Source: Geodermatophilus sabuli (lineage in GTDB: Bacteria > Actinomycetota > Actinomycetes > Mycobacteriales > Geodermatophilaceae). Taken from it: a DNA stretch of 64,000 bases. The notes beneath the pieces are model-generated. The model worked only from the letters and a program-made list of their open reading frames with translations, was not told the origin of the DNA and searched no databases. The translations under genes were made by a program, and so were the position numbers. The DNA is taken from contig NZ_JAAGWF010000019.1 in assembly GCF_010686765.1 (NCBI RefSeq), positions 1 through 64,000 of the forward strand, written 5' to 3'. Shown one piece after another: positions 1-64,000 of the stretch (its first letter is position 1; the number at the start of each line of letters is the position of its first letter).

Positions 1-2
1 CC

Positions 3-401
3 GGGTTCGGGGCCACCCTGTCCGCCGCCCGCGCCCGCTGGCTGGCCTGCGACGCCACCCTCACCCGCCTCGTCCTGGACCCCGACGGGCTGCCGCTGGA
101 CGTCGGCCGCACCGCCCGCGTCGTGCCACCCCACCTGCGCCGCGCCGTCGAGCACCGCGACCGGCACTGCGTGTTCACCGGCTGCAACGCCCCCACCCAC
201 TGGTGCGACGTCCACCACCTGCTGGAGTGGATCAACGGCGGCACCACCAGCCTGGACAACTCCGCGCTGCTCTGCGAACGCCACCACACCCAGGTCCACC
301 ACGGGTACCGGATCGAACGACGACCCGACGGCCGATGGCGCACCTGGCGCCCCGACGGCACCCAGATCCACACCCACCCCGGCCCACTCGCCGCCGCCTG
401 A
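3..401 (+). CDS. HNH endonuclease of the DUF222 (13E12-repeat) family, 3' part
   Basis: The 5' end lies outside the window; 132 residues in frame 3 are visible. The C-terminal part carries a classic HNH nuclease: a Cys-x4-Cys pair (CVFTGC), then DVHHLLEW with the metal-binding histidines, an Asn in the SLDNSALLC segment, and a closing CERHH. This arrangement is typical of the DUF222/HNH proteins present in many copies in Geodermatophilaceae and mycobacteria. The family is thought to be mobile or selfish, but its cellular role is not established. The next gene is convergent. Confidence 0.85.
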   Translation, partial: GFGATLSAARARWLACDATLTRLVLDPDGLPLDVGRTARVVPPHLRRAVEHRDRHCVFTGCNAPTHWCDVHHLLEWINGGTTSLDNSALLCERHHTQVHHGYRIERRPDGRWRTWRPDGTQIHTHPGPLAAA

Positions 402-461
402 CGCACGACGCCGGCGGCGGGCACGTCGCCAGGTTCGCTGCGCTCCGCGCAGCCGGACCGT

Positions 462-734
462 TCAGCCGAGCGGTCGCCCGGACCCGCGGGGCCGGCGCAC
501 GCGCACGGGGCCGCGGGCGGTGGTGACGTCGACGACCTCGCCGCGCTGGGTCACCTCGACCGCGCCGGCGGCGGCCAGCCGGCCGGCGGCGGCCCGCGCG
601 GCGGGCATCAGCTCGCGCCAGCCCTCGGACGACACGGCCCGCGCGGCCTCGGACGGGCAGATCGAGGCGCCGTCCCGCCGGTCGGCGAGCAGCGCGTCGA
701 TCGCCGTCTCCAGCCGCGTGTCGACGTCGTCCAC
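462..734 (-). CDS. DUF3253 domain protein
   Basis: A 90-residue protein that is essentially one DUF3253 domain: a helical N-terminus, the signature ICPSEAARAV, then WRELMPAARAAAGRLAAAG and a C-terminal TQRGEVVDVTTARGPVRVR segment. The fold looks winged-helix-like, and the function of the family is unknown. The start is a GTG with a GAGG motif 8 nt upstream. The same strand has much longer open frames through this region, but only this segment matches a protein family. It is convergent with the HNH gene and divergent from the secreted protein that follows. Confidence 0.75.
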   Translation of the reverse strand: MDDVDTRLETAIDALLADRRDGASICPSEAARAVSSEGWRELMPAARAAAGRLAAAGAVEVTQRGEVVDVTTARGPVRVRRPRGSGRPLG

Positions 735-806
735 GCGGCCAGCCTCGGCGATGCGACGTGCCCGCGCCACTGGTCGCCCGGCGCCCGGACGCGGGATGCT
801 CCGCAG

Positions 807-1421
807 GTGCGCCGGACGACGACCTGCCTGCTCGCCGCCTGCGTGCTGCTGCTCGCCGGCTGGGTCTGGGCTCCGGCGGCGTCGGCGTGCAGCTGCGTCG
901 GCGGGACGACGGCGGAGCACGTGGAGCGCGCCGACGTCGTCTTCAGCGGCCGGCTGCTCTCCCGGGAGGTCGCCGGCGGGTCGAGCAGCAGCGATCCGGC
1001 GCTGCACGTGTTCGCCGTCGAGACCGTGTGGAAGGGGACGGCGGCCTCGGAGCAGGGAGTGGTGTCGGCCGCTTCGGGCGCCAGCTGCGGGCTCGAGCTC
1101 GACGGGGACGGCCCGTTCCTGGTCTTCGCCACCACGGCACCGGACCTGCCCACCGGCCAGCTGGCGGCCGGGCTCTGCGGGGGGACGGCGCGACTTGCAG
1201 CGGATCTGACGTCCGAGGTGGCGGCGGCGACCGGCCGGGGACCCGAGGAACCCGGCCCCGGTGCGGTCGGGACCGACCTCGTCGGCGGGCCGTCCGGATG
1301 GGCCGTGTGGGTCGGCGCCGTCGTCGCCACCCTCACCGTCGCCGCGCTGGCCGTCACCGGTGAGCTGCGGCGGCGCCGAGCGCCCGGGTGTGCCCACCGT
1401 GCACCCGGGTACCGGCGCTGA
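807..1421 (+). CDS. secreted, membrane-anchored TIMP/netrin-like protein
   Basis: 204 residues, GTG start. A signal peptide (residues 1-28) ends in SACSCVGG, so the mature protein begins with the Cys-x-Cys pattern of tissue-inhibitor-of-metalloproteinase-like (NTR, OB-fold) proteins. Other family marks are ADVVFSGRL, VWKGT, GASCGLELD, FLVFAT and GLCGGT, which leave paired cysteines for disulphides. A transmembrane segment near residues 165-185 followed by Arg-rich residues anchors it with the domain outside. Bacterial members have no defined target. The next gene starts 2 nt after its stop, so the two may be co-transcribed. Confidence 0.65.
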   Translation: MRRTTTCLLAACVLLLAGWVWAPAASACSCVGGTTAEHVERADVVFSGRLLSREVAGGSSSSDPALHVFAVETVWKGTAASEQGVVSAASGASCGLELDGDGPFLVFATTAPDLPTGQLAAGLCGGTARLAADLTSEVAAATGRGPEEPGPGAVGTDLVGGPSGWAVWVGAVVATLTVAALAVTGELRRRRAPGCAHRAPGYRR

Positions 1422-1423
1422 CC

Positions 1424-1939
1424 ATGGCGAAGCGCACCCCCGTGGGGACGGTCGGCAAGGGACGGCGCGGCATCAGCGTGCTGGGCTGGGCGCTCCGCGG
1501 TGCGGCCGCCGGGGCCGCGGGCAGCACCGCGCTGAACGCCGTGACCTACGTGGACATGACCGTCCGGGGCCGCGGCACGAGTTCGACCCCCGAGCAGACG
1601 GTGGAGCGGCTCGCGGAGAAGGCGCACGTGTCCATCCCCGGCGACGAGGAGACGCGGCAGAACCGGGTGCAGGGGCTCGGGCCGCTCACCGGTCTGGTGG
1701 CCGGGGTGGGCGTCGGCGTCCTCGTCGGGCTGGCCCGCGCGGCGGGCTTCCGCTCCCAGCCGCTGGTCGGCATCGCGCTCACCACCGCCGGCGTCCTGGT
1801 CGCCGCCAACGGGCCGATGACCGCTCTCGGCATCACCGACCCGCGAACCTGGTCGGCCACCGACTGGGTGAGCGACGTGGTGCCGCATCTGGCCTACGGC
1901 GCCGTCGTGAAGACGACGATGGACGCCTTCGACCGCTGA
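1424..1939 (+). CDS. hypothetical membrane protein
   Basis: 171 residues beginning MAKRTPVGTV; this ATG was chosen because it follows the previous stop by 2 nt and removes an unlikely N-terminal extension. It has a basic N-terminus, hydrophobic segments near residues 17-40, 88-110 and 115-135, and a polar middle region. I do not recognise a family. Its plan (Gly/Ala-rich N-terminal helix beginning LRGAAAGAAG, basic middle, C-terminal helix) resembles that of the protein at 54234-54722, but I cannot establish homology by eye. Confidence 0.6.
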   Translation: MAKRTPVGTVGKGRRGISVLGWALRGAAAGAAGSTALNAVTYVDMTVRGRGTSSTPEQTVERLAEKAHVSIPGDEETRQNRVQGLGPLTGLVAGVGVGVLVGLARAAGFRSQPLVGIALTTAGVLVAANGPMTALGITDPRTWSATDWVSDVVPHLAYGAVVKTTMDAFDR

Positions 1940-1964
1940 CGGGCCACCCGGCAGACTGCGGGCC

Positions 1965-2585
1965 GTGGACGAGGTCACGACGGAGGCGGAACTGCGGGAG
2001 CTGCTCGGCGCGCCGACCCCGGCGGCCGCCGGCAAGGAGCGGCGGACGCTCGGCGAGATCGACCGGCAGTGGCTGGCCGCCTCCCCGCTCTGCCTCGTGG
2101 CCACCAGTGCCGCCGACGGCAGCTGCGACGTCTCGCCGAAGGGGGACCCGCCCGGGTCCACCGTGGTCCTGGACGACACGACCATCGCGCTGCCCGAACG
2201 CGCGGGCAACCGCCGCGCGGACGGCTACCTCAACATCCTGGCCAACCCGCACGTCGGGCTGCTGTACCTCATCCCCGGACGCGGGGACACGCTGCGGATC
2301 AACGGGCGCGCCCGCCTCGTCCGCGACGGCCCCCTGCTCGACCGGATGCTGGTGCGCGGGCACCGGCCCGTGCTGGCGATGGTCGTGGGGGTCGAGCAGG
2401 TCTTCTTCCACTGCGCCAAGGCGTTCCTCCGCTCGCAGCTGTGGGACCCGTCGACCTGGGGCGCCGCGGACGTCCCGTCCCGTGCCCGGATCGCGCAGGC
2501 ACTGGAGCGCCCCACCGAGACCCTGGCAGACCTGGAGGCCCACTACGGCCCCGCCTACGCCGCGGGCCTGTACCCGTCGCCCTGA
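1965..2585 (+). CDS. pyridoxamine 5'-phosphate oxidase-type FMN protein, MSMEG_1061-like
   Basis: 206 residues, GTG start. The split-barrel PPOX fold is indicated by LCLVATSAADGSCDVSPKGD near residues 42-61, the FMN-contact segment LPERAGNRRADGYLNILANPHVGLLYLIPG, and INGRARLVRD. These match the MSMEG_1061 group of F420/FMN-binding PPOX proteins, which are of uncertain substrate. It is predicted to be a cytoplasmic redox enzyme. It follows the membrane protein by 25 nt on the same strand and is convergent with the serine hydrolase. Confidence 0.8.
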   Translation: MDEVTTEAELRELLGAPTPAAAGKERRTLGEIDRQWLAASPLCLVATSAADGSCDVSPKGDPPGSTVVLDDTTIALPERAGNRRADGYLNILANPHVGLLYLIPGRGDTLRINGRARLVRDGPLLDRMLVRGHRPVLAMVVGVEQVFFHCAKAFLRSQLWDPSTWGAADVPSRARIAQALERPTETLADLEAHYGPAYAAGLYPSP

Positions 2586-2603
2586 CGACGCGTCCTCAGG
2601 GGC

Positions 2604-3929
2604 TCAGTGTGCCCAACCGCGCTCGTCCACCCCGCCGGGCACCGGCGCGTCGGGGTCGTAGGGGCTGCGGGTGAACACGAACGTGCCCACGTCCAGGTGG
2701 TCGTGGGCGATCCGCAGCGGCTCCCCGGCGTAGTACCCGTCCAGGCCCACCCACGTGCCGTCGTCCCGGGCCGCGAACCGGCTGGCCCGCCCGGCGCGGC
2801 CGGGCAGCGGGCCCAGGTGCAGCAGGCCCTTGGGCAGCGCGCGCAGCAGGTGGGGCGCCGGCCCCCAGAACCAGGTCCCGAGGACGTCGAGGGAGACCGG
2901 CGGCGGCGACGGCGCCCACGGTTCGACGATCCGCGGCTCGGCGGCCCGGAGGTCGGCCAGCAGGCCGAAGACGACCGGCTCGGGACCGCTGGTGGTGTTG
3001 GCCAGCGACACCGCGCCCGCGGCCTCGTCCCGGTCGACGAAGACGCCGGCCAGGAAACCGGGCATCGAGCCGCCGTGGCCGATGAGCGTGCGGCCGTCCA
3101 TGCGCACGACCTGCAGGCCCAGCCCGTAGGCCGCCCAGCCCGGTGCGGAGGAGTCCACGCCGGCCGGCACGGCCATCTCCTCCAGGGTCGCCGGGTCGAG
3201 CACGTCGCCGGTGTCCCCGAGCAGGAAGACGGCGAACCGGCCGAGGTCGGCCAGCGTCGACCACAGCTGACCGGCCGCGGCCATCACGCCCGCGTCGTGT
3301 TCCGGCTCGGGCAGGACGACGTCGGCCCACGGGTGCACCGCGTGGCCCTCAGCCGCGGGGGCGACGGGACGCGGCGTCGTCCGGGTCATGCCGAGCGGCT
3401 CGAGCACCTCGCTGCGGACGACGTCCTCCCAGGCCCGCCCGCGCGCCCGCGCGACCAGCTCGCCGAGCAGGCCGAAGCCGAGGTTGGAGTAGTGGAACCG
3501 GCGGGCGGAGCCGAGGACGACGTGCTCCTCGGCCAGCCCCAGGTCGGCCAGCGTGCCTCCGGGCACCCGCTCCCACCAGCCGCCCGGACTCTCCGCGGCG
3601 GCGCCGCCGAGGTGGGACAGCAGCTGGCCGACGGTGCGGTCGCCCATCGGTGTGCCGCGGAGGTGCCGGTCCAGCGGGTCGTCGAGGCGCAGCAGGCCCT
3701 CGTCGCGCAGCCGCAGCACGGCGACGGCGGTCACCGTCTTGCTGATCGACCCCAGCCGGTACTGGACGTCGGTGTGCGGCTCGGCCACGGCACCCCGGCC
3801 GGCCGACCAGACCAGCCCGTCGCTCCGCACCACACCGGCGACGAGGCTGAGCGCCCGGCCGTCCCGCTGCACCCGCGCGGCGCGGGCGAGCAGGGTGCGG
3901 GCGGTGGAGGGCAGGACGGCGTCGGGCAT
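2604..3929 (-). CDS. beta-lactamase-family serine hydrolase
   Basis: 441 residues. It has the class C beta-lactamase/DD-peptidase fold with nucleophile motif SISK (Ser61, Lys64), the Tyr motif HYSN near residue 155 and a late HGG motif (IGHGGSMPGF) near residue 300. A C-terminal lipocalin-like segment (about 360-441) is typical of esterase or peptidase members. The ATG at 3929 places the catalytic domain at the expected distance; a longer frame exists upstream but its extension looks like a shadow. No signal peptide is evident, so it is probably cytoplasmic. The substrate cannot be told. It is probably transcribed with the two genes upstream. Confidence 0.85.
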   Translation of the reverse strand: MPDAVLPSTARTLLARAARVQRDGRALSLVAGVVRSDGLVWSAGRGAVAEPHTDVQYRLGSISKTVTAVAVLRLRDEGLLRLDDPLDRHLRGTPMGDRTVGQLLSHLGGAAAESPGGWWERVPGGTLADLGLAEEHVVLGSARRFHYSNLGFGLLGELVARARGRAWEDVVRSEVLEPLGMTRTTPRPVAPAAEGHAVHPWADVVLPEPEHDAGVMAAAGQLWSTLADLGRFAVFLLGDTGDVLDPATLEEMAVPAGVDSSAPGWAAYGLGLQVVRMDGRTLIGHGGSMPGFLAGVFVDRDEAAGAVSLANTTSGPEPVVFGLLADLRAAEPRIVEPWAPSPPPVSLDVLGTWFWGPAPHLLRALPKGLLHLGPLPGRAGRASRFAARDDGTWVGLDGYYAGEPLRIAHDHLDVGTFVFTRSPYDPDAPVPGGVDERGWAH

Positions 3930-3957
3930 GGACGCGAACCTAGCGAGGCGCCGACCG

Positions 3958-4284
3958 TCAGGAGGTCGGCGCCGGCTCGGGCAGGGGCAGCCGGCCGGTG
4001 CGGGTGGCCCAGCGGTCGAACCACAGGGTGACCAGCGGCGGGATCGAGGCCGCGAGCGCCAGCAGCGTGGCGCGCGCGTCCCAGCGGAGCACGCGGGCGG
4101 CGACAAGGGCGACCAGCACGTAGGCGACGAAGACCCCGCCGTGGACCGGCCCGAAGATCTGCACCCCGCGTTCGGAGGTCCCGAGGACCCACTTCACGAA
4201 CATGCCGAACAGCAGGGCCACCCAGGAGCAGGCCTCGGCGAGGGCGACGGCACGGAAGACGAGGGCGACGGCACGGGCGTTCAT
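3958..4284 (-). CDS. DUF3817 integral membrane protein
   Basis: 108 residues with three predicted helices. The sequence pattern [26 protein letters not shown] followed by [17 protein letters not shown] (split here at its polar centre) is characteristic of the DUF3817 family of small actinobacterial membrane proteins, whose function is unknown. Its ATG overlaps the stop of the upstream gene (ATGA), so translation is probably coupled. Confidence 0.8.
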
Positions 4285-4844
4285 CGCCCCCCATCCTCCC
4301 CGACGGGCCGGCCCCGGTAGGCCCAGCCCCTCGGGGACAGCTCGTACCCGACGGCGAGACTGCGGGTCAGCCCGAGTTCCTTGAGCCGGCGGACGTCCCG
4401 CTTGAACGGCAGCGTCTCCCGGCCCAGCAGCGCGGCCAGGTCCGGCGCGCGGACGCCGGGACGCTCGGCGACGAGGTCCAGCACCGTGCGCGTCCACGGC
4501 CCGGCGGCGCGCGCGGCGTCCCACCGGTCCAGCCGGGCGTCGATCGCAGCGCGCTCCTCCGGGGTGAGCGCCGCCTGCTCGCGCAGCGCGATCCGCGGGT
4601 CGGCGCCGGCGGCGCGGACCCGCATCCGGTAGACGTGTGCGCCCGGCCGGCGGTCGAGCAGCCGGAGCAGCCGGTCCCGCGAGGGGACGCCGGCGGCCGC
4701 GGCGTCGTCCTCGGTGATGTGGGCGGGGTCCACCTCGGTGACGTCGACGACCTCGACCACCCCGGCCACCGTGCGCTGGGTGCTGCCGGCGCGCATGCGC
4801 GGCCGGTCCCATCGGCGGAAGGCCAGCGTGACCGACCCGTCCAT
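4281..4844 (-). CDS. ASCH/PUA-like protein with C-terminal winged helix
   Basis: 187 residues. The N-terminal half begins [20 protein letters not shown] and continues with [18 protein letters not shown], resembling ASCH/PUA-like domains that may bind RNA or modified nucleotides. The C-terminal half (about 105-187: [20 protein letters not shown] then [16 protein letters not shown]) looks like a winged-helix DNA-binding module. It is the first gene of a short minus-strand unit (this gene, DUF3817, serine hydrolase). No function is assigned, and the domain calls are by eye. Confidence 0.55.
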
Positions 4845-4883
4845 GATCGCTGCCGCGGTGACCGGTGGGATGAGCACCGGGGG

Positions 4884-5450
4884 ATGCTGGCAGGCTCCCC
4901 GGGCGTGCGGGGACTGGCGCGGCGGGAGTTCTGCCTCGTCCTGCTGCGGCGGATGGCCGATCTGCGACCGGACCTGGTCACCGAGGCCCTGCCCCGGCTG
5001 GACGCTTCCCGGGCCGAGGCGCACGCCGCGCACACCCGCTGGCAGGCGCTGCAGCACGCGCGCCGGGCCCCGCGCGGGCTCGCCCTGCGCAGCGCCGTCC
5101 TCGGTCCGCCCGACGAGGTGGAGGACCGCCGCGTCGGGGACCTCGACGTCCAGATCCGCCGCTGGCCCCTGCCGCTGTGGCCGCACCTGTACTGGGAGGT
5201 GCTCTCGGGCCCGGGCGGGTCGGTGCTGCACGAGCACCTGGCGCGGACGCCCGGGTCCCCGGTGCCACCAGCGGGAGCGGGCGCGCTGCTGGTGTGGGAG
5301 CACGTGCTCGGCGACGTGATGGGTCTGCCCGGCGCGCGCAGCGTCGACCCCGGGGTGGTCACCCGCTGGGACGTGGATCTCCCGGGTGGCGTGCGCGCGC
5401 GGTTCGTGTGGGGGCTGCTGCAGCAGGTCAGCGGGCCGTCGCCGCGGTGA
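4884..5450 (+). CDS. hypothetical protein
   Basis: 188 residues, divergent from the ASCH-like gene with about 40 nt between the two starts. It is rich in Arg, Ala and Trp with no membrane segment or signal peptide. Segments such as [20 protein letters not shown] and [19 protein letters not shown] look globular, but I do not recognise a family. The ATG at 4884 was preferred; a GTG at 4905 is also possible. Its last 23 bp overlap the end of the convergent YrdB-like gene. Confidence 0.5.
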
Positions 5451-5805
5451 CCGGGGCGGCCGGCGCCGGGCCGGTCAGCGGACCCGAGAGCACGGTGCCC
5501 AGCAGCGCCGCGACGGTCAGGACGACGGCCAGCCGGGGGTGCCCGGTGGCCAGCAGTGCCGCGGCAGCGGCGCCGAAGACGACGACCTGGGTGACCAGGG
5601 CCAGCGCGGGGACCCCGACGGCGGCCCGGGGGGCGGCGAACAGGCCCCAGAGCACCGCCGCGGCCAGTGGCACGCCCAGGGCCAGGGCCCACCGGACGGC
5701 CGACGTCCCGCCCGTCACGGCGCCCCAGTACCCCAGGGCGGCCAGCGCGCCCAGCTCGGCGACGAAGGCCACGCCCGCCCATGCCCACTGCCACGCCTGG
5801 GTCAT
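5428..5805 (-). CDS. YrdB/DUF2568 family membrane protein
   Basis: 125 residues with four predicted transmembrane helices ([73 protein letters not shown]). The motif [19 protein letters not shown] is the hallmark of the YrdB-like family of unknown function. The ATG at 5805 has a strong GGGAGGA ribosome-binding site; the frame extends upstream but without such support. Confidence 0.8.
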
Positions 5806-5898
5806 GACGTCCTCCCGCACTGCGAGCATCGATACGTGTAGAGAGCAGTGTTCACACAAATGCCCCGGCACGCAAGCCCCGCAGGCGGGAGGCCTCTC

Positions 5899-6984
5899 TC
5901 AGGCGGCGAGGCGGCGGGCCCCGCTGTAGCCGCCCATCGAGTCGATGCTCGCCACCTTGACGACGTCCCCGGACGTCGGCGCGTGCACCATCTGGCCGTT
6001 GCCGATGTAGATGCCCACGTGGCTGACCGGGCTGTAGAAGAAGACCAGGTCACCGGGCCGCAGATCGGCGCGGGACACGGCCTGGCCCATCTGGGCCTGC
6101 ATCCGGCTCGAGTGCGGCAGCGCGATGCCGGCCGCCTTGAAGGCGTACTGCGTCAGGCCGGAGCAGTCGAAGGAGCCCGGCCCCGAGGCCGCCCACACGT
6201 AGGGCTTGCCCCGCTGCCCCATGGCGGCGGTGACGGCCGCCTGGGCCGCCCCGCCGTCCGCGACGACCGGGGCGGCGGGCGCCGGCTCGGCCCGCTCGGC
6301 ACGGCTGGCGCGCTCGTCGCCGGCGCCGTGCGCGGCCGCCGCGGCGTCCAGCGCGGCCCGCCGCTCGCTCGCGCTGAGCCGGGCGTAGTCGGCCTGGTAG
6401 GCGGCGATCTCGGCCTCGAGGGCGGCCTGCTGGGCGGCGACGGAGTCGTACAGCTCCTGGGCCGCGGCCGCCGCCTCGTCCGCCACGACCTGCGCCTGGG
6501 CGGCGACGTCGCCTGCGGCGACGGCCTCCCCGAGCACTCCGTTCTGGTGCCCGGCGACGGTCTGCAGCAGGGAGATCCGGTTCACGAACTCGTCGGCCGA
6601 ACCACTGGTCATGAGCGCCTGGAGCGAGCCCATGCTGTCGCCGGTGAAGGCGCTGCGGGCGATGCCGCGCACGTGTTCCTGCGCGCCGGCGACGGCAGCC
6701 CGGGCCTCGGCCACGGCGGCCGCGGCGGCCTGGGCGGCGGCCTGCTGTGCGGCGAGCCCCTCGCGGGCCTCCAGGAACTCCTCGGTGACGACCTCGAGGG
6801 CGTGCCCGCGGGCGGCGACGAGGGTCGCGGCCTCCTGGGCGGTGGCCGGCTCCTCGGCGCCGGCGGACACCGGCAGGAGCGTGACCGGGAGCAGCGCGAC
6901 GCCGAGGGCGCCGGCGAGGACGACGGCGGCCCGGCGCCACGGCGCGCGACGGGAGGGCAGGCCTGCGGTGCGAGGGGACGCCAT
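5899..6984 (-). CDS. secreted NlpC/P60 peptidoglycan hydrolase behind a c-di-AMP riboswitch
   Basis: 361 residues. A signal peptide (about 1-50, AAVVLAGALGVALLP and SAGAEEP) precedes a long Ala/Glu-rich coiled coil (about 60-230) and a C-terminal NlpC/P60 domain (about 250-361). Catalytic Cys lies in FDCSGLTQYAF, His in VSHVGIYIG, and the third residue is probably the next His in MVHAP. The family cleaves D-Glu-mesoDAP bonds of wall peptides, as RipA-type proteins do in cell separation. The leader carries a ydaO-type riboswitch that ends 28 nt before the ATG, so expression should respond to c-di-AMP and hence to turgor and wall state. A paralogue lies at 53022-54029. Confidence 0.9.
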   Translation of the reverse strand: MASPRTAGLPSRRAPWRRAAVVLAGALGVALLPVTLLPVSAGAEEPATAQEAATLVAARGHALEVVTEEFLEAREGLAAQQAAAQAAAAAVAEARAAVAGAQEHVRGIARSAFTGDSMGSLQALMTSGSADEFVNRISLLQTVAGHQNGVLGEAVAAGDVAAQAQVVADEAAAAAQELYDSVAAQQAALEAEIAAYQADYARLSASERRAALDAAAAAHGAGDERASRAERAEPAPAAPVVADGGAAQAAVTAAMGQRGKPYVWAASGPGSFDCSGLTQYAFKAAGIALPHSSRMQAQMGQAVSRADLRPGDLVFFYSPVSHVGIYIGNGQMVHAPTSGDVVKVASIDSMGGYSGARRLAA

Positions 6985-7012
6985 GGGGCGGCGACACTCC
7001 GTTCCTTCCACG

Positions 7013-7151
7013 GCCGCCTACCGGGTTAGCTGACGGATTCGGACGGGAAGTCGCCCGGCGCGGCGGCCCGGAGGCCGGCTGCGCTTCACCCCAGTGCTGC
7101 GGTGGGTCCCCGGTCCGACACCCCCGGGGAGGAGGGAGCCGGTTCGGCGGC
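7013..7151 (-). promoter_or_regulatory. c-di-AMP riboswitch (ydaO-yuaA class)
   Basis: Read on the minus strand, the leader contains the conserved blocks of the ydaO-yuaA aptamer. Near the 5' end is GCCGCCGAACCGG. Next come GGACCGGGGACCCACCGC and GGGGTGAAGC, then GGGCGACTTCCCGTCCGAA, and finally CCGTCAGCTAACCCGGTAGG. The terminal P1 stem pairs GCCGCC (7146-7151) with GGCGGC (7013-7018). In actinobacteria this class commonly sits before NlpC/P60 and Rpf wall hydrolases, exactly as here. High c-di-AMP normally turns the gene off. Confidence 0.9.
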
Positions 7152-7203
7152 GTCTACGAGGTGTCACCCAGGCTGGTGACGGAGCGCCCCGTTGGACGTA
7201 CTC

Positions 7204-7233
7204 ACCGTAAGGGGAGTGACCCGGCCGTGACAA
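7204..7233 (-). promoter_or_regulatory. putative promoter of the riboswitch-NlpC/P60 transcript
   Basis: On the minus strand TTGTCA (7233-7228) is followed 18 bp later by TACGGT (7209-7204), a reasonable sigma-70-type pair. It would start a leader about 50 nt before the riboswitch P1. Between the two lies a short hairpin, GTCACC/GGTGAC (7163-7180). The rest of 7152-7346 shows no gene. Confidence 0.4.
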
Positions 7234-7346
7234 TTACCCAGATGTGATTTGGTGGACTTCCACTGCACCTCGGCGTCCTCCTGCGACGGGCGTGACGGCT
7301 GCGGCGGGTGGGGTTCACGACGAGGGGCGATGGGCATCGGGGGCTC

Positions 7347-7523
7347 ATGGATCTCAAGCGCCCCGTCGTCGTGCTCGCCATCGCCGGGTTCCTGGCCGGT
7401 CCACTCGCCGCCTGCGGGGACAACAGCGACGTCGACCGCGGCGAGGAGGGCTGCGGCACCGCCGAGGCCTCCCGCGCCGAGGAGTGCGAGGACTCCGAGG
7501 ACGGTCCCGGCACGGACGGCTGA
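7347..7523 (+). CDS. small predicted lipoprotein
   Basis: 58 residues. MDLKRPVVVLAIAGFLAGP is a lipoprotein signal peptide ending in a lipobox LAAC (Cys at about residue 22), followed by a short, strongly acidic tail (DRGEEG, EECEDSEDG). After processing only about 36 residues would remain at the membrane surface. The ATG has a GGGGG stretch a few nt upstream. No family is recognised. It is followed 22 nt later by the FAD oxidoreductase. Confidence 0.5.
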   Translation: MDLKRPVVVLAIAGFLAGPLAACGDNSDVDRGEEGCGTAEASRAEECEDSEDGPGTDG

Positions 7524-7545
7524 CCGGCCCGGATACCGTCCGCCG

Positions 7546-9102
7546 GTGGATGCGCAACGCGGGTACGACGCGGTCGTCGTCGGAGCCGGGCACAACGGGT
7601 TGGTGGCCGCGGCCTACCTCGCCCGGGCGGGCTGGTCGGTACTCGTGCTCGAGCGGCTCGAGCAGGTGGGTGGCGCCGCGGTCAGCCAGCAGGTGTTCGC
7701 GGGCGTCGACGTGCGGCTGTCCGCGTACTCGTACCTGGTGAGCCTGCTGCCCGACCGGATCGTCGCCGACCTCGACCTGCAGGTCACCCTGGCCGACCGG
7801 GCGGTGGCGTCCTACACCGCCGTCGCCGGCGGTCCCGGCCTGCTGGTGGAGCGGGACGAGGGACCGGCCACCGCGGCGTCCTTCCGCGCGCTGACCGGGT
7901 CCGACGCCGAGCTGGCCGGCTGGCGCCGCTTCTACGGCCGGCTCTCGACGCTCGCCGAGGACCTCGCGCCCACCCTCACCGAGCCGCTGCTCTCCCCGGG
8001 GGAGCTGGCCGCCCGGCTGCGCGAGCCGGAGCTGTGGCAGGACCTGCGGGAACGGCCGCTGGCCGACGTGGTGGCCGACGAACTGACCCACGACGTCGTC
8101 CGCGGCGTCGCGCTCACCGACGGTCTGATCGGCACGTTCGCCGACGTGCACGCCGACGACGGCCTCGCCGGGCGGTGCTTCCTCTACCACCTGGTCGGCA
8201 ACGGCACCGGCCAGTGGCGGGTGCCCGTCGGCGGGATGGGCGCGGTCACCGGGGCCATGGCCGCCGCGGCCCGCAGCGCGGGCGCCGAGCTGCAGACCCG
8301 CGCCACGGTGACCGCCCTGGAGCCGCGCGCCGACGGCGTGACGGTGCACTGGACCGACGACGACGGCACCGAGCGGGCGGTGGACGCCGGGCACGTGGTC
8401 TGCGGCGCGGCGCCGGCCGTGCTGGACCGGCTGACCGGGACGGCTCCACGGCCCTCGGCGGACGGCGCGCAGCTCAAGGTCAACATGGTGCTGGCCCGCC
8501 TGCCGCGGCTGCGCTCGGGCGTGGATCCGGCGGTGGCCTTCGCCGGCACGTTCCACGTCGACGAGGCCGCCGGCCAGATCGACGACGCGCACGCCCAGGC
8601 GCGGGCCGGCCGGCTGCCCGACGTCATCCCGTTCGAGGTCTACTGCCACTCGCTGTCCGACCCGTCGGTGCTGGGGCCCGCCGAGCGGGCGGCGGGCCGC
8701 CACACGCTGACCCTCTTCGGCCTGCACACCCCCGCGGGGCTCTTCCGCGCCGACCCGGTCGGCACGCGACGTGAGGCGGTGCGGCGGGTGGTCGCCCAGC
8801 TCGACGAGCACCTCGAGGAGCCACTGCTGGACTGCCTGGCCCGCGACGCCCACGGCGAGCCCTGCCTGCAGGCGTCCTCGCCGCTGGACGTCGAGGCCTC
8901 ACTGGCGATGCCCGGCGGCCACATCTTCCACGGCGACCTGTGCTGGCCGGTCGCCGCGACGCCGGAGGACGTGGGGACCTGGGGGGTCGCGACGGCGCAC
9001 CCGCGGGTCGTCGCGGCGTCCTCGGGCGGCACGGTGCGCGGTGGGGCGGTCAGCGGCCTGGGTGGTCACGCGGCGGCCCGGCAGCTCCTGGACCGGCCCT
9101 GA
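7546..9102 (+). CDS. FAD-dependent oxidoreductase of the phytoene desaturase (CrtI)-related family
   Basis: 518 residues, GTG start. The N-terminus has the dinucleotide-binding motif VVVGAGHNGLVAAAYLARAG followed by an Asp/Glu-ended strand VLVLERL. A middle segment, VPVGGMGAVTGAMAAAARSAGAEL, and a C-terminal FAD-contact region ending GTVRGGAVSGLGGHAAA match the NAD(P)-independent phytoene dehydrogenase-like family (COG1233). The substrate is unknown and no carotenoid synthesis genes are nearby, so a carotenoid role is only one option. The following BrkB gene begins at its stop codon. Confidence 0.85.
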   Translation: MDAQRGYDAVVVGAGHNGLVAAAYLARAGWSVLVLERLEQVGGAAVSQQVFAGVDVRLSAYSYLVSLLPDRIVADLDLQVTLADRAVASYTAVAGGPGLLVERDEGPATAASFRALTGSDAELAGWRRFYGRLSTLAEDLAPTLTEPLLSPGELAARLREPELWQDLRERPLADVVADELTHDVVRGVALTDGLIGTFADVHADDGLAGRCFLYHLVGNGTGQWRVPVGGMGAVTGAMAAAARSAGAELQTRATVTALEPRADGVTVHWTDDDGTERAVDAGHVVCGAAPAVLDRLTGTAPRPSADGAQLKVNMVLARLPRLRSGVDPAVAFAGTFHVDEAAGQIDDAHAQARAGRLPDVIPFEVYCHSLSDPSVLGPAERAAGRHTLTLFGLHTPAGLFRADPVGTRREAVRRVVAQLDEHLEEPLLDCLARDAHGEPCLQASSPLDVEASLAMPGGHIFHGDLCWPVAATPEDVGTWGVATAHPRVVAASSGGTVRGGAVSGLGGHAAARQLLDRP

Positions 9103-10067
9103 GCCGCCGACCCGGACGACTGCGCAGCGAGGCGCGCGGCCTGCTCCGGGGAGCCGGTGCCCGGCTGCGCGGCCGGGACCTGGCACTCATCGCCGCCGGG
9201 CTCACCTTCTACGCCGGCATCGCCGTCGTCCCGCTGCTGCTGGTGGCCTTCTCACTGACCGCACTGCTCACCTCCCCGGGCACCGTGCGGGAGCTCAGCG
9301 GCCGACTGGGCGACCTGCTGCCGCCGCAGCTGGGGGCACCCGAGGCGTTGCGCGCCCTGGCCGAGGCCGGGATCGGGCTGGACGTGCTCGGCTTCGTGCT
9401 GGCCCTGCTGCCGATGTCCTTCTACGGCGAGGGACTGCGGCGGGCGCTGCTGCGCTTCACCACGCGGCAGGACACCCTCACCGGGTGGCGCGGCCGGTTG
9501 CTGGCCCTGCCGCTGGTGCTGGCCACCCCGCTGCTCCTCTACCCGCTGCTGCTGGCCGCGTCGGCCATGGCCGACCTGACCGAGCGCGGCGCCGTGGTGG
9601 GCAGCCTGGCGGTCGGCTTCTACTCGGTGCTGTTCGCCCTCACCGTGCCGCTGCTGTGGGGCTTCGGCGTGATCGCCGCGGACCGGCTGCGCTGGCCGGC
9701 CCTGGTGTCGGGCGCGCTGTTCACCGCCGCCTGCCTGTCCGGCTTCCTGCAGGGGTTCGTGCTGTTCCTGTCCCTGCCCCTGGCGCTGGGAGCGCCCTTC
9801 GGCGGGCTGACCGTCGTCGGGGCGGTCGTGGCCATCAGCTTGTGGCTGTTCCTGCTGCACCTGGTGGTGATCGGCGGCTGGCTGCTCACCCAGGCCCTCG
9901 ACCAGCGGCTGCGCTCCGGTCAGCCGCCCTCGCCCTCGCCCTCGCCCTCACCCGGGGGCGGCGGCTGGGGTTCCTCGGCCGGCGCGACCGGCGGGGGCTC
10001 CGGTGCCTCCGGTGCTGGAGGCGGCGGTGCCCCCGGCCCGGGTGCGGGGGTGCCGGGGTCCGGCTGA
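9099..10067 (+). CDS. YihY/BrkB-family membrane protein with low-complexity tail
   Basis: About 322 residues. The BrkB hallmark LALIAAGLTFYAGIAVVPLLL lies near the N-terminus, with five to six helices and MSFYGEGLRRALLRF in the middle, ending LLHLVVIGGWLLTQALDQRL. Family function is debated. No ATG, GTG or TTG lies between the upstream stop and the first helix, so I placed the start at a CTG that overlaps the previous TGA (CTGA); the true start could lie further upstream, inside the oxidoreductase. The last 50 residues are a Pro-Ser then Gly-rich tail encoded antisense to the end of the PBP gene. Confidence 0.7.
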   Translation: MSRRPGRLRSEARGLLRGAGARLRGRDLALIAAGLTFYAGIAVVPLLLVAFSLTALLTSPGTVRELSGRLGDLLPPQLGAPEALRALAEAGIGLDVLGFVLALLPMSFYGEGLRRALLRFTTRQDTLTGWRGRLLALPLVLATPLLLYPLLLAASAMADLTERGAVVGSLAVGFYSVLFALTVPLLWGFGVIAADRLRWPALVSGALFTAACLSGFLQGFVLFLSLPLALGAPFGGLTVVGAVVAISLWLFLLHLVVIGGWLLTQALDQRLRSGQPPSPSPSPSPGGGGWGSSAGATGGGSGASGAGGGGAPGPGAGVPGSG

Positions 10068-12328
10068 GGCGGTGCCTCGGGGGCTGGTTGCGGGCGGGGC
10101 GCCGGTGGCACGAAGTCGGCGCCGTTGCTCACCAGGATGGAGACCCGCTGCCCCTGCACGGCGCGGCCACCGCGGGGCGGGCTGGTGCCCAGCAGCACCC
10201 CGGCCGGGCGGGCGCTGTCCACGCGGGCGGTGACCGGCTCGAATCCGGCGTCCCGGAGGGCGGACTCGCACCCGCGCACCGAGGAGCAGCCCGGCACCGG
10301 CCGGGTGTTGCCGTTCTCCACCACCGCGTCGGCGGGCGGGAAGGGCACCATCGGGCGGTTCTCGAGGATCGGGGCCATGGCGTCGCGCCAGATGGTGGCG
10401 CCCTTGCCGCCGCCGAAGCCACCGACGTCCTCGTTCCGCTTGGGGTTGAGCACCATGACGCTCGCGGTGATCTCGGGGGTGTACCCGACGAACGCCACCG
10501 AGAAGTTGTCCTGCGACGTCCCCGTCTTGCCGGCGATCTGGTGGCCGCGCACGTAGGCCCGCGAGCCGGTCTGCCCCGGACTGCCGGGCTCGACGTCCTT
10601 GCGCAGCATCTGGTTGAGCGTGGTCGCCACGCCCGGGGGGATCGCCTCGGGCGTGCAGCGGTCGCCGACGGCCAGCGGCTCGCCGTCGCCGCCGACGGCG
10701 GGCTCCCCGTGCTGGTCGAGGACGGCGGTCACCGGGACGACGTCGCACTGGGTGCCGCTCGCCGCCAGCGTCGAGTAGGCGCTGGCCAGGCCGAGCGGGC
10801 TGGTGGGCTCGGGGCCGAAGGTGAACGAGCCCCGGTTCTCGTCGATGACCCGCTGGGGCAGCTCCGGGTCGTTGAACTGGAACAGGCCCATCCGCTCGGC
10901 CATCCGCACCGGCTCCTCGACACTGCCGAGGGCGTCCTCCAGGCCGAGGAAGTAGGTGTTGGACGACTGGTACAGCGCCGTCGTCAGGTCCAGCGTCGAG
11001 CGGTAGGTGCCGGCGTTCTCCACGTCGTAGGGCCGGCTGCCGTCGCGGTACACCCGGGACACGTACGGGTCCGACGTGGTCAGCGTGTAGAAGCTCGAGT
11101 ACCCCCGGGCCAGCGCGGCGGCGGCGACGAACACCTTGTAGGTCGACCCCGAGCCCTGGCTGGGCGCGACGTTGAGGTTGAACGACTCCTGCGCCGGGTC
11201 GTTGGGGTCGTAGCCGAAGACCCGGTTGACCGACAGCGCCAGCAGGTGGCCGGTGCCCGGCTCCACCGCGCTGAACATGCCGGCCAGCGAGTCGCCCATC
11301 GGCAGCGTGTTGAGGACGGCCGCGTCGCCGGCGCGCTGCAGGTCGACGTCGAGGGTCGTCTGGATGACGTAGCCGTTGTTCTCGAGGTCCTCCTGGCTCA
11401 GTCCCAGGTCCTGGATGAGGTACCGCTGGACGAAGTCGCAGACGAACGCCCCGACGGTGGCCTCGACGCAGCCGCGGCGGGGTGCGGGGCCAGGGGCCAG
11501 GCCGAGCGGGGCGGCCTGCGCCTGGGCGGCCTCCTCCGCGCTGACGTAACCCTGCTCGGCCATCCGGGAGAGGACCTCGTTGCGGCGCTCGGTGGCGGCC
11601 TCGGGGTTGGTGAACGGGTCGTCGGAGGTGGGGCTCTGCGCCAGCCCGGCGAGCAGGGCGGCCTGCGGGAGCGTGAGCGCGGCGGCGTCTATCCCGAAGA
11701 AGGCGCGGGCGGCCGGCTGCACGCCGTAGGAGTTCTGCCCGAAGTACACGATGTTGAGGTAGCGGGTGAGGATCTCGTCCTTGGAGTAGGCGTCCTCGAG
11801 CGCCAGCGCGACCCGCGCCTCCCGGAGCTTGCGGCCGACCGTCTGCTCGGTGGCCGCGCGGCGCTCCTCGGGGGTCTCGGCGGTCTGCAGCAGGGTCTGC
11901 TTGACCAGCTGCTGGGTCAGCGTGGAGCCGCCCTCCTGCACGCCGCCGGCGGCCAGGTTGGTCACCAGCGCGCGCATGGTGCCCTGGACGTCGAGACCGT
12001 GGTGGTCGTAGAAGCGGGCGTCCTCGATGGCCACCATCGCGTGCTTCATGACCTCGGCGATCTGGTCGTGCGGCACGGGGGCCCGGTTCTCGTCGTAGAA
12101 CCAGGTGATCGGCTCACCGTTCGCCGCCAGGAGCACGGTGTTGGCCGGCGGGGTGTCGATGGTGAGCTCGGTGGGCAGGTCCCCGAGCAGGCCGGTGGAC
12201 TGCTGCGCGGCGATGGCCGGGCCGCCCACCCACGGGAAGAGGAGTGCCGCGACCAGTGCCCCTGCCGCCAGGACGGTCGCGGCCAGCTTGAGCAGCGTGC
12301 CGGCCCGGCCGTCGGTGCGCCGGTCCAT
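9920..12328 (-). CDS. bifunctional class A penicillin-binding protein with PASTA domain
   Basis: 802 residues. Membrane anchor at about 12-40. The glycosyltransferase (GT51) domain, about 60-250, has EDARFYDHHGLD, GGSTLTQQLVKQTLL and LTRYLNIVYFGQNSYGVQ. The transpeptidase domain, about 340-660, has STYK, SSN and KTGTS. A PASTA domain follows (about 690-755: GCESALRDAGFEPVTA, VSILVSNG), then a Pro-rich tail ending in Gly-Glu repeats. It polymerises and cross-links peptidoglycan at the outer membrane face, like PonA of mycobacteria. The ATG has a GGAGGGAG ribosome-binding site. Its 3' end overlaps the convergent BrkB gene by 148 bp. Confidence 0.93.
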   Translation of the reverse strand: MDRRTDGRAGTLLKLAATVLAAGALVAALLFPWVGGPAIAAQQSTGLLGDLPTELTIDTPPANTVLLAANGEPITWFYDENRAPVPHDQIAEVMKHAMVAIEDARFYDHHGLDVQGTMRALVTNLAAGGVQEGGSTLTQQLVKQTLLQTAETPEERRAATEQTVGRKLREARVALALEDAYSKDEILTRYLNIVYFGQNSYGVQPAARAFFGIDAAALTLPQAALLAGLAQSPTSDDPFTNPEAATERRNEVLSRMAEQGYVSAEEAAQAQAAPLGLAPGPAPRRGCVEATVGAFVCDFVQRYLIQDLGLSQEDLENNGYVIQTTLDVDLQRAGDAAVLNTLPMGDSLAGMFSAVEPGTGHLLALSVNRVFGYDPNDPAQESFNLNVAPSQGSGSTYKVFVAAAALARGYSSFYTLTTSDPYVSRVYRDGSRPYDVENAGTYRSTLDLTTALYQSSNTYFLGLEDALGSVEEPVRMAERMGLFQFNDPELPQRVIDENRGSFTFGPEPTSPLGLASAYSTLAASGTQCDVVPVTAVLDQHGEPAVGGDGEPLAVGDRCTPEAIPPGVATTLNQMLRKDVEPGSPGQTGSRAYVRGHQIAGKTGTSQDNFSVAFVGYTPEITASVMVLNPKRNEDVGGFGGGKGATIWRDAMAPILENRPMVPFPPADAVVENGNTRPVPGCSSVRGCESALRDAGFEPVTARVDSARPAGVLLGTSPPRGGRAVQGQRVSILVSNGADFVPPAPRPQPAPEAPPQPDPGTPAPGPGAPPPPAPEAPEPPPVAPAEEPQPPPPGEGEGEGEGG

Positions 12329-12430
12329 TGATCTCCCTCCGTGGATTGCCCACTGCAACAGGAATCGGCGGCGTCCACAACCACCCGCGCCGTACCGGCA
12401 CCTGGCCGGCGCCGAAGCGTGCACCTCCCG

Positions 12431-14467
12431 TCACTCCACGAGCACGCCCGGCAGGTCACCGCGGTGCAGCACGACCAGCGTGCTCACCGCCCGGGTGAGG
12501 ACGACGTAGAGCCGGTGCAACCCGCGCGGCTCGGCGGCCACGATCGCGGCGGGGTCGACGACGATCACGGCGTCGAACTCCAGCCCCTTCGCCAGCGACG
12601 CCGGGACGACGGCCACCGGGGCCGCCTCGCCGTCCTCCCCGAGCACGGCCGCGGGCCGGCCGGCCGCGACGAGGGCCGCCGTCAGGTCGTCGACCGCGGC
12701 GTCCGGGCCGACCACACCGATCGACCCCGGCACGGCCGTCAGCTCGCGCACCACGTCGACCAGCGCACCGGTGAGCTCGGCGACCGGCCGCACCCGCAGC
12801 GACCCCGGCCCCCGGCGCACCGCCGTCGCGGCGTGCAGCCCCGGCGCGATCAGCGGCAGCAGCCGGTTGGCGTAGTCGAGCACCTCGCCCGGGACCCGGT
12901 AGCCACGGGTGAGCGGCCGGACGACGGTGTCCGGCCGGCCCAGGCCGGCGAGTGTGCGGCCCCAGTCGGCGGCCGCCCACGGGCTGGTGGCCTGCGCGAG
13001 GTCGCCGAGCACGGTCAGCGAGCCGGTGGCCAGCCGGCGGGCCACCGCGCGGCACTCCATCGGCGAGAGGTCCTGGGCCTCGTCGAGCACCACGTGCCCG
13101 TAACCGCCGGTGCGCTCGACCAGGCCGGCGGTCTCGTCGACCAGCACCGCGTCCGCGGCCGTCCACGGCGCGCGGCGCAGCGGTCCGGGCGCGCGCAGCA
13201 GGAGCGCCTGCTCGTCGTCGGACAGCAGGCCGCGGGCCGCCCGCGCCAGCTCGGCCGGATCGGTGAGCAGGGTGTGCACCAGTCCGGCGGCGTCGCGGGC
13301 CGGCCAGACGGCGTCGCAGAAGGCCCGCACCTCGGGGCTGCGGGCGGCCCGCCGCGTCTCGGCGTCGGTGGGGCTGCCGCCGGCCTCCTCCTTCTGCCGG
13401 CGGGCGTCCTCGGCCAGGCTCATCGCCAGCCGCTCCCGCCCGGCGGCGTAGTGCAGCACCTGCTGGTCCTCCCCGGCGCGGCCACGCCGGCGCAGGTCGT
13501 CGACGGTCCGCTTGAGCCGCTCGACCGGTACCCGGTAGCGGCGCCCGGCCAGGGGCACCTGCACCGAGTCGGTGGGCTTGGCCACCGCTCCCCACAGCGC
13601 CCGGTGCAGCACCTGTGCCATCCGCGCGTCGCCCTTGAGGACGGCGACCGCCGGCGGGTCGACCGCCCGCACCGGCACTCGCGCGGTCAGGTCGGCCACC
13701 GTCGTCTGGTCCACGTCGACCTCGCCGAGGGTGGGCAGCACCTGCTCGATGTAGCGCAGGAACGCCCGGTTCGGGCCGACCACGAGGACGCCGGACCGAG
13801 CCAGCTGCCCGGCGTGGCTGTAGAGCAGGTAGGCGGCGCGGTGCAGGCCGACCGCGGTCTTGCCCGTGCCCGGCGCCCCCTGGACGCAGACCGACTCGGC
13901 CAGTGGCGCCCGCACGATCTCGTCCTGCTCGGGCTGGATGGTGGCCACGATGTCGCGCATCGGCCCGCTGCGCGGGCGCTCGATCTCGGCGAGCAGGAGG
14001 CGGCTGTCCGCCGTCCCGGCGCCGGCGCCCAGCAGCTCGTCCTCGTAGCCGGTGAGCTCGCCGCCGGCGAAACCGAACCGGCGCCGCCGCACCAGGCCCT
14101 GCGGATCGGCGGCGCTGGCCCGGTAGAACGGCCGGCTCATCGGAGCCCGCCAGTCGATGACGACCGGGGTGCCGGAGTCGTCGCGCACGTGCCGGCGGCC
14201 GATGTGGAAGGTCTCGGTGCCGCCGTCGGGCGCGCCGGTGTCGGTGCGGCCGAAGAACGCCGGCACCCCCGGGTCGGCGGCCAGCGCGCGCAACCGCTCG
14301 GCACGCGCGGCCCCGAGCCGTTCCGCGGCCCAGCCGTCGACTCCGGCGTCGGTCAGGGCGGCGGCGGCGGTGCGCATCTGCGCCAGGCAGTCGGCCGCGC
14401 GGGCGAGATGGGCGCGCTCGGCGAGGAGGACGGGATCGGCGGTCTCGGACTCGGCGGGGAGAGACAC
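12431..14467 (-). CDS. helR: HelR-like RNA polymerase-recycling helicase (UvrD/HelD superfamily)
   Basis: 678 residues, GTG start. The N-terminal arm ends in AFFGRTDTG, followed by the HelD-type segment VIDWRAPMSRPFYRAS. Walker A is QGAPGTGKTAVG, Walker B/DEAQ is VVLDEAQDLSPMEC, then LTRGYRVPGEVLDYANRLL and a C-terminal superfamily I motif (KGLEFDAVIVVDP, LYVVLTRA). HelD proteins remove stalled RNA polymerase from DNA; the actinobacterial HelR class also displaces rifamycin and gives tolerance. The assignment to HelR rather than another HelD class is from overall resemblance. It starts 64 nt after the acVLRF1 gene on the same strand. Confidence 0.8.
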   Translation of the reverse strand: MSLPAESETADPVLLAERAHLARAADCLAQMRTAAAALTDAGVDGWAAERLGAARAERLRALAADPGVPAFFGRTDTGAPDGGTETFHIGRRHVRDDSGTPVVIDWRAPMSRPFYRASAADPQGLVRRRRFGFAGGELTGYEDELLGAGAGTADSRLLLAEIERPRSGPMRDIVATIQPEQDEIVRAPLAESVCVQGAPGTGKTAVGLHRAAYLLYSHAGQLARSGVLVVGPNRAFLRYIEQVLPTLGEVDVDQTTVADLTARVPVRAVDPPAVAVLKGDARMAQVLHRALWGAVAKPTDSVQVPLAGRRYRVPVERLKRTVDDLRRRGRAGEDQQVLHYAAGRERLAMSLAEDARRQKEEAGGSPTDAETRRAARSPEVRAFCDAVWPARDAAGLVHTLLTDPAELARAARGLLSDDEQALLLRAPGPLRRAPWTAADAVLVDETAGLVERTGGYGHVVLDEAQDLSPMECRAVARRLATGSLTVLGDLAQATSPWAAADWGRTLAGLGRPDTVVRPLTRGYRVPGEVLDYANRLLPLIAPGLHAATAVRRGPGSLRVRPVAELTGALVDVVRELTAVPGSIGVVGPDAAVDDLTAALVAAGRPAAVLGEDGEAAPVAVVPASLAKGLEFDAVIVVDPAAIVAAEPRGLHRLYVVLTRAVSTLVVLHRGDLPGVLVE

Positions 14468-14530
14468 GGTCGGAGGACGCTACTCGCGGGCGGACGCCGC
14501 GTCGACCGACATCGGCGGTGAGCTGACCGG

Positions 14531-15205
14531 TCAGTCGCGCCGCTCGCCGGGTTCGGTGATGTGGACCAGCACGGCGCGGAACTGCTGCGGCGTCTCGAGC
14601 AGCACGGCCTTGGTCGGTTCGCCCACCTCCAGCGCGGGCTCGGCGCGGAGCGCGGCGAGCGGGGCCAGCCGCGGATCGGCGAGGACGTCGTCGACCAGGC
14701 CACGGTCACCGCCGGTGAACAGTGCCTCGAGGCCGTCGACGTGCGGCAGCACCACCCGGACGGCGGTGTCGGCAGCCGCGTCCACCACCGCGTCGGTCTG
14801 GTGGCCACGCCGGCGGGCGTACCGCTGCTGGCTCCAGCCACCCGCCGCGGTGCGGCCCTGCACCAGCCGGGCGTCGACCTTGGAGACGACCAGGTCGTCG
14901 CCGTCGAAGACGCCGACCGCCCAGCGCCCGCGCCGGACCAGCAGCACGGCGGCGCGGTGGGGACGGCGCGCGGCGGCGGTGAAGGTCGTCAGCAGGGCCG
15001 GTCCCGGGCGCCAGCCGAACGGCGCCCGCAGGGTGAGGTCCGTGGTGTCCGCGCAGGTGATCGCCACGGCTCCGTCGTCCGTCCGGTGGACCTGGGCGAA
15101 GGCGCCGTGCCGGTCGGCGACGCCGTCCAGCCAGCGGCCCAGCCGATCGGGGGCCACGCGCAGCAGGCGCCCGCCGCCGGCGGCGGGGCGGCCGCGCGCG
15201 CTCAC
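14531..15205 (-). CDS. acVLRF1-family peptidyl-tRNA hydrolase (ribosome rescue)
   Basis: 224 residues. The core GGWSQQRYARRRGHQTDAVV (about residues 120-139) is the catalytic loop of actinobacterial VLRF1 proteins, relatives of Vms1/ANKZF1 and eRF1 that release peptides from stalled ribosomes or split subunits. A preceding strand block VLLVRRGRWAVGVFDGDDLV and a following RVVLPHVDGLEALFTGGDRG support the release-factor fold. The GTG start overlaps the stop of the rhodanese gene (GTGA), implying translational coupling. Confidence 0.8.
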   Translation of the reverse strand: MSARGRPAAGGGRLLRVAPDRLGRWLDGVADRHGAFAQVHRTDDGAVAITCADTTDLTLRAPFGWRPGPALLTTFTAAARRPHRAAVLLVRRGRWAVGVFDGDDLVVSKVDARLVQGRTAAGGWSQQRYARRRGHQTDAVVDAAADTAVRVVLPHVDGLEALFTGGDRGLVDDVLADPRLAPLAALRAEPALEVGEPTKAVLLETPQQFRAVLVHITEPGERRD

Positions 15206-15606
15206 TCCTGCGTGGTGGGCAGCCCGGCCGCGGCCCAGGCCTGGTAGCCGCCGACCACGTCGCTGGCCCGGTGCAGGCCGAGGGCGCGCAGGGAGTCCGC
15301 GGCGAGGCTGGAGGAGTAGCCCTCGTTGCACAGGACGATGACCTCGACGTCGTACCCGGTCGCCTCGGGCAGCTTGGCGTCGCTGGCGGGGTCGAACCGC
15401 CACTCCAGGTGGTTGCGCTCCACGACGAGCGCGCCGGGTACCTCGCCGTCGGCACGCCGCTGGGACACCGGGCGGGTGTCCACCAGCACCGCGCCGCTCG
15501 CCATCCGCGCCGCGGCCTCCTCCGGGGTGACCCGGTCGATCCGGCCGCGCGCCTCGGCCAGCAGCTCGTCGACGGTGCGGGCCCCCTCGGGCCGGCCGGT
15601 GCTCAT
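15202..15606 (-). CDS. rhodanese-like domain protein
   Basis: 134 residues, a single rhodanese domain: DRVTPEEAAARMASGAVLVD then RRADGEVPGALVVER and the active-site loop VLCNEGYSSSLAADSLRALG, with the catalytic Cys in CNEGYS, ending DVVGGYQAWAAAGLP. It may transfer sulfane sulfur or act as a redox or sulfur sensor. Its ATG overlaps the MFS stop and its stop overlaps the acVLRF1 start, so it is the middle of a tightly coupled operon. Confidence 0.88.
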   Translation of the reverse strand: MSTGRPEGARTVDELLAEARGRIDRVTPEEAAARMASGAVLVDTRPVSQRRADGEVPGALVVERNHLEWRFDPASDAKLPEATGYDVEVIVLCNEGYSSSLAADSLRALGLHRASDVVGGYQAWAAAGLPTTQE

Positions 15607-16817
15607 CGGGCCATCACCGGCTCGGCGGCGTGCTCGGCCGGGACGTGCAGCAGCCGCTGGCCGGCGATGACGGCGACGGCGGCCACCCCTGCGGCGACGG
15701 TCGCCACGAGGAAGGAGGCGTTGGCCCCCACCACGTCGACGACCTTGCCGGCGACCGACGCGCCGATGGCGACCCCGAGCCCGAGCGCGGTGCCGATCCA
15801 GGTGAAGGCCTCGGTGGTGGCCGAGCGCGGCACGAGCAGCTCGGCGAGGGTGAAGGAGCTGATCAGCGACGGCGAGACCGCGACCCCGGCGACGACCACG
15901 AACGGGATCATCACCCAGATGCTCTCGACCACCAGCAGCGGGATGCTCAGCACGGTCATGAGGACCAGGACGACGGCGAGGCGGTGCCGCAGCGGGCGCC
16001 GCCAGTGCACCGTCCCCCAGCCGATGCCGCTGGCCATCGAGCCCACCGCGAGGGCGGCGATGAGAACCCCCGACAGGGACATGGCGCCCACCTCGTCGGC
16101 GAAGGCGACCAGCCCGATCTCCAGCGTGCCCAGGATGGCGCCGACGGCGGCCCCCACGACGAAGAGCACCCGGATGCCGGCGCTGCGGATCGCCGAGGGG
16201 CCGGTCCGGGCCGCGTGGCCGTGCGGCGGCGGCTCGGTGCGGCCCTGGGCGGCGAACAGCAGGCTGCCGATGACGGCGAGGGTGAACGCGGTGACCACGC
16301 CGGAGGTGGCGTGCCCGGTGGTGGACAGGAAGGTGACGAGCACCGGGCCGACGATGAAGACGAACTCGTCGACGACGGACTCCATGGCCAGCGCCGTCGG
16401 CAACCGGTGCGTGCCCCGCAGCAGGTGGGTCCAGCGGACCCGGATCATCGAGGACACCGGCGGGATGCACGCGCCGGCGATCCCCGCCGAGACGAAGACG
16501 ATCCACAGCGGCCAGTCCTGCTTCACCGCGGGGAGGAACACGCAGCCGGCGACGACGAACACGGCCACCACCGGGAGCAGCGTGCGCCGCTGGCCGTGGG
16601 TGTCGGCCCAGCGCCCGATCAGCGGACCGGCGAACGCCGTGGTGACCGCGCCGGTGGCGGCCACGGCCCCGCCCAGCCCGTACGAGCCGGTCTCCGAGGC
16701 GATGAGGAGCACCGAACCCAGGCCCACCATGGACAGCGGCAGCCGGCCGATGAAGGCGGCCAGCACCATGGGCAGCGTGTGCGGGGTGCGCAGCACGTGC
16801 AGGTAGGGATTGGGCAC
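15603..16817 (-). CDS. MFS transporter
   Basis: 404 residues with about 12 helices. GRWADTHGQRRTLLP in the loop after helix 2 is the MFS signature, and a second-half counterpart follows a central loop (QGRTEPPPHGHAARTGPSA). It is most like the drug/sugar exporter branches, with no clear substrate. GTG start. It is the first gene of an overlapping operon with rhodanese and acVLRF1. An inverted repeat lies 67 nt upstream (16884-16897). Confidence 0.82.
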   Translation of the reverse strand: MPNPYLHVLRTPHTLPMVLAAFIGRLPLSMVGLGSVLLIASETGSYGLGGAVAATGAVTTAFAGPLIGRWADTHGQRRTLLPVVAVFVVAGCVFLPAVKQDWPLWIVFVSAGIAGACIPPVSSMIRVRWTHLLRGTHRLPTALAMESVVDEFVFIVGPVLVTFLSTTGHATSGVVTAFTLAVIGSLLFAAQGRTEPPPHGHAARTGPSAIRSAGIRVLFVVGAAVGAILGTLEIGLVAFADEVGAMSLSGVLIAALAVGSMASGIGWGTVHWRRPLRHRLAVVLVLMTVLSIPLLVVESIWVMIPFVVVAGVAVSPSLISSFTLAELLVPRSATTEAFTWIGTALGLGVAIGASVAGKVVDVVGANASFLVATVAAGVAAVAVIAGQRLLHVPAEHAAEPVMAR

Positions 16818-16883
16818 GGGCGGGAAGCCTGTCGTCGAGGGAACGGACGGTGTCGGGCTGGAAGTCGCTCCCCGTCACGCTAA

Positions 16884-16897
16884 CCGACACCTGTCGG
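16884..16897. promoter_or_regulatory. inverted repeat upstream of the MFS operon
   Basis: CCGACA-CC-TGTCGG is a perfect 6-bp dyad with a 2-bp spacer, 67 nt upstream of the MFS start codon. It could be an operator, but no regulator gene is adjacent. Confidence 0.3.
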
Positions 16898-16948
16898 CCG
16901 GGCCGTCCGGGCGCGCGGGTCGCCTGACCGCCCTCGCCGCGCACGCAA

Positions 16949-16990
16949 CGAGGCCCCACACCGGTCTCCAGGGACCAGCGCGGGGCCTCG
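16949..16990. terminator. hairpin terminator, CGAGGCCCC/GGGGCCTCG
   Basis: A perfect 9-bp stem (16949-16957 with 16982-16990) encloses a second small stem, GGTC/GACC. It lies between pckG and the MFS gene, beyond the nested palindrome that follows pckG. No T-run is present, as is usual in this GC range. It probably ends pckG transcription. Confidence 0.5.
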
Positions 16991-16996
16991 CTCCTG

Positions 16997-17045
16997 CCCC
17001 GTCCCGAGGCTCGCCCCGAGCTCGCGAGGGGTGAGGGGGACGGGG
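16997..17045. repeat. nested GAGCTC palindrome, copy 1 (after pckG)
   Basis: The outer stem CCCCGTCCC (16997-17005) pairs with GGGACGGGG (17037-17045). The inner arms CTCGCCCC and GGGGTGAG surround GAGCTCGC. It begins 7 nt after the pckG stop. It belongs to a six-copy family in this window. Confidence 0.65.
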
Positions 17046-17052
17046 TCCTTCT

Positions 17053-18867
17053 TCAGGCGAGCCGGTGCTTGAGGATCTCCAGCTCGTCCCACATCGTGCT
17101 GGGCAGCTTGTCGCCGAACTTCTCGAACCACTCGGTGATCTGCGGGACCTCGGCGCGCCACTCGTCCTTGTCGACGGCGAGGGCCTTCTCCACCTGCTCG
17201 GTCGTCATGCCGAGCCCGGAGAGGTCCAGCGAGTCCGGCGTCGGCACGTGACCGACCGGCGTCTCGACGGCGGCCGCGGTGCCCTCCAGGCGCTCGACGA
17301 CCCACTTGAGGACCCGGCTGTTCTCACCGAAGCCCGGCCACAGGAAGCCGCCGTCGTCGTCCCGGCGGAACCAGTTGACGTAGAAGATCCGCGGCAGCTT
17401 GGTGGAGTCGGCCTGCTTGCCGGTGTCCACCCAGTGGCCGAAGTAGTCCCCGGCGTTGTAGCCGATGAACGGCAGCATGGCGAAGGGGTCGCGGCGGACG
17501 ACGCCGACGGCGCCGGTGGCGGCGGCGGTGGTCTCCGAGGAGAGCGTCGCGCCCATGAACACGCCGTGGTTCCAGTCCCGGGCCTCGCTGACCAGCGGGA
17601 TGGTCGTCTTGCGGCGGCCGCCGAACAGGATCGCCGAGATCGGGACCCCCTTCGGGTCCTCGTACTCCGGCGCCAGGATCGGGCACTGGGTGATCGGCGT
17701 GCAGAAGCGGCTGTTCGGGTGGCTGGAGAGCTCGCCGGACTCCGGCGTCCAGTCCCGGCCCTTCCAGTCGGTGAGGTGGGCCGGCGTCTCGTCGGTCATC
17801 CCCTCCCACCAGACGTCACCGTCGTCGGTCAGGGCGACGTTGGTGAAGACCGAGTTGCCCTTCGCGATCGTCCGCATGGCGTTCGGGTTGGTGTCGAACC
17901 CGGTGCCGGGGGCCACGCCGAACAGGCCGTACTCGGGGTTGATGGCGTAGAGCCGGCCGTCCTCGCCGAAGCGCATCCACGCGATGTCGTCGCCGATCGT
18001 CTCGACCTTCCAGCCGGGGATGGTCGGCTCGAGCATCGCGAGGTTGGTCTTGCCACAGGCCGACGGGAAGGCGCCGGCGACGTAGTAGGTCTTCTGCTGC
18101 GGGCTGGTCAGCTTGAGGATCAGCATGTGCTCGGCGAGCCAGCCCTCGTCGCGGGCCATCACCGAGGCGATCCGCAGCGAGTAGGCCTTCTTGCCGAGCA
18201 GGGCGTTGCCGCCGTAGCCGGAGCCGTAGGACCAGATGGCCCGCTCCTCCGGGAAGTGGGTGATGTACTTGGTCGTGCTGCAGGGCCAGGGCACGTCCTG
18301 CTGGCCGGGCTCCAGCGGAGCACCGAGGGAGTGCATGGCCGGCACGAACGCCCGGTCCTCCCCCATCGCCTCGAGCACGTACGTGCCGATGCGGGCCATG
18401 ACCCGCATGGAGACCACCACGTACTCGGAGTCGGTGAGCTCGACGCCGAACATGGGGTCCTCGGCCTCGACCGGGCCCATGCAGAACGGGATGACGTACA
18501 TCGTCCGGCCGCGCATGCACCCCCGGTACAGCTCGGTCATGATCGACTTCATCTCGTCGGGGGCCATCCAGTTGTTGGTCGGCCCCGCGTCGGCCTCGTC
18601 GACCGAGCAGATGAAGGTCCGGTCCTCGACGCGCGCGACGTCACTGGGGTCGGAGGCACACCAGAACGAGTTGGGCTTCTTCTCCAGCCGCGTGAACGTG
18701 CCGGCGTCGACCAGTTGCTGCGTGAGCCGCTCCCACTCCTCGTCGCTCCCGTCCACCCACACGACGCGCTCGGGGGTGGTCAGCTCGGCCATCTCCCGCA
18801 CCCAGGCGAGGAGCCGGGCGTGCGTGGTGGGGGCGTTCTCGAGACCGGGGGTGGCCACGGAAGTCAC
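17053..18867 (-). CDS. pckG: phosphoenolpyruvate carboxykinase (GTP)
   Basis: 604 residues, GTG start with GGAG upstream; full length for the GTP-type enzyme. Diagnostic segments include [20 protein letters not shown], the kinase P-loop with reactive Cys [13 protein letters not shown], the metal and nucleotide region [20 protein letters not shown], and [12 protein letters not shown]. It converts oxaloacetate and GTP to PEP, CO2 and GDP, and is the main gluconeogenic and cataplerotic step in actinobacteria. The gene stands alone, with a terminator region downstream and a 302-bp leader region upstream containing a short palindrome. Confidence 0.97.
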
Positions 18868-19169
18868 GGCGTCTCCATCCTCTGGGTACGCCGGGCGGGT
18901 CGCCGGCGTCGGTGCAGGTCCTGCTCAGCTGCGGCCGGGACCGCCTCGGCGCAGTGCGCCGCGGATCCCGGGTCGGGTCAGCGTACAAGCGCCGACACAC
19001 CCCTGTAACCGTGAGAGACGTTACGTCTAGGACGTCTGGTCGGCAGGCCGGAGACGCCTGGTGGACACCTCCCCGTCGCCTCCTGCGCCGGCGCCCCGCG
19101 GCTGCCCTCCACCCTCGGGGCGCCGAGACGGGTCCCGCGGCGGGGGCGGACGTCCTACGGTGCATCTCC
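18868..19169. other. intergenic region between divergent pckG and a small membrane protein gene
   Basis: 302 bp without a convincing gene. It presumably holds both divergent promoters. The one clear symmetric element is AGACGT-T-ACGTCT (19016-19028), about 150 nt upstream of the pckG start, next to a partial repeat GGACGTCT. No aptamer was recognised. Confidence 0.5.
19016..19028. promoter_or_regulatory. palindrome AGACGT-T-ACGTCT upstream of pckG
   Basis: A perfect 6-bp dyad around one central base in the divergent promoter region. It is a possible regulator binding site; the protein is unknown. Confidence 0.3.
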
Positions 19170-19574
19170 ATGTCGCACCGATCGGCGCTCGTCGCCGTCT
19201 CCGGCGTCCAGCTCGCGGCCGGTCTGGCCGGCCAGGTCGTGGCGCTGCTGCGGCGGCGGCACTACGACGTGCCCTTCATGACCGGCAGTCCGGACTCCGT
19301 CGCCCGCGACTCGCTGTGGTTCGGCACCGCGTTCAGCGCGCCCGTCTACATGCTCGGCCCGCAGGCCTGGGCAATCGCACGGCTGGCAGCCGGGCCGCAC
19401 CAGCCGGCTCGCCAGGTACTCCGCCTGCTCGGCACCGGGATGGTCGGCGGCTACCTCGCCGAACGCCTCTGCCGGCGGCGGCTGACACCCGGCGGCTTCG
19501 ACCCGGTCGAGACCCCCATCGTGGCGGTGGGACTCGCCGGGTCGGTCGCCATGGCCGTCCTGGGACGGCCGTGA
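19170..19574 (+). CDS. hypothetical membrane protein
   Basis: 134 residues beginning MSHRSALVAVSG; this ATG was chosen because earlier codons in the frame look non-coding. It has hydrophobic segments near residues 5-22, 45-65 and 110-130, with a conserved-looking VPFMTGSPDSVARDSLWFGT between them. No family is recognised. It is convergent with the SRPBCC gene, whose stop lies at once after its own. Confidence 0.55.
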   Translation: MSHRSALVAVSGVQLAAGLAGQVVALLRRRHYDVPFMTGSPDSVARDSLWFGTAFSAPVYMLGPQAWAIARLAAGPHQPARQVLRLLGTGMVGGYLAERLCRRRLTPGGFDPVETPIVAVGLAGSVAMAVLGRP

Positions 19575-19575
19575 C

Positions 19576-20091
19576 TCACCCGTCCCCGCGGCCGTAGGCG
19601 GGGCCGACCGCGGCGACGAACGCCTCCCAGTCCCCCGTCGGCGCCGGGCCGCCCAGCTCGGCGCCGAACTTGTCCAGGTACCAGTGCCAGCCCATCGCGA
19701 AGTCCGTGACGTCGGCACCGGCGGGGAAGACCTGGACGAAGCTGAGGTGGGTGCGGCCGCCCTCGCGCCACAGGTCGAGGTCGACCCGCCAGTCCTCGGT
19801 CTCCTGCTGCGTCCACTCGACCACCAGCCGCCGGGGTGGGTCGCACTCGACGATCGTCATCGGCTCACCGGTCTGCTCGCCCTCCTCGTGCGTCATGGAG
19901 AAGGTCCCCGTGCCGCCGGGACCGCGGGCGCCGTCGTAACGGCCGATCCAGCGAGCCAGCCGGTCCGGCTCGGTCAGTGCCCCCCAGACGTCCTCGATGG
20001 GATCGGCCCAGGAGCGGCGGAACTCCAGGCGCTGCCGTCCGTCGTCCTGCCGCGTCACCACTCCGCGTCGGGTGGCGAGGTCCTCGGTCAT
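19576..20091 (-). CDS. SRPBCC (AHSA1-like) domain protein
   Basis: 171 residues. A START/Bet v1-type hydrophobic-ligand fold is indicated by RQRLEFRRSWADPIEDVWGA, TEPDRLARWIG, TFSMTHEEGEQTGEPMTIVE, PPRRLVVEWTQ and a C-terminal helix FAMGWHWYLDKFGAEL. Such proteins are commonly paired with an ArsR repressor, as here, and may bind a small ligand or assist protein folding. Its ATG overlaps the ArsR stop by 4 bp. Confidence 0.85.
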   Translation of the reverse strand: MTEDLATRRGVVTRQDDGRQRLEFRRSWADPIEDVWGALTEPDRLARWIGRYDGARGPGGTGTFSMTHEEGEQTGEPMTIVECDPPRRLVVEWTQQETEDWRVDLDLWREGGRTHLSFVQVFPAGADVTDFAMGWHWYLDKFGAELGGPAPTGDWEAFVAAVGPAYGRGDG

Positions 20092-20417
20092 GCGGGGTCT
20101 CCTGTCCGTCGTGCCCGCCGGCCGCGGGCGATCTCGGTGTCCAGTGCGTCCAGCCGCCGCGCCCACAGGTCGCGGTAGGGCTCCAGCCACTCGTCGAGCT
20201 CCCGCAGGGGGCGGGGGTCGAGTGCGTAGAGACGACGGCGGCCCTCCACCCGGCTGTGCACCAGTCCCGCCTCGCGCAGCACCCGCAGGTGCCGGCTGAT
20301 GGCGGGCCGGCTCACCGGGAACCGGTCGGCCAGCTCACCGGCCGCGAGCTCACCCCGGGCGAGCAGGTCGAGCAACTGCCGCCGGGTGGGGTCTGCCACC
20401 GCAGCGAGCGCCTCCAC
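20088..20417 (-). CDS. ArsR-family transcriptional repressor
   Basis: 109 residues, GTG start. A winged-helix DNA-binding domain fills residues 1-80: VADPTRRQLLDLLARGELAA, then the recognition helix region FPVSRPAISRHLRVLREAGL and the wing VEGRRRLYAL. No metal-binding Cys pair (CVC-type) is present, so it is not an arsenic sensor. A perfect dyad lies 8-27 nt upstream of the start and is probably its own operator. It is co-transcribed with the SRPBCC gene. Confidence 0.9.
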   Translation of the reverse strand: MEALAAVADPTRRQLLDLLARGELAAGELADRFPVSRPAISRHLRVLREAGLVHSRVEGRRRLYALDPRPLRELDEWLEPYRDLWARRLDALDTEIARGRRARRTGDPA

Positions 20418-20424
20418 CAGGAAT

Positions 20425-20444
20425 GTGTAACACGTCAGTTACAC
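20425..20444 (-). promoter_or_regulatory. ArsR operator dyad GTGTAAC-N6-GTTACAC
   Basis: A perfect 7-bp inverted repeat with a 6-bp spacer immediately upstream of the arsR GTG start. Its size and place fit autorepression of the arsR-SRPBCC unit. Confidence 0.7.
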
Positions 20445-20490
20445 GTCCGGCCAGGGGTTGGCTCGTGACGCCGCCGGGCACGGGGCGGTC

Positions 20491-20709
20491 ATGACCGTCA
20501 CCGACCCCGACGTCCCCGACCCGCTCAACGACCCGCGGACCCTGCAGGCCGACCCCGGCGCCTACGGCGAGGGCGAGGACCTCGCCTCGGGGGAGGACGA
20601 CGCCGCCACCTCCGGCGAGGAGGAACTGACCGCCGGCGCCACCGAGACCGACGACGCCGGCGGCGGCGACGTCACCGGCGGGGCCTTCTCCGAGGCGCCG
20701 CCGGACTGA
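20491..20709 (+). CDS. small acidic hypothetical protein
   Basis: 72 residues, about one third Asp plus Glu, with no hydrophobic core (MTVTDPDVPDPLNDPRTL, GEGEDLASGEDDAATSGEEE), so probably disordered. The ATG follows a GGGGCGG stretch. It is divergent from arsR and shares the operator-containing region. No family is recognised. Confidence 0.5.
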   Translation: MTVTDPDVPDPLNDPRTLQADPGAYGEGEDLASGEDDAATSGEEELTAGATETDDAGGGDVTGGAFSEAPPD

Positions 20710-20796
20710 GCGCAGCCGTGACGGATCGGTCCGTTTCGACCTGCGCCGGTCTGGCAAGTCCTGGGGTCTCACCGTTCGCAGACGAGGAGGACTGGG

Positions 20797-21039
20797 ATGG
20801 CCACCGGAGAGACCGGCTTCGAGGACGTGAGCTTCGACCTCATCTCGGTGCAGTACCACTCGCTCAAGGCCGGGCACGACTACGGGCAGTACGTCCGGGA
20901 CGCGGAGAACGCGGGACTCGACGACATCGCGGCGTTCTTCCGCGAGGTCATGGAGCAGGACTCGGCACGCGCCGCGCGTTGCCACGAGTTCCTGCGCCGG
21001 CTCAGCGGGACCGAGCAGGGCGGCCCGGCGATGGGCTGA
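20797..21039 (+). CDS. small helical protein, ferritin-like helix pattern
   Basis: 80 residues with a strong GAGGAGG ribosome-binding site. The helices VQYHSLKAGHDYGQYVRDAE and LDDIAAFFREVMEQDSARAA then RCHEFLRRL have the Tyr/His/Glu spacing of ferritin-like two-helix units, but the protein is too short for a full four-helix di-iron site unless it dimerises. The function is unknown. Confidence 0.6.
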   Translation: MATGETGFEDVSFDLISVQYHSLKAGHDYGQYVRDAENAGLDDIAAFFREVMEQDSARAARCHEFLRRLSGTEQGGPAMG

Positions 21040-21253
21040 GGCCCCACCGGCGCCCCCGGGACCCGGCCGCCCCGCGCGGCCGGGGACCCAGCCCGCGCGG
21101 GCGGGCGTGCCGGCGTCGGTTCGCCGTGGCGATCGCGTCCGCGGCCGCCTCGGCGGACCGACCACGAGAGGCACCCGTGCGCACCCTGGCCGAGGGCGCG
21201 ACGCCGCGCACGACGGGGCTGCGCTGCACCCCCTGACACCGGACCATGGCCCG

Positions 21254-22219
21254 GTGATCACCACCGCGCTGACCCGCTGGTTCGACCTGACCGCCCCGAT
21301 CGTCGGGGCCCCGATGGCCGGGGTCGCCGGCGGGGCCCTGGCCAGGGCGGTGTCGCTCGGTGGCGGCCTCGGGATGATCGGCGTCGGCAACGCCGCCGCA
21401 CCGGAGTTCGTCGCCGAGCAGGCCGCGATCGCGGCCGCGGACGACGACGTCCCCTTCGGGATCGGGCTGATGGCGTGGGCGATCGCCGACCGCCCGGAAC
21501 TCCTGGCCGCGACGATCGCCGCCCGGCCCGCCCTCGTGTCGGTCTCGTTCGGGGACCCGGCGCCCTCCGTCGGCCCGCTGCACGATGCGGGCATCGCCGT
21601 CGCCGCGCAGGTCAACACGGTCGCCGACGTCACCCGCGCCCAGGAGGCCGGCGTCGACGTCCTGGTCGCCCAGGGCACCGAGGCCGGCGGTCACACCGGG
21701 CAGCGCGCCCTGCTGCCGCTGCTGCAGGAGGTGCTGACCCTGACCGACCGCCCGGTGCTCGCCGCCGGCGGGATCGCGACCGGCGCCGGCACGGCCGCCG
21801 CCCTGGTCGCCGGGGCGGCCGGTGTGTGGATCGGCACGCCGCTGCTGGCCTGCCCGGAGGCGCTCAACTCCCCTGCCGCCCGGGCCCGGGTGACCGCGGC
21901 CGCCGGAGAGGAGACGGTGCTGACCCGGGCGTTCGACGTCGCCCAGGGGCTGGCCTGGCCCGCGCGGTGGCCCGGGCGGGCGCTGGTCAACGACTTCAGC
22001 CGGACCTGGCACGGGCGGGAGGCGGAACTGGCCGGCTCTCCCGATGCCGCCCGGCGAGTGGTCGAGGCACGGCGCAGCGGCGACCTCGACGCCGCGCCGC
22101 TCTACGCGGGCGAGTCGGTCGGGCTGGTCACCGGCGAACGGTCGGCGACCGACGTCGTCCGGGAGTTGACCGCGGACGCCGAGCGGACGCTGCGCGCCGT
22201 CCCGCGGCTCCTGCGCTGA
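21254..22219 (+). CDS. nitronate monooxygenase family FMN protein
   Basis: 321 residues, GTG start. A TIM-barrel NMO/2-nitropropane dioxygenase pattern: APIVGAPMAGVAGGALARAV at the N-terminus, VSFGDPAPSV, then VDVLVAQGTEAGGHTGQRA carrying the catalytic His (GGHTG), and the phosphate-binding PVLAAGGIATGAG and GAAGVWIGTPLLA. It would oxidise alkyl nitronates or related toxic acids; the family is broad, so the substrate is uncertain. The 214 bp upstream (21040-21253) hold no recognisable gene. It is convergent with the DsbA gene, 10 bp apart. Confidence 0.85.
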   Translation: MITTALTRWFDLTAPIVGAPMAGVAGGALARAVSLGGGLGMIGVGNAAAPEFVAEQAAIAAADDDVPFGIGLMAWAIADRPELLAATIAARPALVSVSFGDPAPSVGPLHDAGIAVAAQVNTVADVTRAQEAGVDVLVAQGTEAGGHTGQRALLPLLQEVLTLTDRPVLAAGGIATGAGTAAALVAGAAGVWIGTPLLACPEALNSPAARARVTAAAGEETVLTRAFDVAQGLAWPARWPGRALVNDFSRTWHGREAELAGSPDAARRVVEARRSGDLDAAPLYAGESVGLVTGERSATDVVRELTADAERTLRAVPRLLR

Positions 22220-22229
22220 CGGTCCGCCG

Positions 22230-22955
22230 TCAGACCGCGCAGCTGTCGTCGGCGCAGCTCTTGGCGGCCGGGACGGTCTGCAGCGGGTGCGCGTCGGCCC
22301 AGGCCCGCTCGAGCAGCTGCAGCAGCAGGTCGGCCGGCTGCGCGCCCGCGGCGCCGTACGTCCGGTCGACGACGAAGAAGGGGACGCCGGTCGCGCCCAG
22401 CGCCTGCGCCGTCCGGGCGTCCTGGGTGACGGCGTGCCGGTGGCGGTGGTCGGCCAGCGCGGCGCGGACCTCGGCCTCGTCCAGGCCGACCTCGACGGCG
22501 AGCGGGACGAGCCCGTCGACGTCGAACACCGACCGGCGCTCCTCGAAGTGCGCCGACAGCAGCCGCTCCTTCATCGCGCCCTGGAGCCCGTGCTCGGCCG
22601 CCAGGTGGATGAGCTCGTGCGCCAGCAGGGTGTTGCCGCTGACCCCCGCCGCCAGGTCGTAGGACAGGCCCTCGGCGGCCGCGGTCTCCTCGACGTGGCG
22701 CATCGTGCCGCGCATCTCCTCGACGCTGCGACCGTACTTCTCCGCCAGCGCCGGCAGGGTCGCGTGCGTCTCGCCCTCGGGGATGCCCGGGTCGAGCTGG
22801 AAGGAGCGCCACACGACCTCGACCTGGTCGCGGTGCGGGAACCGTGCCAGGGCAGCCTCCAGCCGGCGCTTGCCGATGAAGCACCACGGGCAGACGATGT
22901 CGGACCACACCTCGATGCGCACGTCGCCGGACAACCGCGGGAGCTGCCGCGTCAT
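22230..22955 (-). CDS. DsbA-family oxidoreductase, FrnE-like
   Basis: 241 residues. A thioredoxin fold with active site CPWC (about residues 22-25, DIVCPWCFIGKRRLEAAL), a helical insertion, and the cis-Pro segment TGVPFFVVDR. This is the FrnE group of cytoplasmic disulphide isomerases. The C-terminus ends with a second cysteine pair, SCADDSC, that could act in thiol exchange. Its ATG overlaps the stop of the CDF transporter gene (ATGA). Confidence 0.9.
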   Translation of the reverse strand: MTRQLPRLSGDVRIEVWSDIVCPWCFIGKRRLEAALARFPHRDQVEVVWRSFQLDPGIPEGETHATLPALAEKYGRSVEEMRGTMRHVEETAAAEGLSYDLAAGVSGNTLLAHELIHLAAEHGLQGAMKERLLSAHFEERRSVFDVDGLVPLAVEVGLDEAEVRAALADHRHRHAVTQDARTAQALGATGVPFFVVDRTYGAAGAQPADLLLQLLERAWADAHPLQTVPAAKSCADDSCAV

Positions 22956-23974
22956 TCCGGCGGCTGCCCGCTCCCGGGCCGGGGGGCGGCGGCGCGCGCC
23001 CGCCCGTCGCCGGGCGTGGGGTCGAGGAAGACGTAGCGCACGCCTGCATGGCGGGCGACCAGCCGGCGCTCGGCCTCGTCCGAGGCGCGCTCGACGTCGG
23101 CCACGGTGGCGTCGTCGGCGAAGTCGACCTTCGCCGAGACGATCAGCTGGCCCGGGCCGATCACCGTGGTCAGCAGGAACGGGACGTCGACCACCTGGTC
23201 CAGGCCGGCGATCTCGGCGCGCAGCTGGTCCTGGATGCGCGGTGAGACCGACCGGCCGATGAGCAGCGAGACGTTGGCCCGCGCGAGGGATCCGGCGACC
23301 AGCAGCAGGAGCACGCCGATGGCGATCGCCGCGACGCCGTCCCACACCGGGTTCCCGGTGAGCTGCTCGAGGAACAGCCCGAGCGCGGCCAGCACGAGGC
23401 CGACGAGCGCGGCGCTGTCCTCGAAGGTGACCGCCTTGACGGTCGTGTCACTGGTCTCGGCCAGGTAGCGGCGCGGGGTGGTGTCCCACGCCCGGGCGGA
23501 GCTGCGCACCTGCCGGACGGCCTTGAGCCAGGAGGCGCCCTCGAGCACGAAGGAGACCCCCAGGACGACGTAGGCGATCAGCGGGTCACCCTGCTCCTCG
23601 CCCTCGAGGATCGTCGTGACGCCCTGGTAGAAGGAGAAGCCCGCGCCGAGGGTGAAGGTGGCCAGGCAGGCGAGCAGGGCCCAGAAGTAGGTCTCCCGGC
23701 CGTAGCCGACCGGGTGCCGGGCGTCGGGAGCCCGGTTCCCCCGCTTGAGCGCGACGAACAGCAGCACCTCGGTGATCGTGTCGGCCATCGAGTGCGCGGC
23801 CTCGGACAGCATCGCCGAGGAGTGGCTGACCAGACCGCCGACCAGCTTGGCGATCGCGATCCCGAGGTTGGCCAGCCCGGCCACCACGACGGTGCCGGTG
23901 GACTCACCGCCCGGGTCCCCCTCGGTCGCCTCCTCGCCGAGGGCGTGCCGGGTGGTCGGGGCCGGTTGCGTCAT
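22952..23974 (-). CDS. cation diffusion facilitator (CDF) transporter
   Basis: 340 residues. The six-helix CDF core includes the metal site HSMAD in helix 2 (LSEAAHSMADTITEVLLF) and the helix 5 region SDTTVKAVTFEDSAAL, close to the Mmt1/CzcD pattern. The cytoplasmic C-terminal domain (about 250-325) has VVDVPFLLTTVIGPGQLIVS. It would export Zn2+, Fe2+, Mn2+ or Co2+. The ATG at 23974 (MTQPAP) was preferred; starts 33-54 nt upstream are possible. It is coupled to the FrnE-like gene. Confidence 0.85.
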   Translation of the reverse strand: MTQPAPTTRHALGEEATEGDPGGESTGTVVVAGLANLGIAIAKLVGGLVSHSSAMLSEAAHSMADTITEVLLFVALKRGNRAPDARHPVGYGRETYFWALLACLATFTLGAGFSFYQGVTTILEGEEQGDPLIAYVVLGVSFVLEGASWLKAVRQVRSSARAWDTTPRRYLAETSDTTVKAVTFEDSAALVGLVLAALGLFLEQLTGNPVWDGVAAIAIGVLLLLVAGSLARANVSLLIGRSVSPRIQDQLRAEIAGLDQVVDVPFLLTTVIGPGQLIVSAKVDFADDATVADVERASDEAERRLVARHAGVRYVFLDPTPGDGRARAAAPRPGSGQPPE

Positions 23975-24054
23975 GGCTGCGCGGTGCCCCGCGGCGACCG
24001 GTGCCATGCGCCGGGCGACCCGGGTCACCCGGCGCGGTCAGGAGGACCGGGACG

Positions 24055-24432
24055 TCACCGCACGCCGACGAGGTCGACGACGAAGACCAGCGTCGCACCG
24101 GGCTGGATGACGCCGCCGGCGCCGCGGTCGCCGTAGGCCTTGTGCGGGGGGATGGTCAGCCGGCGGCGACCGCCGACCCGCATCCCGGCCATGCCCTCGT
24201 CCCAGCCCTGGATGACCATGCCGACGCCGAGCCGGAACTCCAGCGGGTCGCCGCGGTCCCACGAGGCGTCGAACTGCTCGCCACCCTCGTGCGTGACGCC
24301 GACGTAGTGGGCGCTCACCAGGTCCCCGGCCTTCGCCTCCGGACCGTCGCCGACCACCAGGTCCTCGATCACGAGGTCGTCGGGTGCCGGGCCGGTGGGC
24401 GGCTCGACCTCGGGACGGGTCAGTTCGGCCAC
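24055..24432 (-). CDS. FKBP-type peptidyl-prolyl cis-trans isomerase
   Basis: 125 residues, GTG start with a GGAGGGAG site. A single FKBP domain: GDLVSAHYVGVTHEGGEQFD, FRLGVGMVIQGWDEGMAGMR, VGGRRRLTIPPHKAYGDRGA and PGATLVFVVDLVGV, with the conserved Trp in QGWDEG. There is no signal peptide, so it is a cytoplasmic protein-folding helper. Confidence 0.95.
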   Translation of the reverse strand: MAELTRPEVEPPTGPAPDDLVIEDLVVGDGPEAKAGDLVSAHYVGVTHEGGEQFDASWDRGDPLEFRLGVGMVIQGWDEGMAGMRVGGRRRLTIPPHKAYGDRGAGGVIQPGATLVFVVDLVGVR

Positions 24433-24521
24433 GGTGCTCCCTCCTCGCACCGGGCAGGTCCCGGCGCCGTCGCTCCATCCAAGCAGCGGCCGGCGGACGA
24501 TGCAGGCGCAGCCGGCCGGGG

Positions 24522-25817
24522 TCAGACCCGGTCGAGCGCCGCACCCGGCGCCGGCGCCGCGGCCCCGGCGTCGAGCGGGTGCGCAATCTCGTCGGCCGGC
24601 ATCCGCGCCGCCAGGACCGCCACCGCCGCCAGGAGCGGAGGTGCGAGCCCGGCCACGAGGAACACCGCGGAGGACCCGATCAGCTCGCTGACCGGGCCGG
24701 CCAGCGCCATCGACAGCGGCATGAGGCTGAGCGAGACGAAGAAGTCGAGGCTCGAGACGCGCCCCAGCAGGGCCGGCGGTACCCGTCGCTGGAGCAGGGT
24801 GCCCCAGATGACGGTCCCGGCCTCGAACGCCGCCCCGATCAGGGCGCCGGCCGCGATCATCAGCGCCAGGTCCGTGGAGAGGCCGAAGACGACCATCGGC
24901 ACGCAGCCCAGCCCCCACAGCGCGACCATCACGGTGAGGTACCGGCGGGGCAGCCGCAGCGAAGCGACGACGAGGGAGCCGATCGCCCCGCCCACCCCGA
25001 ACGCGGCCAGGACGTAGGCGTGCTGCGTCGGCCCGCCGCCCGCGTCGCGGATGGCGAACGGGACCAGGACCTCGAGCGGCCCGAGCAGCGCCAGCACCAT
25101 CAGGGACGCGAACAGCAGCGTCGCGAGCAGCCAGGGCGTGCGCACCATGTAGGCGAAGCCCTCGCGCAGGTCGGTCAGCACCCCGGTCGCCGGCGTGCCG
25201 TCATCGGCACGCTCCCGCCGGACGGGCGTGACCGGCAGGGCGACGACGTTCGCGGCGGCGAGCAGGGAGGCCAGCGCGGTCGCGGCCAGCGCGACGCCGG
25301 GCGAGAGCGCGGCGACGAGGAACCCGGCGGCGGCCGGGCCGGCGGCGTTCTGCAGCAGCGGACGGACGGCGCCCTCCAAGCCGTTGGCCGCCAGGAGGTC
25401 CCCCTCCGGGACGAGGGCGGGCAGCTGCGCCGAGTAGGCGGGGTAGTACAGCCCGATCGCCAGCCCCACGGCCAGGGCGGCCGCCGCCAGCTGCCACAGG
25501 GTCAGGACGCCGGCCAGCGACAGGACGGCGACGACGGCGACGGCCCCCGCCTGGACCAGGGCCACCGCGAGCAGGAGGTACCACTGCGGGACCCGGTCGG
25601 CGAGCACGCCGCCGACGAGGGTGCTGGCCAGCATGCCGCCGGCGGACAGGCCGGTGACCAGCGAGAGGGCGGCCGGGCCCCCGCCGAGGGCCACCACCTG
25701 CCACACCACGGCGACGGCCCACAGCCCGGCGCTGAACAGCGACAGCGCCATGGACGCCGCCAGCAGCCGGTAGTGCCGGTGCCGCAGCGGCGCGAGTGCG
25801 CGCGGCAGCGCGGTCAT
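24522..25817 (-). CDS. MFS exporter (EntS-like MFS_3 group)
   Basis: 431 residues, ATG with a strong GAGGAGG site. Twelve helices; LRHRHYRLLAASMALSLFSA at the N-terminus and PAYSAQLPALVPEGDLLAAN then RPLLQNAAGPAAAGFLVAAL after helix 4 are typical of the MFS_3/EntS-like exporters. It would export a drug or siderophore-like compound. The iron locus is 8 kb away, so a link is only a guess. It is divergent from the VOC gene. Confidence 0.82.
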   Translation of the reverse strand: MTALPRALAPLRHRHYRLLAASMALSLFSAGLWAVAVVWQVVALGGGPAALSLVTGLSAGGMLASTLVGGVLADRVPQWYLLLAVALVQAGAVAVVAVLSLAGVLTLWQLAAAALAVGLAIGLYYPAYSAQLPALVPEGDLLAANGLEGAVRPLLQNAAGPAAAGFLVAALSPGVALAATALASLLAAANVVALPVTPVRRERADDGTPATGVLTDLREGFAYMVRTPWLLATLLFASLMVLALLGPLEVLVPFAIRDAGGGPTQHAYVLAAFGVGGAIGSLVVASLRLPRRYLTVMVALWGLGCVPMVVFGLSTDLALMIAAGALIGAAFEAGTVIWGTLLQRRVPPALLGRVSSLDFFVSLSLMPLSMALAGPVSELIGSSAVFLVAGLAPPLLAAVAVLAARMPADEIAHPLDAGAAAPAPGAALDRV

Positions 25818-25941
25818 GGCGGGGCCTCCTCGTCGGTCGGGACACCGCTCATGGTCGGCGAGGGGTACGACCGGACGCACCCGATTTGCCGTGGCGCACG
25901 GGGGTGGCTCCCGTGCGCCGCTCCCGCTACGGTCCGGCGTC

Positions 25942-26337
25942 GTGATCGACCACCTCGCCCTCCAGGTCGCGGACGTCGCCGCGACCGCCGCCTTCTACAC
26001 CCGGGTGTTCGCGCCGGCCGGGGTGCGCGAGGCCATGCGCTACGACACCCCCGGCGGGCCGGTCGTGGGGCTCTGCGGCCCCGACGGGCACCCGCGGCTG
26101 TGGCTCGGCCCGCTCGCCGAGGGCACCGACCGCCCGGTGCACCTGGCCGTCGTGGCCCCCTCCCCCGAGGCGGTCGACGAGGTGTTCGCCCTCGCCCGGG
26201 AGCAGGGGGTGGAGCTGCTGCACGAGCCGCGGGTGTGGCCGGAGTACCACCCCGGCTACTACGGCGCGTTCTTCCGCGACCCCGACGGCAACAACGTGGA
26301 GGCGGTGCACCACACCTTCCCGACCGGCCCCGCCTGA
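25942..26337 (+). CDS. VOC-family (glyoxalase/bleomycin resistance-like) protein
   Basis: 131 residues, GTG start. Two beta-alpha-beta-beta-beta units: MIDHLALQVADVAATAAFYT with the first metal-ligand position His, and VHLAVVAPSPEAVDEVFALA, ending FFRDPDGNNVEAVHH with the last Glu ligand. It is cytoplasmic, with unknown substrate. It precedes the alpha-glucosidase by about 20 nt. Confidence 0.88.
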   Translation: MIDHLALQVADVAATAAFYTRVFAPAGVREAMRYDTPGGPVVGLCGPDGHPRLWLGPLAEGTDRPVHLAVVAPSPEAVDEVFALAREQGVELLHEPRVWPEYHPGYYGAFFRDPDGNNVEAVHHTFPTGPA

Positions 26338-26359
26338 CCGGATGGGCGAGGGTGGGCGG

Positions 26360-28069
26360 GTGACTCCCGAGCAACCCCCGTGGTGGACCCGCGCCGTCGT
26401 CTACCAGATCTACCCGCGCTCGTTCATGGACTCCGACGGCGACGGGATCGGCGACCTCGGTGGTGTCCTGCAGCGCCTGGACCACCTGTCCGACCTGGGC
26501 GTCGACGTCCTCTGGCTCTCCCCGGTCTACCCCTCGCCGCAGGCCGACAACGGCTACGACATCAGCGACTACCAGGACGTCGACCCGCTGTTCGGCAGCC
26601 TGGCCCAGCTCGACGAGCTGATCGCCGAGCTGCACGGGCGCGGCATGAAGCTGGTCATGGACCTGGTGGTCAACCACACCAGCGACCAGCACCCGTGGTT
26701 CCGGGAGAGCCGCTCGTCGCCGGACTCGCCCAAGCGCGACTGGTACTGGTGGCGGCCACCCCGGGCCGGCCTGCCGGCGGGCGCCCCGGGAGCGGAGCCG
26801 ACCAACTGGCACTCGTTCTTCTCCGGCCCCACGTGGACGCTCGACGAGGCCGGCGGCGAGTACTTCCTGCACCTGTTCGACCGCAGGCAGCCGGACCTGA
26901 ACTGGGAGAACCCGGAGGTCCGGCACGCGGTGTACGCGATGATGCGGTGGTGGCTCGACCGCGGGGTCGACGGGTTCCGCATGGACGTCATCAACCTGAT
27001 CAGCAAGGACGTCGGCCCGGACGGCGAGCTGCGCGACGGCCCACCGCTGCCGGGGCTGCCCTACGGCGACGCCACGACCTCGGTCGTGTGCGGGCCCCGG
27101 AGCCACGAGTTCCTCCAGGAGATGCACCGCGAGGTGTTCGACGGTCGCCGGGAGTCGCTGCTGCTGGTCGGCGAGATGCCCGGGGTGACGGTCGAGGAGG
27201 CGCGGCTGTTCACCGACCCGGCGCGGGCCGAGGTGGACATGGTGTTCCAGTTCGAGCACGTCGGCCTGGACTTCACGGGCTCCAAGTTCTCCCCCCGTCC
27301 GCTGCGGCTGACCGACCTCAAGGCCTCGTTCGGGCGCTGGCAGGCCGGGCTGGCCGACGTCGGCTGGAACTCCCTCTACTGGGACAACCACGACCAGCCG
27401 CGGGCGGTGTCCCGGTTCGGCGACGACTCGCCCCGGTACCGCCGCGACTCGGCGACGTGCCTGGCCACGCTGCTGCACCTGCACCGGGGGACGCCCTACG
27501 TCTACCAGGGGGAGGAGCTCGGGATGGCCAACACCCGGTTCGACGGCCTGGACGACTTCCGGGACGTCGAGTCGCTCAACCACCACGCGCAGGCGGTCGC
27601 CCACGGGGAGGACCCGGACACCGTGCTCGCGGCGATGCGGCGGATGAGCCGGGACAACGCGCGGACACCGGTGCAGTGGGACGCCGGCCCGACCGCCGGC
27701 TTCACCACCGGGACGCCGTGGATCGCGGTGAACCCGGACGCCGCCGAGTGGAACGCCGCTGCCCAGCGGGACGACCCGCACTCGGTGCTCGCCCACCACC
27801 GGCGGCTGGTCGCGCTGCGGCACGCCGACCCGGTGGTCGCGCTCGGGGACTTCACCATGCTGCTCCCCCACCACGAGTCGGTGTACGCGTTCACCCGCAG
27901 CCTGGACGGGTCGACGCTGCTCGTGGTCTGCAACGTCAGCGCGCACGAGTACCGGCTCGGTGAGCTGCTCCCCGAGATGGGCGGCGGCGAACTGGTGCTG
28001 GGCAACCTGGCCGTCGAGGACCCCGCCGTCCTGCGGCCGTGGGAAGCCCGCGTCCTGCGCGTGGGCTGA
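26360..28069 (+). CDS. GH13 alpha-glucosidase / oligo-1,6-glucosidase
   Basis: 569 residues from the GTG at 26360, which has GAGGG 6 nt upstream; an ATG 18 nt earlier is also possible. GH13 motifs in order: WLSPVYPSPQADNGYDISDY, MDLVVNHTSDQHPWF, GFRMDVINLI with the nucleophile Asp, LLLVGEMPGV with the acid Glu, and WDNHDQPRAVSRFGDD with the transition-state Asp. The C-terminal beta domain ends at about 569. It hydrolyses alpha-glucosyl oligosaccharides in the cytoplasm. No sugar transporter is adjacent. Confidence 0.9.
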   Translation: MTPEQPPWWTRAVVYQIYPRSFMDSDGDGIGDLGGVLQRLDHLSDLGVDVLWLSPVYPSPQADNGYDISDYQDVDPLFGSLAQLDELIAELHGRGMKLVMDLVVNHTSDQHPWFRESRSSPDSPKRDWYWWRPPRAGLPAGAPGAEPTNWHSFFSGPTWTLDEAGGEYFLHLFDRRQPDLNWENPEVRHAVYAMMRWWLDRGVDGFRMDVINLISKDVGPDGELRDGPPLPGLPYGDATTSVVCGPRSHEFLQEMHREVFDGRRESLLLVGEMPGVTVEEARLFTDPARAEVDMVFQFEHVGLDFTGSKFSPRPLRLTDLKASFGRWQAGLADVGWNSLYWDNHDQPRAVSRFGDDSPRYRRDSATCLATLLHLHRGTPYVYQGEELGMANTRFDGLDDFRDVESLNHHAQAVAHGEDPDTVLAAMRRMSRDNARTPVQWDAGPTAGFTTGTPWIAVNPDAAEWNAAAQRDDPHSVLAHHRRLVALRHADPVVALGDFTMLLPHHESVYAFTRSLDGSTLLVVCNVSAHEYRLGELLPEMGGGELVLGNLAVEDPAVLRPWEARVLRVG

Positions 28070-28174
28070 CCGGGAGCCGGCGCACCTCGCGCACGCCGCC
28101 GGGACGACACGCGCCTCGTGACGGTCGACCCTCGACCTGGTCGAGACGGCACGGTCGTCCCCGTGGAGGAACAC

Positions 28175-29218
28175 GTGCGCGGGATCGGTCAGATGGCCCG
28201 GGAGTCCGGGCTGACGGTGAGCGCCCTGCGGTTCTACGACGGTGCCGGCGTCCTGGTGCCGGCCTCCGTGGACCCGCGGAGCAGCTACCGCCGGTACAGC
28301 GACGACCAGGTGCCGGTCGCCCGCCTCATCGCCCGCTTGCGGCGGGTCGGGATGCCGCTCGCCGACATCTGCCGGGTCCTCGAGCACCGCCGGGACCGCT
28401 CGGTGGTGGACGAGGTCCTCGGGGCGCACCTGACCCGCCTCGAGGACGGTCTGGCCGACGCGCGCCGGGAGCTCCGCCACGCCCGAGCCCTGCTCGACCA
28501 GGAGCAGCCCGTGACGACCGTCGTCCGCACCACCGCCACCGACCTCGCCGCCGCCCTGCGCGCCGTGCGCTTCGCCGTCGGCAGCGATCCGGCACTGCCC
28601 ATGCTCACCGGCGTGCTGCTCGACGTCGACGACTCGTCGGCACGGGTCGTGGCCAGCGACCGCTACCGCCTCGCCGTCTCCGAACTGGCCGGCGCGGCGG
28701 TGGCCGGACCCGCGGTCGGCGCCCTCGTCCCGGTCGCGCTGGTCGACGAGGTGCTCGGCACGCTCGGGGACGACGGTCCCGTGACGATCCGGGTGGAGGG
28801 CGCACGGATCGCCGTCGAGGCCCCGGACGCGATGCTGAGCGGTCGGCTCGTGGACCACGACTTCCCCGACTACCGGCGACTGCTGCGCCCCTCGGCCGCC
28901 CACCGCGTGGACGTCGACGTCGAGCGGTTCCGCGCCGAGCTGACCGCCGCGCCCACCCGCCAGGTGCCGGGGCCGCCCGGCGAGCCGGCCCAGACGGTGT
29001 CGGTCCTGACGCTCGATGCGCGCGGCGAGCTCGGCTCCACCGGCGCGGACGGCGTCGTCGCGGTGGGCGTGGCCCGGGAGTTCCTGCTCGAGGCGCTCGA
29101 CGCCGGGACCGCCGGCCAGCTCGTCCTGGAGCTCGACGGCCCGATCGCGCCGCTCGCGCTCCGGGACCCCTCCCGGCCCGGGGACGTCAGCATGCTGATG
29201 CCGATCCGCCTGCCGTAG
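28175..29218 (+). CDS. MerR-type regulator fused to a two-domain DNA sliding clamp (DnaN-like)
   Basis: 347 residues from the GTG at 28175, with GGAGGA 4 nt upstream; a GTG 57 nt earlier is possible. Residues 1-70 are a MerR HTH: MARESGLTVSALRFYDGAGV, then YRRYSDDQVPVARLIARLRR. A coiled segment (75-110) follows. Residues 113-347 match the second and third domains of the bacterial beta clamp: VRFAVGSDPALPMLTGVLLD, VASDRYRLAVSEL, the linker DHDFPDYRRLLRP (228-239), and the C-terminus VSMLMPIRLP, like the DnaN end. The first clamp domain is absent. Similar fusions are machine-annotated in actinobacteria, but I know of no studied function. Confidence 0.8.
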   Translation: MRGIGQMARESGLTVSALRFYDGAGVLVPASVDPRSSYRRYSDDQVPVARLIARLRRVGMPLADICRVLEHRRDRSVVDEVLGAHLTRLEDGLADARRELRHARALLDQEQPVTTVVRTTATDLAAALRAVRFAVGSDPALPMLTGVLLDVDDSSARVVASDRYRLAVSELAGAAVAGPAVGALVPVALVDEVLGTLGDDGPVTIRVEGARIAVEAPDAMLSGRLVDHDFPDYRRLLRPSAAHRVDVDVERFRAELTAAPTRQVPGPPGEPAQTVSVLTLDARGELGSTGADGVVAVGVAREFLLEALDAGTAGQLVLELDGPIAPLALRDPSRPGDVSMLMPIRLP

Positions 29219-29271
29219 CCCTCCGCCGTCGTCACCGGCGAGGGAGCAGCCGCACCGGCCATGATGGGCCG

Positions 29272-29952
29272 GTGGGCATCCCCGGCATCGACGTCCCCGA
29301 CCACCGCGGCCGCACCGGGCTGGACCAGGTGGGCCGCGACCTCACCGGCAACCCCGACGTCGTCGTCAGGGACGTGGAGCTGCTCGCCAGCGGCTGGCAC
29401 GTGCTCCGCCGCACCAGCCTGGAGCGGCGGCGCAGCGACGGCCGGTGGGTCACCGAGCAGCGGGAGACCTACGACCGCGGTAACGGCGCGACGCTGCTCC
29501 CCTACGACCTCGAGCGGCGGACGGTCCTGCTCACCCGGCAGTTCCGTTACCCCGTCTACGTCAACGGCCATCCCGACGGGCTGCTGCTGGAGGCCGCGGC
29601 CGGGCTGCTCGACGACGACGGCGCGGAGGTCGCCATCCGGCGGGAGGCCGAGGAGGAACTCGGCGTCTCGCTCGGCGCGGTGCAGCACGTGTTCGACGTG
29701 TTCATGAGCCCGGGCTCGGTGACCGAACGGCTGCACTTCTTCGCCGCCCCCTACGTCCCGGCCGACCGGACGAGCGCCGGCGGCGGGCTCGAGGAGGAGG
29801 GCGAGGACATCGAGGTCGTCGAACTGGCCTTCGACGACGCGCTCGACATGGTCGACGACGGCCGGATCGCCGACGCGAAGACGATCATGCTGCTCCAGTG
29901 GGCCGCCCTGCGCGGCCCCTTCCGCCCCCGAGCGGACCCGTCGCAGCGCTGA
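29272..29952 (+). CDS. Nudix hydrolase, NudK (GDP-mannose pyrophosphatase)-like
   Basis: 226 residues, GTG start. The Nudix box region AAAGLLDDDGAEVAIRREAE continues EELGV; the REAEEELGV core is intact and the spacing before it is that of the NudK subgroup. The segment LLTRQFRYPVYVNG before it and FDVFMSPGSVTERLHFFAA after it also match NudK-like ADP/GDP-sugar pyrophosphatases. It is convergent with the acetoacetyl-CoA synthetase gene, with stops 6 bp apart. Confidence 0.85.
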   Translation: MGIPGIDVPDHRGRTGLDQVGRDLTGNPDVVVRDVELLASGWHVLRRTSLERRRSDGRWVTEQRETYDRGNGATLLPYDLERRTVLLTRQFRYPVYVNGHPDGLLLEAAAGLLDDDGAEVAIRREAEEELGVSLGAVQHVFDVFMSPGSVTERLHFFAAPYVPADRTSAGGGLEEEGEDIEVVELAFDDALDMVDDGRIADAKTIMLLQWAALRGPFRPRADPSQR

Positions 29953-29957
29953 ACCCC

Positions 29958-31958
29958 CTACCGGGCCGCCCGGCGCTCGGCCAGCCGCACGAAGTGGTCG
30001 ACGAGTGAGGCGTCGTCGACGGCTCCGGTGTTGACCGCCTTGGCGGGGTCGACGCCCTGGAACAGCCGCTTGAGCGGCACCTCCAGCCGCTTGCCGGTTC
30101 GGGTGTGCGGCACCCCGGGGACAGCGATCACCTCGTCGGGCACGTGCCGCGGGCTGGCCTGGGTGCGGATCGCCGTCCGGATCCGGTCGACGAGCTCGTC
30201 GGTGAGCTCCTCCCCCGGCGCGAGCTGCACGAACAACGGCATCCAGTAGCCGCCGTCGCGCTGTTCGACCCCGAGGACGACGCAGTCGCGCACGGCCGGG
30301 ATCGACTCGACGGCGGCGTAGATGTCGGCGGTGCCCATGCGCACGCCGCCGCGGTTGAGGGTGGAGTCCGACCGGCCGGTGATCAGGCAGGTGCCGCGCT
30401 CGGTGACCTCCATCCAGTCCCCGTGCCGCCAGACGCCCGGCCACGGCTCGAAGTAGGACTCGCGGTAGCGCTGCCCGTCGGGGTCGTTCCAGAAGTACAG
30501 GGGCATCGTCGGCATGGGCTCGGTGACCACCAGCTCGCCGAGCTCGCCGACGACCGGCCGCCCCTGCTCGTCCCAGGCCGCCGCTGCCACACCGAGCATC
30601 GGCCGCTGCAGCTCGCCCGCGGTGACCGGCAGGAGCGGCGAGCTGCCCACGAAGCCGGTGGCCACGTCGGTGCCCCCGGAGAGCGAGCCCAGGAACACGT
30701 CGGGCTTGACCGCGTCGTACACCCAGCTGAACGTCGAGGTGGGCAACGGCGAGCCGGTGGAGCCCAGGTACCGCAGCGCCGACAGGTCGTGGGTCTCCCC
30801 CGGCCGGATGCCGGCCTTCTCGCAGGCGGTGAGGTAGCCCGCGCTGGTGCCGAGGTACGTCAGCCCGGTGCGCGCGGCGAGGGCGAACTGGGCGTCGACC
30901 GACGGGTACGCCGGTGCACCGTCGTGCACGACGACGGTGGCGCCGGACAGCAGCGCGGACGTGGCGATGTTCCACATGATCCAGGCGGTGGAGGCGTACC
31001 AGTAGAAGCGGTCGCCGGGGCCGACGTCGCCGTGCAGGGCCAGCTGCTTGTGCTGCTCGAGGGTGATCCCGCCGTGGCCGTGCACGATCCCCTTGGGCAG
31101 GCCGGTGGTGCCCGAGGAGTAGACGATCCACAGCGGGGCGTCGAAGGCGACCTGGTCGAACCGGGGCTCCTGCCCGTCCGCGACCGCCTCGGCCCAGGGC
31201 ATGGCGTCCGCCGGGGTCTCGCCGGGGAACAGCCGCGGGACGGCGATCGCGGTCGTCACCGTCGGCAGCGCCCCGCGCAGCTCGGTGACGACGTCCCGCC
31301 GGTCGTACTCCTTGCCGTTGAACCGGTACCCGTCGACGGCGACGAGCACCGTCGGCTCGATCTGGGCGAACCGGTCGAGCACCGCGCGGGTGCCGAAGTC
31401 GGGGGCGCAGGAGGACCAGACCGCGCCGAGCGCCGCCGTCCCCAGGAAGGCCACCACCGCCTCGGGGACGTTCGGCAGGTAGCCGGCGACCCGGTCGCCG
31501 CGCCGCACGCCGAGCCGGCGGAGCGTGGCGGCGAAGGCGCCCACCTGGGCCCGCAGCGACGCCCAGCTCACCTCGACCGGATCGGTGTCCTCGGCGACGG
31601 CGACCAGCGCCGGCGAGTCCGCGGGCACCGTGCCGTCGGCCCCCGCCCGGAGCGCCTGCTCGGCGTAGTTGAGCGTCGCGCCGGGGAACCAGACCGCGCC
31701 CGGCATCTCCCGCCGGGCAAGGACGTCGCCGTCCGGCACCCCGGGCAGCACGCCGGACCAGTCGGCCACCTCGGCCCAGAACTGGTCGAGGTGCTCGACC
31801 GACCAGCGCCAGATCGCGTCGTAGTCCGGCGGGTCGCCGAGGTCCAGACCGCGCCGCTGCGCGACCCGTGCGGCGAACTGGCCGAGGCGCGTCGCCCGCA
31901 TCGACTCGGGAGTCGGCCGCCAGAGGACCACGGGTTCGTCAGGCGTGTCAGCGCTCAC
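29958..31958 (-). CDS. acetoacetate-CoA ligase (acetoacetyl-CoA synthetase)
   Basis: 666 residues, GTG start. An ANL-superfamily adenylating enzyme: WFPGATLNYAEQAL and the P-loop-like YSSGTTGLPKGIVHGHGG, then YWYASTAWIMWN, GSTGSPLP, the hinge region WRHGDWMEVTERGTCLITGR with SDSTLNRGGVRMGT, and the catalytic Lys in TRTGKRLEVPLKRL. Length and the FYWYASTAWIMWN segment favour acetoacetate over acetate. It activates acetoacetate with ATP and CoA in ketone body or PHB use. No partner gene is adjacent. Confidence 0.92.
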   Translation of the reverse strand: MSADTPDEPVVLWRPTPESMRATRLGQFAARVAQRRGLDLGDPPDYDAIWRWSVEHLDQFWAEVADWSGVLPGVPDGDVLARREMPGAVWFPGATLNYAEQALRAGADGTVPADSPALVAVAEDTDPVEVSWASLRAQVGAFAATLRRLGVRRGDRVAGYLPNVPEAVVAFLGTAALGAVWSSCAPDFGTRAVLDRFAQIEPTVLVAVDGYRFNGKEYDRRDVVTELRGALPTVTTAIAVPRLFPGETPADAMPWAEAVADGQEPRFDQVAFDAPLWIVYSSGTTGLPKGIVHGHGGITLEQHKQLALHGDVGPGDRFYWYASTAWIMWNIATSALLSGATVVVHDGAPAYPSVDAQFALAARTGLTYLGTSAGYLTACEKAGIRPGETHDLSALRYLGSTGSPLPTSTFSWVYDAVKPDVFLGSLSGGTDVATGFVGSSPLLPVTAGELQRPMLGVAAAAWDEQGRPVVGELGELVVTEPMPTMPLYFWNDPDGQRYRESYFEPWPGVWRHGDWMEVTERGTCLITGRSDSTLNRGGVRMGTADIYAAVESIPAVRDCVVLGVEQRDGGYWMPLFVQLAPGEELTDELVDRIRTAIRTQASPRHVPDEVIAVPGVPHTRTGKRLEVPLKRLFQGVDPAKAVNTGAVDDASLVDHFVRLAERRAAR

Positions 31959-32058
31959 ACCGGCACCCTGCCATCCCGTCCGGCCGGACGCCGCCGTGCA
32001 CCTCCTGGGACCGGGTCCACGACCAGCGCGCAGCCCCGGGGCGCGGCACGATGCAGGG

Positions 32059-32460
32059 GTGACCGACCCCGGCGGCCAGCGCAACGTCCTCGGCAGCCCG
32101 CTGCAGCCCTGCGGCACCGAGCCGGTGACCGGCTTCTACCGCGACGGGTCCTGCACCAGCGGCCCTGACGACCTGGGCAACCACACCGTGTGCGCCGTGG
32201 TGTCGGCCGAGTTCCTGGAGCTGCAGCGCGAGCTGGGCAACGACCTCTCCACCCCACGGCCCGAGTACGGCTTCCCCGGTCTGGCGCCCGGGGACCGGTG
32301 GTGCGTCGTCGCCGTCCGCTGGCTGCAGGCCTACCAGGCCGGCGCCGCGGCCGGCGTCGTCCTGGCCGCCACGAACGCCCGCGCCCTGGAGGTGGTCCCC
32401 CTCGAGGCGCTGCGCCAGCACGCGGTCGACGTCCCCGACGACCTCAGCGGACTGACCTGA
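32059..32460 (+). CDS. DUF2237 protein
   Basis: 133 residues, GTG start. RNVLGSPLQPCGTEPVTGFY at the N-terminus, GNHTVCAVVSAEFLELQREL, then STPRPEYGFPGLAPGDRWCV and the C-terminal LEVVPLEALRQHAV define the DUF2237 family, which is small, cytoplasmic and of unknown function. Three conserved Cys (in PCGTEP, TVCAVV, RWCVVA) could bind metal. It is divergent from the synthetase. Confidence 0.9.
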   Translation: MTDPGGQRNVLGSPLQPCGTEPVTGFYRDGSCTSGPDDLGNHTVCAVVSAEFLELQRELGNDLSTPRPEYGFPGLAPGDRWCVVAVRWLQAYQAGAAAGVVLAATNARALEVVPLEALRQHAVDVPDDLSGLT

Positions 32461-32503
32461 GCCGGTCTGCCATGCCCGACGCGACAGAGAGGAACGAGCG
32501 ACC

Positions 32504-32998
32504 ATGAGCGACCTCCTGGACCTGCCGGTGACCACCCTCCAGGGCGAGGAGACGACCCTCGGGGAACTGACCCGGGGCGGCCCCGCCCTGCTGGTCAACG
32601 TGGCCAGCCGCTGCGGCCTCACGCCCCAGTACGCTCAGCTGGAGGGGCTCCAGCGCGAGTACGGCGACCGCGGCTTCACCGTCGTGGGGGTGCCGTGCAA
32701 CCAGTTCGCCGGCCAGGAGCCCGGCACCGCCGAGGAGATCGCCGGTTTCTGCTCGGCGACCTACGGCGTCACCTTCCCGATGACGGAGAAGGTGGAGGTC
32801 AACGGGCCGGGCGCGCACCCGCTGTTCCAGCGGCTGACCGCGGCCCCCGACGCGACCGGCGCGGCCGGGGACGTGCAGTGGAACTTCGAGAAGTGGCTGC
32901 TGTCGGCGGACGGCGAGGTGGTGGCCCGCTTCCGGCCACCGACCCAGCCCGACGCCCCCGAGGTCCGCCACGCGATCGAGTCGGCCCTGACCTCGTGA
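32504..32998 (+). CDS. glutathione peroxidase-family thiol peroxidase
   Basis: 164 residues. Peroxidatic Cys37 in VNVASRCGLTPQY, then VPCNQFAGQEPG with the catalytic Gln and FEKWLL region with Trp (WNFEKW). A further Cys in GFCSATYGVTFP is at the usual resolving position of thioredoxin-linked, Cys-type enzymes, so it probably reduces peroxides with thioredoxin or mycothiol partners and not with glutathione. Its stop overlaps the next start (GTGA), suggesting the downstream thiol protein works with it. Confidence 0.93.
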   Translation: MSDLLDLPVTTLQGEETTLGELTRGGPALLVNVASRCGLTPQYAQLEGLQREYGDRGFTVVGVPCNQFAGQEPGTAEEIAGFCSATYGVTFPMTEKVEVNGPGAHPLFQRLTAAPDATGAAGDVQWNFEKWLLSADGEVVARFRPPTQPDAPEVRHAIESALTS

Positions 32999-33720
32999 CC
33001 GGGCCGGACCCCGACCTGCACTTCTGGTTCGACCCGGTCTGCCCCTTCGCCTGGCTGACCGGACAGTGGGTGCGGACCGTGGCCGCGCAGCGGGAGTACA
33101 CCGTCCAGTGGCGGCTGATCTCGCTGCGGCTGCTCAACGCGCACGTCGACTACGCCGCCCAGTTCCCCCCGGAGTACGAGGCCGGGCACACCGCCGGCCT
33201 GCGACTGCTCCGGGTGGCCGCGCGCACCCGCGCGGAGCACGGCCCGGACGCCCTCGGTCCGCTGTACGAGGCGCTGGGCCGGGAGATCCACGAGGACCCC
33301 GCCGGCGGCCCGCCGCCCGAGCGCGGCGGCAGCCGGGAGTTCGCCGCGCAGGCGCTCGCCGCGGCGGGGTTGCCGACGGAGCCGGCGGCGGCCGTGGACG
33401 ACCCGTCGTGGGACGCCGACGTCCGGGCCGACACCGACGCCGCCCTGCAGCTCACCGGCAAGGACGTCGGGACGCCGATCCTGCACTTCCGGCCGCCGGA
33501 CGGCGCCGCCTTCTTCGGCCCGGTCATCAGCCGCCTGCCCGACCCCGAGCACGCCGTCGCGCTGTGGGACCACGTCGTCGCCCTCGCTGCCTTCCCGGGG
33601 TTCGCCGAGCTCAAGCGCAGCCTGCGCGAGCGGCCGCAGCTGCCCACGTCCGGGGCACGCCCGGACGACGTCGGCGTGGTCGAGGACTGGCACGGGGGCA
33701 GCCGCCGCCAGCACCGCTGA
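32995..33720 (+). CDS. DsbA-fold protein, Rv2466c (mycothiol-dependent nitroreductase)-like
   Basis: 241 residues, GTG start overlapping the peroxidase stop. LHFWFDPVCPFAWLTGQWVR is the family's N-terminal active-site segment, but the usual CPWC-type motif reads CPFA, leaving one Cys. The helical insert and the cis-Pro region KDVGTPILHF then FGPVISRLPDPEHAVALWDH agree with the Rv2466c group. The mycobacterial prototype reduces nitro compounds with mycothiol. With only the first Cys, this protein would rely on a mixed disulphide with mycothiol. Confidence 0.8.
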   Translation: MTGPDPDLHFWFDPVCPFAWLTGQWVRTVAAQREYTVQWRLISLRLLNAHVDYAAQFPPEYEAGHTAGLRLLRVAARTRAEHGPDALGPLYEALGREIHEDPAGGPPPERGGSREFAAQALAAAGLPTEPAAAVDDPSWDADVRADTDAALQLTGKDVGTPILHFRPPDGAAFFGPVISRLPDPEHAVALWDHVVALAAFPGFAELKRSLRERPQLPTSGARPDDVGVVEDWHGGSRRQHR

Positions 33721-33752
33721 CCCGCCGGCTGCCGCCGGCCGGGACGGACAAC

Positions 33753-33771
33753 TAAGGTGAGCCTGACCTAC
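33753..33771 (+). promoter_or_regulatory. DtxR/IdeR-type iron box, siderophore permease operon
   Basis: TAAGGTGAGCCTGACCTAC matches about 14 of 19 positions of the DtxR/IdeR consensus (TTAGGTTAGGCTAACCTAA) and keeps its central dyad. It lies 26 nt upstream of the first permease start, so iron-loaded IdeR should repress the operon. Confidence 0.75.
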
Positions 33772-33796
33772 CTAGCCGTCCGCCCGGGAGCCGCTC

Positions 33797-34879
33797 GTGT
33801 CCTCGTCGACCGACGCCGCGCCCGGAGCCGCCGGGACGGCGGCCCCAGCGGCCGGCGGTGATCGGGTCCGCCCCCGCCGCGGTGCCCGGCCCGCGGCCCT
33901 GCTGCTGGCCGGACTGGTCGTCCTGGTCGCCGTCACCGCCGCGCTCAGCATCGCCGTGGGGACCCGCTCCATCGGGCTCGGCACGGTGTGGCAGGCGCTG
34001 ACCGACCCGGGCCTCGCGTCCGAGGAGGCGGTGATCGTCCGCGAGCTCCGGCTGCCCCGCACCGCACTGGGGCTGATGGTCGGTCTCGCGCTGGGCGTGG
34101 CCGGGGCGCTCACCCAGGGCCACACCCGCAACCCGCTCGGGGATCCCGGCCTGCTCGGCGTCACCGCCGGCGCCTCACTCGGCGTCGTGCTCGCCATCTG
34201 GCTGCTGGGCGTCGGCACCCCGGCCGGCTACGTCTGGTTCGCCTTCGCCGGGGCGCTGCTGGGCACGGTGCTGGTCTTCACGCTGGGCTCGCTCGGTCGC
34301 GGCGGGGCCACGCCCGTGACGCTGGCCCTGGCCGGAGCCGCCCTCTCCGCGCTGTTCTTCGCGCTGGTGCGCGCCATCCTGGTGTCGGACACCGACAGCC
34401 TGGACAGCTTCCGCTTCTGGGTGGTCGGCGCGCTGGCCGGCCGGGACGCCGACGTCGCCTGGCAGGTCGCCCCCTTTCTCGCCGCCGGCCTGCTGCTCGC
34501 GCTGCTCAACGCCCCCGCCCTGGACCTGCTCGGCCTCGGGGAGGACGTCGCCCGCGGCCTGGGCCAGCGGATCTGGCTGGCCCGCCTCGTCGGTCTGGCC
34601 GCGGTCACCCTGCTCTGCGGCGCGGCGACCGCCGCCTGCGGGCCGATCGCCTTCGTCGGGCTGGTGGTCCCGCACGTGGTGCGGTCGGTCACCGGGCCGG
34701 CGCACCGCTGGCTCGTCCCGTGCTCGGCGCTGGCCGGCGCGGCTCTCCTGCTCGCCGCCGACGTCATCGGGCGCGTGGTCGCCCGTCCCGGTGAGCTGCA
34801 GGTCGGCATCGTGCTCGCCCTGCTCGGGGCGCCGTTCTTCATCGCCCTGGTCCGCCGCCGCCGGCTGGCCGGCCTGTGA
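33797..34879 (+). CDS. FecCD-family iron-siderophore ABC permease 1
   Basis: 360 residues, GTG start. About nine helices; the segments RELRLPRTALGLMVGLALGV, GHTRNPLGDPGLLGVTAGAS, GLGEDVARGLGQRIW and GPIAFVGLVVPHVVRSVTGP are signature FecCD elements, including the EAA-like coupling loop. It forms the inner-membrane channel together with the next gene. An iron box precedes it. Confidence 0.93.
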   Translation: MSSSTDAAPGAAGTAAPAAGGDRVRPRRGARPAALLLAGLVVLVAVTAALSIAVGTRSIGLGTVWQALTDPGLASEEAVIVRELRLPRTALGLMVGLALGVAGALTQGHTRNPLGDPGLLGVTAGASLGVVLAIWLLGVGTPAGYVWFAFAGALLGTVLVFTLGSLGRGGATPVTLALAGAALSALFFALVRAILVSDTDSLDSFRFWVVGALAGRDADVAWQVAPFLAAGLLLALLNAPALDLLGLGEDVARGLGQRIWLARLVGLAAVTLLCGAATAACGPIAFVGLVVPHVVRSVTGPAHRWLVPCSALAGAALLLAADVIGRVVARPGELQVGIVLALLGAPFFIALVRRRRLAGL

Positions 34880-35955
34880 GCACCACCGCGCCGGAGCGCC
34901 CGGGGACGCGCGGACGGGCCGTCGTCCGGCTGGGTCCGGCCTCCGGGCGGCTGCGCTGGCGGCAGGTGCTGGTCCCGGCGACCGTCGCGGTGGCCGTCGT
35001 GCTGCTCGGCGCGGTCGGCCTCGGCCGCGGCGACTTCCCCATCGGCGTGGGCGACGTGCTGCGGACGCTGGTCGGGCTCGGCGAGGACCGCCAGCGCTTC
35101 ATCGTCCTGGAGCTCCGGGCGCCGCGGATCGTCGTCGGCGCCCTCGTCGGCCTGGCGCTCGGTCTGGCCGGCGCGCTGTTCCAGACCTTCGCGCGCAACC
35201 CGCTGGCCTCCCCCGACGTCCTGGGCATCACCCAGGGCGCGTCGGTGGGCGCGGTCGCGGCGATCGTCCTCGGCGGGACGTCGGGGGTCGGCGGGCTGCT
35301 GGGCGGGCTCGGCGTCCCCCTCGCGGCGCTGGCCGGCGCCCTGGCCACCGGGCTGCTGCTGTTCGTCCTCGCCTGGCGGGCCGGCATCGACGGCTACCGG
35401 CTGGTGCTCGTCGGCATCGCGCTGTGGGCGGTGGCCTCCGCGCTGACCGACTGGCTGCTCACCCGCGCGGAGGTCTTCGACGCCACCGCGGCCTACGTCT
35501 GGATCACCGGGTCGCTCAACGCCCGCACCTGGGACCAGGCCGTTCCTCTCGCGGCCTCCCTCGCCGTCCTGGTCCCCGCCGCGCTGGCCACCAGCCGGTC
35601 GCTCGGCGTGCTGCAGTTCGGCGACGACACCGCGCGCGGCCTGGGCGTGCGGCTCGTGCGGGCCCAGACCGGGGTGGTGCTCATCGCCGTGGGCCTGACC
35701 GCGGCGGCGGTGGCGGCGGCCGGCCCGATCGCCTTCGTCGCGCTGATCGTGCCGCAGATCGCCGTCCGGCTGACCGGGGGCTCCCGGCCGCCGCTGCTCA
35801 CCTCGGGGCTGCTGGGTGCGGCCCTGGTGATCGGCGCGGACCTGCTGACCCGCACGGTGCTGCCCACGGCGCTGCCCGTCGGCATCCTCACCGCCGCCGT
35901 CGGTGCCCCGTACCTGCTCTGGCTCCTCGTCCGCGGAAGGCGGTCCACCTCGTGA
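34876..35955 (+). CDS. FecCD-family iron-siderophore ABC permease 2
   Basis: 359 residues; the GTG start overlaps the previous stop (GTGA). It repeats the FecCD pattern: LELRAPRIVVGALVGLALGL, FARNPLASPDVLGITQGASV, FGDDTARGLGVRLVRAQT and GPIAFVALIVPQIAVRLTGG. It pairs with the first permease as a heterodimer. Confidence 0.93.
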   Translation: MSTTAPERPGTRGRAVVRLGPASGRLRWRQVLVPATVAVAVVLLGAVGLGRGDFPIGVGDVLRTLVGLGEDRQRFIVLELRAPRIVVGALVGLALGLAGALFQTFARNPLASPDVLGITQGASVGAVAAIVLGGTSGVGGLLGGLGVPLAALAGALATGLLLFVLAWRAGIDGYRLVLVGIALWAVASALTDWLLTRAEVFDATAAYVWITGSLNARTWDQAVPLAASLAVLVPAALATSRSLGVLQFGDDTARGLGVRLVRAQTGVVLIAVGLTAAAVAAAGPIAFVALIVPQIAVRLTGGSRPPLLTSGLLGAALVIGADLLTRTVLPTALPVGILTAAVGAPYLLWLLVRGRRSTS

Positions 35956-36776
35956 CCTCGCTCCTCGACCCCGTCGCGGACGGGGCCGGACCGGTCCGTC
36001 TCGCCGCCGAGTCGGTCAGCCTCGCCTACGACGACCGCGTGGTCGTCCGTGACCTGGACCTCCAGCTCACCGAGGGGTCGTTGACCGTGATCGTCGGGCC
36101 GAACGGGTGCGGCAAGTCCACCCTCCTGCGCGCCCTCGGCCGGCTGCTCCGGCCGGCCCGCGGGCAGGTCACCCTCGACGGCCGGGCCATCCAGCAGACC
36201 CCCACCCGCGAGGTGGCGAAGGTCCTCGGCCTGCTGCCCCAGGCGCCGGTGGCGCCCGAGGGGCTCACGGTGGCCGACCTGGTCGCCCGGGGGCGGCACC
36301 CGCACCAGACGTGGCTGCGGCAGTGGTCGCGCAGCGACGAGTCCGCCGTCGCCGAGGCGCTGGCCTGGACGGACCTGACCGAGCTGGCCGACCGCCCGGT
36401 GGACGAGCTGTCGGGCGGGCAGCGGCAGCGGGCGTGGATCTCGATGGCGCTGGCGCAGGGCACCGACCTGCTGCTGCTCGACGAGCCGACGACCTACCTG
36501 GACCTGTCCCACCAGATCGACGTCCTCGACCTCGTCGAGCGGCTGCACACCGAGCGCGGCCGCACCGTCGTGGTGGTGCTGCACGACCTCAACCTGGCCG
36601 CCCGCTACGCCCAGCGACTGGTCGCCATGAAGGACGGCGTCCTGGTCGCGTCGGGCACGCCGGCCGAGGTGCTCACCGAGGACCTGCTCGCCGAGGTGTT
36701 CGAGCTGGAGGCGAGGGTGGTGCCCGACCCGGTCGCCGGGACGCCGATGGTCGTGCCGGTGCGCCGCCTCCGCTGA
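35952..36776 (+). CDS. iron-siderophore ABC transporter ATP-binding protein
   Basis: 274 residues; the GTG start overlaps the permease stop. Walker A GPNGCGKSTLLRAL, Q-loop LLPQAPVAPEG, signature LSGGQRQRAWISMALAQG, Walker B LLLLDEPTTYLDLSHQ and H-loop VVLHDLNLAARYA are intact. It is FepC/FecE-like and energises ferric-siderophore import. A nested palindrome starts 7 nt after the stop. Confidence 0.95.
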   Translation: MTSLLDPVADGAGPVRLAAESVSLAYDDRVVVRDLDLQLTEGSLTVIVGPNGCGKSTLLRALGRLLRPARGQVTLDGRAIQQTPTREVAKVLGLLPQAPVAPEGLTVADLVARGRHPHQTWLRQWSRSDESAVAEALAWTDLTELADRPVDELSGGQRQRAWISMALAQGTDLLLLDEPTTYLDLSHQIDVLDLVERLHTERGRTVVVVLHDLNLAARYAQRLVAMKDGVLVASGTPAEVLTEDLLAEVFELEARVVPDPVAGTPMVVPVRRLR

Positions 36777-36782
36777 GGAGAT

Positions 36783-36830
36783 CCCCCTGCCCCCGCCACC
36801 CGCGAGCTCGCGGCGGACCCCTGCAGAGGG
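36783..36830. repeat. nested GAGCTC palindrome, copy 2 (between convergent genes)
   Basis: The outer arms CCCCCTGC (36783-36790) and GCAGAGGG (36823-36830) surround the perfect palindrome CCGCGAGCTCGCGG (36800-36813). It lies 6 nt after the ABC ATPase stop and just before the stop of the convergent siderophore-interacting protein, so it could terminate both. Confidence 0.65.
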
Positions 36831-36831
36831 C

Positions 36832-37770
36832 TCACCCGGCGACGCCCTCGCGCCAGTAGCCCATGAACGCCACGGCCGAGCGCGGCAACCCGAGGTCGCC
36901 GACCAGCCGCCGGCGCAGCGACTTCACGACGCCGGCCTCGCCGGCCAGCCAGGCGTAGCAGCCGGCCGTCGCACCGTCGCCACCCTCGGGCACCTCCCAC
37001 AGGAACCCGGTGTCGACGTCGACGTCCTCGGGGTCTGCGGCCGGTCGGTCCGAGGCGACGCCGAGCTCGCACAGGGCCCGGTGCACCGCCGGCTCCAGGA
37101 GGGCACCGCGCGCCGCCCCCTCCCGCGGCAGCCAGCGCACCGTGACGCCCGCCGGCAGGACCAGGTCCATCACGTCACCGGCCTCGGGCACCTCCAGCAG
37201 CGCGGTGACCGTCCGGGAGCCGTCCGCCAGCGAGTCGAGGATGGCGCACACCGCGGGCACCGCGGTCTCGTCACCGGCCAGCAGCAGCGTGGTCGCGGAC
37301 GCCGGCGGCGCCCACTCCACTCCCCACGGCCGGCCGTGGCCGGGCCGGTCGGGGCCCAGCAGCACGATCTCGTCCCCGGGGACCGCGCGCGCCGCCCAGC
37401 TCGCGGCGGGGCCGGCGTGCCCGCCGTCCACCCCGTGCAGCACGACGTCGACGTCGAGCTCGGCGAGCTCGGGGCGGGCCGCCCGCACCGTGTACGTGCG
37501 GACGTGGGGGCGCTGTTCCTCGGGCATCGCGCAGTACTCGGGGTACCAGTCCGCTCCGCGGTCGACCAGCCGGCGCAGGCCGTCGGGGTCGCGCGCCAGC
37601 ACCAGCTTGAACCGCTGGTCGTCGCCGGCGGCGCCGAAACCGGCGAGGCGCGGGCCGGTGAGGGTCAGCCGGACGAAGCTCGGCCCCAGGCGCTGAACCG
37701 CGGCGACGGAGGCCTGGAAGAAGGCCCACTGGGGCGCGGTGTCGACCGCCTGCTCCGCGGTGGGGGTCAT
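36832..37770 (-). CDS. siderophore-interacting protein (FAD/NAD(P)H ferric reductase)
   Basis: 312 residues. The FAD-binding barrel has FVRLTLTGPRLAGFG and RPHVRTYTVRAARPE. The nucleotide-binding half has TTLLLAGDETAVPAVCAILD and, at the C-terminus, GCYAWLAGEAGVVKSLRRRL ending AVAFMGYWREG, the ViuB/YqjH hallmark. It would reduce ferric siderophore in the cytoplasm to release Fe2+. It is divergent from the binding lipoprotein, with a shared iron box between them. Confidence 0.95.
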   Translation of the reverse strand: MTPTAEQAVDTAPQWAFFQASVAAVQRLGPSFVRLTLTGPRLAGFGAAGDDQRFKLVLARDPDGLRRLVDRGADWYPEYCAMPEEQRPHVRTYTVRAARPELAELDVDVVLHGVDGGHAGPAASWAARAVPGDEIVLLGPDRPGHGRPWGVEWAPPASATTLLLAGDETAVPAVCAILDSLADGSRTVTALLEVPEAGDVMDLVLPAGVTVRWLPREGAARGALLEPAVHRALCELGVASDRPAADPEDVDVDTGFLWEVPEGGDGATAGCYAWLAGEAGVVKSLRRRLVGDLGLPRSAVAFMGYWREGVAG

Positions 37771-37817
37771 GCGCGGTCTCCGCTCTCCTGGCGAGATCAG
37801 CCCTTGCGGACAGCGAC

Positions 37818-37836
37818 TTAGGCAAGGCTAACCTGA
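37818..37836. promoter_or_regulatory. DtxR/IdeR-type iron box between divergent iron genes
   Basis: TTAGGCAAGGCTAACCTGA matches 16 of 19 consensus positions. It sits 47 bp from the siderophore-interacting protein start and 46 bp from the binding-protein start, so one site could control both promoters. Confidence 0.85.
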
Positions 37837-37882
37837 TCGCGCCCAGGGGGGAACACCCCTCGTCCGACGTCCAGGAGTTCCG

Positions 37883-38887
37883 TTGCACCGCCTGCCGCAC
37901 CGCCTGATCGGCGCCTCCCTCACCGTGGCCGCACTCCTCGGCGCCGCCGGCTGCGCCGGCGACGGGAGCGACAGCGCCACCCCCGCCGCCTCGGGAGCGG
38001 GCGGCTGGGAGTTCACCGACGACCTGGGCAGCACCGTCGAGCTGGACGAGGTCCCGCGCCGGGTCGCCGGCCTCAACGACGTGATGGCCTCCCTCTGGAA
38101 CTACGGCATCGAACCGGTCGCCACGTTCGGGCAGACCTCGGCGGCGGACGACGTGGCCTTCGACGGCCGGGACCTGGCCGACCTGGCGATCGTCGGGGAG
38201 AGCTACGGGCAGATCGACCTGGAACAGCTGGCCGCGGCCGACCCCGACGTCATCGTCACCTCGGTCTACCCGACCGACTCCTCGGGCGCGCTGGACGCGA
38301 CGCAGCCGCTGTACGGCTTCGAGTCGATCGAGCAACAGGAGCAGGTCGCCCGCATCGCCCCCGTCGTCGCCATCGCCTACCGCGGCTCGGCCGCCGACGT
38401 CATCGACCGGACCGTCGAGCTGGCCGGCTCCCTGGGCGCCGACGCCGACCTGGTCGACTCGGCCCGCGCGGACTTCGACGCGGCCGCCGCGGCCCTCACC
38501 GAGGCCGCCGCGTCCGGGGTGACCGTGCTGCCCGTCTACGCGACCGCGAGCGAGGGCTGGTGGATGGGCAAGGCCCCCGACGACCCGTCGCTGCGGCTCT
38601 ACCAGGACCTCGGCGTGCGGTTCGTGGACCCGGGCGGCGACGGCTACTTCTGGGAGAGCGTCGGCTGGGAGGACGTGACCGAGTACCCGAGCGACGTCCT
38701 GCTGTACTCGCTTCGCGGCGGGGAGACCCCCGAGCAGATGTCCGCGCAGCCCACCTACGGCCTCCTCCCGGCGGTCGAGGCCGGGCAGGTGCACCCGTGG
38801 AAGTACGTCGGGATGGACCACGTCGCGCAGGCGGCCTACATGACCGAGCTGGCCGGCTGGCTCGCGCAGGCGCGGAAGGTCACCTGA
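37883..38887 (+). CDS. ferric-siderophore ABC transporter substrate-binding lipoprotein
   Basis: 334 residues. A TTG start is supported by AGGAG 5 nt upstream and by the signal peptide it opens ([17 protein letters not shown], lipobox Cys near residue 24). The class III binding-protein fold is shown by VPRRVAGLNDVMASLWNYGI, LAAADPDVIVTSVYP, IAPVVAIAYRG and a long linking helix (VIDRTVELAGSLGADADLVD). It delivers ferric siderophore to the FecCD permeases encoded 2-4 kb upstream. Confidence 0.92.
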   Translation: MHRLPHRLIGASLTVAALLGAAGCAGDGSDSATPAASGAGGWEFTDDLGSTVELDEVPRRVAGLNDVMASLWNYGIEPVATFGQTSAADDVAFDGRDLADLAIVGESYGQIDLEQLAAADPDVIVTSVYPTDSSGALDATQPLYGFESIEQQEQVARIAPVVAIAYRGSAADVIDRTVELAGSLGADADLVDSARADFDAAAAALTEAAASGVTVLPVYATASEGWWMGKAPDDPSLRLYQDLGVRFVDPGGDGYFWESVGWEDVTEYPSDVLLYSLRGGETPEQMSAQPTYGLLPAVEAGQVHPWKYVGMDHVAQAAYMTELAGWLAQARKVT

Positions 38888-38891
38888 GGGA

Positions 38892-38942
38892 GGCCCCCTG
38901 CCCCACCGTTCGCGAGCTCACGGCGGGACCCTGCAGGAGGCC
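38892..38942. repeat. nested GAGCTC palindrome, copy 3 (between convergent genes)
   Basis: The outer arms GGCCCCCTGC (38892-38901) and GCAGGAGGCC (38933-38942) pair with one mismatch. The inner core is CCGTTCGCGAGCTCACGG. It fills the gap between the binding-protein stop and the EamA stop. Confidence 0.65.
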
Positions 38943-38944
38943 GC

Positions 38945-39895
38945 TCAGGCGGGGGCGACGGTCTCGTTGAGCCGGGTGGGCGCGGGGGCGGCCCGCGCGG
39001 TCTGCGCCAGGCCGATGCCCATCAGGACGACGAGGCCGCCGAGCACCTGCCAGCCCGAGAGCACCTGCTCCACCCACAGCCACGCCACGAGCGAGGCCAG
39101 CACCGGCTCCACGGTGGCCACCAGGCCCGCCGTCGTCGGAGGCAGGTGCCGCAGCGCGGCGATGGACAGCCAGAAGGGCAGCACGGCCCCGAGGACCACG
39201 ATCCACCCCACCAGCGCCCACAGCGGCAGCTGGAGCGAGCCCAGCGACACCGGCACCCGCTCGCCGAGCACACCTGCGTCGAACTGCCACCACGGCGCCG
39301 CGACCGCCCAGAACAGCGCGGCCGCCACGAAGCTCCAGCAGGTCAGCCCCACCGGGTCGCGGGTGACCGTGCCGCGCTCGCCGAGCAGGTAGTAGGTGGC
39401 CAGGCAGACCGCGGCCGTCAGCGCGGCCGCCACTCCCAGCGGGTCCAGCGACCCCCCGCCCTGCCACACCTGCGCCACGAAGACCAGGCCGGACAGCGAG
39501 AGCCCCAGCGCCGCCCACAGCCGGGTGCGCACCCGCTCCCCGCGGACCAGCCAGACGTAGAGGGCGATCAGCACCGGCGCCGTCATCTCGAAGACCAGCG
39601 CGATGCCGACCGGCAGCCGGCCGATGGCCACGTAGTAGAGGAACTGGGTGAGCGCGACGCCGACCACGCCGAACGCGGCGAGGAACGGCAGCTCGCGCCA
39701 GGTCACCCGGAGCCGCTGGGGGGCGGTGAGCGCCAGGACGGCGAGCAGGGCGAGCGCCGCGCCGGTGCAGCGGAGGGCGGTCAGGCGGGTGGCCGGGATG
39801 CCTGCCTGCAGCGCCAGCGTGGAGACCGTGCCGTTCAGGGCGAACAGCCCCGCCGCGGCGACGGTGGCGGCGTATCCGAGAGCGGGCCGGGGCAC
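38945..39895 (-). CDS. EamA (DMT superfamily) transporter
   Basis: 316 residues with ten helices in two EamA repeats: AAGLFALNGTVSTLALQAGI then TRLTALRCTGAALALL, and in the second half TYYLLGERG, LPPTTAGLVATVEPVLASLV and WLWVEQVLSGWQVLGGLVVL. It is probably an exporter of amino acids or metabolites. The GTG start has no ribosome-binding site; instead TACATT lies 7 nt upstream, consistent with a leaderless transcript. Confidence 0.88.
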   Translation of the reverse strand: MPRPALGYAATVAAAGLFALNGTVSTLALQAGIPATRLTALRCTGAALALLAVLALTAPQRLRVTWRELPFLAAFGVVGVALTQFLYYVAIGRLPVGIALVFEMTAPVLIALYVWLVRGERVRTRLWAALGLSLSGLVFVAQVWQGGGSLDPLGVAAALTAAVCLATYYLLGERGTVTRDPVGLTCWSFVAAALFWAVAAPWWQFDAGVLGERVPVSLGSLQLPLWALVGWIVVLGAVLPFWLSIAALRHLPPTTAGLVATVEPVLASLVAWLWVEQVLSGWQVLGGLVVLMGIGLAQTARAAPAPTRLNETVAPA

Positions 39896-40032
39896 TCGGG
39901 CAATGTAGTCCCCGAAACGCGGTGAGCCACCTACCGGGCTCGTGCGGGCCCGCCCGCGTCGCTCGGCCCTCGCCCGCCGGGTCGCCCGCTGCCCGTCGAC
40001 GAGGCCGGCCGGCCGCCGGGGAGGATGGGGAC

Positions 40033-40407
40033 GTGACGGAGCCCCGGCCGCCCTGGTCCCCCCGCCGCCGCAAGCTGCTGGGCGGCCTCGCGGTGGGCAC
40101 CGTCCTCGGCGTGCTGGGCGGGGTCGCGCTGCCCGCCGAGTACGGCGTCACCGCGACGTTCCTCGCCGCGCTGTGCGCGTTCCTGCTGGTGGTGGCGCTG
40201 GTCGTCTTCGTCGCGATCCCCGGGCCGGACACCCTCGCCGAGCTGCTCCGGACCGCACCGCTGGCCGGTGCGGTGCTGGTCGTGACGATCCTGCTCGTCC
40301 TCGCCAACCCGGCCGGCTCGCTGCGCTGGCTGTGGATCGTCATCGCCGTCGGGGCGGCGGCGTGGACGGCCTTCGCGGTCTGGGAGACCCGCCGGTCCGG
40401 TGGCTGA
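40033..40407 (+). CDS. hypothetical membrane protein
   Basis: 124 residues, GTG start with GGAGG 12 nt upstream. A basic N-terminus (SPRRRKLLGG) is followed by four hydrophobic segments (about 22-38, 42-60, 75-92, 97-115). No family is recognised. Its end overlaps a possible alternative start of the thioesterase gene. Confidence 0.6.
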   Translation: MTEPRPPWSPRRRKLLGGLAVGTVLGVLGGVALPAEYGVTATFLAALCAFLLVVALVVFVAIPGPDTLAELLRTAPLAGAVLVVTILLVLANPAGSLRWLWIVIAVGAAAWTAFAVWETRRSGG

Positions 40408-40429
40408 CCGGAGGGCAGACTGCCTCGGC

Positions 40430-41212
40430 ATGGAGCTGCCCGCAGCGCTGTACGAGCCGGTGGACGGCGGATTCCGCGCCACCGACCTGACCATCGGCCC
40501 CTGGGACCCCGGGCTCCAGCACGCCGGCCCGCCCGCCGCGCTGCTCGCCCGCGCCGCCGAGGGGGCCAGCGCCATCCCCGGTGGGCAGACCGTCCGGCTG
40601 GCCTTCGACATCCTCGGGCCGGTGCCGGTGGGGCCGGTCCAGGTCGCCACCCGGGTGCTCCGGCCGGGCCAGCGGATCGAGCTGCTCGAGGCGACGCTCA
40701 CTGCCGGGAGCGACCGCCCGCTCATGCGACTGACCGCCTGGCGGGTGCGGTCGGGCACCTACGACGGCAGCGCCGCGACAGCGGCGCTGGTGCCGGGGCC
40801 CGCGGCCAGCCGCTCGGAGGTGCCGGAGTTCTTCACCACCGACGTCGCCTACCACCGGGCGCTGGACTGGCGCTTCGCGTCCGGCTCGTTCAACGCCCCC
40901 GGCCCGGCCGCCGCGTGGACGCGGCCCGCGTGCACGCTGGTGGACGGCGAGCCGATGACGCCGCTGCAGCACCTGCTGGTGATGACCGACGCGGCCAGCG
41001 GGATCTCCGCCGTCCTCGACTGGACCCGCGCCACCTTCGCCAACGTCGACCTCACCGTGGCCCTGGTGCGACCCCCGGCCGGCGAGTGGCTGGGGATGGA
41101 CGCGGTCACGACCCTCGGACCGGCCGGCGCCGGCCAGTGCTTCGCCGACCTGTACGACGCCACCGGCCGGATCGGCCGCTCCGCGCAGTCGCTGTTCGTC
41201 GAACCGCGCTGA
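40430..41212 (+). CDS. acyl-CoA thioesterase-family (hotdog) protein
   Basis: 260 residues beginning MELPAALYEPVDGG. A double-hotdog thioesterase: RATDLTIGPWDPGLQHAGPP then AALLARAAEGASAIPGGQTV in the first half, and TPLQHLLVMTDAASGISAVL with FANVDLTVALVRPPAGEWLG in the second, ending LYDATGRIGRSAQSLFV. It is probably a TesB-like or TesA/YbaW-type cytoplasmic enzyme acting on an acyl-CoA. A GTG 30 nt upstream is an alternative start. Confidence 0.8.
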   Translation: MELPAALYEPVDGGFRATDLTIGPWDPGLQHAGPPAALLARAAEGASAIPGGQTVRLAFDILGPVPVGPVQVATRVLRPGQRIELLEATLTAGSDRPLMRLTAWRVRSGTYDGSAATAALVPGPAASRSEVPEFFTTDVAYHRALDWRFASGSFNAPGPAAAWTRPACTLVDGEPMTPLQHLLVMTDAASGISAVLDWTRATFANVDLTVALVRPPAGEWLGMDAVTTLGPAGAGQCFADLYDATGRIGRSAQSLFVEPR

Positions 41213-41264
41213 CCGGGGGCCACGGTGTGGCGATCCGGCTCCCCGACGACGACCCTGGACGGCG

Positions 41265-42158
41265 ATGGATCCCCTGAACGCACTCCTCGACTGGCTCTCC
41301 GGCCGCGGGCTGGAGATCGTCCTGATCATCCTGGGCTCGGTGCTGCTGGCCCGGCTCGTCGCCTGGATCGGCTCGAAGATCACCGACCGGATCGACGCCC
41401 GCTCGACCGGTGGTGACGCCCTGGTCCGCTCCGAGGCCGCCAAGCACCGGCACTCGCTCACCCAGGTCATCACCTGGACGCTGATCGTGCTGATCTACGC
41501 GATCGCGGTCTTCTTCGTCCTCGACCGGGCGGGGATCCCCATCGGCGGGCTGGTGGCTCCCGCGACCGTCCTCGGCGTCGGGCTCGGCTTCGGCGCCCAG
41601 CGGATCGTCGGCGACGTCCTGGCCGGCTTCTTCATCATCACCGAGCGGCAGTACGGCTTCGGGGACGTCGTCTCCATCCAGGTGGTCGGTGGCGGCGACC
41701 CGGCCACCGGCACCATCGAGGACGTGACCCTGCGGGTGACCCGCCTGCGCTCGCCGGACGGCGAGGTCATCACCCTGCCCAACGGGCAGATCGTCAAGGT
41801 GGTCAACCTGTCGCGGGACTGGGCCCGCGCGGTCGTCGACGTCCCGGTCCCGGTGAGCGTGGACGTCAGCCGGGTCAACGACGTGCTCCGCGAGGTCGGC
41901 GTCGAGGCGTTCGGCGATCCGGCGATGCGCCCGCTCCTGCTGGACCCGCCCAGCGTCATGGGCGTGGAGACCCTCGACCTGGAGCAGGTCAACGTCCGGA
42001 TGGTGGCCCGCACGCTCCCCGGCAAGCAGTTCGAGGTGGGCCGGGACCTGCGCGCCCGCATCGTGCTGGCCTTCCGGCGGCACGGGATGAACGTCCCACC
42101 GCCTCCCCCGCCGTCCCCGGCGGCGACCACGGACGTCTCCGTGAGCGGGGCCCGGTGA
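41265..42158 (+). CDS. small-conductance mechanosensitive channel (MscS family)
   Basis: 297 residues. Three helices, then the MscS pore and beta domain: LVAPATVLGVGLGFGAQRIV with GDVLAGFFIITERQYGFGD, then GTIEDVTLRVTRLRSPDGEV and ITLPNGQIVKVVNLSRDWAR. The C-terminus is Pro-rich. It releases solutes under hypo-osmotic stress. Its stop overlaps the next start (GTGA). Confidence 0.92.
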   Translation: MDPLNALLDWLSGRGLEIVLIILGSVLLARLVAWIGSKITDRIDARSTGGDALVRSEAAKHRHSLTQVITWTLIVLIYAIAVFFVLDRAGIPIGGLVAPATVLGVGLGFGAQRIVGDVLAGFFIITERQYGFGDVVSIQVVGGGDPATGTIEDVTLRVTRLRSPDGEVITLPNGQIVKVVNLSRDWARAVVDVPVPVSVDVSRVNDVLREVGVEAFGDPAMRPLLLDPPSVMGVETLDLEQVNVRMVARTLPGKQFEVGRDLRARIVLAFRRHGMNVPPPPPPSPAATTDVSVSGAR

Positions 42159-42673
42159 CCGCCCCCCAGGACGGCGGGCACCCCACCCGCGAACTGCCCG
42201 ACCCGCCGTCGGTGCGCACGGCACCGGCCTCCGGCGGCGGCCCGCGGCGGTGGTGGTCGAGGGTGCCGCACCACCTCGGCCGCGCCCGCACCTCCACCCT
42301 CGTGCTCACGCTGCTCTTCCTGGCGATCGGGACGCTGTACCTCTACGTGCGCCCGGAGGTGACCGCCGTGGGCACCGTCCCGGTCGACACCGTGACCCCC
42401 GCACCGGCGCCCGTCGAGCCCGCCCAGCCGACCGAGTCCGCCGAGCCCGCCGCGCCGACCGAGCCGACCGAGCCGACGGGGTCGTCGGCGCCGACGACCA
42501 CGTCGCCGTCCGGGTCGGCCACGCCGAGCGAGACCGCCTCGGGGGGCGCCCCGGCGCCGGGGACCACCGGCGAGCCGACGACCGGCGACCCGACCGTCGA
42601 GCAGGAGCCGACGCCCACGGGGCCCGCGACGACGCGGGCACCGGCCCCCACGACCGCCAGCCCGACGCCCTGA
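42155..42673 (+). CDS. single-pass membrane protein with Pro/Thr-rich tail
   Basis: 172 residues, GTG start overlapping the mscS stop. A polar N-terminus (1-45), one helix (TSTLVLTLLFLAIGTLYLYV) and a long Pro, Thr, Ser and Glu-rich tail, probably outside the membrane and wall-spanning. No domain is recognised. Translational coupling to the channel gene suggests a linked role, but this is not shown. Confidence 0.6.
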   Translation: MTAPQDGGHPTRELPDPPSVRTAPASGGGPRRWWSRVPHHLGRARTSTLVLTLLFLAIGTLYLYVRPEVTAVGTVPVDTVTPAPAPVEPAQPTESAEPAAPTEPTEPTGSSAPTTTSPSGSATPSETASGGAPAPGTTGEPTTGDPTVEQEPTPTGPATTRAPAPTTASPTP

Positions 42674-42680
42674 CGCCGGC

Positions 42681-43718
42681 TCAGGAGCCCGCCACCACCG
42701 CGATGCCGGGCGCCGCACCCACCGCGGCGAGCGCCGCGCCGGCGTCGTCGAGGCCCAGCACCCGGGTGACCAGGCGGCGCGGCGCCAGCCGCCCGGCGGC
42801 GACGAGGCCCAGCAGCTCGGGATAGGCGTGCGCGGCCATGCCGTGGCTGCCGAGGACCTGCAGCTCCGCCGCGATCACCCGGTCCATCGGCACGGCCGGC
42901 CGGCCCTGCGCCGGGGGCAGCAGTCCGACCTGCACGTGCCGGCCGCGCGGGCGCAGGCTGCGGATCGAGTCCTCGCAGGTGACCACCGACCCGAGGGCGT
43001 CGATGGAGACGTGCGCTCCGCCCCCGGTCAGCTCGGCCACCCGGTCGGCCACCCCGCCGGCCGCGTCGCCGCCGTCCACCGTGTGCTCCGCGCCCAGGTC
43101 GCGGGCCAGCCGCAGCGCCGCGGGGGAGACGTCGACGCCGACCACGCGGGCGCCGGCGGCCACCGCGATCTGCACCGCGGAGAGCCCGACCCCGCCGCAG
43201 CCGTGGACGGCCAGCCACTCGCCGGCCCGCACCCGTGCCACCTGGACGACGGCCCGGAAGGCGGTGGCGTACCGGCAGCCGAGGCTCGCGGCGGTGACGT
43301 CGTCCAGGTCGTCGGGCAGCCCGACGAGGTTGACGTCGGCCGCGTCCAGCGCGACGTAGCTCGCCAGCGAACCCCAGTGCGTGAACCCCGGCTGGGTCTG
43401 CCGGGAGCAGACCTGGTGCTCCCCGGCCGCACACCGGTCACAGCGACCGCAGGCGGTCACGAACGGCACGGTGACCCGGTCGCCGACCCGCCACCGTGCC
43501 ACGCCGGGGCCCACCGCGGCGACGGTGCCGGCCAGCTCGTGGCCGGGCACGTGTGGCAGCGAGACGTCGGGGTCGTGCCCCTGCCAGGCGTGCCAGTCGC
43601 TGCGGCAGATGCCGCTGGCGCCCACCTCCACGACCACGCCGCCGGGCGCGGGGGCGGGGTCGGGCACCTCCCGCACGGTCAGCGGTCCACCGAAGGTCTC
43701 GAACACCAGTGCGCGCAC
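42681..43718 (-). CDS. zinc-dependent alcohol dehydrogenase family protein
   Basis: 345 residues, GTG start. Catalytic zinc ligands lie in GICRSDWHAW and PGHELAG. The structural-zinc loop has four Cys (CGRCDRCAAGEHQVC), and the Rossmann motif is GCGGVGLSAVQIAVAAGARV. It is an NAD(P)-dependent medium-chain dehydrogenase of unknown alcohol. It is divergent from the SAM-riboswitch/metY unit. Confidence 0.9.
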   Translation of the reverse strand: MRALVFETFGGPLTVREVPDPAPAPGGVVVEVGASGICRSDWHAWQGHDPDVSLPHVPGHELAGTVAAVGPGVARWRVGDRVTVPFVTACGRCDRCAAGEHQVCSRQTQPGFTHWGSLASYVALDAADVNLVGLPDDLDDVTAASLGCRYATAFRAVVQVARVRAGEWLAVHGCGGVGLSAVQIAVAAGARVVGVDVSPAALRLARDLGAEHTVDGGDAAGGVADRVAELTGGGAHVSIDALGSVVTCEDSIRSLRPRGRHVQVGLLPPAQGRPAVPMDRVIAAELQVLGSHGMAAHAYPELLGLVAAGRLAPRRLVTRVLGLDDAGAALAAVGAAPGIAVVAGS

Positions 43719-43788
43719 CCCACCAGCGTGCCAAGTGGGCTGGTGGGACCCCCGTGACGGGTGGGGCGCCGATCGTCCTAGGATCGCG

Positions 43789-43910
43789 GCTGGCTCACGA
43801 GAGGCAGTGCAAAGCACCTGGCTGGCTGCCCGGCAACCTCGACTCCGTCCGAGGTGCTCCAGGGGAAGAGCCGGCCGGCCGGCACCCGCCGCCGGCAAGG
43901 ACGGAGTGCC
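43789..43910 (+). promoter_or_regulatory. SAM-IV riboswitch upstream of metY
   Basis: P1 pairs GCTGGCTC (43789-43796) with GAGCCGGC (43868-43875). Between them are the conserved SAM-binding blocks CACGAG, a GGCTGCCCGGCAACCT internal segment, CGAGGTGCTCCAGGGGAAGA, and downstream a CGGCAAGGACGG element as in SAM-IV. The order and wording match SAM-IV and not SAM-I. A TAGGAT (43779-43784) just upstream may be the -10. High SAM should repress metY and metX. Confidence 0.88.
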
Positions 43911-43951
43911 CCGTGCGCCGCGGGGTCTCCCGATCGAGAGGAGACCGGCGC

Positions 43952-45244
43952 ATGAGCGACCCGCAGAGCTGGAGCTTCGAGACCCGGCAGATCCATGCCG
44001 GGGCCTCGCCCGACCCCACCACCGGTGCCCGGGCACTGCCGATCTACGCCACGACGGCCTACCAGTTCCGCGACGCCCAGCACGCCGCGGACCTGTTCGC
44101 GCTGGCCGAGATGGGCAACATCTACACCCGGATCATGAACCCGACGCAGGACGCGCTCGAGCAGCGGGTCGCCTCGCTGGAGGGCGGGGTCGCGGCGCTG
44201 GCGGTCTCGAGCGGCCAGTCCGCGACGACGCTGGCCCTGCTCAACGTCGCCGAGTCCGGCGACCACGTGGTGGCCTCCGCCTCCCTCTACGGCGGCACCT
44301 ACAACCTGCTGCACCACTCGCTGCCGAAGCTGGGCGTGAGCGTCTCGTTCGTCGAGGACCCCGACGACCCGGAGAACTGGCAGTCGCTCGTGCAGGACAA
44401 CACCAAGGCGTTCTTCGGCGAGACCATCGGCAACCCGAAGGGCGACGTCCTCGACGTCAGCGCGGTGTCGGAGGTGGCGCACCGCAACGGCGTCCCGCTG
44501 ATCGTCGACAACACGATCGCCACTCCGTACCTGATCCGGCCGATCGAGTTCGGCGCCGACGTCGTCGTGCACTCGGCCACCAAGTACCTGGGCGGGCACG
44601 GCACCGTCATCGCCGGGGTCATCGTCGACTCGGGCACCTTCACCTGGACCGGGGGGAAGTTCCCCGGCTTCACCGAGCCCGACCCCACCTACCACGGCGT
44701 CGTCTACGCCGACCTCGGGGCGCCGGCCTACGCGCTCAAGGCCCGGGTGCAACTGCTGCGCGACCTGGGGCCGGCGATCTCGCCGTTCAACGCCTTCCTC
44801 GTCGTCCAGGGGATCGAGACGCTGTCGCTGCGGATGGAGCGGCACGTGGGCAACACCCAGCGGGTCGCGGAGTTCCTCGAGGCACACGACTCGGTCGACC
44901 GGGTCAACTACCCGGGGCTGCCGTCGTCGCCGTGGCACGCCGCCAAGCAGAAGTACGCCCCGCGCGGGGCCGGCGCGGTCCTGACCTTCGAGCTGCACGG
45001 CGGGGTCGAGGCGGGCAAGCGCTTCGTCGACGCGCTGGAGCTGTTCAGCCACGTGGCCAACATCGGTGACGTGCGCAGCCTGGTCATCCACCCGGCGTCG
45101 ACGACCCACTCGCAGCTGACCCCCGAGGAGCAGCTGACCACCGGCGTCACCCCCGGGCTGGTGCGGCTGGCGATCGGCCTCGAGGGCATCGACGACATCC
45201 TGGCCGACCTGGAGGCGGGCTTCCGCGCAGCGAAGGGCGCCTGA
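43952..45244 (+). CDS. metY: O-acetylhomoserine sulfhydrylase
   Basis: 430 residues, ATG with GAGAGGAGA upstream. A Cys/Met metabolism PLP enzyme: SFETRQIHAGASPDPTTGAR, PLP Lys211 in HSATKYLGGHGT, and NTIATPYLIRPIEFGADVVV. Length and the FSHVANIGDVRSLVIHPAST segment fit O-acetylhomoserine enzymes that use sulfide or methanethiol. It makes homocysteine (or methionine directly). It lies under a SAM-IV riboswitch and is followed 1 nt after its stop by metX, which makes its substrate. Confidence 0.95.
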   Translation: MSDPQSWSFETRQIHAGASPDPTTGARALPIYATTAYQFRDAQHAADLFALAEMGNIYTRIMNPTQDALEQRVASLEGGVAALAVSSGQSATTLALLNVAESGDHVVASASLYGGTYNLLHHSLPKLGVSVSFVEDPDDPENWQSLVQDNTKAFFGETIGNPKGDVLDVSAVSEVAHRNGVPLIVDNTIATPYLIRPIEFGADVVVHSATKYLGGHGTVIAGVIVDSGTFTWTGGKFPGFTEPDPTYHGVVYADLGAPAYALKARVQLLRDLGPAISPFNAFLVVQGIETLSLRMERHVGNTQRVAEFLEAHDSVDRVNYPGLPSSPWHAAKQKYAPRGAGAVLTFELHGGVEAGKRFVDALELFSHVANIGDVRSLVIHPASTTHSQLTPEEQLTTGVTPGLVRLAIGLEGIDDILADLEAGFRAAKGA

Positions 45245-45245
45245 C

Positions 45246-46370
45246 GTGGGCGGGGTCCAGGACGTGCGCGCCGCGCCCTGGGCCCCGCCACGCCCGGGGG
45301 GCTGGACCGAGGGCGATCCGGTCGGCGACCGGCGCTTCCTCGACCTGTCCGGGCCGGTCCGGCTCGACCGCGGCGGGTCGCTGCCCGCCGTCCGGGTGGC
45401 CTACGAGACGTGGGGGACGCTCGCTCCCGGCGGCGGCAACGCCGTCCTCGTCGAGCACGCGCTGACCGGCGACAGCCACGTCACCGGCCCACCCAGCCCC
45501 GGCCACCCGACGCCGGGCTGGTGGTCGGGCCTGGTCGGGCCGGGGGCGCCGCTGGACACCGACCGGCTGTTCGTCGTCTGCGCCAACGTGCTCGGCGGCT
45601 GCCAGGGGACCACCGGCCCGTCGTCGGCCGCCCCGGACGGCGCCCCGTGGGGGTCGCGGTTCCCCGTCGTCACCGTCGGCGACCAGGTGCGGGTCGAGGC
45701 GGCGCTGGCCGACGCGCTCGGCGTCGAGCGCTGGGCGGCGGTGCTCGGCGGCTCGATGGGCGGCATGCGCGCGCTGGAGTGGGCGGTGGCCCTGCCGGAG
45801 CGGGTCGGCGGGCTGTTCTTCCTCGCGTCCGGTGCCGCGGCGACCGCCGACCAGCTCGGCACCCAGACAACCCAGCAGGCCGCCATCCGGGCCGATCCCG
45901 CGTGGGCCGGCGGGGACTACCTGCCCGGCCCCGGTCCGGTCACCGGCCTGGGCGTGGCCCGCCGGATCGCCCACCTCACCTACCGCAGCGCGTTCGAGCT
46001 CGAGGAGCGGTTCGGCACGGCCGTGCAGGACGACGGCCGGTTCGCCGTCGCGTCCTACCTCGACCACCACGCCGACAAGCTGGCCCGCCGCTTCGACGCC
46101 GGCAGCTACGTCGTCCTCACCGAGAGCATGAACACCTGGGACGTCGGCCGCGGCCGCGGCGGGGTGACGGCGGCGCTGTCCCGGGTGAGCGCGCGGGCGG
46201 TCGTGGCCGGCGTCGACTCCGACCGGCTGTACCCGTTGGCCCTGCAGCAGCAGGTCGCCGACGGCCTCGGCGTCCCCCTGCGGGTGCTCTCCTCGCCCTA
46301 CGGGCACGACGGCTTCCTCATCGAGGTCGACGCCGTCGGCGCCCTGGTCCGCGACCTCCTCGGCACCTGA
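45246..46370 (+). CDS. metX: homoserine O-acetyltransferase
   Basis: 374 residues, GTG start. Alpha/beta hydrolase fold: VRVAYETWGTLAPGGGNAVL, HALTGDSHVTG, CANVLGGCQGTTGPSS, nucleophile Ser in GGSMGGMRALEW (about residue 170), and the late Asp/His pair in VDSDRLYP and YGHDGFLIE. It transfers acetyl from acetyl-CoA to homoserine. With metY it forms a two-gene methionine operon. Confidence 0.95.
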   Translation: MGGVQDVRAAPWAPPRPGGWTEGDPVGDRRFLDLSGPVRLDRGGSLPAVRVAYETWGTLAPGGGNAVLVEHALTGDSHVTGPPSPGHPTPGWWSGLVGPGAPLDTDRLFVVCANVLGGCQGTTGPSSAAPDGAPWGSRFPVVTVGDQVRVEAALADALGVERWAAVLGGSMGGMRALEWAVALPERVGGLFFLASGAAATADQLGTQTTQQAAIRADPAWAGGDYLPGPGPVTGLGVARRIAHLTYRSAFELEERFGTAVQDDGRFAVASYLDHHADKLARRFDAGSYVVLTESMNTWDVGRGRGGVTAALSRVSARAVVAGVDSDRLYPLALQQQVADGLGVPLRVLSSPYGHDGFLIEVDAVGALVRDLLGT

Positions 46371-46386
46371 CCTCGGACCCACGGCA

Positions 46387-46406
46387 GACTCCCGGCGCCG
46401 GGAGTC
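46387..46406. repeat. perfect 20-bp palindrome after metX
   Basis: GACTCCCGGCGCCGGGAGTC is perfectly self-complementary. It starts 16 nt after the metX stop and probably forms a terminator hairpin. Similar but degenerate GGACT/GGCGCC units occur in tandem at 55411-55490. Confidence 0.6.
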
Positions 46407-46429
46407 CACGGTGGCCCCGTCCCCGGCCG

Positions 46430-46474
46430 CCCTGCAGGGGCCCGCCGCGAGCTTGCGAGCGGTGGGGGGCAGGG
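46430..46474. repeat. nested GAGCTC-like palindrome, copy 4 (between convergent genes)
   Basis: The outer arms CCCTGC (46430-46435) and GCAGGG (46469-46474) flank an inner CCGCGAGCTTGCGAGCGG, so the apex is GAGCTT in place of GAGCTC. It ends 10 nt from the stop of the minus-strand gamma-carbonic anhydrase-like gene. Confidence 0.55.
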
Positions 46475-46484
46475 GGGTCCTTCT

Positions 46485-47063
46485 TCAGTCCATCGCGTCG
46501 CCGGGGGTGAGCCCGGCGGGCGGCAGGGGACGGCGGACCACCGGGCGGACACGCCGCGCCGTGGCCAGCCGGTCGGTGTAGCTGGCGGCGTTGCCGCGGA
46601 TGTGCGCGAGGTCGTCGTCGTTCGCCTGGCGGATCACCTTCGCCGGGACGCCCGCGACCAGCGACCCGGGAGGCACCTGGGTGCCCTGGGTGACCACGGC
46701 GCCGGCAGCGACGATCGACCCCGACCCGATGTGCGCCCCGTTCATCACCACGCTGCCCATGCCGACCAGGACGTCGTCGTCGATGCGGGCGCCGTGCAGC
46801 ACCACGTTGTGGCCGACGGTGACCCCCCGGCCGACGACCAGCGGGAACCCCGCGTCGGAGTGCAGGGTGCAGCCGTCCTGCACGTTGGACCCCTCGCCGA
46901 TCTCGATCACCTCGCCGTCGGCGCGGGCCACCGAGCCGTACCAGATGCTCGATCGCGGCCCCATGGAGACCGCTCCGACCACCACGGCCGTCGGGGCCAC
47001 GAAGGCATCGTCGTCGATCTTGGGGGCGCCGAAGTCGAGTTCGGCGATGTAGTTGTCCGCCAC
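46485..47063 (-). CDS. gamma-carbonic anhydrase-family protein
   Basis: 192 residues, GTG start. A left-handed beta-helix with hexapeptide repeats (APTAVVVGAVSMGPRSSIWY, GEGSNVQDGCTLHSDAGFPL) and three potential metal His (in LHSDAG, VGHNVV, VLHGAR). It ends with a helix (AKVIRQANDDDLAHIRGNAA). Members resemble Cam/YrdA/PaaY; some are carbonic anhydrases, many have other or unknown roles. It is divergent from the MetE-like gene. Confidence 0.88.
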   Translation of the reverse strand: MADNYIAELDFGAPKIDDDAFVAPTAVVVGAVSMGPRSSIWYGSVARADGEVIEIGEGSNVQDGCTLHSDAGFPLVVGRGVTVGHNVVLHGARIDDDVLVGMGSVVMNGAHIGSGSIVAAGAVVTQGTQVPPGSLVAGVPAKVIRQANDDDLAHIRGNAASYTDRLATARRVRPVVRRPLPPAGLTPGDAMD

Positions 47064-47126
47064 GGCGACAGCAGAGCACAGGGCCGCCGGGCGCGCACCC
47101 GTCCGCGGCGCGGCAGACTCGGCGGC

Positions 47127-48161
47127 ATGGTCCTCGCCCTGCCGCCCCTGCCCACCTCGGTCGTCGGCAGCCTGCCCCAGCCCGGCTGGCTCATCGACCG
47201 CGAGGGGCTGGCCCACCAGACGCCGCCGCGGGTGCGGGCCCGGGAGCTGTGGCGCCCGGCGCCGGACCTGCTCGAGGAGGCGCAGGACGACGCGACCCGG
47301 CTGGCGATCCGCGCGCAGGAGACGGCCGGCCTGGACGTCCTCACCGACGGCGAGCAGCGCCGGGAGTCCTACTCCAACCACTTCGCCACCGCACTGGAGG
47401 GCGTCGACATCGACACCCCCGGCTCGGTGATCAACCGGTCCGGCGTGCCCATCCCCGTGCCCCGGGTGGTCGGTGACATCGGCCGCCCCGAACCGGTGCA
47501 GGCCCGGGACGTGCGGTTCCTGCGGGCGCACACCGACCGGGTCGTCAAGATCACCGTGCCGGGGCCGTTCACCATGGCGCAGCAGTCGCAGGACGAGCAC
47601 TACGGCGACGACCGCGCCCTGGCGCTGGCCTACGCCGACGTCGTCCGTGCCGAGATCGCCGACCTCTTCGCCGCCGGCGCCGACATCGTGCAGATCGACG
47701 AGCCCTGGCTGCAGGCCCGCCCCGAGGTGGCCCGCCGCTACGGCGCCGAGGCGGTCAGCCGCGCGGTGGAGGGGGCGGCCGGGCCGGTGCACCTGCACCT
47801 GTGCTTCGGCTACGCCGCGATGGTGAGCGACCGGCCCGAGGGCTACTCGTTCCTGCCCGAGCTCGCCGACACCCCCGTCGACACGATCTCGGTGGAGACC
47901 GCGCAGTCGCACCTGGACCCGGCCCAGCTGCGACCGCTGCGGGGCAAGGGCATCGCGCTCGGCGTCCTGGACCTGTCCACCCCGGAGGTGGAGACGCCGG
48001 AGGTGATCGCCGACCGCGTCCGCCGCGCGCTGGACGACGTCGACGTCGCGAAGCTCGTCCTCTCCAGCGACTGCGGGCTGAAGTACCTGCCGCGGGCCGC
48101 CGCCGAGGGGAAGATGCGCTCCCTCGCCCAGGCGGCCCGGGTGCTGCGCGACGAGCTCTAG
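47127..48161 (+). CDS. cobalamin-independent methionine synthase-like protein (MetE core)
   Basis: 344 residues, ATG. It matches the C-terminal catalytic half of MetE: LPTSVVGSLPQPGWL, LDVLTDGEQRRESYSNHF, ADIVQIDEPWLQ, the zinc ligands His and Cys in HLHLCFGY, Glu in SVETAQSH, and Cys in LSSDCGLKYLP. The N-terminal half of full MetE is absent, as in archaeal-type core MetE. It may methylate homocysteine from an uncertain donor, which fits the adjoining metYX operon. Confidence 0.88.
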   Translation: MVLALPPLPTSVVGSLPQPGWLIDREGLAHQTPPRVRARELWRPAPDLLEEAQDDATRLAIRAQETAGLDVLTDGEQRRESYSNHFATALEGVDIDTPGSVINRSGVPIPVPRVVGDIGRPEPVQARDVRFLRAHTDRVVKITVPGPFTMAQQSQDEHYGDDRALALAYADVVRAEIADLFAAGADIVQIDEPWLQARPEVARRYGAEAVSRAVEGAAGPVHLHLCFGYAAMVSDRPEGYSFLPELADTPVDTISVETAQSHLDPAQLRPLRGKGIALGVLDLSTPEVETPEVIADRVRRALDDVDVAKLVLSSDCGLKYLPRAAAEGKMRSLAQAARVLRDEL

Positions 48162-48460
48162 TCGCCCCACTCCCGGAGGAACGTGCCCACGTCCCGGGTC
48201 TCCAGCTGCTCCTGCACGAAGCGCAGCATCTCCCCCGGCGTGGTCGTGTCCCCGGCGGGCACCCGCACCACCTCCGTGCCGTCGTCCCGCCGGGTGACGA
48301 CGACGTCGAACAGAGAGGGGGCGGGCAGCAGACCGAGCACCAGCTCCGCGACGAAGGCACCGAGCAGGCGGGCACCGCGCACCAGCCGCCCGCCGGGCCG
48401 GACCTCCAGGCCGGCCACGAGCACCTGCACCGCCGGGACGTCGTCGTCGGGAACGCTCAT
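48158..48460 (-). CDS. hypothetical protein
   Basis: 100 residues. The N-terminal part has a hydrophobic stretch LLGAFVAELVLGLL and the C-terminal part, EMLRFVQEQLETRDVGTFLR, looks helical. No family is recognised. It is the third gene of a short minus-strand unit after the XRE regulator (4 nt gap) and overlaps the MetE-like stop by 4 bp in the convergent sense. Confidence 0.5.
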   Translation of the reverse strand: MSVPDDDVPAVQVLVAGLEVRPGGRLVRGARLLGAFVAELVLGLLPAPSLFDVVVTRRDDGTEVVRVPAGDTTTPGEMLRFVQEQLETRDVGTFLREWGD

Positions 48461-48464
48461 GGGG

Positions 48465-48668
48465 TCAGCCTGCCGCATCGTCGGGACTGAAGACGTCCTC
48501 GATGCGGCAGTCGAAGAGCGCGGCGATGCGGAAGGCGAGGGGCAGGCTGGGGTCGAACCGGCCCTTCTCCAGGGAGATGACCGTCTGCCGGGAGACACCG
48601 AGCTCCTCGGCCAGCCGTCCCTGCGACCAGCCCCGGGTCGCCCGCCGCTCGGCCAGGTCGTTGCGCAC
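48465..48668 (-). CDS. small XRE-family HTH regulator
   Basis: 67 residues, GTG start. A single HTH_3 domain: LAERRATRGWSQGRLAEELG with recognition helix VSRQTVISLEKGRFDPSLPL and a C-terminal FRIAALFDCRIEDVFSPDD. This is the compact YozG-like type that usually sits next to a small membrane protein gene, as here (8 nt gap). Paired 16-bp repeats upstream of the membrane gene may be its operators. Confidence 0.88.
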   Translation of the reverse strand: MRNDLAERRATRGWSQGRLAEELGVSRQTVISLEKGRFDPSLPLAFRIAALFDCRIEDVFSPDDAAG

Positions 48669-48676
48669 CGCCGGTG

Positions 48677-49081
48677 TCAGGCGTCGCGCCGGCTCAGGAC
48701 CGTGAACCGGACGGCGACGTCGGCGAAGCCCAGCACGAGCAGCGCCATCAGCACGGTGGTGGCCGCCACCTCGAGCCCGGTGACCGCCAGGGCCGCGGCA
48801 CCGAGGCCGGCGACGGAGAGCAGGTCGAGGAAGGCACCCGCGGCGCTGCGGTGCCACCAGTCGTGCTCGACGCTCTCCTCCGGGTGGGTGACCGGGCCCG
48901 GGTCGACCGTGCCGGAGACGAACAGCAGCCAGCCCAGCCCGTAGGCCGGCCCCACGGTGCAGGCGGCGAACACCAGGGTCCTCAGCCAGAACCGGTCGTC
49001 ACCGAAGGCGCCGGCGAGCAGACCGATGCCGCTGGCGACCAGGAGACCGGTGAGCACCGCAGCGACGTGACGCGGGACCAT
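48677..49081 (-). CDS. small integral membrane protein of an XRE-linked unit
   Basis: 134 residues with four predicted helices (about 5-25, 35-55, 82-98, 104-122) and a cytoplasmic or external loop TVDPGPVTHPEESVEHDWWH. This is the layout of membrane proteins paired with compact XRE regulators. The function is unknown. The gene leads the three-gene unit and is preceded by two direct repeats. Confidence 0.65.
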   Translation of the reverse strand: MVPRHVAAVLTGLLVASGIGLLAGAFGDDRFWLRTLVFAACTVGPAYGLGWLLFVSGTVDPGPVTHPEESVEHDWWHRSAAGAFLDLLSVAGLGAAALAVTGLEVAATTVLMALLVLGFADVAVRFTVLSRRDA

Positions 49082-49098
49082 GGCCGACTCTCTCCTGA

Positions 49099-49114
49099 CA
49101 AGTGAGCTTGACAC
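49099..49114 (-). promoter_or_regulatory. putative XRE operator, repeat unit 1
   Basis: CAAGTGAGCTTGACAC contains the dyad CAAG-N4-CTTG. It is 18 bp upstream of the membrane protein start and matches unit 2 at 13 of 16 positions. Confidence 0.5.
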
Positions 49115-49147
49115 GGCAGGGAGTCCACCAGGTCGGGACCCCGGTGT

Positions 49148-49163
49148 CAAGCGTGCTTCACAC
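49148..49163 (-). promoter_or_regulatory. putative XRE operator, repeat unit 2
   Basis: CAAGCGTGCTTCACAC, in the same orientation as unit 1 and starting 49 bp after it. The overlapping segment GTGTCAAG (49145-49152) is also the reverse complement of CTTGACAC in unit 1, so both direct and inverted symmetry are present. Confidence 0.5.
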
Positions 49164-49190
49164 CAGAGTCGGGCCGGGTACCCGGCGTGG

Positions 49191-49237
49191 CCCCTCGCAG
49201 GGACGCCGCGAGCCCGCGAGTGGCGGGGGGCGAGGGG
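49191..49237. repeat. nested GAGCTC-like palindrome, copy 5 (after gdhA)
   Basis: The outer arms CCCCTCG (49191-49197) and CGAGGGG (49231-49237) pair perfectly. The inner part CCGCGAGCCCGCGAGTGG keeps the CGCGAG core. It begins 8 nt after the gdhA stop. Confidence 0.55.
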
Positions 49238-49245
49238 GTCCGTCC

Positions 49246-50646
<1,401 letters not shown>

Positions 50647-50667
50647 CTACGCGGGGCCGGCGAGGGC

Positions 50668-51558
50668 TCAGGGCACGACCTCGGCGAGCGCCCGCGGGAC
50701 CTCGGCCGGCAGTTCCCGGGCCAGGAACCCCAGCGGGCCCACCGACGACGCCAGCCGCTCACCGCAGCGCCCGTGCAGATAGGCCGCCCAGACCGCGGCC
50801 TGGGCGGGCTCCGCACCGCGGGCGAGCAGGCCGCCGGTGATTCCGGCCCGGACGTCGCCGGAACCGGAGACGCCGAGGCCCGCGGTGCCGCTGTCGTCCC
50901 GCCAGATCCGCCCGTCGGGAGCGGCGATCCACGAGGTGGCGCCGCCGAGGCCGACGACCGCGCGCGTCCGGGCCGACAGATCGGCCGTGGCGCCGGCGGG
51001 GTCGTCCTCGATCTCGTCCTCCTCCCGGTGCAGCGCGTAGGCCATCTCCGTGGGGTTCGGGGTCAGCACCACCCGGCCGTCGAGGTGGTGGATGCAGGCC
51101 TCGTCGGCGCTGACGCAGCTCAGCCCGAGCGCGTCCAGGGCCAGCGGGCCGCGCAGGTGCGGCAGCAGCCGCGCCCCGAACGCCTGGGTCTCCTCGGTGT
51201 CGGCCATCCCCGGGCCGATGAGGACGGCGTCGGCCGCCTCCGCGAGGTCACGGACGACGTCGGCGGCAGCCGCGCTGACCGCACCCCCGTCGGTCTCCGG
51301 CAGGGCCCGGACCAGGGCCTCGGGCAGGGCCGCGGCCGCGAACGGCGCCAGCGAGGCGACCGTCGCGACCTGGAGCTTGCCGGCACCGGCGCGCATGGCC
51401 GCCTCGGCGGCGAGCAGCACGGCGCCGACGGTCTCGGTGCTGCCACCGATGACCAGGATCGAGCCGCGGGAGTTCTTGCCCCCGGACGGCTCGGGCAACT
51501 GCCAGCCGCGCAGGACGTCCTGGGAGACGGGCGTGGGGTCAGGACTGCCGAGCGACAT
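50668..51558 (-). CDS. nnrD: ADP-dependent NAD(P)H-hydrate dehydratase domain protein
   Basis: 296 residues. The ribokinase-like YjeF C-terminal domain stands alone: GSILVIGGSTETVGAVLLAA, ADAVLIGPGMADTEETQAFG, VVLTPNPTEMAYAL and GVSGSGDVRAGITGGLLARG with the catalytic Asp (GSGDV). It dehydrates damaged NAD(P)H hydrates. The epimerase (NnrE) half is not in this window. Its start lies inside the end of the phosphatase gene (20 bp overlap). Confidence 0.9.
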   Translation of the reverse strand: MSLGSPDPTPVSQDVLRGWQLPEPSGGKNSRGSILVIGGSTETVGAVLLAAEAAMRAGAGKLQVATVASLAPFAAAALPEALVRALPETDGGAVSAAAADVVRDLAEAADAVLIGPGMADTEETQAFGARLLPHLRGPLALDALGLSCVSADEACIHHLDGRVVLTPNPTEMAYALHREEDEIEDDPAGATADLSARTRAVVGLGGATSWIAAPDGRIWRDDSGTAGLGVSGSGDVRAGITGGLLARGAEPAQAAVWAAYLHGRCGERLASSVGPLGFLARELPAEVPRALAEVVP

Positions 51559-52279
51559 CGGGCTCCTCGGTGACGTCCTCGTCCCGGGCGACGAGGTGGG
51601 TGACGGCGTTGAAGTCCGCGAGCTCGAGGTCGCCCGCGGCGTTCATCTCGTAGCGGGTGAGGGAGGCGTTGGCGACCTGCTGCTCCCGGTCGACGGCGAG
51701 CAGCTCCTGCTCGGTCAGCTCCTCCAGCACGTAGCGGAAGACCATGATCACCGCCTGGTGAGCGACCACGAGCAGCCGCTCGCAGTCGTGCCGCAGCGCC
51801 TCGGTGGCCAGCAGGCTGCGGATCCGCAGGGCGACGTCGGCCCAGCTCTCCCCGCCGGGTGGCCGGTAGTAGAACTTGCCCAGCAGGTCGCGGCGCTTGG
51901 CCTCGTCGGGGAACTGCTCGCGGATGCCGGTACCGGTCATCCCGTCGAACGCCCCGAAGTCGCGCTCCCGCAGTCGCTCGTCGGTGCGGACCCGCACGTC
52001 CAGGCCCGCGGTCGCCAGGCGCGCGGTGGTCAGCGCCCGGGCGAAGGGCGAGCTGAGCACGGCGGTCGGCCGCTCCTCCTCGGGCAGCTCGGCGAGGTGG
52101 CGGCCCAGCGCTTCGGCCTGCCCGCGGCCGGTCTCCGACAGCGGGACGTCGGGGTCGCGGACGTCGAGCTCGAGCCGGCCGGCGCCGGACTGCTGGGCGT
52201 GCGCATCGGCGACGTTGCCCATGCTCTCGCCGTGCCGGACCAGCCAGATGACCGACGGGCCCGGTCCCCGGTCGCTCAC
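51539..52279 (-). CDS. histidine phosphatase family protein
   Basis: 246 residues, GTG start with GGAGGTGGG upstream. The phosphoglycerate-mutase-like fold has the phospho-His motif LVRHGESMGN, then PLSETGRGQAEALGRHL, SSPFARALTTARLAT, the Glu segment RERDFGAFDG, and a second His in LLVVAHQAVIM. The substrate is unknown. It is transcribed before nnrD with overlapping coding regions. Confidence 0.9.
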   Translation of the reverse strand: MSDRGPGPSVIWLVRHGESMGNVADAHAQQSGAGRLELDVRDPDVPLSETGRGQAEALGRHLAELPEEERPTAVLSSPFARALTTARLATAGLDVRVRTDERLRERDFGAFDGMTGTGIREQFPDEAKRRDLLGKFYYRPPGGESWADVALRIRSLLATEALRHDCERLLVVAHQAVIMVFRYVLEELTEQELLAVDREQQVANASLTRYEMNAAGDLELADFNAVTHLVARDEDVTEEPDVARQS

Positions 52280-52376
52280 AGCCCACCTCCGTCCGGCCGC
52301 ACCCTGCGGCTCCCCGGACGCGGTAGCCGGGGCGGACCAGCCCGAAACCGTCGGCGCCCACGGGCAGGATGGACGC

Positions 52377-52955
52377 GTGACGCTGCCCACCGACCTGCCG
52401 GTGCTCTCGTTCCCCGACCAGGCCGCGCTGGAGGCGTGGCTGGAGGCCGAGCACCGGACCGCGCCGGGGCTGTACGTCAAGCTGGCCAAGAAGGGCGCGG
52501 GCGTCCCGTCGATCAACTGGGAGCAGATGGTCGAGGTGCTGCTCTGCTTCGGCTGGATCGACGGCCGCGCCAACCGGCTCGACGACCACTACTACCTGCA
52601 GCGCATCACGCCGCGGCGGCCGAAGAGCGTCTGGTCGAAGAAGAACGTCACGACGGTGGAGCGGCTGACCGCCGAGGGCCGCATGCGCCCGGCGGGCCTG
52701 GCGGCGGTGGAGGCGGCCAAGGCCGACGGGCGGTGGGAGCGCGCCTACGCGGGCCCGGCCACCATCACGATGCCCGACGACCTGGCCGCGGCACTCGACG
52801 CCGAGCCCGCGGCCCGCGCGGCGTACGACGCGCTGGACGGCCAGAACCGGTACGCCGTCCTCTGGCGGGTGCACACGGCCACCACCCCGGCGACGCGGGC
52901 GAAGCGGATCGCCGCCGCCGTGCAGCTGCTCGCCGAGGGAGGGCGACCGCACTGA
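52377..52955 (+). CDS. YdeI/OmpD-associated family protein
   Basis: 192 residues, GTG start. The N-terminal half has AALEAWLEAEHRTAPGLYVK and MVEVLLCFGWIDGRANRLDD with TPRRPKSVWSKKN, and the C-terminal half an IAAAVQLLAEG helix. This is the YdeI family; a role is not established. It is divergent from the phosphatase and convergent with the second NlpC/P60. Confidence 0.88.
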   Translation: MTLPTDLPVLSFPDQAALEAWLEAEHRTAPGLYVKLAKKGAGVPSINWEQMVEVLLCFGWIDGRANRLDDHYYLQRITPRRPKSVWSKKNVTTVERLTAEGRMRPAGLAAVEAAKADGRWERAYAGPATITMPDDLAAALDAEPAARAAYDALDGQNRYAVLWRVHTATTPATRAKRIAAAVQLLAEGGRPH

Positions 52956-52963
52956 GAAGGGAT

Positions 52964-53012
52964 CCTCCTGCCCCCCACCACTCGCGAGCTCGCGGCGGGA
53001 CCCTGCAGGAGG
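52964..53012. repeat. nested GAGCTC palindrome, copy 6 (between convergent genes)
   Basis: The outer arms CCTCCTG (52964-52970) and CAGGAGG (53006-53012) pair perfectly. The core CGCGAGCTCGCG (52983-52994) is a perfect 12-bp palindrome. It starts 9 nt after the YdeI-like stop and ends 9 nt before the NlpC/P60 stop. Confidence 0.7.
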
Positions 53013-53021
53013 GCCACCGGT

Positions 53022-54029
53022 TCACAGCACGCGGCGGGCGCCGGCGTAGCCGCGCTGGTCGACGCTGGTCACCGCCACCGGCTGGCCGTAGGTGCGGGCG
53101 TGCACCATCTTGCCGTCACCGATGTAGATGCCGACGTGGCTGACCGGCGAGTAGAAGTACACGATGTCACCGGGCTGCAGCTCGGCGCGGGAGACCGGCG
53201 CGCCCAGCTGCGACTGCGCGCGGCTGGAGTGCGGCAGCTGCACGCCGGCCGCGCTGTACGCGAAGCTGGTCAGGCCCGAGCAGTCGAACCCGGACGGGCC
53301 CGACGAGCCCCACACGTAGGGCTTGCCGACCTGGGCGAGCGCGGCCTGGACGATCCCGCCGGCGGCAGCGCTGGGGGCGCCGGCCACGACCGACGCGGTG
53401 GGCGGCGGCGGCAGTGCCGGACCGGCCAGCGTGGCGGTGACGACGGCCTGCTCGGCGGCGGAGAGACGGGCGAAGTCGGCCTCGTAGGCGCTCACCCTCG
53501 ACTGCACCTCGGCCTGCTGCCGGTCGAGCTCGGCCAGCGCGGCGGCGGCCTGCGCGGCGGCCGCGTCCGCGTCGGCCCGGGCCTGGTCGGCGGCCCGCTG
53601 CGCCACGGAGATCTCGGCCAGCAGGCCCTCGGTGTGCGCGGCGATGAGGTCGAGCGTGGTCATCTGCTGGACGACGTCGGCCGCCGAGTCCGAGGTCAGG
53701 AAGGCGGCCATCCGGGACTGCGACGTCGCGGCGGTCTGCGCGATGGCCCGCAGCTGCGGGGAGTAGCCGTCGAGCACGGCCTGCGCCTGCGCGGCGAGCA
53801 GCGCGGCGGCGGCCGCGGCCTGCTGCTGGGCGGCGACGGTGATCCGCGCCTGGTGGATCTGCTCGTCGAGTCCGGTCAGCTGCTGGCCGGTCTCGGCGAC
53901 CAGCCGGGCGGCGTCCGCGGCCGTCGAGGGTGCGGCGACCGCCGTCGCGGGGGACAGCGCCACGACCGCTGCGGCCGTGACGGACAGGGCGGCCCCGAAC
54001 CAGCGTCGACTCGTCGTCCGGTTGCGCAC
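53022..54029 (-). CDS. secreted NlpC/P60 peptidoglycan hydrolase, second paralogue
   Basis: 335 residues from a GTG with GAGAGGGGG upstream; a GTG 27 nt earlier is possible. A signal peptide (WFGAALSVTAAAVVALSPAT), an Ala/Gln-rich coiled coil (about 40-200) and a C-terminal NlpC/P60 domain with Cys in FDCSGLTSFAYS and His in VSHVGIYIGDGKMVHA. Architecture and domain are close to the 5899-6984 protein (PVSHVGIYIG is identical), but its leader shows no c-di-AMP aptamer. It likely acts in cell separation or wall turnover. Confidence 0.88.
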   Translation of the reverse strand: MRNRTTSRRWFGAALSVTAAAVVALSPATAVAAPSTAADAARLVAETGQQLTGLDEQIHQARITVAAQQQAAAAAALLAAQAQAVLDGYSPQLRAIAQTAATSQSRMAAFLTSDSAADVVQQMTTLDLIAAHTEGLLAEISVAQRAADQARADADAAAAQAAAALAELDRQQAEVQSRVSAYEADFARLSAAEQAVVTATLAGPALPPPPTASVVAGAPSAAAGGIVQAALAQVGKPYVWGSSGPSGFDCSGLTSFAYSAAGVQLPHSSRAQSQLGAPVSRAELQPGDIVYFYSPVSHVGIYIGDGKMVHARTYGQPVAVTSVDQRGYAGARRVL

Positions 54030-54233
54030 GGCCGGCCCCCTCTCGCCGCGCCCCACCCGAGAGCGGGCGGTGTTCCGAGCGCGTGAGTACGCACGGTAGG
54101 GAGAGGGTGGCGGGTGGTGAGGGGTGGCGCGCGGGCGCCCGGCCCCCCGTCAGGACCCACTGGTCACATCCGCCCCACCAGTGCTCCGGCGTCCCGCCGG
54201 CCTCGGGTCCTGTCGGAACGGCGGGGTATCAGC

Positions 54234-54722
54234 TCAGGACCGCCGGGGCGGTGCGGACCCCGACCGGTTCCGGTCGGGTGCGAGCGGGACGAGGAGGTCG
54301 GCGACCGCGCCGGTGACGAACGAGTAGACGGCCTTCCCGCCGACGTCGACCACCTGGTCGCGCCGGGACCAGGTCCACGGCGGGGAGCCGACGCCGGTGG
54401 CGTTCTCCAGGGTCTGGTCGGTGGCCAGCCTGACCGAGGTGTGCCAGGCCGAGGCACGCCAGCCCCTCAGCCCACTGGCCGCCCAGACGCCCCGCAGGGC
54501 ACCGACGAGCGCGCCGGTGCCCCAGTGCATGAGGTGGTTGCGCACCAGCGGGCGGGCGGACTCGGGCAGCCGGCGGCGCGTGGTCACGGCGGTGAGCGTG
54601 CGGGCCGGCACGTAGGAGTCCGGCCGGTGCGTCAGGGACTGTTCGACCTTCTCGCCCAGGGTCATGGCGGCGGTGCCGGCCAGTCCGGCCAGGGCCCCGC
54701 GGAGGGCAGCGCGTCCCAACAT
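54234..54722 (-). CDS. hypothetical protein with hydrophobic segments
   Basis: 162 residues, ATG. Begins MLGRAALRGALAGLAGTAAM, then a basic polar stretch (TAVTTRRRLPESARPLVRNH), a weakly hydrophobic middle (LMHWGTGALVGALRGVWAAS) and a C-terminal helix (AVYSFVTGAVADLLVPL). I do not recognise the family. It may be membrane-associated. Its overall plan resembles the protein at 1424-1939. Confidence 0.55.
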   Translation of the reverse strand: MLGRAALRGALAGLAGTAAMTLGEKVEQSLTHRPDSYVPARTLTAVTTRRRLPESARPLVRNHLMHWGTGALVGALRGVWAASGLRGWRASAWHTSVRLATDQTLENATGVGSPPWTWSRRDQVVDVGGKAVYSFVTGAVADLLVPLAPDRNRSGSAPPRRS

Positions 54723-54829
54723 GGGCAGCCCCTACCCGGGCCGGTCCTCGTGCGAACCGCGGAGGGGCTCGGCGGCCGCCACCCGTCGGCGGCCACGTCC
54801 CGTCGGCGGCCCCGTCCCGGGGCCCTCGC

Positions 54830-55132
54830 TCAGCCGGCGAGCGGCTCCTGCGCCTCGAGGTGGGTGACCATCTCGAGGTCACGCACGACGGCGCTCAGCT
54901 CGTCGGCGGTCCACGGCTCGCAGCAGTCACACCCGCCGTCACGGTGGCTCACCAGGCCGAGCAGGCCCTGCGCCTGGTCCTCGGCGATGGCCAGGCTCCC
55001 GGTGGAGGGGTGGCGGTGGCAGGCGCACGCGGCGACGCACAGGCCGAGACCCCAGCCGGAGACGATGACGATGTCCCCGTCGTCCCAGATCTGACCCACC
55101 TGGAACACGGACGGCTTCTGAGTCCTGAGCAC
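54830..55132 (-). CDS. small Cys-rich hypothetical protein
   Basis: 100 residues from a GTG with a GGGAGGGG site; the frame continues upstream, but that part looks non-coding. Cys residues cluster in LGLCVAACACH and GGCDCCEP, with several His, suggesting a metal or Fe-S site. The C-terminus ADELSAVVRDLEMVTHLEAQ is helical. The family is unknown. It lies downstream of the TldE gene on the same strand, after a 396-bp gap. Confidence 0.55.
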   Translation of the reverse strand: MLRTQKPSVFQVGQIWDDGDIVIVSGWGLGLCVAACACHRHPSTGSLAIAEDQAQGLLGLVSHRDGGCDCCEPWTADELSAVVRDLEMVTHLEAQEPLAG

Positions 55133-55528
55133 CGGAGCCCCTCCCCTCACCAGCACCGGAGAGATCCGGAGCTCGGTCTGCGGTCGAGGCGAGAAGATGC
55201 CTCGACCACGTTTCGGTCGATGTGGAGGGCGGTACAGGTGGAAGTTCCACTCGCTCGGCCAACCCCCGCTGGAACAGACGGTATTCGGCCGTTCGCACAA
55301 CGTCACGGTCACGATCCGCCAACACTGTGACGGAACGGTTGGCACTCGCCTACCCACCGTCGTGCCCTCTCGGCGCGTCGTCCGCTCGGCGACGCCGGCA
55401 GACCCTCCCCCGACCTCCCGACGCCGCACGTCCCTGGGTCGGACTCCCGGCGCCGCACGTCTGCTGGGGGACTTGTGGCGCCGAAAGTCCGTCGGGGGCC
55501 GGATGTGGCCTCGGGGGGCGAGGGCGGG
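55133..55528. other. 396-bp intergenic region with tandem dyads
   Basis: No convincing gene. Nearest the small Cys-rich gene it is less GC-rich than its neighbours and should hold that gene's promoter. CGTCAC (55301-55306) and GTGACG (55327-55332) form an inverted repeat. Next to the TldE stop are three tandem GGCGCC-centred hairpin units (55411-55490). Confidence 0.6.
55411..55490. repeat. three tandem hairpin units, about 28-30 bp period
   Basis: Unit starts are 55411, 55441 and 55469. Unit 3 has arms GGACTT and AAGTCC around GTGGCGCCGA. Unit 2 begins GGACTCCCGGCGCCGCACGT; unit 1 begins GACCTCCCGACGCCGCACGT. All share a (G/A)CGCC centre. The block lies 39 bp beyond the TldE stop and may act as a terminator or a repeat-family landing site. 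Confidence 0.6.
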
Positions 55529-56917
55529 TCAGCTCGCGGGGGACACCGAGCTCATGTTGAAGTCCGGTACCCGCACGGTCGGCATGGCGGCCCGGGTGAA
55601 CCAGTCGCTCCACTCCCGCGGCAGGGTCCGCTCGGTGCGGCCGGCCTCGGTGATGCGGCCGAGCAGGTCGACCGGCGACTCGTTGAACCGGAAGTTGTTC
55701 ACCGCACCGGTCACCTCACCGCCCTCGACGAGGAAGACGCCGTCGCGGGTGAGCCCGGTCAGCAGCAGGGTCTGGGGATCGACCTCGCGGATGTACCAGA
55801 GGGTGGTGAGGAGCAGGCCGCGCTCGGTGGCCGCCACCATCTCGTCCTGCGTCGCCGTGGCACCCGGGGACTCGAGGAGCAGGTTGTCGACCGCGGCGGT
55901 CGCCGGCGCCGTCGTGTTGAGCGCCCACGCCCGCGGCCGGATGAGGTTGGTGAGCACGCCGCCCGAGATCCAGTCGACCGCCGGCGTCGCCATGCCGTTG
56001 TCGAACACCGACGCCGATCCCGACGACCCGCCCACGACCTGGAACGGGCACGCCTCCAGGCCCGGCGCGAACGGGTCGCTGCGGAGGGTCAGCGGGAGGG
56101 CGGCCAGCCGCTCGCCGACGCGGTTGCCGCCACCTGCCTTGGCGTAGACGTTGCGCCCCTCGTCGGCGTCACGCGCCTCCATCGTCCAGTAGGCGTAGAT
56201 CATCAGGTCGCTGATCGCCGAGGGCGGCAGCAGCGTCTCGTAGCGGGCGGCGGGCAGCTCCACCCGCCGGCGCGACCAGGCCAGCTTGCGCGCCACCTCG
56301 CCGGCGAGGTCGGCCACCGAGACGTCGGCGAAGTCACGGGTGCCCACGCCGGCCCACACCGAGCGGCTCATGTCGGCGCTCTTGCCGTTGAGCTCGACCC
56401 GACCGGCGGGCTGGTCGTGCCGCAGCCGCAGACCGGTCGAGGTGCCCAGGTAGGTGGTGGCCATGGCGTGCTCCGCGTAGCCGAACAGCAACTCCTCCCG
56501 CCCGCGGGCCTCGCCGAAGGCCTCCGCCAGAGCCGGGGCGACGTCGGTGAAGACGCCGATCGAGGTCTCCGCCGCATCGGCGTCCCACTCCCCCGCGCCC
56601 GGCGGCGGCTCCGCGACCAGGGGGACGGCGTCCTCGGCCGGTCCCGCGTCACGAGCAGCCTGCTCGCTGGCGGCCACCAGCTCCGCGACGTCCGGACTGC
56701 CGGTGCGCGCCACCGTGCCGGTGGCCATGCCCGCGCCGCCGTCGACGAAGGAGATGACGACGACCTGTCGCGAGCGCATGGAGCCGTTCGTGGTCAGGCT
56801 GTTGCCGGCCCAGCGCAGGTTGGCCTCGGAGCTCTCGACGACGTAGGTCACCTGCGCATCCGCGGTCGACGCGGCCAGCGCCTTCTCGACGACGTCCTGG
56901 GGACGCAGCCAGCTCAT
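55529..56917 (-). CDS. TldE/PmbA-like member of the TldD/TldE protease pair
   Basis: 462 residues, ATG with GGAG upstream. The PmbA/TldE fold: an N-terminal domain (QVTYVVESSEANLRWAGNSL), a long beta-rich centre, and a C-terminal domain with FQVVGGSSGSASVFDNGMAT and LLTTLWYIREVDPQTLLLTG then GVFLVEGGEVTGAVNNFRFN. No HExxxH metal motif is present, as expected for the TldE subunit. With TldD it forms a heterodimeric metalloprotease that trims unfolded or leader peptides. Confidence 0.88.
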   Translation of the reverse strand: MSWLRPQDVVEKALAASTADAQVTYVVESSEANLRWAGNSLTTNGSMRSRQVVVISFVDGGAGMATGTVARTGSPDVAELVAASEQAARDAGPAEDAVPLVAEPPPGAGEWDADAAETSIGVFTDVAPALAEAFGEARGREELLFGYAEHAMATTYLGTSTGLRLRHDQPAGRVELNGKSADMSRSVWAGVGTRDFADVSVADLAGEVARKLAWSRRRVELPAARYETLLPPSAISDLMIYAYWTMEARDADEGRNVYAKAGGGNRVGERLAALPLTLRSDPFAPGLEACPFQVVGGSSGSASVFDNGMATPAVDWISGGVLTNLIRPRAWALNTTAPATAAVDNLLLESPGATATQDEMVAATERGLLLTTLWYIREVDPQTLLLTGLTRDGVFLVEGGEVTGAVNNFRFNESPVDLLGRITEAGRTERTLPREWSDWFTRAAMPTVRVPDFNMSSVSPAS

Positions 56918-56985
56918 CGCTCCGCTCCTCGCTCGCCGGCGCTCGCTGCGATGCTCACGACCCGCTCGACGCTCGCACCGCTCAT
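56914..56985 (-). CDS. possible 23-codon mini-cistron bridging tldD and tldE
   Basis: An open frame of 23 codons whose ATG overlaps the TldD stop (ATGA) and whose TGA overlaps the TldE start (ATGA). The predicted peptide begins MSGASVERV and is rich in Ala, Ser, Glu and Arg. Ribosomes could pass through it to couple the two proteins. It could also be a chance frame in a repetitive GAGCG/GCGAG spacer; no peptide family is recognised. Confidence 0.3.
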   Translation of the reverse strand: MSGASVERVVSIAASAGERGAER

Positions 56986-58496
56986 CGCCCCGCCTCCTGC
57001 ACCGTGTTGAGGATGTTGACGTTCTCGAACAGCGCCGTCGGGCAGCCGTGGCTGACCGGGGCGACCTGCCCGGGCTGGGCCTTGCCGCAGTTGAAGGCGC
57101 CCCCGAGCACGTACGTCTGCGGGCCGCCGACGACACGCATCGCGCCCCAGAAGTCCGTCGTCGTCGCCTGGTAGGCCACGTCGCGCAGTTGCCCCGCCAG
57201 CCGGCCGCCCTCGATCCGGTAGAACCGCTGGCCGGTGAACTGGAAGTTGTAGCGCTGCATGTCGATCGACCAGCTCTTGTCACCGACGACGTAGATGCCG
57301 CGCTCGACGCCGGCGATGACCTCTTCCGTCGACGGCCCGCCGGAGGCCGGCTGGAGCGAGACGTTCGCCATCCGCTGCACCGGCACGTGGCCCGGCGAGT
57401 CGGCGAAGGCGCAGCCGTTGGACCGGGGCATCCCCCGCAGCCGCGCCATGTTGCGGTCCACCTGGTAGCCGACCAGGACGCCGTCGCGCACGACGTCCCA
57501 CGTCTGGCCGGCGACGCCCTCGTCGTCCCACCCGACGGTGGACAGCCCGTGGGGGGCGGTGCGGTCGCCGGTCACGTGCATCAGCTCGGAGCCGTACTGC
57601 AGCGTGCCCAGCTTGTCGGGCGTGGCGAACGAGGTGCCGGCGTAGGCCGCCTCGTACCCCAGCGCGCGGTCGAGCTCGGTGGCGTGCCCGACCGACTCGT
57701 GGATGGTCAACCAGAGGTTGGACGGGTCGACGACGAGGTCGTACCGGCCGGCCTCCACCGACGGCGCCTTGGTCTTCTCCCGCAGCAGCTCCGGGATCTC
57801 GGCCAGCTCGGCCCGCCAGTCCCAGCCGGTGCCGGTGACGTACTCCCAGCCGCGCCCGGCCGGCGGGCCGAGCGTGCGCATGCTCTCGAAGGCGCCGGTG
57901 GCCCGGTCGACGGTGAGCGCGGTGAAGGCCGGGTGCACCCGCACGCGCTGCTGCCGGGTGCGGGTGCCGGCGGTGTCGGCGTAGTACTTCTGCTCCTTGA
58001 CCGCCATCGCACTGGTCTGCACGTGCTCGACCCCGTCGGCTGCCAGCAGCTGCTCCGACAGCTCGGTGAGCAGGCCGGTCTTCTCCACGTCGGGGACGGC
58101 GAAGGGGTCGACGTCGTAGTCGGAGACCCACACGGCGTCGGGGTACACCGGCTCGGGGGCGAGCTCCACGCGGTCGCTGTTGACCGCGGCCGACACCCGG
58201 GCGACCGCGACGGCCTCCTCGGCCAGCCGGACGGCCTCCGCGGCGGTGAGGACGACGCCTGCCGCGAAACCCCACGTGCCCTCGTGGACCACGCGGACCG
58301 ACAGGCCGAGGTCCTCGCCGTCGGCCAGGGACTCCAGCCGGGCGTCGCGCAGGCTGATCGTCTGGGTGCGGATCCGCTCCACCCGCAGGTCGGCGTGCTC
58401 ACAGCCCAGGTCGCGAGCGCGGGTGAGCGCCGCGTCGGTCAGCGCGGAGAGGGGCAGGGCGAGGAAGGACGCGTCCACGTCTCGGGAACCGGCCAC
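56982..58496 (-). CDS. tldD: TldD-like metalloprotease subunit
   Basis: 504 residues, GTG start. The zinc motif HESVGHATELDRALG (HExxxH, about residues 272-277) marks the catalytic TldD subunit. Other signatures are GWDDEGVAGQTWDVVRDGVL, the substrate-loop segment RMANVSLQPASGG, and the C-terminal VLGGAFNCGKAQPGQVAPVS then HGCP. Together with TldE, 64 bp downstream, it would degrade or mature small peptides; in other bacteria the pair processes microcin and antitoxin peptides. Confidence 0.92.
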   Translation of the reverse strand: MAGSRDVDASFLALPLSALTDAALTRARDLGCEHADLRVERIRTQTISLRDARLESLADGEDLGLSVRVVHEGTWGFAAGVVLTAAEAVRLAEEAVAVARVSAAVNSDRVELAPEPVYPDAVWVSDYDVDPFAVPDVEKTGLLTELSEQLLAADGVEHVQTSAMAVKEQKYYADTAGTRTRQQRVRVHPAFTALTVDRATGAFESMRTLGPPAGRGWEYVTGTGWDWRAELAEIPELLREKTKAPSVEAGRYDLVVDPSNLWLTIHESVGHATELDRALGYEAAYAGTSFATPDKLGTLQYGSELMHVTGDRTAPHGLSTVGWDDEGVAGQTWDVVRDGVLVGYQVDRNMARLRGMPRSNGCAFADSPGHVPVQRMANVSLQPASGGPSTEEVIAGVERGIYVVGDKSWSIDMQRYNFQFTGQRFYRIEGGRLAGQLRDVAYQATTTDFWGAMRVVGGPQTYVLGGAFNCGKAQPGQVAPVSHGCPTALFENVNILNTVQEAGR

Positions 58497-58542
58497 GGCC
58501 CCTGTCTACCAGCCGCCCCCGACGCCGCCGGACCGCTGGGGC

Positions 58543-59337
58543 TCAGCGGGCGCGCCACCGGGGCGGCCGCTTCTCGGCGAACGCCTGCCGCCCCTCGAGC
58601 CGGTCCTCGGTGTCGCGCAGGGCGCCCCACAGCTGGTTCTCCAGGGCCAGGCCGTCGCGGAGCGGCAGGCTGGCCCCGGCCGTGGCGGCCATCTTGGCGG
58701 CGCGGACCGACAGCGGCGCCGCGGCGCAGATGGTGCGGGCCAGCTCTGCCGCCGCCGAAGCCAGCTGCGCCGGCTCGTACAGGTCGCTCACCAGCCCGAG
58801 TCGGTGGGCGTCCGCGGCGTCGATCCGCTGCCCGGTCAGCAGCATCTTCATCGCCACCGCCTGGGGTATGGCCCGCATGAGCCGCTGCGTGCCCCCTTGC
58901 CCGGCGAGGCTGCCCACCTTCACCTCGCTCAACCCGAACTGTGCCGTCGTCGAGGCGATCCGCAGGTCGCAGGCCAGCGCCAGTTCCAGGCCGCCGCCCA
59001 CTGCCATCCCGTTCACCGCCGCGATGGTCGGCTTGAGGAACCCCTCGGGCGGGGTGATCTGCACCTGCGTCCCGTTCAGCACGTCCGCGATGAACGACCG
59101 CTGCGGCGGAGGGGTCTTCTTCAGGTCGGAGCCGGTGCAGAAGAAGCGCTCCCCCGCCCCGGTCAGGACGACCACCCAGACGTCCTCGTCGGTGGCGGCC
59201 AGCTCCCAGGCGTCGCGCAGGGCGGCGACGGTCGCGGGATCCAGGGAGTTGCCTGCGCTCGGACGGTCCAGCGTCAGCGTCAGGACGTGGTCGTCGCGGG
59301 TGACGCCGAGGCCGGGGGTGTCAGCGGGGTCGCTCAT
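58543..59337 (-). CDS. enoyl-CoA hydratase/isomerase family protein
   Basis: 264 residues. The crotonase fold has LTLTLDRPSAGNSLDPATVA, the oxyanion segment FCTGSDLKK, and AVNGMAVGGGLELALACDLR followed by FGLSEVKVGSLAGQGGTQRL with the catalytic Glu region. The C-terminus has RQAFAEKRPPRW. It probably hydrates an enoyl-CoA in the operon's pathway. Its start overlaps the CoA-transferase end by 17 bp. Confidence 0.92.
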   Translation of the reverse strand: MSDPADTPGLGVTRDDHVLTLTLDRPSAGNSLDPATVAALRDAWELAATDEDVWVVVLTGAGERFFCTGSDLKKTPPPQRSFIADVLNGTQVQITPPEGFLKPTIAAVNGMAVGGGLELALACDLRIASTTAQFGLSEVKVGSLAGQGGTQRLMRAIPQAVAMKMLLTGQRIDAADAHRLGLVSDLYEPAQLASAAAELARTICAAAPLSVRAAKMAATAGASLPLRDGLALENQLWGALRDTEDRLEGRQAFAEKRPPRWRAR

Positions 59338-60613
59338 GACTGGCGGATCTCCAACTCGTCGTACGGATGGCGCCGCCCGGGAGCCGGGCAGCGGACTGTG
59401 GGGCCGTCGCGGCCTGGTCGTTGGTCGACCGCTGCAGGACGACGCCGTCGTCCTGCAGCCGGGTGATCTCCGGCGCCGAGTAGCCGAGCTCGGCGAGGAC
59501 CTCCGCGGTGTGCTCACCCACCAGAGGCGCCGACCCCAGCGGTGGGGCGGGCGTGGCGGAGAGCCGGATGGGCACGCCGATCGTCTCGATGGCGCCCAGA
59601 GGGTGCGGGAGGGAGGCGATCATCCCGTTGACGGCAACCTGCTCCGAGGCGACCAGGGCCTCGTAGTCGAGGATGGGCGCGCACATGAGATCGGCGGCCT
59701 CCAGCCGGGGCAGCCAGTCGGCGGTGTCCCGCGTCGACAGACGCCCCTCCAGCTCGACGCGCAGCTGCGCACGGTGGCGCATCCGCGCCGCGTTGTCGAT
59801 GAAGCGAGGATCGTCGACGAGGTCCGGCCGGCCGAGCGTCGTGCAGAGGGTGCGCCACCGCTCCGGCGTGTACGCCGCGATCATGATGGCGCCGTCCCGG
59901 GTCCGGTAGGCCTCGTTGGGCGTGCTGTAGGCCGCGCCGCTGCCGGGCTTGCGGGGGAGCTCCCTGCTGTCCAGGTACATCGTCAGTGGCACCTGCTGGA
60001 ACGCCAGCATCGAGTCCAGCAGCGACACGGAGACGTGCTGGCCCCGGCCTGTGCGCTGGCGGGCCAGCAGAGCCAGCAGCACGCCCTGGGCCGCCTGCAG
60101 TCCCGTGGTCATGTCGGCGGCCGGCAGGCCGGCCTTGACCGGTTCCGCGCCCTCGATGCCGGTGATGCTCATGAAGCCGCTCATGGCCTGCAGGACGCCG
60201 TCGACACCCGGCTTGTCCCGCAGGGGCCCCGAGCTGCCGAACGCGGTGATCGAGCAGTAGACGAGCTGCGGTACGGCCTCGGTCAGCGCCGCCGGCCCCA
60301 GGCCCAGCCGGTCCATCACCCCGGGGCGGAAGCTCTCGAGCAGGACGTCGCTGCGACCGGCCAGGCGCCGGAACACGTCCGCGCCCCCGGGGGCCTTGAG
60401 GTCGAGCGCCAGCCCGCGCTTGTTCCGGTTCATGCCCTGGGAGGCGACCGCGGAGCCGTGCCAGAACGGCGGCCCGAGGCCGCGGCCCCACTCACCCGTC
60501 GTCGGCTCGACCTTGACCACGTCTGCGCCGTGGTCACCCAGGATCGCTGCGGCGGTGGGGCCGGCAGCCCCCTGCGACACGTCCAGTACACGGATGCCGT
60601 CCAGTGCCCCCAC
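59321..60613 (-). CDS. CaiB/BaiF-family (class III) CoA-transferase
   Basis: 430 residues, GTG start. GIRVLDVSQGAAGPTAAAIL, then GADVVKVEPTTGEWGRGLGP, NRNKRGLALDLKAPGG, the catalytic Asp segment DGVLQAMSGFMSITG and VSVSLLDSMLAFQ identify the family. It moves CoA between acids, and so activates the pathway substrate. The C-terminal 40 residues are polar and unlike the core. It lies 3 nt after the Zn-ribbon gene. Confidence 0.92.
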   Translation of the reverse strand: MGALDGIRVLDVSQGAAGPTAAAILGDHGADVVKVEPTTGEWGRGLGPPFWHGSAVASQGMNRNKRGLALDLKAPGGADVFRRLAGRSDVLLESFRPGVMDRLGLGPAALTEAVPQLVYCSITAFGSSGPLRDKPGVDGVLQAMSGFMSITGIEGAEPVKAGLPAADMTTGLQAAQGVLLALLARQRTGRGQHVSVSLLDSMLAFQQVPLTMYLDSRELPRKPGSGAAYSTPNEAYRTRDGAIMIAAYTPERWRTLCTTLGRPDLVDDPRFIDNAARMRHRAQLRVELEGRLSTRDTADWLPRLEAADLMCAPILDYEALVASEQVAVNGMIASLPHPLGAIETIGVPIRLSATPAPPLGSAPLVGEHTAEVLAELGYSAPEITRLQDDGVVLQRSTNDQAATAPQSAARLPGGAIRTTSWRSASHERPR

Positions 60614-60616
60614 GGA

Positions 60617-61030
60617 TCAGTCCTGCGCCAGCCGGAACCGGGGGACGGTGGTCTGCGCGGTCACGGCGTCGAACACGACCCGGACCCGGTCACCGACCCG
60701 GGCGTCGAGGCGGCCGGGTCCCACCACGTTGCTCAGCATCCGTGGGCCCTCGTCCAGCTGGACGATCGCCACCGTGTAGGGCACGTCATCGGAGAACTCC
60801 GGCGCGTACGCCCGGTGGTAGGTGACGCAGGCGAAGACCTCCCCGACCCCGGACAGCGGCACCCACTCCACGCCACCGGACAGGCAGCGGGGGCAGACCT
60901 CCGCGATCGGGTAGCGCAGGTGGCCGCACTCCGTGCAGCACTGGACCTGCAACACCTCCCGGCGGGCACCGTCCCAGAAGGGGCGGTTGAGCTCGGTGAC
61001 CACGGGGAGCGGCTTCCGGTAGTCGTCCAT
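60617..61030 (-). CDS. Zn-ribbon/OB-fold (DUF35) acyl-CoA-associated protein
   Basis: 137 residues. A rubredoxin-like zinc ribbon (CTECGHLRYPIAEVCPRC) is followed by an OB fold (VEWVPLSGVGEVFACVTYHR, VPYTVAIVQLDEGPRMLSNV, VGDRVRVVF). DUF35 proteins partner thiolase-like enzymes, supplying a CoA-binding subunit, and a thiolase-like gene lies 26 nt upstream. Confidence 0.93.
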   Translation of the reverse strand: MDDYRKPLPVVTELNRPFWDGARREVLQVQCCTECGHLRYPIAEVCPRCLSGGVEWVPLSGVGEVFACVTYHRAYAPEFSDDVPYTVAIVQLDEGPRMLSNVVGPGRLDARVGDRVRVVFDAVTAQTTVPRFRLAQD

Positions 61031-61056
61031 GTGTGCTCCTCTCGGCAGATACGGCG

Positions 61057-62214
61057 TCAGCGCGTGAGTACGAGGGCGCTGGCGCAGTTGAGCAACATCC
61101 CGCGCCCGGTCACCAGGCAGATGTCGGCGTCCGCCACCTGCCGGTCGCCGCCCTCGCCCCGCACCTGGCGCACCCCTTCGATGACCGTGAGCCAGCCCTC
61201 CGGGTGAGCGGCCGAGAGGTGGCCGCCGTGGGTGTTCACCGGCAGTCGGCCCCCCAGCCGGATACGGCCGCCCTCGACGAAGGGACCACCCTCGCCGACG
61301 CCGCAGAAGCCGGCGTGCTCCAGCCACAGGATGGTGCTGATCGTGAAGTTGTCGTACAGCTGAGCCACCCGGACGTCGCCCGGCTCGATGCCGGCCATCT
61401 CGTACGCCCTCGTGACGGCGGTCCGCTGGTGCGGTCCGTACCACCAGTCGGGGTGCCCGAGCTTCTCCGTGGTGTAGGCCTGCCCCATGCCGGCGATCGA
61501 GACCGGCGTCGACCGCAGGTCACGAGCCCGTTCACTGCTGGTCACGATGACGCAGGCGCCGCCGTCGGTGACCAGGCAGCAGTCCAGCAGGCGCAGCGGG
61601 TCGACGATCGCCCGCGACTCCCGGTGGTCGTCCAGGGTGATCGGCTCACGCATGACCGCCTCGGGGTTGAGCGAGGCGTGCAGGCGCGCGCTGACGGCCA
61701 CCTCACCGAGCTGCTCGGACGTCGTCCCGTAGAGCGCCATGTGCCGGCTGGCACTCATCGCACTCCACGTGATGGCGCCCAGCGCACCCCAGACCCCCCA
61801 GGAGTCCTCCGCGTTCCCGTGTGCGGCATCCGTGGTGCGCGGGCCACGGCTGGTGCGCGGGGTGTCCCCGAAGACGCAGGCGACGTAGGTGGCCTGGCCG
61901 GTGGCGACCGCCATCGCGGCCGTCTGGACGAGGGAGGCAGCGGTCGATCCGCCCTGCATCACGGTGTGCGTGAAGGAGGGGTTGATGCCGAGAGCCTCGC
62001 CCAGGCGCAGGTAGTCCAGGGCCCAGCCGAACTCCGTCGTCCCCGGCTCGGTGAGCAGCCCGTCGATCTGGTCCTTGTGCAGCCCCGCGTCGTCCAGGGC
62101 TCGCACGAAGGCGTCGACGGCGAGGGTCAGGTTCGACGCTCCCGGCGTCCTGCCCTGCTCGGTCACCCCGACCCCGACGACGGCAGCCCGGTCCTTCAGC
62201 GACACGTTCGTCAC
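61057..62214 (-). CDS. thiolase-family protein (SCP-x/acetyl-CoA acetyltransferase-like)
   Basis: 385 residues, GTG start. A thiolase fold of the SCP2/lipid-transfer group: AAVVGVGVTEQGRTPGASNL, FTHTVMQGGSTAASLVQTAA in place of the usual Cys nucleophile region, RLLDCCLVTDGGACVIVTS, and VNTHGGHLSAAHPEGWLTVI with the catalytic His (THGG). It probably acts with the DUF35 protein as an aldolase or thiolase. It begins 7 nt after the SDR stop. Confidence 0.85.
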   Translation of the reverse strand: MTNVSLKDRAAVVGVGVTEQGRTPGASNLTLAVDAFVRALDDAGLHKDQIDGLLTEPGTTEFGWALDYLRLGEALGINPSFTHTVMQGGSTAASLVQTAAMAVATGQATYVACVFGDTPRTSRGPRTTDAAHGNAEDSWGVWGALGAITWSAMSASRHMALYGTTSEQLGEVAVSARLHASLNPEAVMREPITLDDHRESRAIVDPLRLLDCCLVTDGGACVIVTSSERARDLRSTPVSIAGMGQAYTTEKLGHPDWWYGPHQRTAVTRAYEMAGIEPGDVRVAQLYDNFTISTILWLEHAGFCGVGEGGPFVEGGRIRLGGRLPVNTHGGHLSAAHPEGWLTVIEGVRQVRGEGGDRQVADADICLVTGRGMLLNCASALVLTR

Positions 62215-62221
62215 CGCCGGC

Positions 62222-62983
62222 TCACTCGGCGGAGCTGAGGCTGCGGCCGCCACACACGTACACGTGCTGCCCGGTGACGTAGGACGCCTCGTCGGCGGCG
62301 AAGGACTCCACGGCCCAGGCGACGTCCTCGGGTCGCCCGACCCGGCCCATGGGCACGGTGCCGGCGAGGCGTGCCTTCGCCGCGTCGTCGAGCTGCTGGA
62401 AGAGCGGCGTCTCGATCAACGCGGGCATGACGCAGTTCGCGGTGATGCCATGGCGGGCCCCCTCGAGCGCCAGGGTCCGCGTGAGGCTGAGCAAGCCCCC
62501 CTTGGCCGCCGAGTAGTTGGCCTGTCCGAAGCCACCCAGCCAGGCCCGGGAGCCGATGTTGACGATCCGGCCGTGCTTCTGCTCGCGCATCGGCGCCATG
62601 ACCTGCTGGGCGGCGAGGAACGGTCCCTTCAGATTGACCCGGATGACCTCGTCCCAGTCCTCCTCGGACAGCTTGAGGACCGTCCGGTCGCGCCCGATCC
62701 CCGCGTTGTTGACGAGGATGTCCACGCGTCCGAAGCGAGCCAGTGCCGACGACACGAGGTCGGCAGCACCCTCGCGCAGGCCGACGTCGGCCGCGACGGC
62801 GTGCACGGTGGCGCCGGTGTCGGCCGCCAGCTTGCCTGCGGCCTCCTCGGCGCGCTGCTGGTCGAGGTCGTTGACGACGACGAGGGCGCCCGACCGGGCA
62901 AGGCGGCCGGCGATGCCCAACCCGATGCCCTGCGCGGCCCCTGTGACCACGGCGACGCGATCCTGAACAGACACGAGTCCCAC
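62222..62983 (-). CDS. short-chain dehydrogenase/reductase (FabG-like)
   Basis: 253 residues, GTG start with GGAGAG upstream; a GTG 9 nt later is possible. The cofactor motif is VVTGAAQGIGLGIAGRLARS, with NNAGIG; the catalytic Ser is in VNIGSRAW, and Tyr-x3-Lys in ANYSAAKGGLLSLTRTLALE. It ends YVTGQHVYVCGG. It likely oxidises a hydroxyacyl-CoA in this operon. Confidence 0.93.
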   Translation of the reverse strand: MGLVSVQDRVAVVTGAAQGIGLGIAGRLARSGALVVVNDLDQQRAEEAAGKLAADTGATVHAVAADVGLREGAADLVSSALARFGRVDILVNNAGIGRDRTVLKLSEEDWDEVIRVNLKGPFLAAQQVMAPMREQKHGRIVNIGSRAWLGGFGQANYSAAKGGLLSLTRTLALEGARHGITANCVMPALIETPLFQQLDDAAKARLAGTVPMGRVGRPEDVAWAVESFAADEASYVTGQHVYVCGGRSLSSAE

Positions 62984-63053
62984 CCCTTGCTCTCTCCGGT
63001 AGTGATCACTGGACGTGCTGTGCCCCCGTCGACCGTCCGGCGGGGGCGGTCGG

Positions 63054-64000
63054 TCAGGGCAGCAACAGGTCGTAGTCGATGGACTCGGTGATGACGCCCT
63101 GCTCCTCCGCGATCTCGGCCAGCCGGCGGATGGAGTCGTCGTTGAGGTCGGGGTCCCACGTGGGGAGGGCGATCTCCGCGGCGAGTGCCGGCTCCATCTC
63201 GAGGTGCTCGGCCAGCGCGTCCCGCGCTTCGTCGGCGTTGTCCAGGGCGTACTCCAGCGAGGCGCGCATCGCCCGGTCGAAGCGCTCCGCGACGTCGGCG
63301 TTCTCGGTCATGAACTGCTCGCTGCCGAAGTAGACGGCGAGGGTGCCGCCCGGGAGCGCCTCGGCGGCCGGGTCGGTCAGGAGCTGCATCCCGTTCTGCA
63401 CTCCCAGCGTCTGGAAGGGCTCGACCATGTTGCCGCCGTCGATCTGACCGGCCTCCATGGCGGGGAGCATGTCGGGCCAGCTCATCTCGACGAACTCCAC
63501 CTGAGACGGGTCGGCGCCCTCCGCCTTCATCCACTCGACGGTGAGGAGCTGCCCCAGATTGCCCAGCGAGGTCACCGCGATGGTCGTGCCCTGCAGGTCG
63601 GCGGCCGTCTCGATCCCCGCGTCCGGGCGGACCAGGAGGGCGTTCCCGCCGTCCTCGACTGCGTCCGCCGCCACGGCGCCCTGGCTGACGATCTGCAGCG
63701 GCAGGCCCTTGCTGCGCGCGACGAGCACCGAGAGGGCGTTGCCGAAGCCGAGGTCGACCTCGCCGTTGACGACCAACGGGACGATGGAGGCCCCCGACGT
63801 GGCTGTGTCGACGGTGAGGTCGATGCCCTCTTCCTCGAAGAACCCCTGCTCGACCCCCATGTACACGGGGACCGTGTCGGCGATGCCGAGTATCGAGATC
63901 GCGACCGGCGTCAGCTCCTCCTGCTCGCTCGTCGCGCTCTCCGGCGCGTCGTCGCCGCAACCTGTCAGGAGCAGGACCGACGCCGAGACCGCGCTCAGGA
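63054..64000 (-). CDS. ABC transporter substrate-binding lipoprotein (SsuA/NMT1-like), truncated at the window edge
   Basis: About 315 residues are visible. The frame continues past the window end, but only the start of the signal peptide should be missing, as a lipobox LLLTGC lies at about residue 11 of the visible part. The fold is that of the NMT1/SsuA nitrate, taurine and aromatic-acid binding proteins: VYMGVEQGFFEEEGIDLTVD, GEVDLGFGNALSVLVARSKG, DLQGTTIAVTSLGNLGQLLT and MLPAMEAGQIDGGNMVEPF. It would bring in the substrate catabolised by the downstream operon. Confidence 0.88.
   Translation of the reverse strand, partial: LSAVSASVLLLTGCGDDAPESATSEQEELTPVAISILGIADTVPVYMGVEQGFFEEEGIDLTVDTATSGASIVPLVVNGEVDLGFGNALSVLVARSKGLPLQIVSQGAVAADAVEDGGNALLVRPDAGIETAADLQGTTIAVTSLGNLGQLLTVEWMKAEGADPSQVEFVEMSWPDMLPAMEAGQIDGGNMVEPFQTLGVQNGMQLLTDPAAEALPGGTLAVYFGSEQFMTENADVAERFDRAMRASLEYALDNADEARDALAEHLEMEPALAAEIALPTWDPDLNDDSIRRLAEIAEEQGVITESIDYDLLLP

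Follow-up and report, generated by a model that had tools for sequence, protein, structure and literature searches.

A MerR-type regulator joined to two domains of the replication clamp in actinobacteria, a candidate sensor of clamp-binding compounds

The fusion gene and its domains

Here we describe a gene of Geodermatophilus sabuli in which a MerR-type DNA-binding domain is joined to a part of the DNA polymerase beta clamp (DnaN). It lies in a stretch of 64,000 nucleotides, hereafter the window, between a gene for a GH13-type enzyme (Pfam Alpha-amylase) at 26342-28069 and one for a NUDIX-like hydrolase, assigned by eye, at about 29270-29952; neither of these neighbours is recognisable among the recurrent neighbour groups of 80 relative loci. 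The features of the gene and of its promoter are listed below, with residues counted throughout from the GTG at 28175 as residue 1, and with conservation given over 113 genes, i.e., that of the window, the best 80 loci of one scan and 32 further chosen loci.

28125..28130, plus strand: -35 element TCGACC (TTGACC in most relatives); the site at 28125-28146 has 2 mismatches to TTGACCCTCGACCNGGTCGAGG
28131..28145, plus strand: operator palindrome CTCGACC-T-GGTCGAG in the 19-bp spacer, within 3 mismatches in 112/113 genes
28150..28155, plus strand: -10 element CACGGT, 19 nt after the -35; N-A-N-N-N-T at such spacing in 113/113
28163..29218, plus strand: MerR-clamp fusion regulator gene, probable start GTG 28163 (351 aa); shorter reading from GTG 28175
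28175..28384, plus strand: MerR winged helix-turn-helix (HTH), residues 1-70 (Pfam MerR_1 4-70; model helices 4-11, 15-23, 45-57 and 62-70)
28397..28498, plus strand: long helix, residues 75-108 (AlphaFold2 model), presumed coiled coil for MerR dimerisation
28500..28504, plus strand: internal ribosome-binding-like sequence AGGAG
28511..28513, plus strand: internal GTG (Val113) at the clamp boundary, which as a start would give a 235-aa clamp-only product
28514..28888, plus strand: beta-clamp domain 2, about residues 114-238 (Pfam DNA_pol3_beta_2 123-232; profile search)
28655..28672, plus strand: pocket motif 1, SDRYRL, residues 161-166 (E. coli T172-L177)
28862..28882, plus strand: pocket motif 2, FPDYRRL, residues 230-236 (E. 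coli F241-V247)
28889..29215, plus strand: beta-clamp domain 3, shortened, about residues 239-347 (profile match; Pfam beta_3 in 35/61 members)
29192..29212, plus strand: pocket motif 3, MLMPIRL, residues 340-346 (E. coli V360-L366; M342 = Met362, R345 = Arg365)

An earlier sequence-only reading of this DNA had placed here a protein of 347 residues, encoded at 28175-29218 on the plus strand. The open reading frame of 347 codons is indeed there, but its first codon is probably not the true start. An in-frame start codon is found 37-39 nt after the -35 element in 112/113 genes, at 38 in the case of GTG 28163, and 48 of these 112 have no start codon at the position equivalent to 28175, so that the GTG at 28163, four codons upstream, is the likelier start. 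Since this codon stands seven nt behind the -10 element, the message of the fusion gene is probably leaderless.

The same reading had taken the protein for a MerR HTH joined to domains 2 and 3 of the clamp, with domain 1 missing and an FPDYRRLL linker, and this architecture is borne out by Pfam, by a profile of 61 aligned members and by an AlphaFold2 model. In the window protein, MerR_1 is matched at 4-70 (E 5e-13, above the family cut-off) and DNA_pol3_beta_2 at 123-232 (E 4e-16); both are matched in 61/61 aligned members, which were collected with HTH patterns. The window protein alone has no Pfam match to domain 3, and 35 of the 61 members match DNA_pol3_beta_3. The profile of the 61 members matched solved beta clamps over positions 115-350, among them 7rzm (E 1e-40) over chain residues 131-374, i.e., domains 2 and 3 only, and FPDYRRLL is present at residues 230-237. 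The single-chain model (mean pLDDT 92.9, pTM 0.77) presents the MerR helices and the long helix 75-108, followed by strands and helices that resemble those of two clamp domains. Dimerisation through such a long coiled-coil helix is common knowledge for the MerR family.

The ordinary DnaN of the host is encoded on another contig (C9) and is 27% identical to the fusion over the shared part; identity of the clamp part to E. coli DnaN is 21%. The TIGR00663 equivalog gives the window protein 74.3 bits and its cut-off of 137.65 is not reached. By every family feature tested at the sequence or model level, the fusion is a MerR-family regulator, and by the features tested it is not a functional clamp, each chain having only two of the three clamp domains. 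Furthermore, the TipAS domain (PF07739) is absent from the Pfam results of the window protein and of the 61 members, and by its domain content, as read from the sequence, the fusion is not of the TipA class.

Pocket, ring-forming parts and a candidate internal start

The cleft between domains 2 and 3 of the clamp is described as a general site for its partners, and also as the place where a griselimycin binds, mycobacterial resistance to this compound having come with amplified segments that contain dnaN (PMC8765428). In co-crystals with E. coli DnaN, griselimycin and mycoplanecin are described as filling the pocket, with Arg365 hydrogen-bonded and Met362 acting as a gate (PMC10817943). Over the 113 fusions, Met362 and Pro363 are invariant, Arg176 is kept in 112/113 and Arg365 in 103/113; the window protein departs from this norm with Ser at T172 and with Ala at N320, which is Asn in 97/113. 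The residues compared below are those which we take to form the pocket, the ring interface and the DNA-facing surface. Mean information is 3.69 bits at the 22 pocket positions and 2.62 bits at 210 other columns of the clamp part (Mann-Whitney p 1e-7, a descriptive value, as the genomes are related). Means for the ring-interface and DNA-facing positions are 2.55 and 2.50 bits, no better than this background, although single positions are still kept, e.g., R269 in 112/113.

Moreover, domain 3 is shortened. The column equivalent to E. coli residue 268 is a gap in 113/113 sequences, five residues of the first helix of the domain are missing in the four fusions compared in an alignment, and in the model only a two-residue bridge (286-287) lies roughly where the full edge strand would be. 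The conservation pattern thus suggests that the partner and drug pocket between domains 2 and 3 has been kept, and that the conserved inter-subunit interface of domain 3 has not. Nevertheless, this pocket also binds many cell proteins, and its conservation is therefore no proof of drug sensing.

At the boundary between the coiled coil and the clamp part, a start codon in the linker, preceded by a sequence resembling a ribosome site, is found in 97/113 genes (ATG 78, GTG 18, TTG 1). Elsewhere in the fusion genes such a site precedes 205 of 2140 other in-frame start codons, under a nearly identical rule by which the first count at the boundary was 87/103, the 10/113 sequences without an anchor having been left out; 97/113 covers all 113. 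In the main boundary column the codons are 76 ATG, 17 GTG and 1 TTG of 113. Its Val codons are GTG in 17 cases and GTC in 1, whereas overall GTC exceeds GTG (2123 to 1931), which argues for selection on a start codon and not on the amino acid. On the other side, the rule fails in 16/113 genes, a Met at the junction is mostly absent in the stretches compared from distant relatives, and the GAG-GAG codons could mimic a ribosome site by chance.

Distribution, promoter and operator-linked genes

The fusion is widespread and patchy. It was found in 6 of 41 close genomes at E 1e-30 (3/25 in the genus of the window, its own genome included), in 99 of 397 genomes drawn from the order at E 1e-25, in 10 of 396 from the phylum at E 1e-22, two of them matching the clamp part only, and in 75 of 160 Micromonosporaceae at E 1e-22. 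The best 80 loci of one scan include Blastococcus, Micromonospora, Streptomyces, Kitasatospora, Pseudonocardia, Actinoplanes and other genera. Of these, Blastococcus belongs to the Geodermatophilaceae. Five plasmid records of Streptomyces and Embleya (0.9-3.1 Mb) carry the fusion over at least 80% of its length. Where the matching plasmid records label the gene, it is as a 'MerR family transcriptional regulator', which agrees with the earlier remark that the protein was known from automated annotation only; in the open-licence full-text literature, in a search that covered part of the matching papers, no description of a MerR-clamp fusion was found.

A phage origin was discarded, the seven phage records that match doing so over at most 26% of the query each and at the HTH end only. 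A conserved neighbour was likewise looked for and rejected: the commonest groups recur in just 22 and 20 of 80 loci and, their example loci being from Micromonospora, they were taken as lineage synteny. A second DnaN in one genome (G790; L297:9274-10566), 65% identical to the query DnaN and with helicase- and ssb-like genes nearby, was considered as a self-resistance clamp and dismissed; it lies in a stretch that by eye resembles a prophage, as those neighbours were also named by eye, and its best upstream operator match has 7 mismatches.

Upstream of the fusion gene, the family shares a promoter of the design TTGACC-CTCGACC-N-GGTCGAG-N4-(C/G)AnnnT. A spacer of 19-20 bp holding a palindrome is described as a known design of MerR promoters (PMC9909328). 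The one gene of the 113 that exceeds 3 mismatches is within 4, and the promoter also precedes 23/24 further loci, i.e., those of the family scans outside the 113-gene set; a broken relative (L011) is without it, its best match having 9 mismatches. The -10 hexamer was not used for picking the sites, and yet its A2 and T6 keep the exact spacing of 19 nt from the -35 in every one of the 113 genes. Twenty more loci, of 28-50% identity and mostly from distant relatives, show the same design in 19/20 cases, mostly with TTCGA-like half-sites, and one locus (L181) is without such a promoter. This MerR-type design before its own gene makes it very probable that the fusion regulates itself.

The operator is rare. 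With no more than one mismatch allowed, it occurs 150 times in the 160 Micromonosporaceae, and the reversed pattern 4 times. Operator and gene occur together in 66 of these genomes, the gene alone in 9, the site alone in 6 and neither in 79 (Fisher p 2.5e-27, not corrected for kinship). Perfect sites occur in 48/75 fusion-bearing genomes and in 0/85 fusion-free ones, fusion-free meaning no match at E 1e-22 in this family or at E 1e-30 among the close genomes; at the stringency of one mismatch or less, the self site was found in 59/75. Among 24 genomes without a fusion match, mostly of the window's genus, 9 have an operator site, and none of the 11 sites from that scan adjoins any of the MFS, TPR, dnaN or YunG target types described below. 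One of the nine is perfect: in this congener (G013; L104/L298, C5, about 1008257, minus strand) the intact operator is followed by a fusion-gene stump of about 25 codons, a sequence trace which suggests that the gene was recently lost.

Beyond the self sites, 51 second sites were chosen for inspection out of 83 in fusion-bearing genomes, with weight given to perfect matches and to Micromonospora. Four gene types account for 47/51: 18 sites face MFS transporters, 14 TPR-like proteins, 13 true dnaN genes (Micromonospora) and 2 YunG proteins, and 2 of the 4 other sites are reverse readings of a palindrome already counted. The MFS targets fall into two groups, one of the 18 being a fragment (L114) and another a match at only 30% identity (L132); for the one tested, the nearest models were H+ antiporter, Tet(V) and Mef, all below cut-off. 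The TPR assignment of the small target proteins comes from weak Pfam matches, also below cut-off. In 13/18 distant relatives the fusion is immediately followed by a TPR gene, and in one more this gene lies upstream, an independent sign that both belong together. The YunG-family protein (PF24585, E 2e-42 for the L119 copy, to which that of L116 is 72% identical) stands behind the operator in two Micromonospora genomes. In many MFS and TPR genes linked to the operator a start likewise stands at an offset of about 38, and the sequence arrangement is probably that of a regulon of leaderless messages.

In the genome of the window there are two good sites, the self site and one before a TPR gene. 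Another three sites, at 3 mismatches each, have no gene of the target types in front of them, and one of these sites keeps the -10. The best copy in this genome (C100:78700; L054:8701-8745) is that before the TPR-like protein, of 161 aa, behind a gene that by eye is hemerythrin-type-like. In turn, no second sites were seen in Streptomycetaceae, where 30/30 sites read (of 61) are self sites, nor in the distant relatives, where 16/16 are.

The link to dnaN was seen only in Micromonospora. In 18/20 of its genomes the operator is found within 3 mismatches (within one in 13), at a constant position between dnaA and dnaN; the distance to dnaN is about 562-568 nt, or 628 nt in one genome whose match begins further on. 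Of the two others, one carries a degenerate copy (5 mismatches) at that position and the other lacks the site. Shuffled dnaN-upstream controls, which preserve single-base composition only (30 per locus), reached 4 mismatches as their lowest value. No dnaN site within 4 mismatches is present in 8 fusion-bearing Micromonosporaceae of other genera, in 8 fusion-free relatives or in 6 genomes of the window's family, and the best match upstream of the window genome's own dnaN has 7 mismatches; control of dnaN outside Micromonospora was rejected for the genomes examined. At L098:3347-3910, and at the same place in other Micromonospora, the MerR-type promoter stands just behind dnaA and points toward dnaN. 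DnaA-box-like sites are present in this gap, 7 in one Micromonospora genome and 5 in another, and the promoter would therefore transcribe through a probable origin (oriC); its activity could affect origin firing. The sequence-only reading had supposed a tie between transcription and replication, and in this genus the operator before dnaN gives it substance.

What the fusion may sense

On this evidence we lean, by a little, towards an autoregulated MerR-type activator that would sense clamp-binding compounds of the griselimycin and mycoplanecin kind with a piece of the drug's own target. A MerR dimer would sit on CTCGACC-N-GGTCGAG within the 19-bp spacer, and the sensing half would consist of clamp domains 2 and 3, with the pocket retained and the ring-forming parts not. 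A griselimycin- or mycoplanecin-like peptide filling the pocket would cause the DNA to be distorted in the manner of other MerR activators, so that the promoter fires. Depending on the lineage, the output would be more regulator, an MFS pump, a small TPR-like partner and sometimes the YunG protein, and in Micromonospora also more DnaN, i.e., an over-production of the target. From the second start codon would come a clamp-only fragment able to mop up the drug in the manner of TipAS. At the level of sequence, this reading is supported by the domain architecture, the conserved pocket, the geometry of the promoter, the links between operator and genes, and the internal start, while the ligand class, the activation, the drug sponge and the function of the pump are parts of it that we infer. 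To the wider proposition, that a widespread actinobacterial factor detects clamp-binding natural products with a copied pocket and raises dnaN, an efflux pump and a clamp-fragment sponge, we give somewhat less than even credence.

The pocket could instead read the clamp-binding motifs of the cell itself, those of polymerase, repair or damage-induced partners, and adjust the supply of clamps; in Micromonospora this would be done by a promoter whose transcript also runs across the probable origin between dnaA and dnaN. Such a replisome homeostasis would fit the general role of the pocket as a partner site (PMC8765428), as well as the operator before dnaN in 18/20 Micromonospora, in a gap with DnaA-box-like sites. 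We hold it to be unlikely, although deserving serious attention, for the dnaN site is missing from the 8 fusion-bearing relatives of other genera and from the 6 genomes of the window's family, and the fusion is patchy even in the window's genus and is present as full-length copies on large Streptomyces and Embleya plasmids. A patchy, plasmid-borne gene with a dnaN site in one genus has the habit of an accessory resistance gene and not that of a core controller. Indeed, it is the pump, the boost of the target and the patchy, sometimes plasmid-borne distribution that lead us to prefer the sensing of an antibiotic over the sensing of clamp partners. Another option is that the clamp fold was put to a new use, as the scaffold that holds an unrelated small molecule, the conservation of the pocket reflecting folding or ancestry. 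GyrI-like and TipAS effectors are described as examples of the varied ligand domains recruited by MerR proteins (PMC7762955), and the window protein itself varies at T172 (Ser) and N320 (Ala); nevertheless, with more conservation in the pocket columns than elsewhere in these domains, and with the clamp gene itself in the regulon of one genus, we regard this option as quite improbable.

A ring had also been proposed: as a dimer or trimer, the fusion would form a clamp ring, or mimic one, and be loaded at or near promoters. The homology to clamp domains 2 and 3 is true and R269 is among the few interface or DNA-facing positions still kept, but the chain has no domain 1, its domain 3 is shortened, the interface and DNA-facing positions are conserved at background level and an ordinary MerR promoter geometry suffices; ring, clamp loading and trimer are not supported, and we find the idea scarcely credible. 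Phage proteins that target replication clamps exist, and the fusion might be an alarm that senses those which seize the clamp. The targets read, however, are transporters, dnaN, a TPR protein and YunG, and PADLOC gives only an HTH-level match (mad1, E 2e-6, residues 4-46), on which the reading as a defence system was rejected; we hold a phage alarm to be very improbable.

The known system closest in logic to the antibiotic sensor that we favour is TipA, a MerR HTH with a coiled coil and a C-terminal drug-binding effector, autoregulated, whose gene in Streptomyces lividans is described as having two start codons, one for a long regulator and one for a short form that traps the drug (PMC7762955). 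The fusion has a conserved candidate internal start at the same kind of boundary. Unlike TipA, its effector is a beta-clamp fragment (DNA_pol3_beta_2/3) and not TipAS (PF07739), its ligand is a presumed one, and the genes linked to its operator include dnaN in Micromonospora. With BmrR and the GyrI-like MerR regulators it shares the DNA-binding part and the long-spacer promoter, and the best solved matches of its HTH are BmrR entries, whereas the effector fold of BmrR differs from the clamp fragment. To our knowledge, the BmrR effector is no copy of the target of its ligand. From DnaN, with which it has in common domains 2 and 3 and the partner and drug pocket, it differs by the lack of domain 1, the shortened domain 3, the low identity to the host protein and the HTH in front. 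Finally, the gene clusters of griselimycin and mycoplanecin are described as carrying DnaN genes, griR and mypR (PMC10817943). The fusion would be, if the sensor reading is true, another extra clamp-derived actinobacterial protein tied to clamp-binding antibiotics; unlike those DnaN genes of antibiotic clusters, it is a partial clamp on a regulator, and no neighbour is common to more than 22/80 of its loci.

DnaN is a validated target of anti-mycobacterial peptides. Were the fusion to sense clamp partners instead, dnaN and transcription through the probable origin would be under a regulator that reports directly, at the level of transcription, how far clamps are occupied, and this would be no less new. 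If the fusion is the antibiotic sensor that we favour, it would offer a ready whole-cell reporter for finding new clamp-binding antibiotics, and its operator a genome-wide handle for finding pumps and producers. Natural inhibitors of the clamp would then have to be much more common than the known griselimycins and mycoplanecins, and the circuit of sensor and response would show how soil actinobacteria meet them, with a boost of the target, a pump and a sponge as the routes of resistance.
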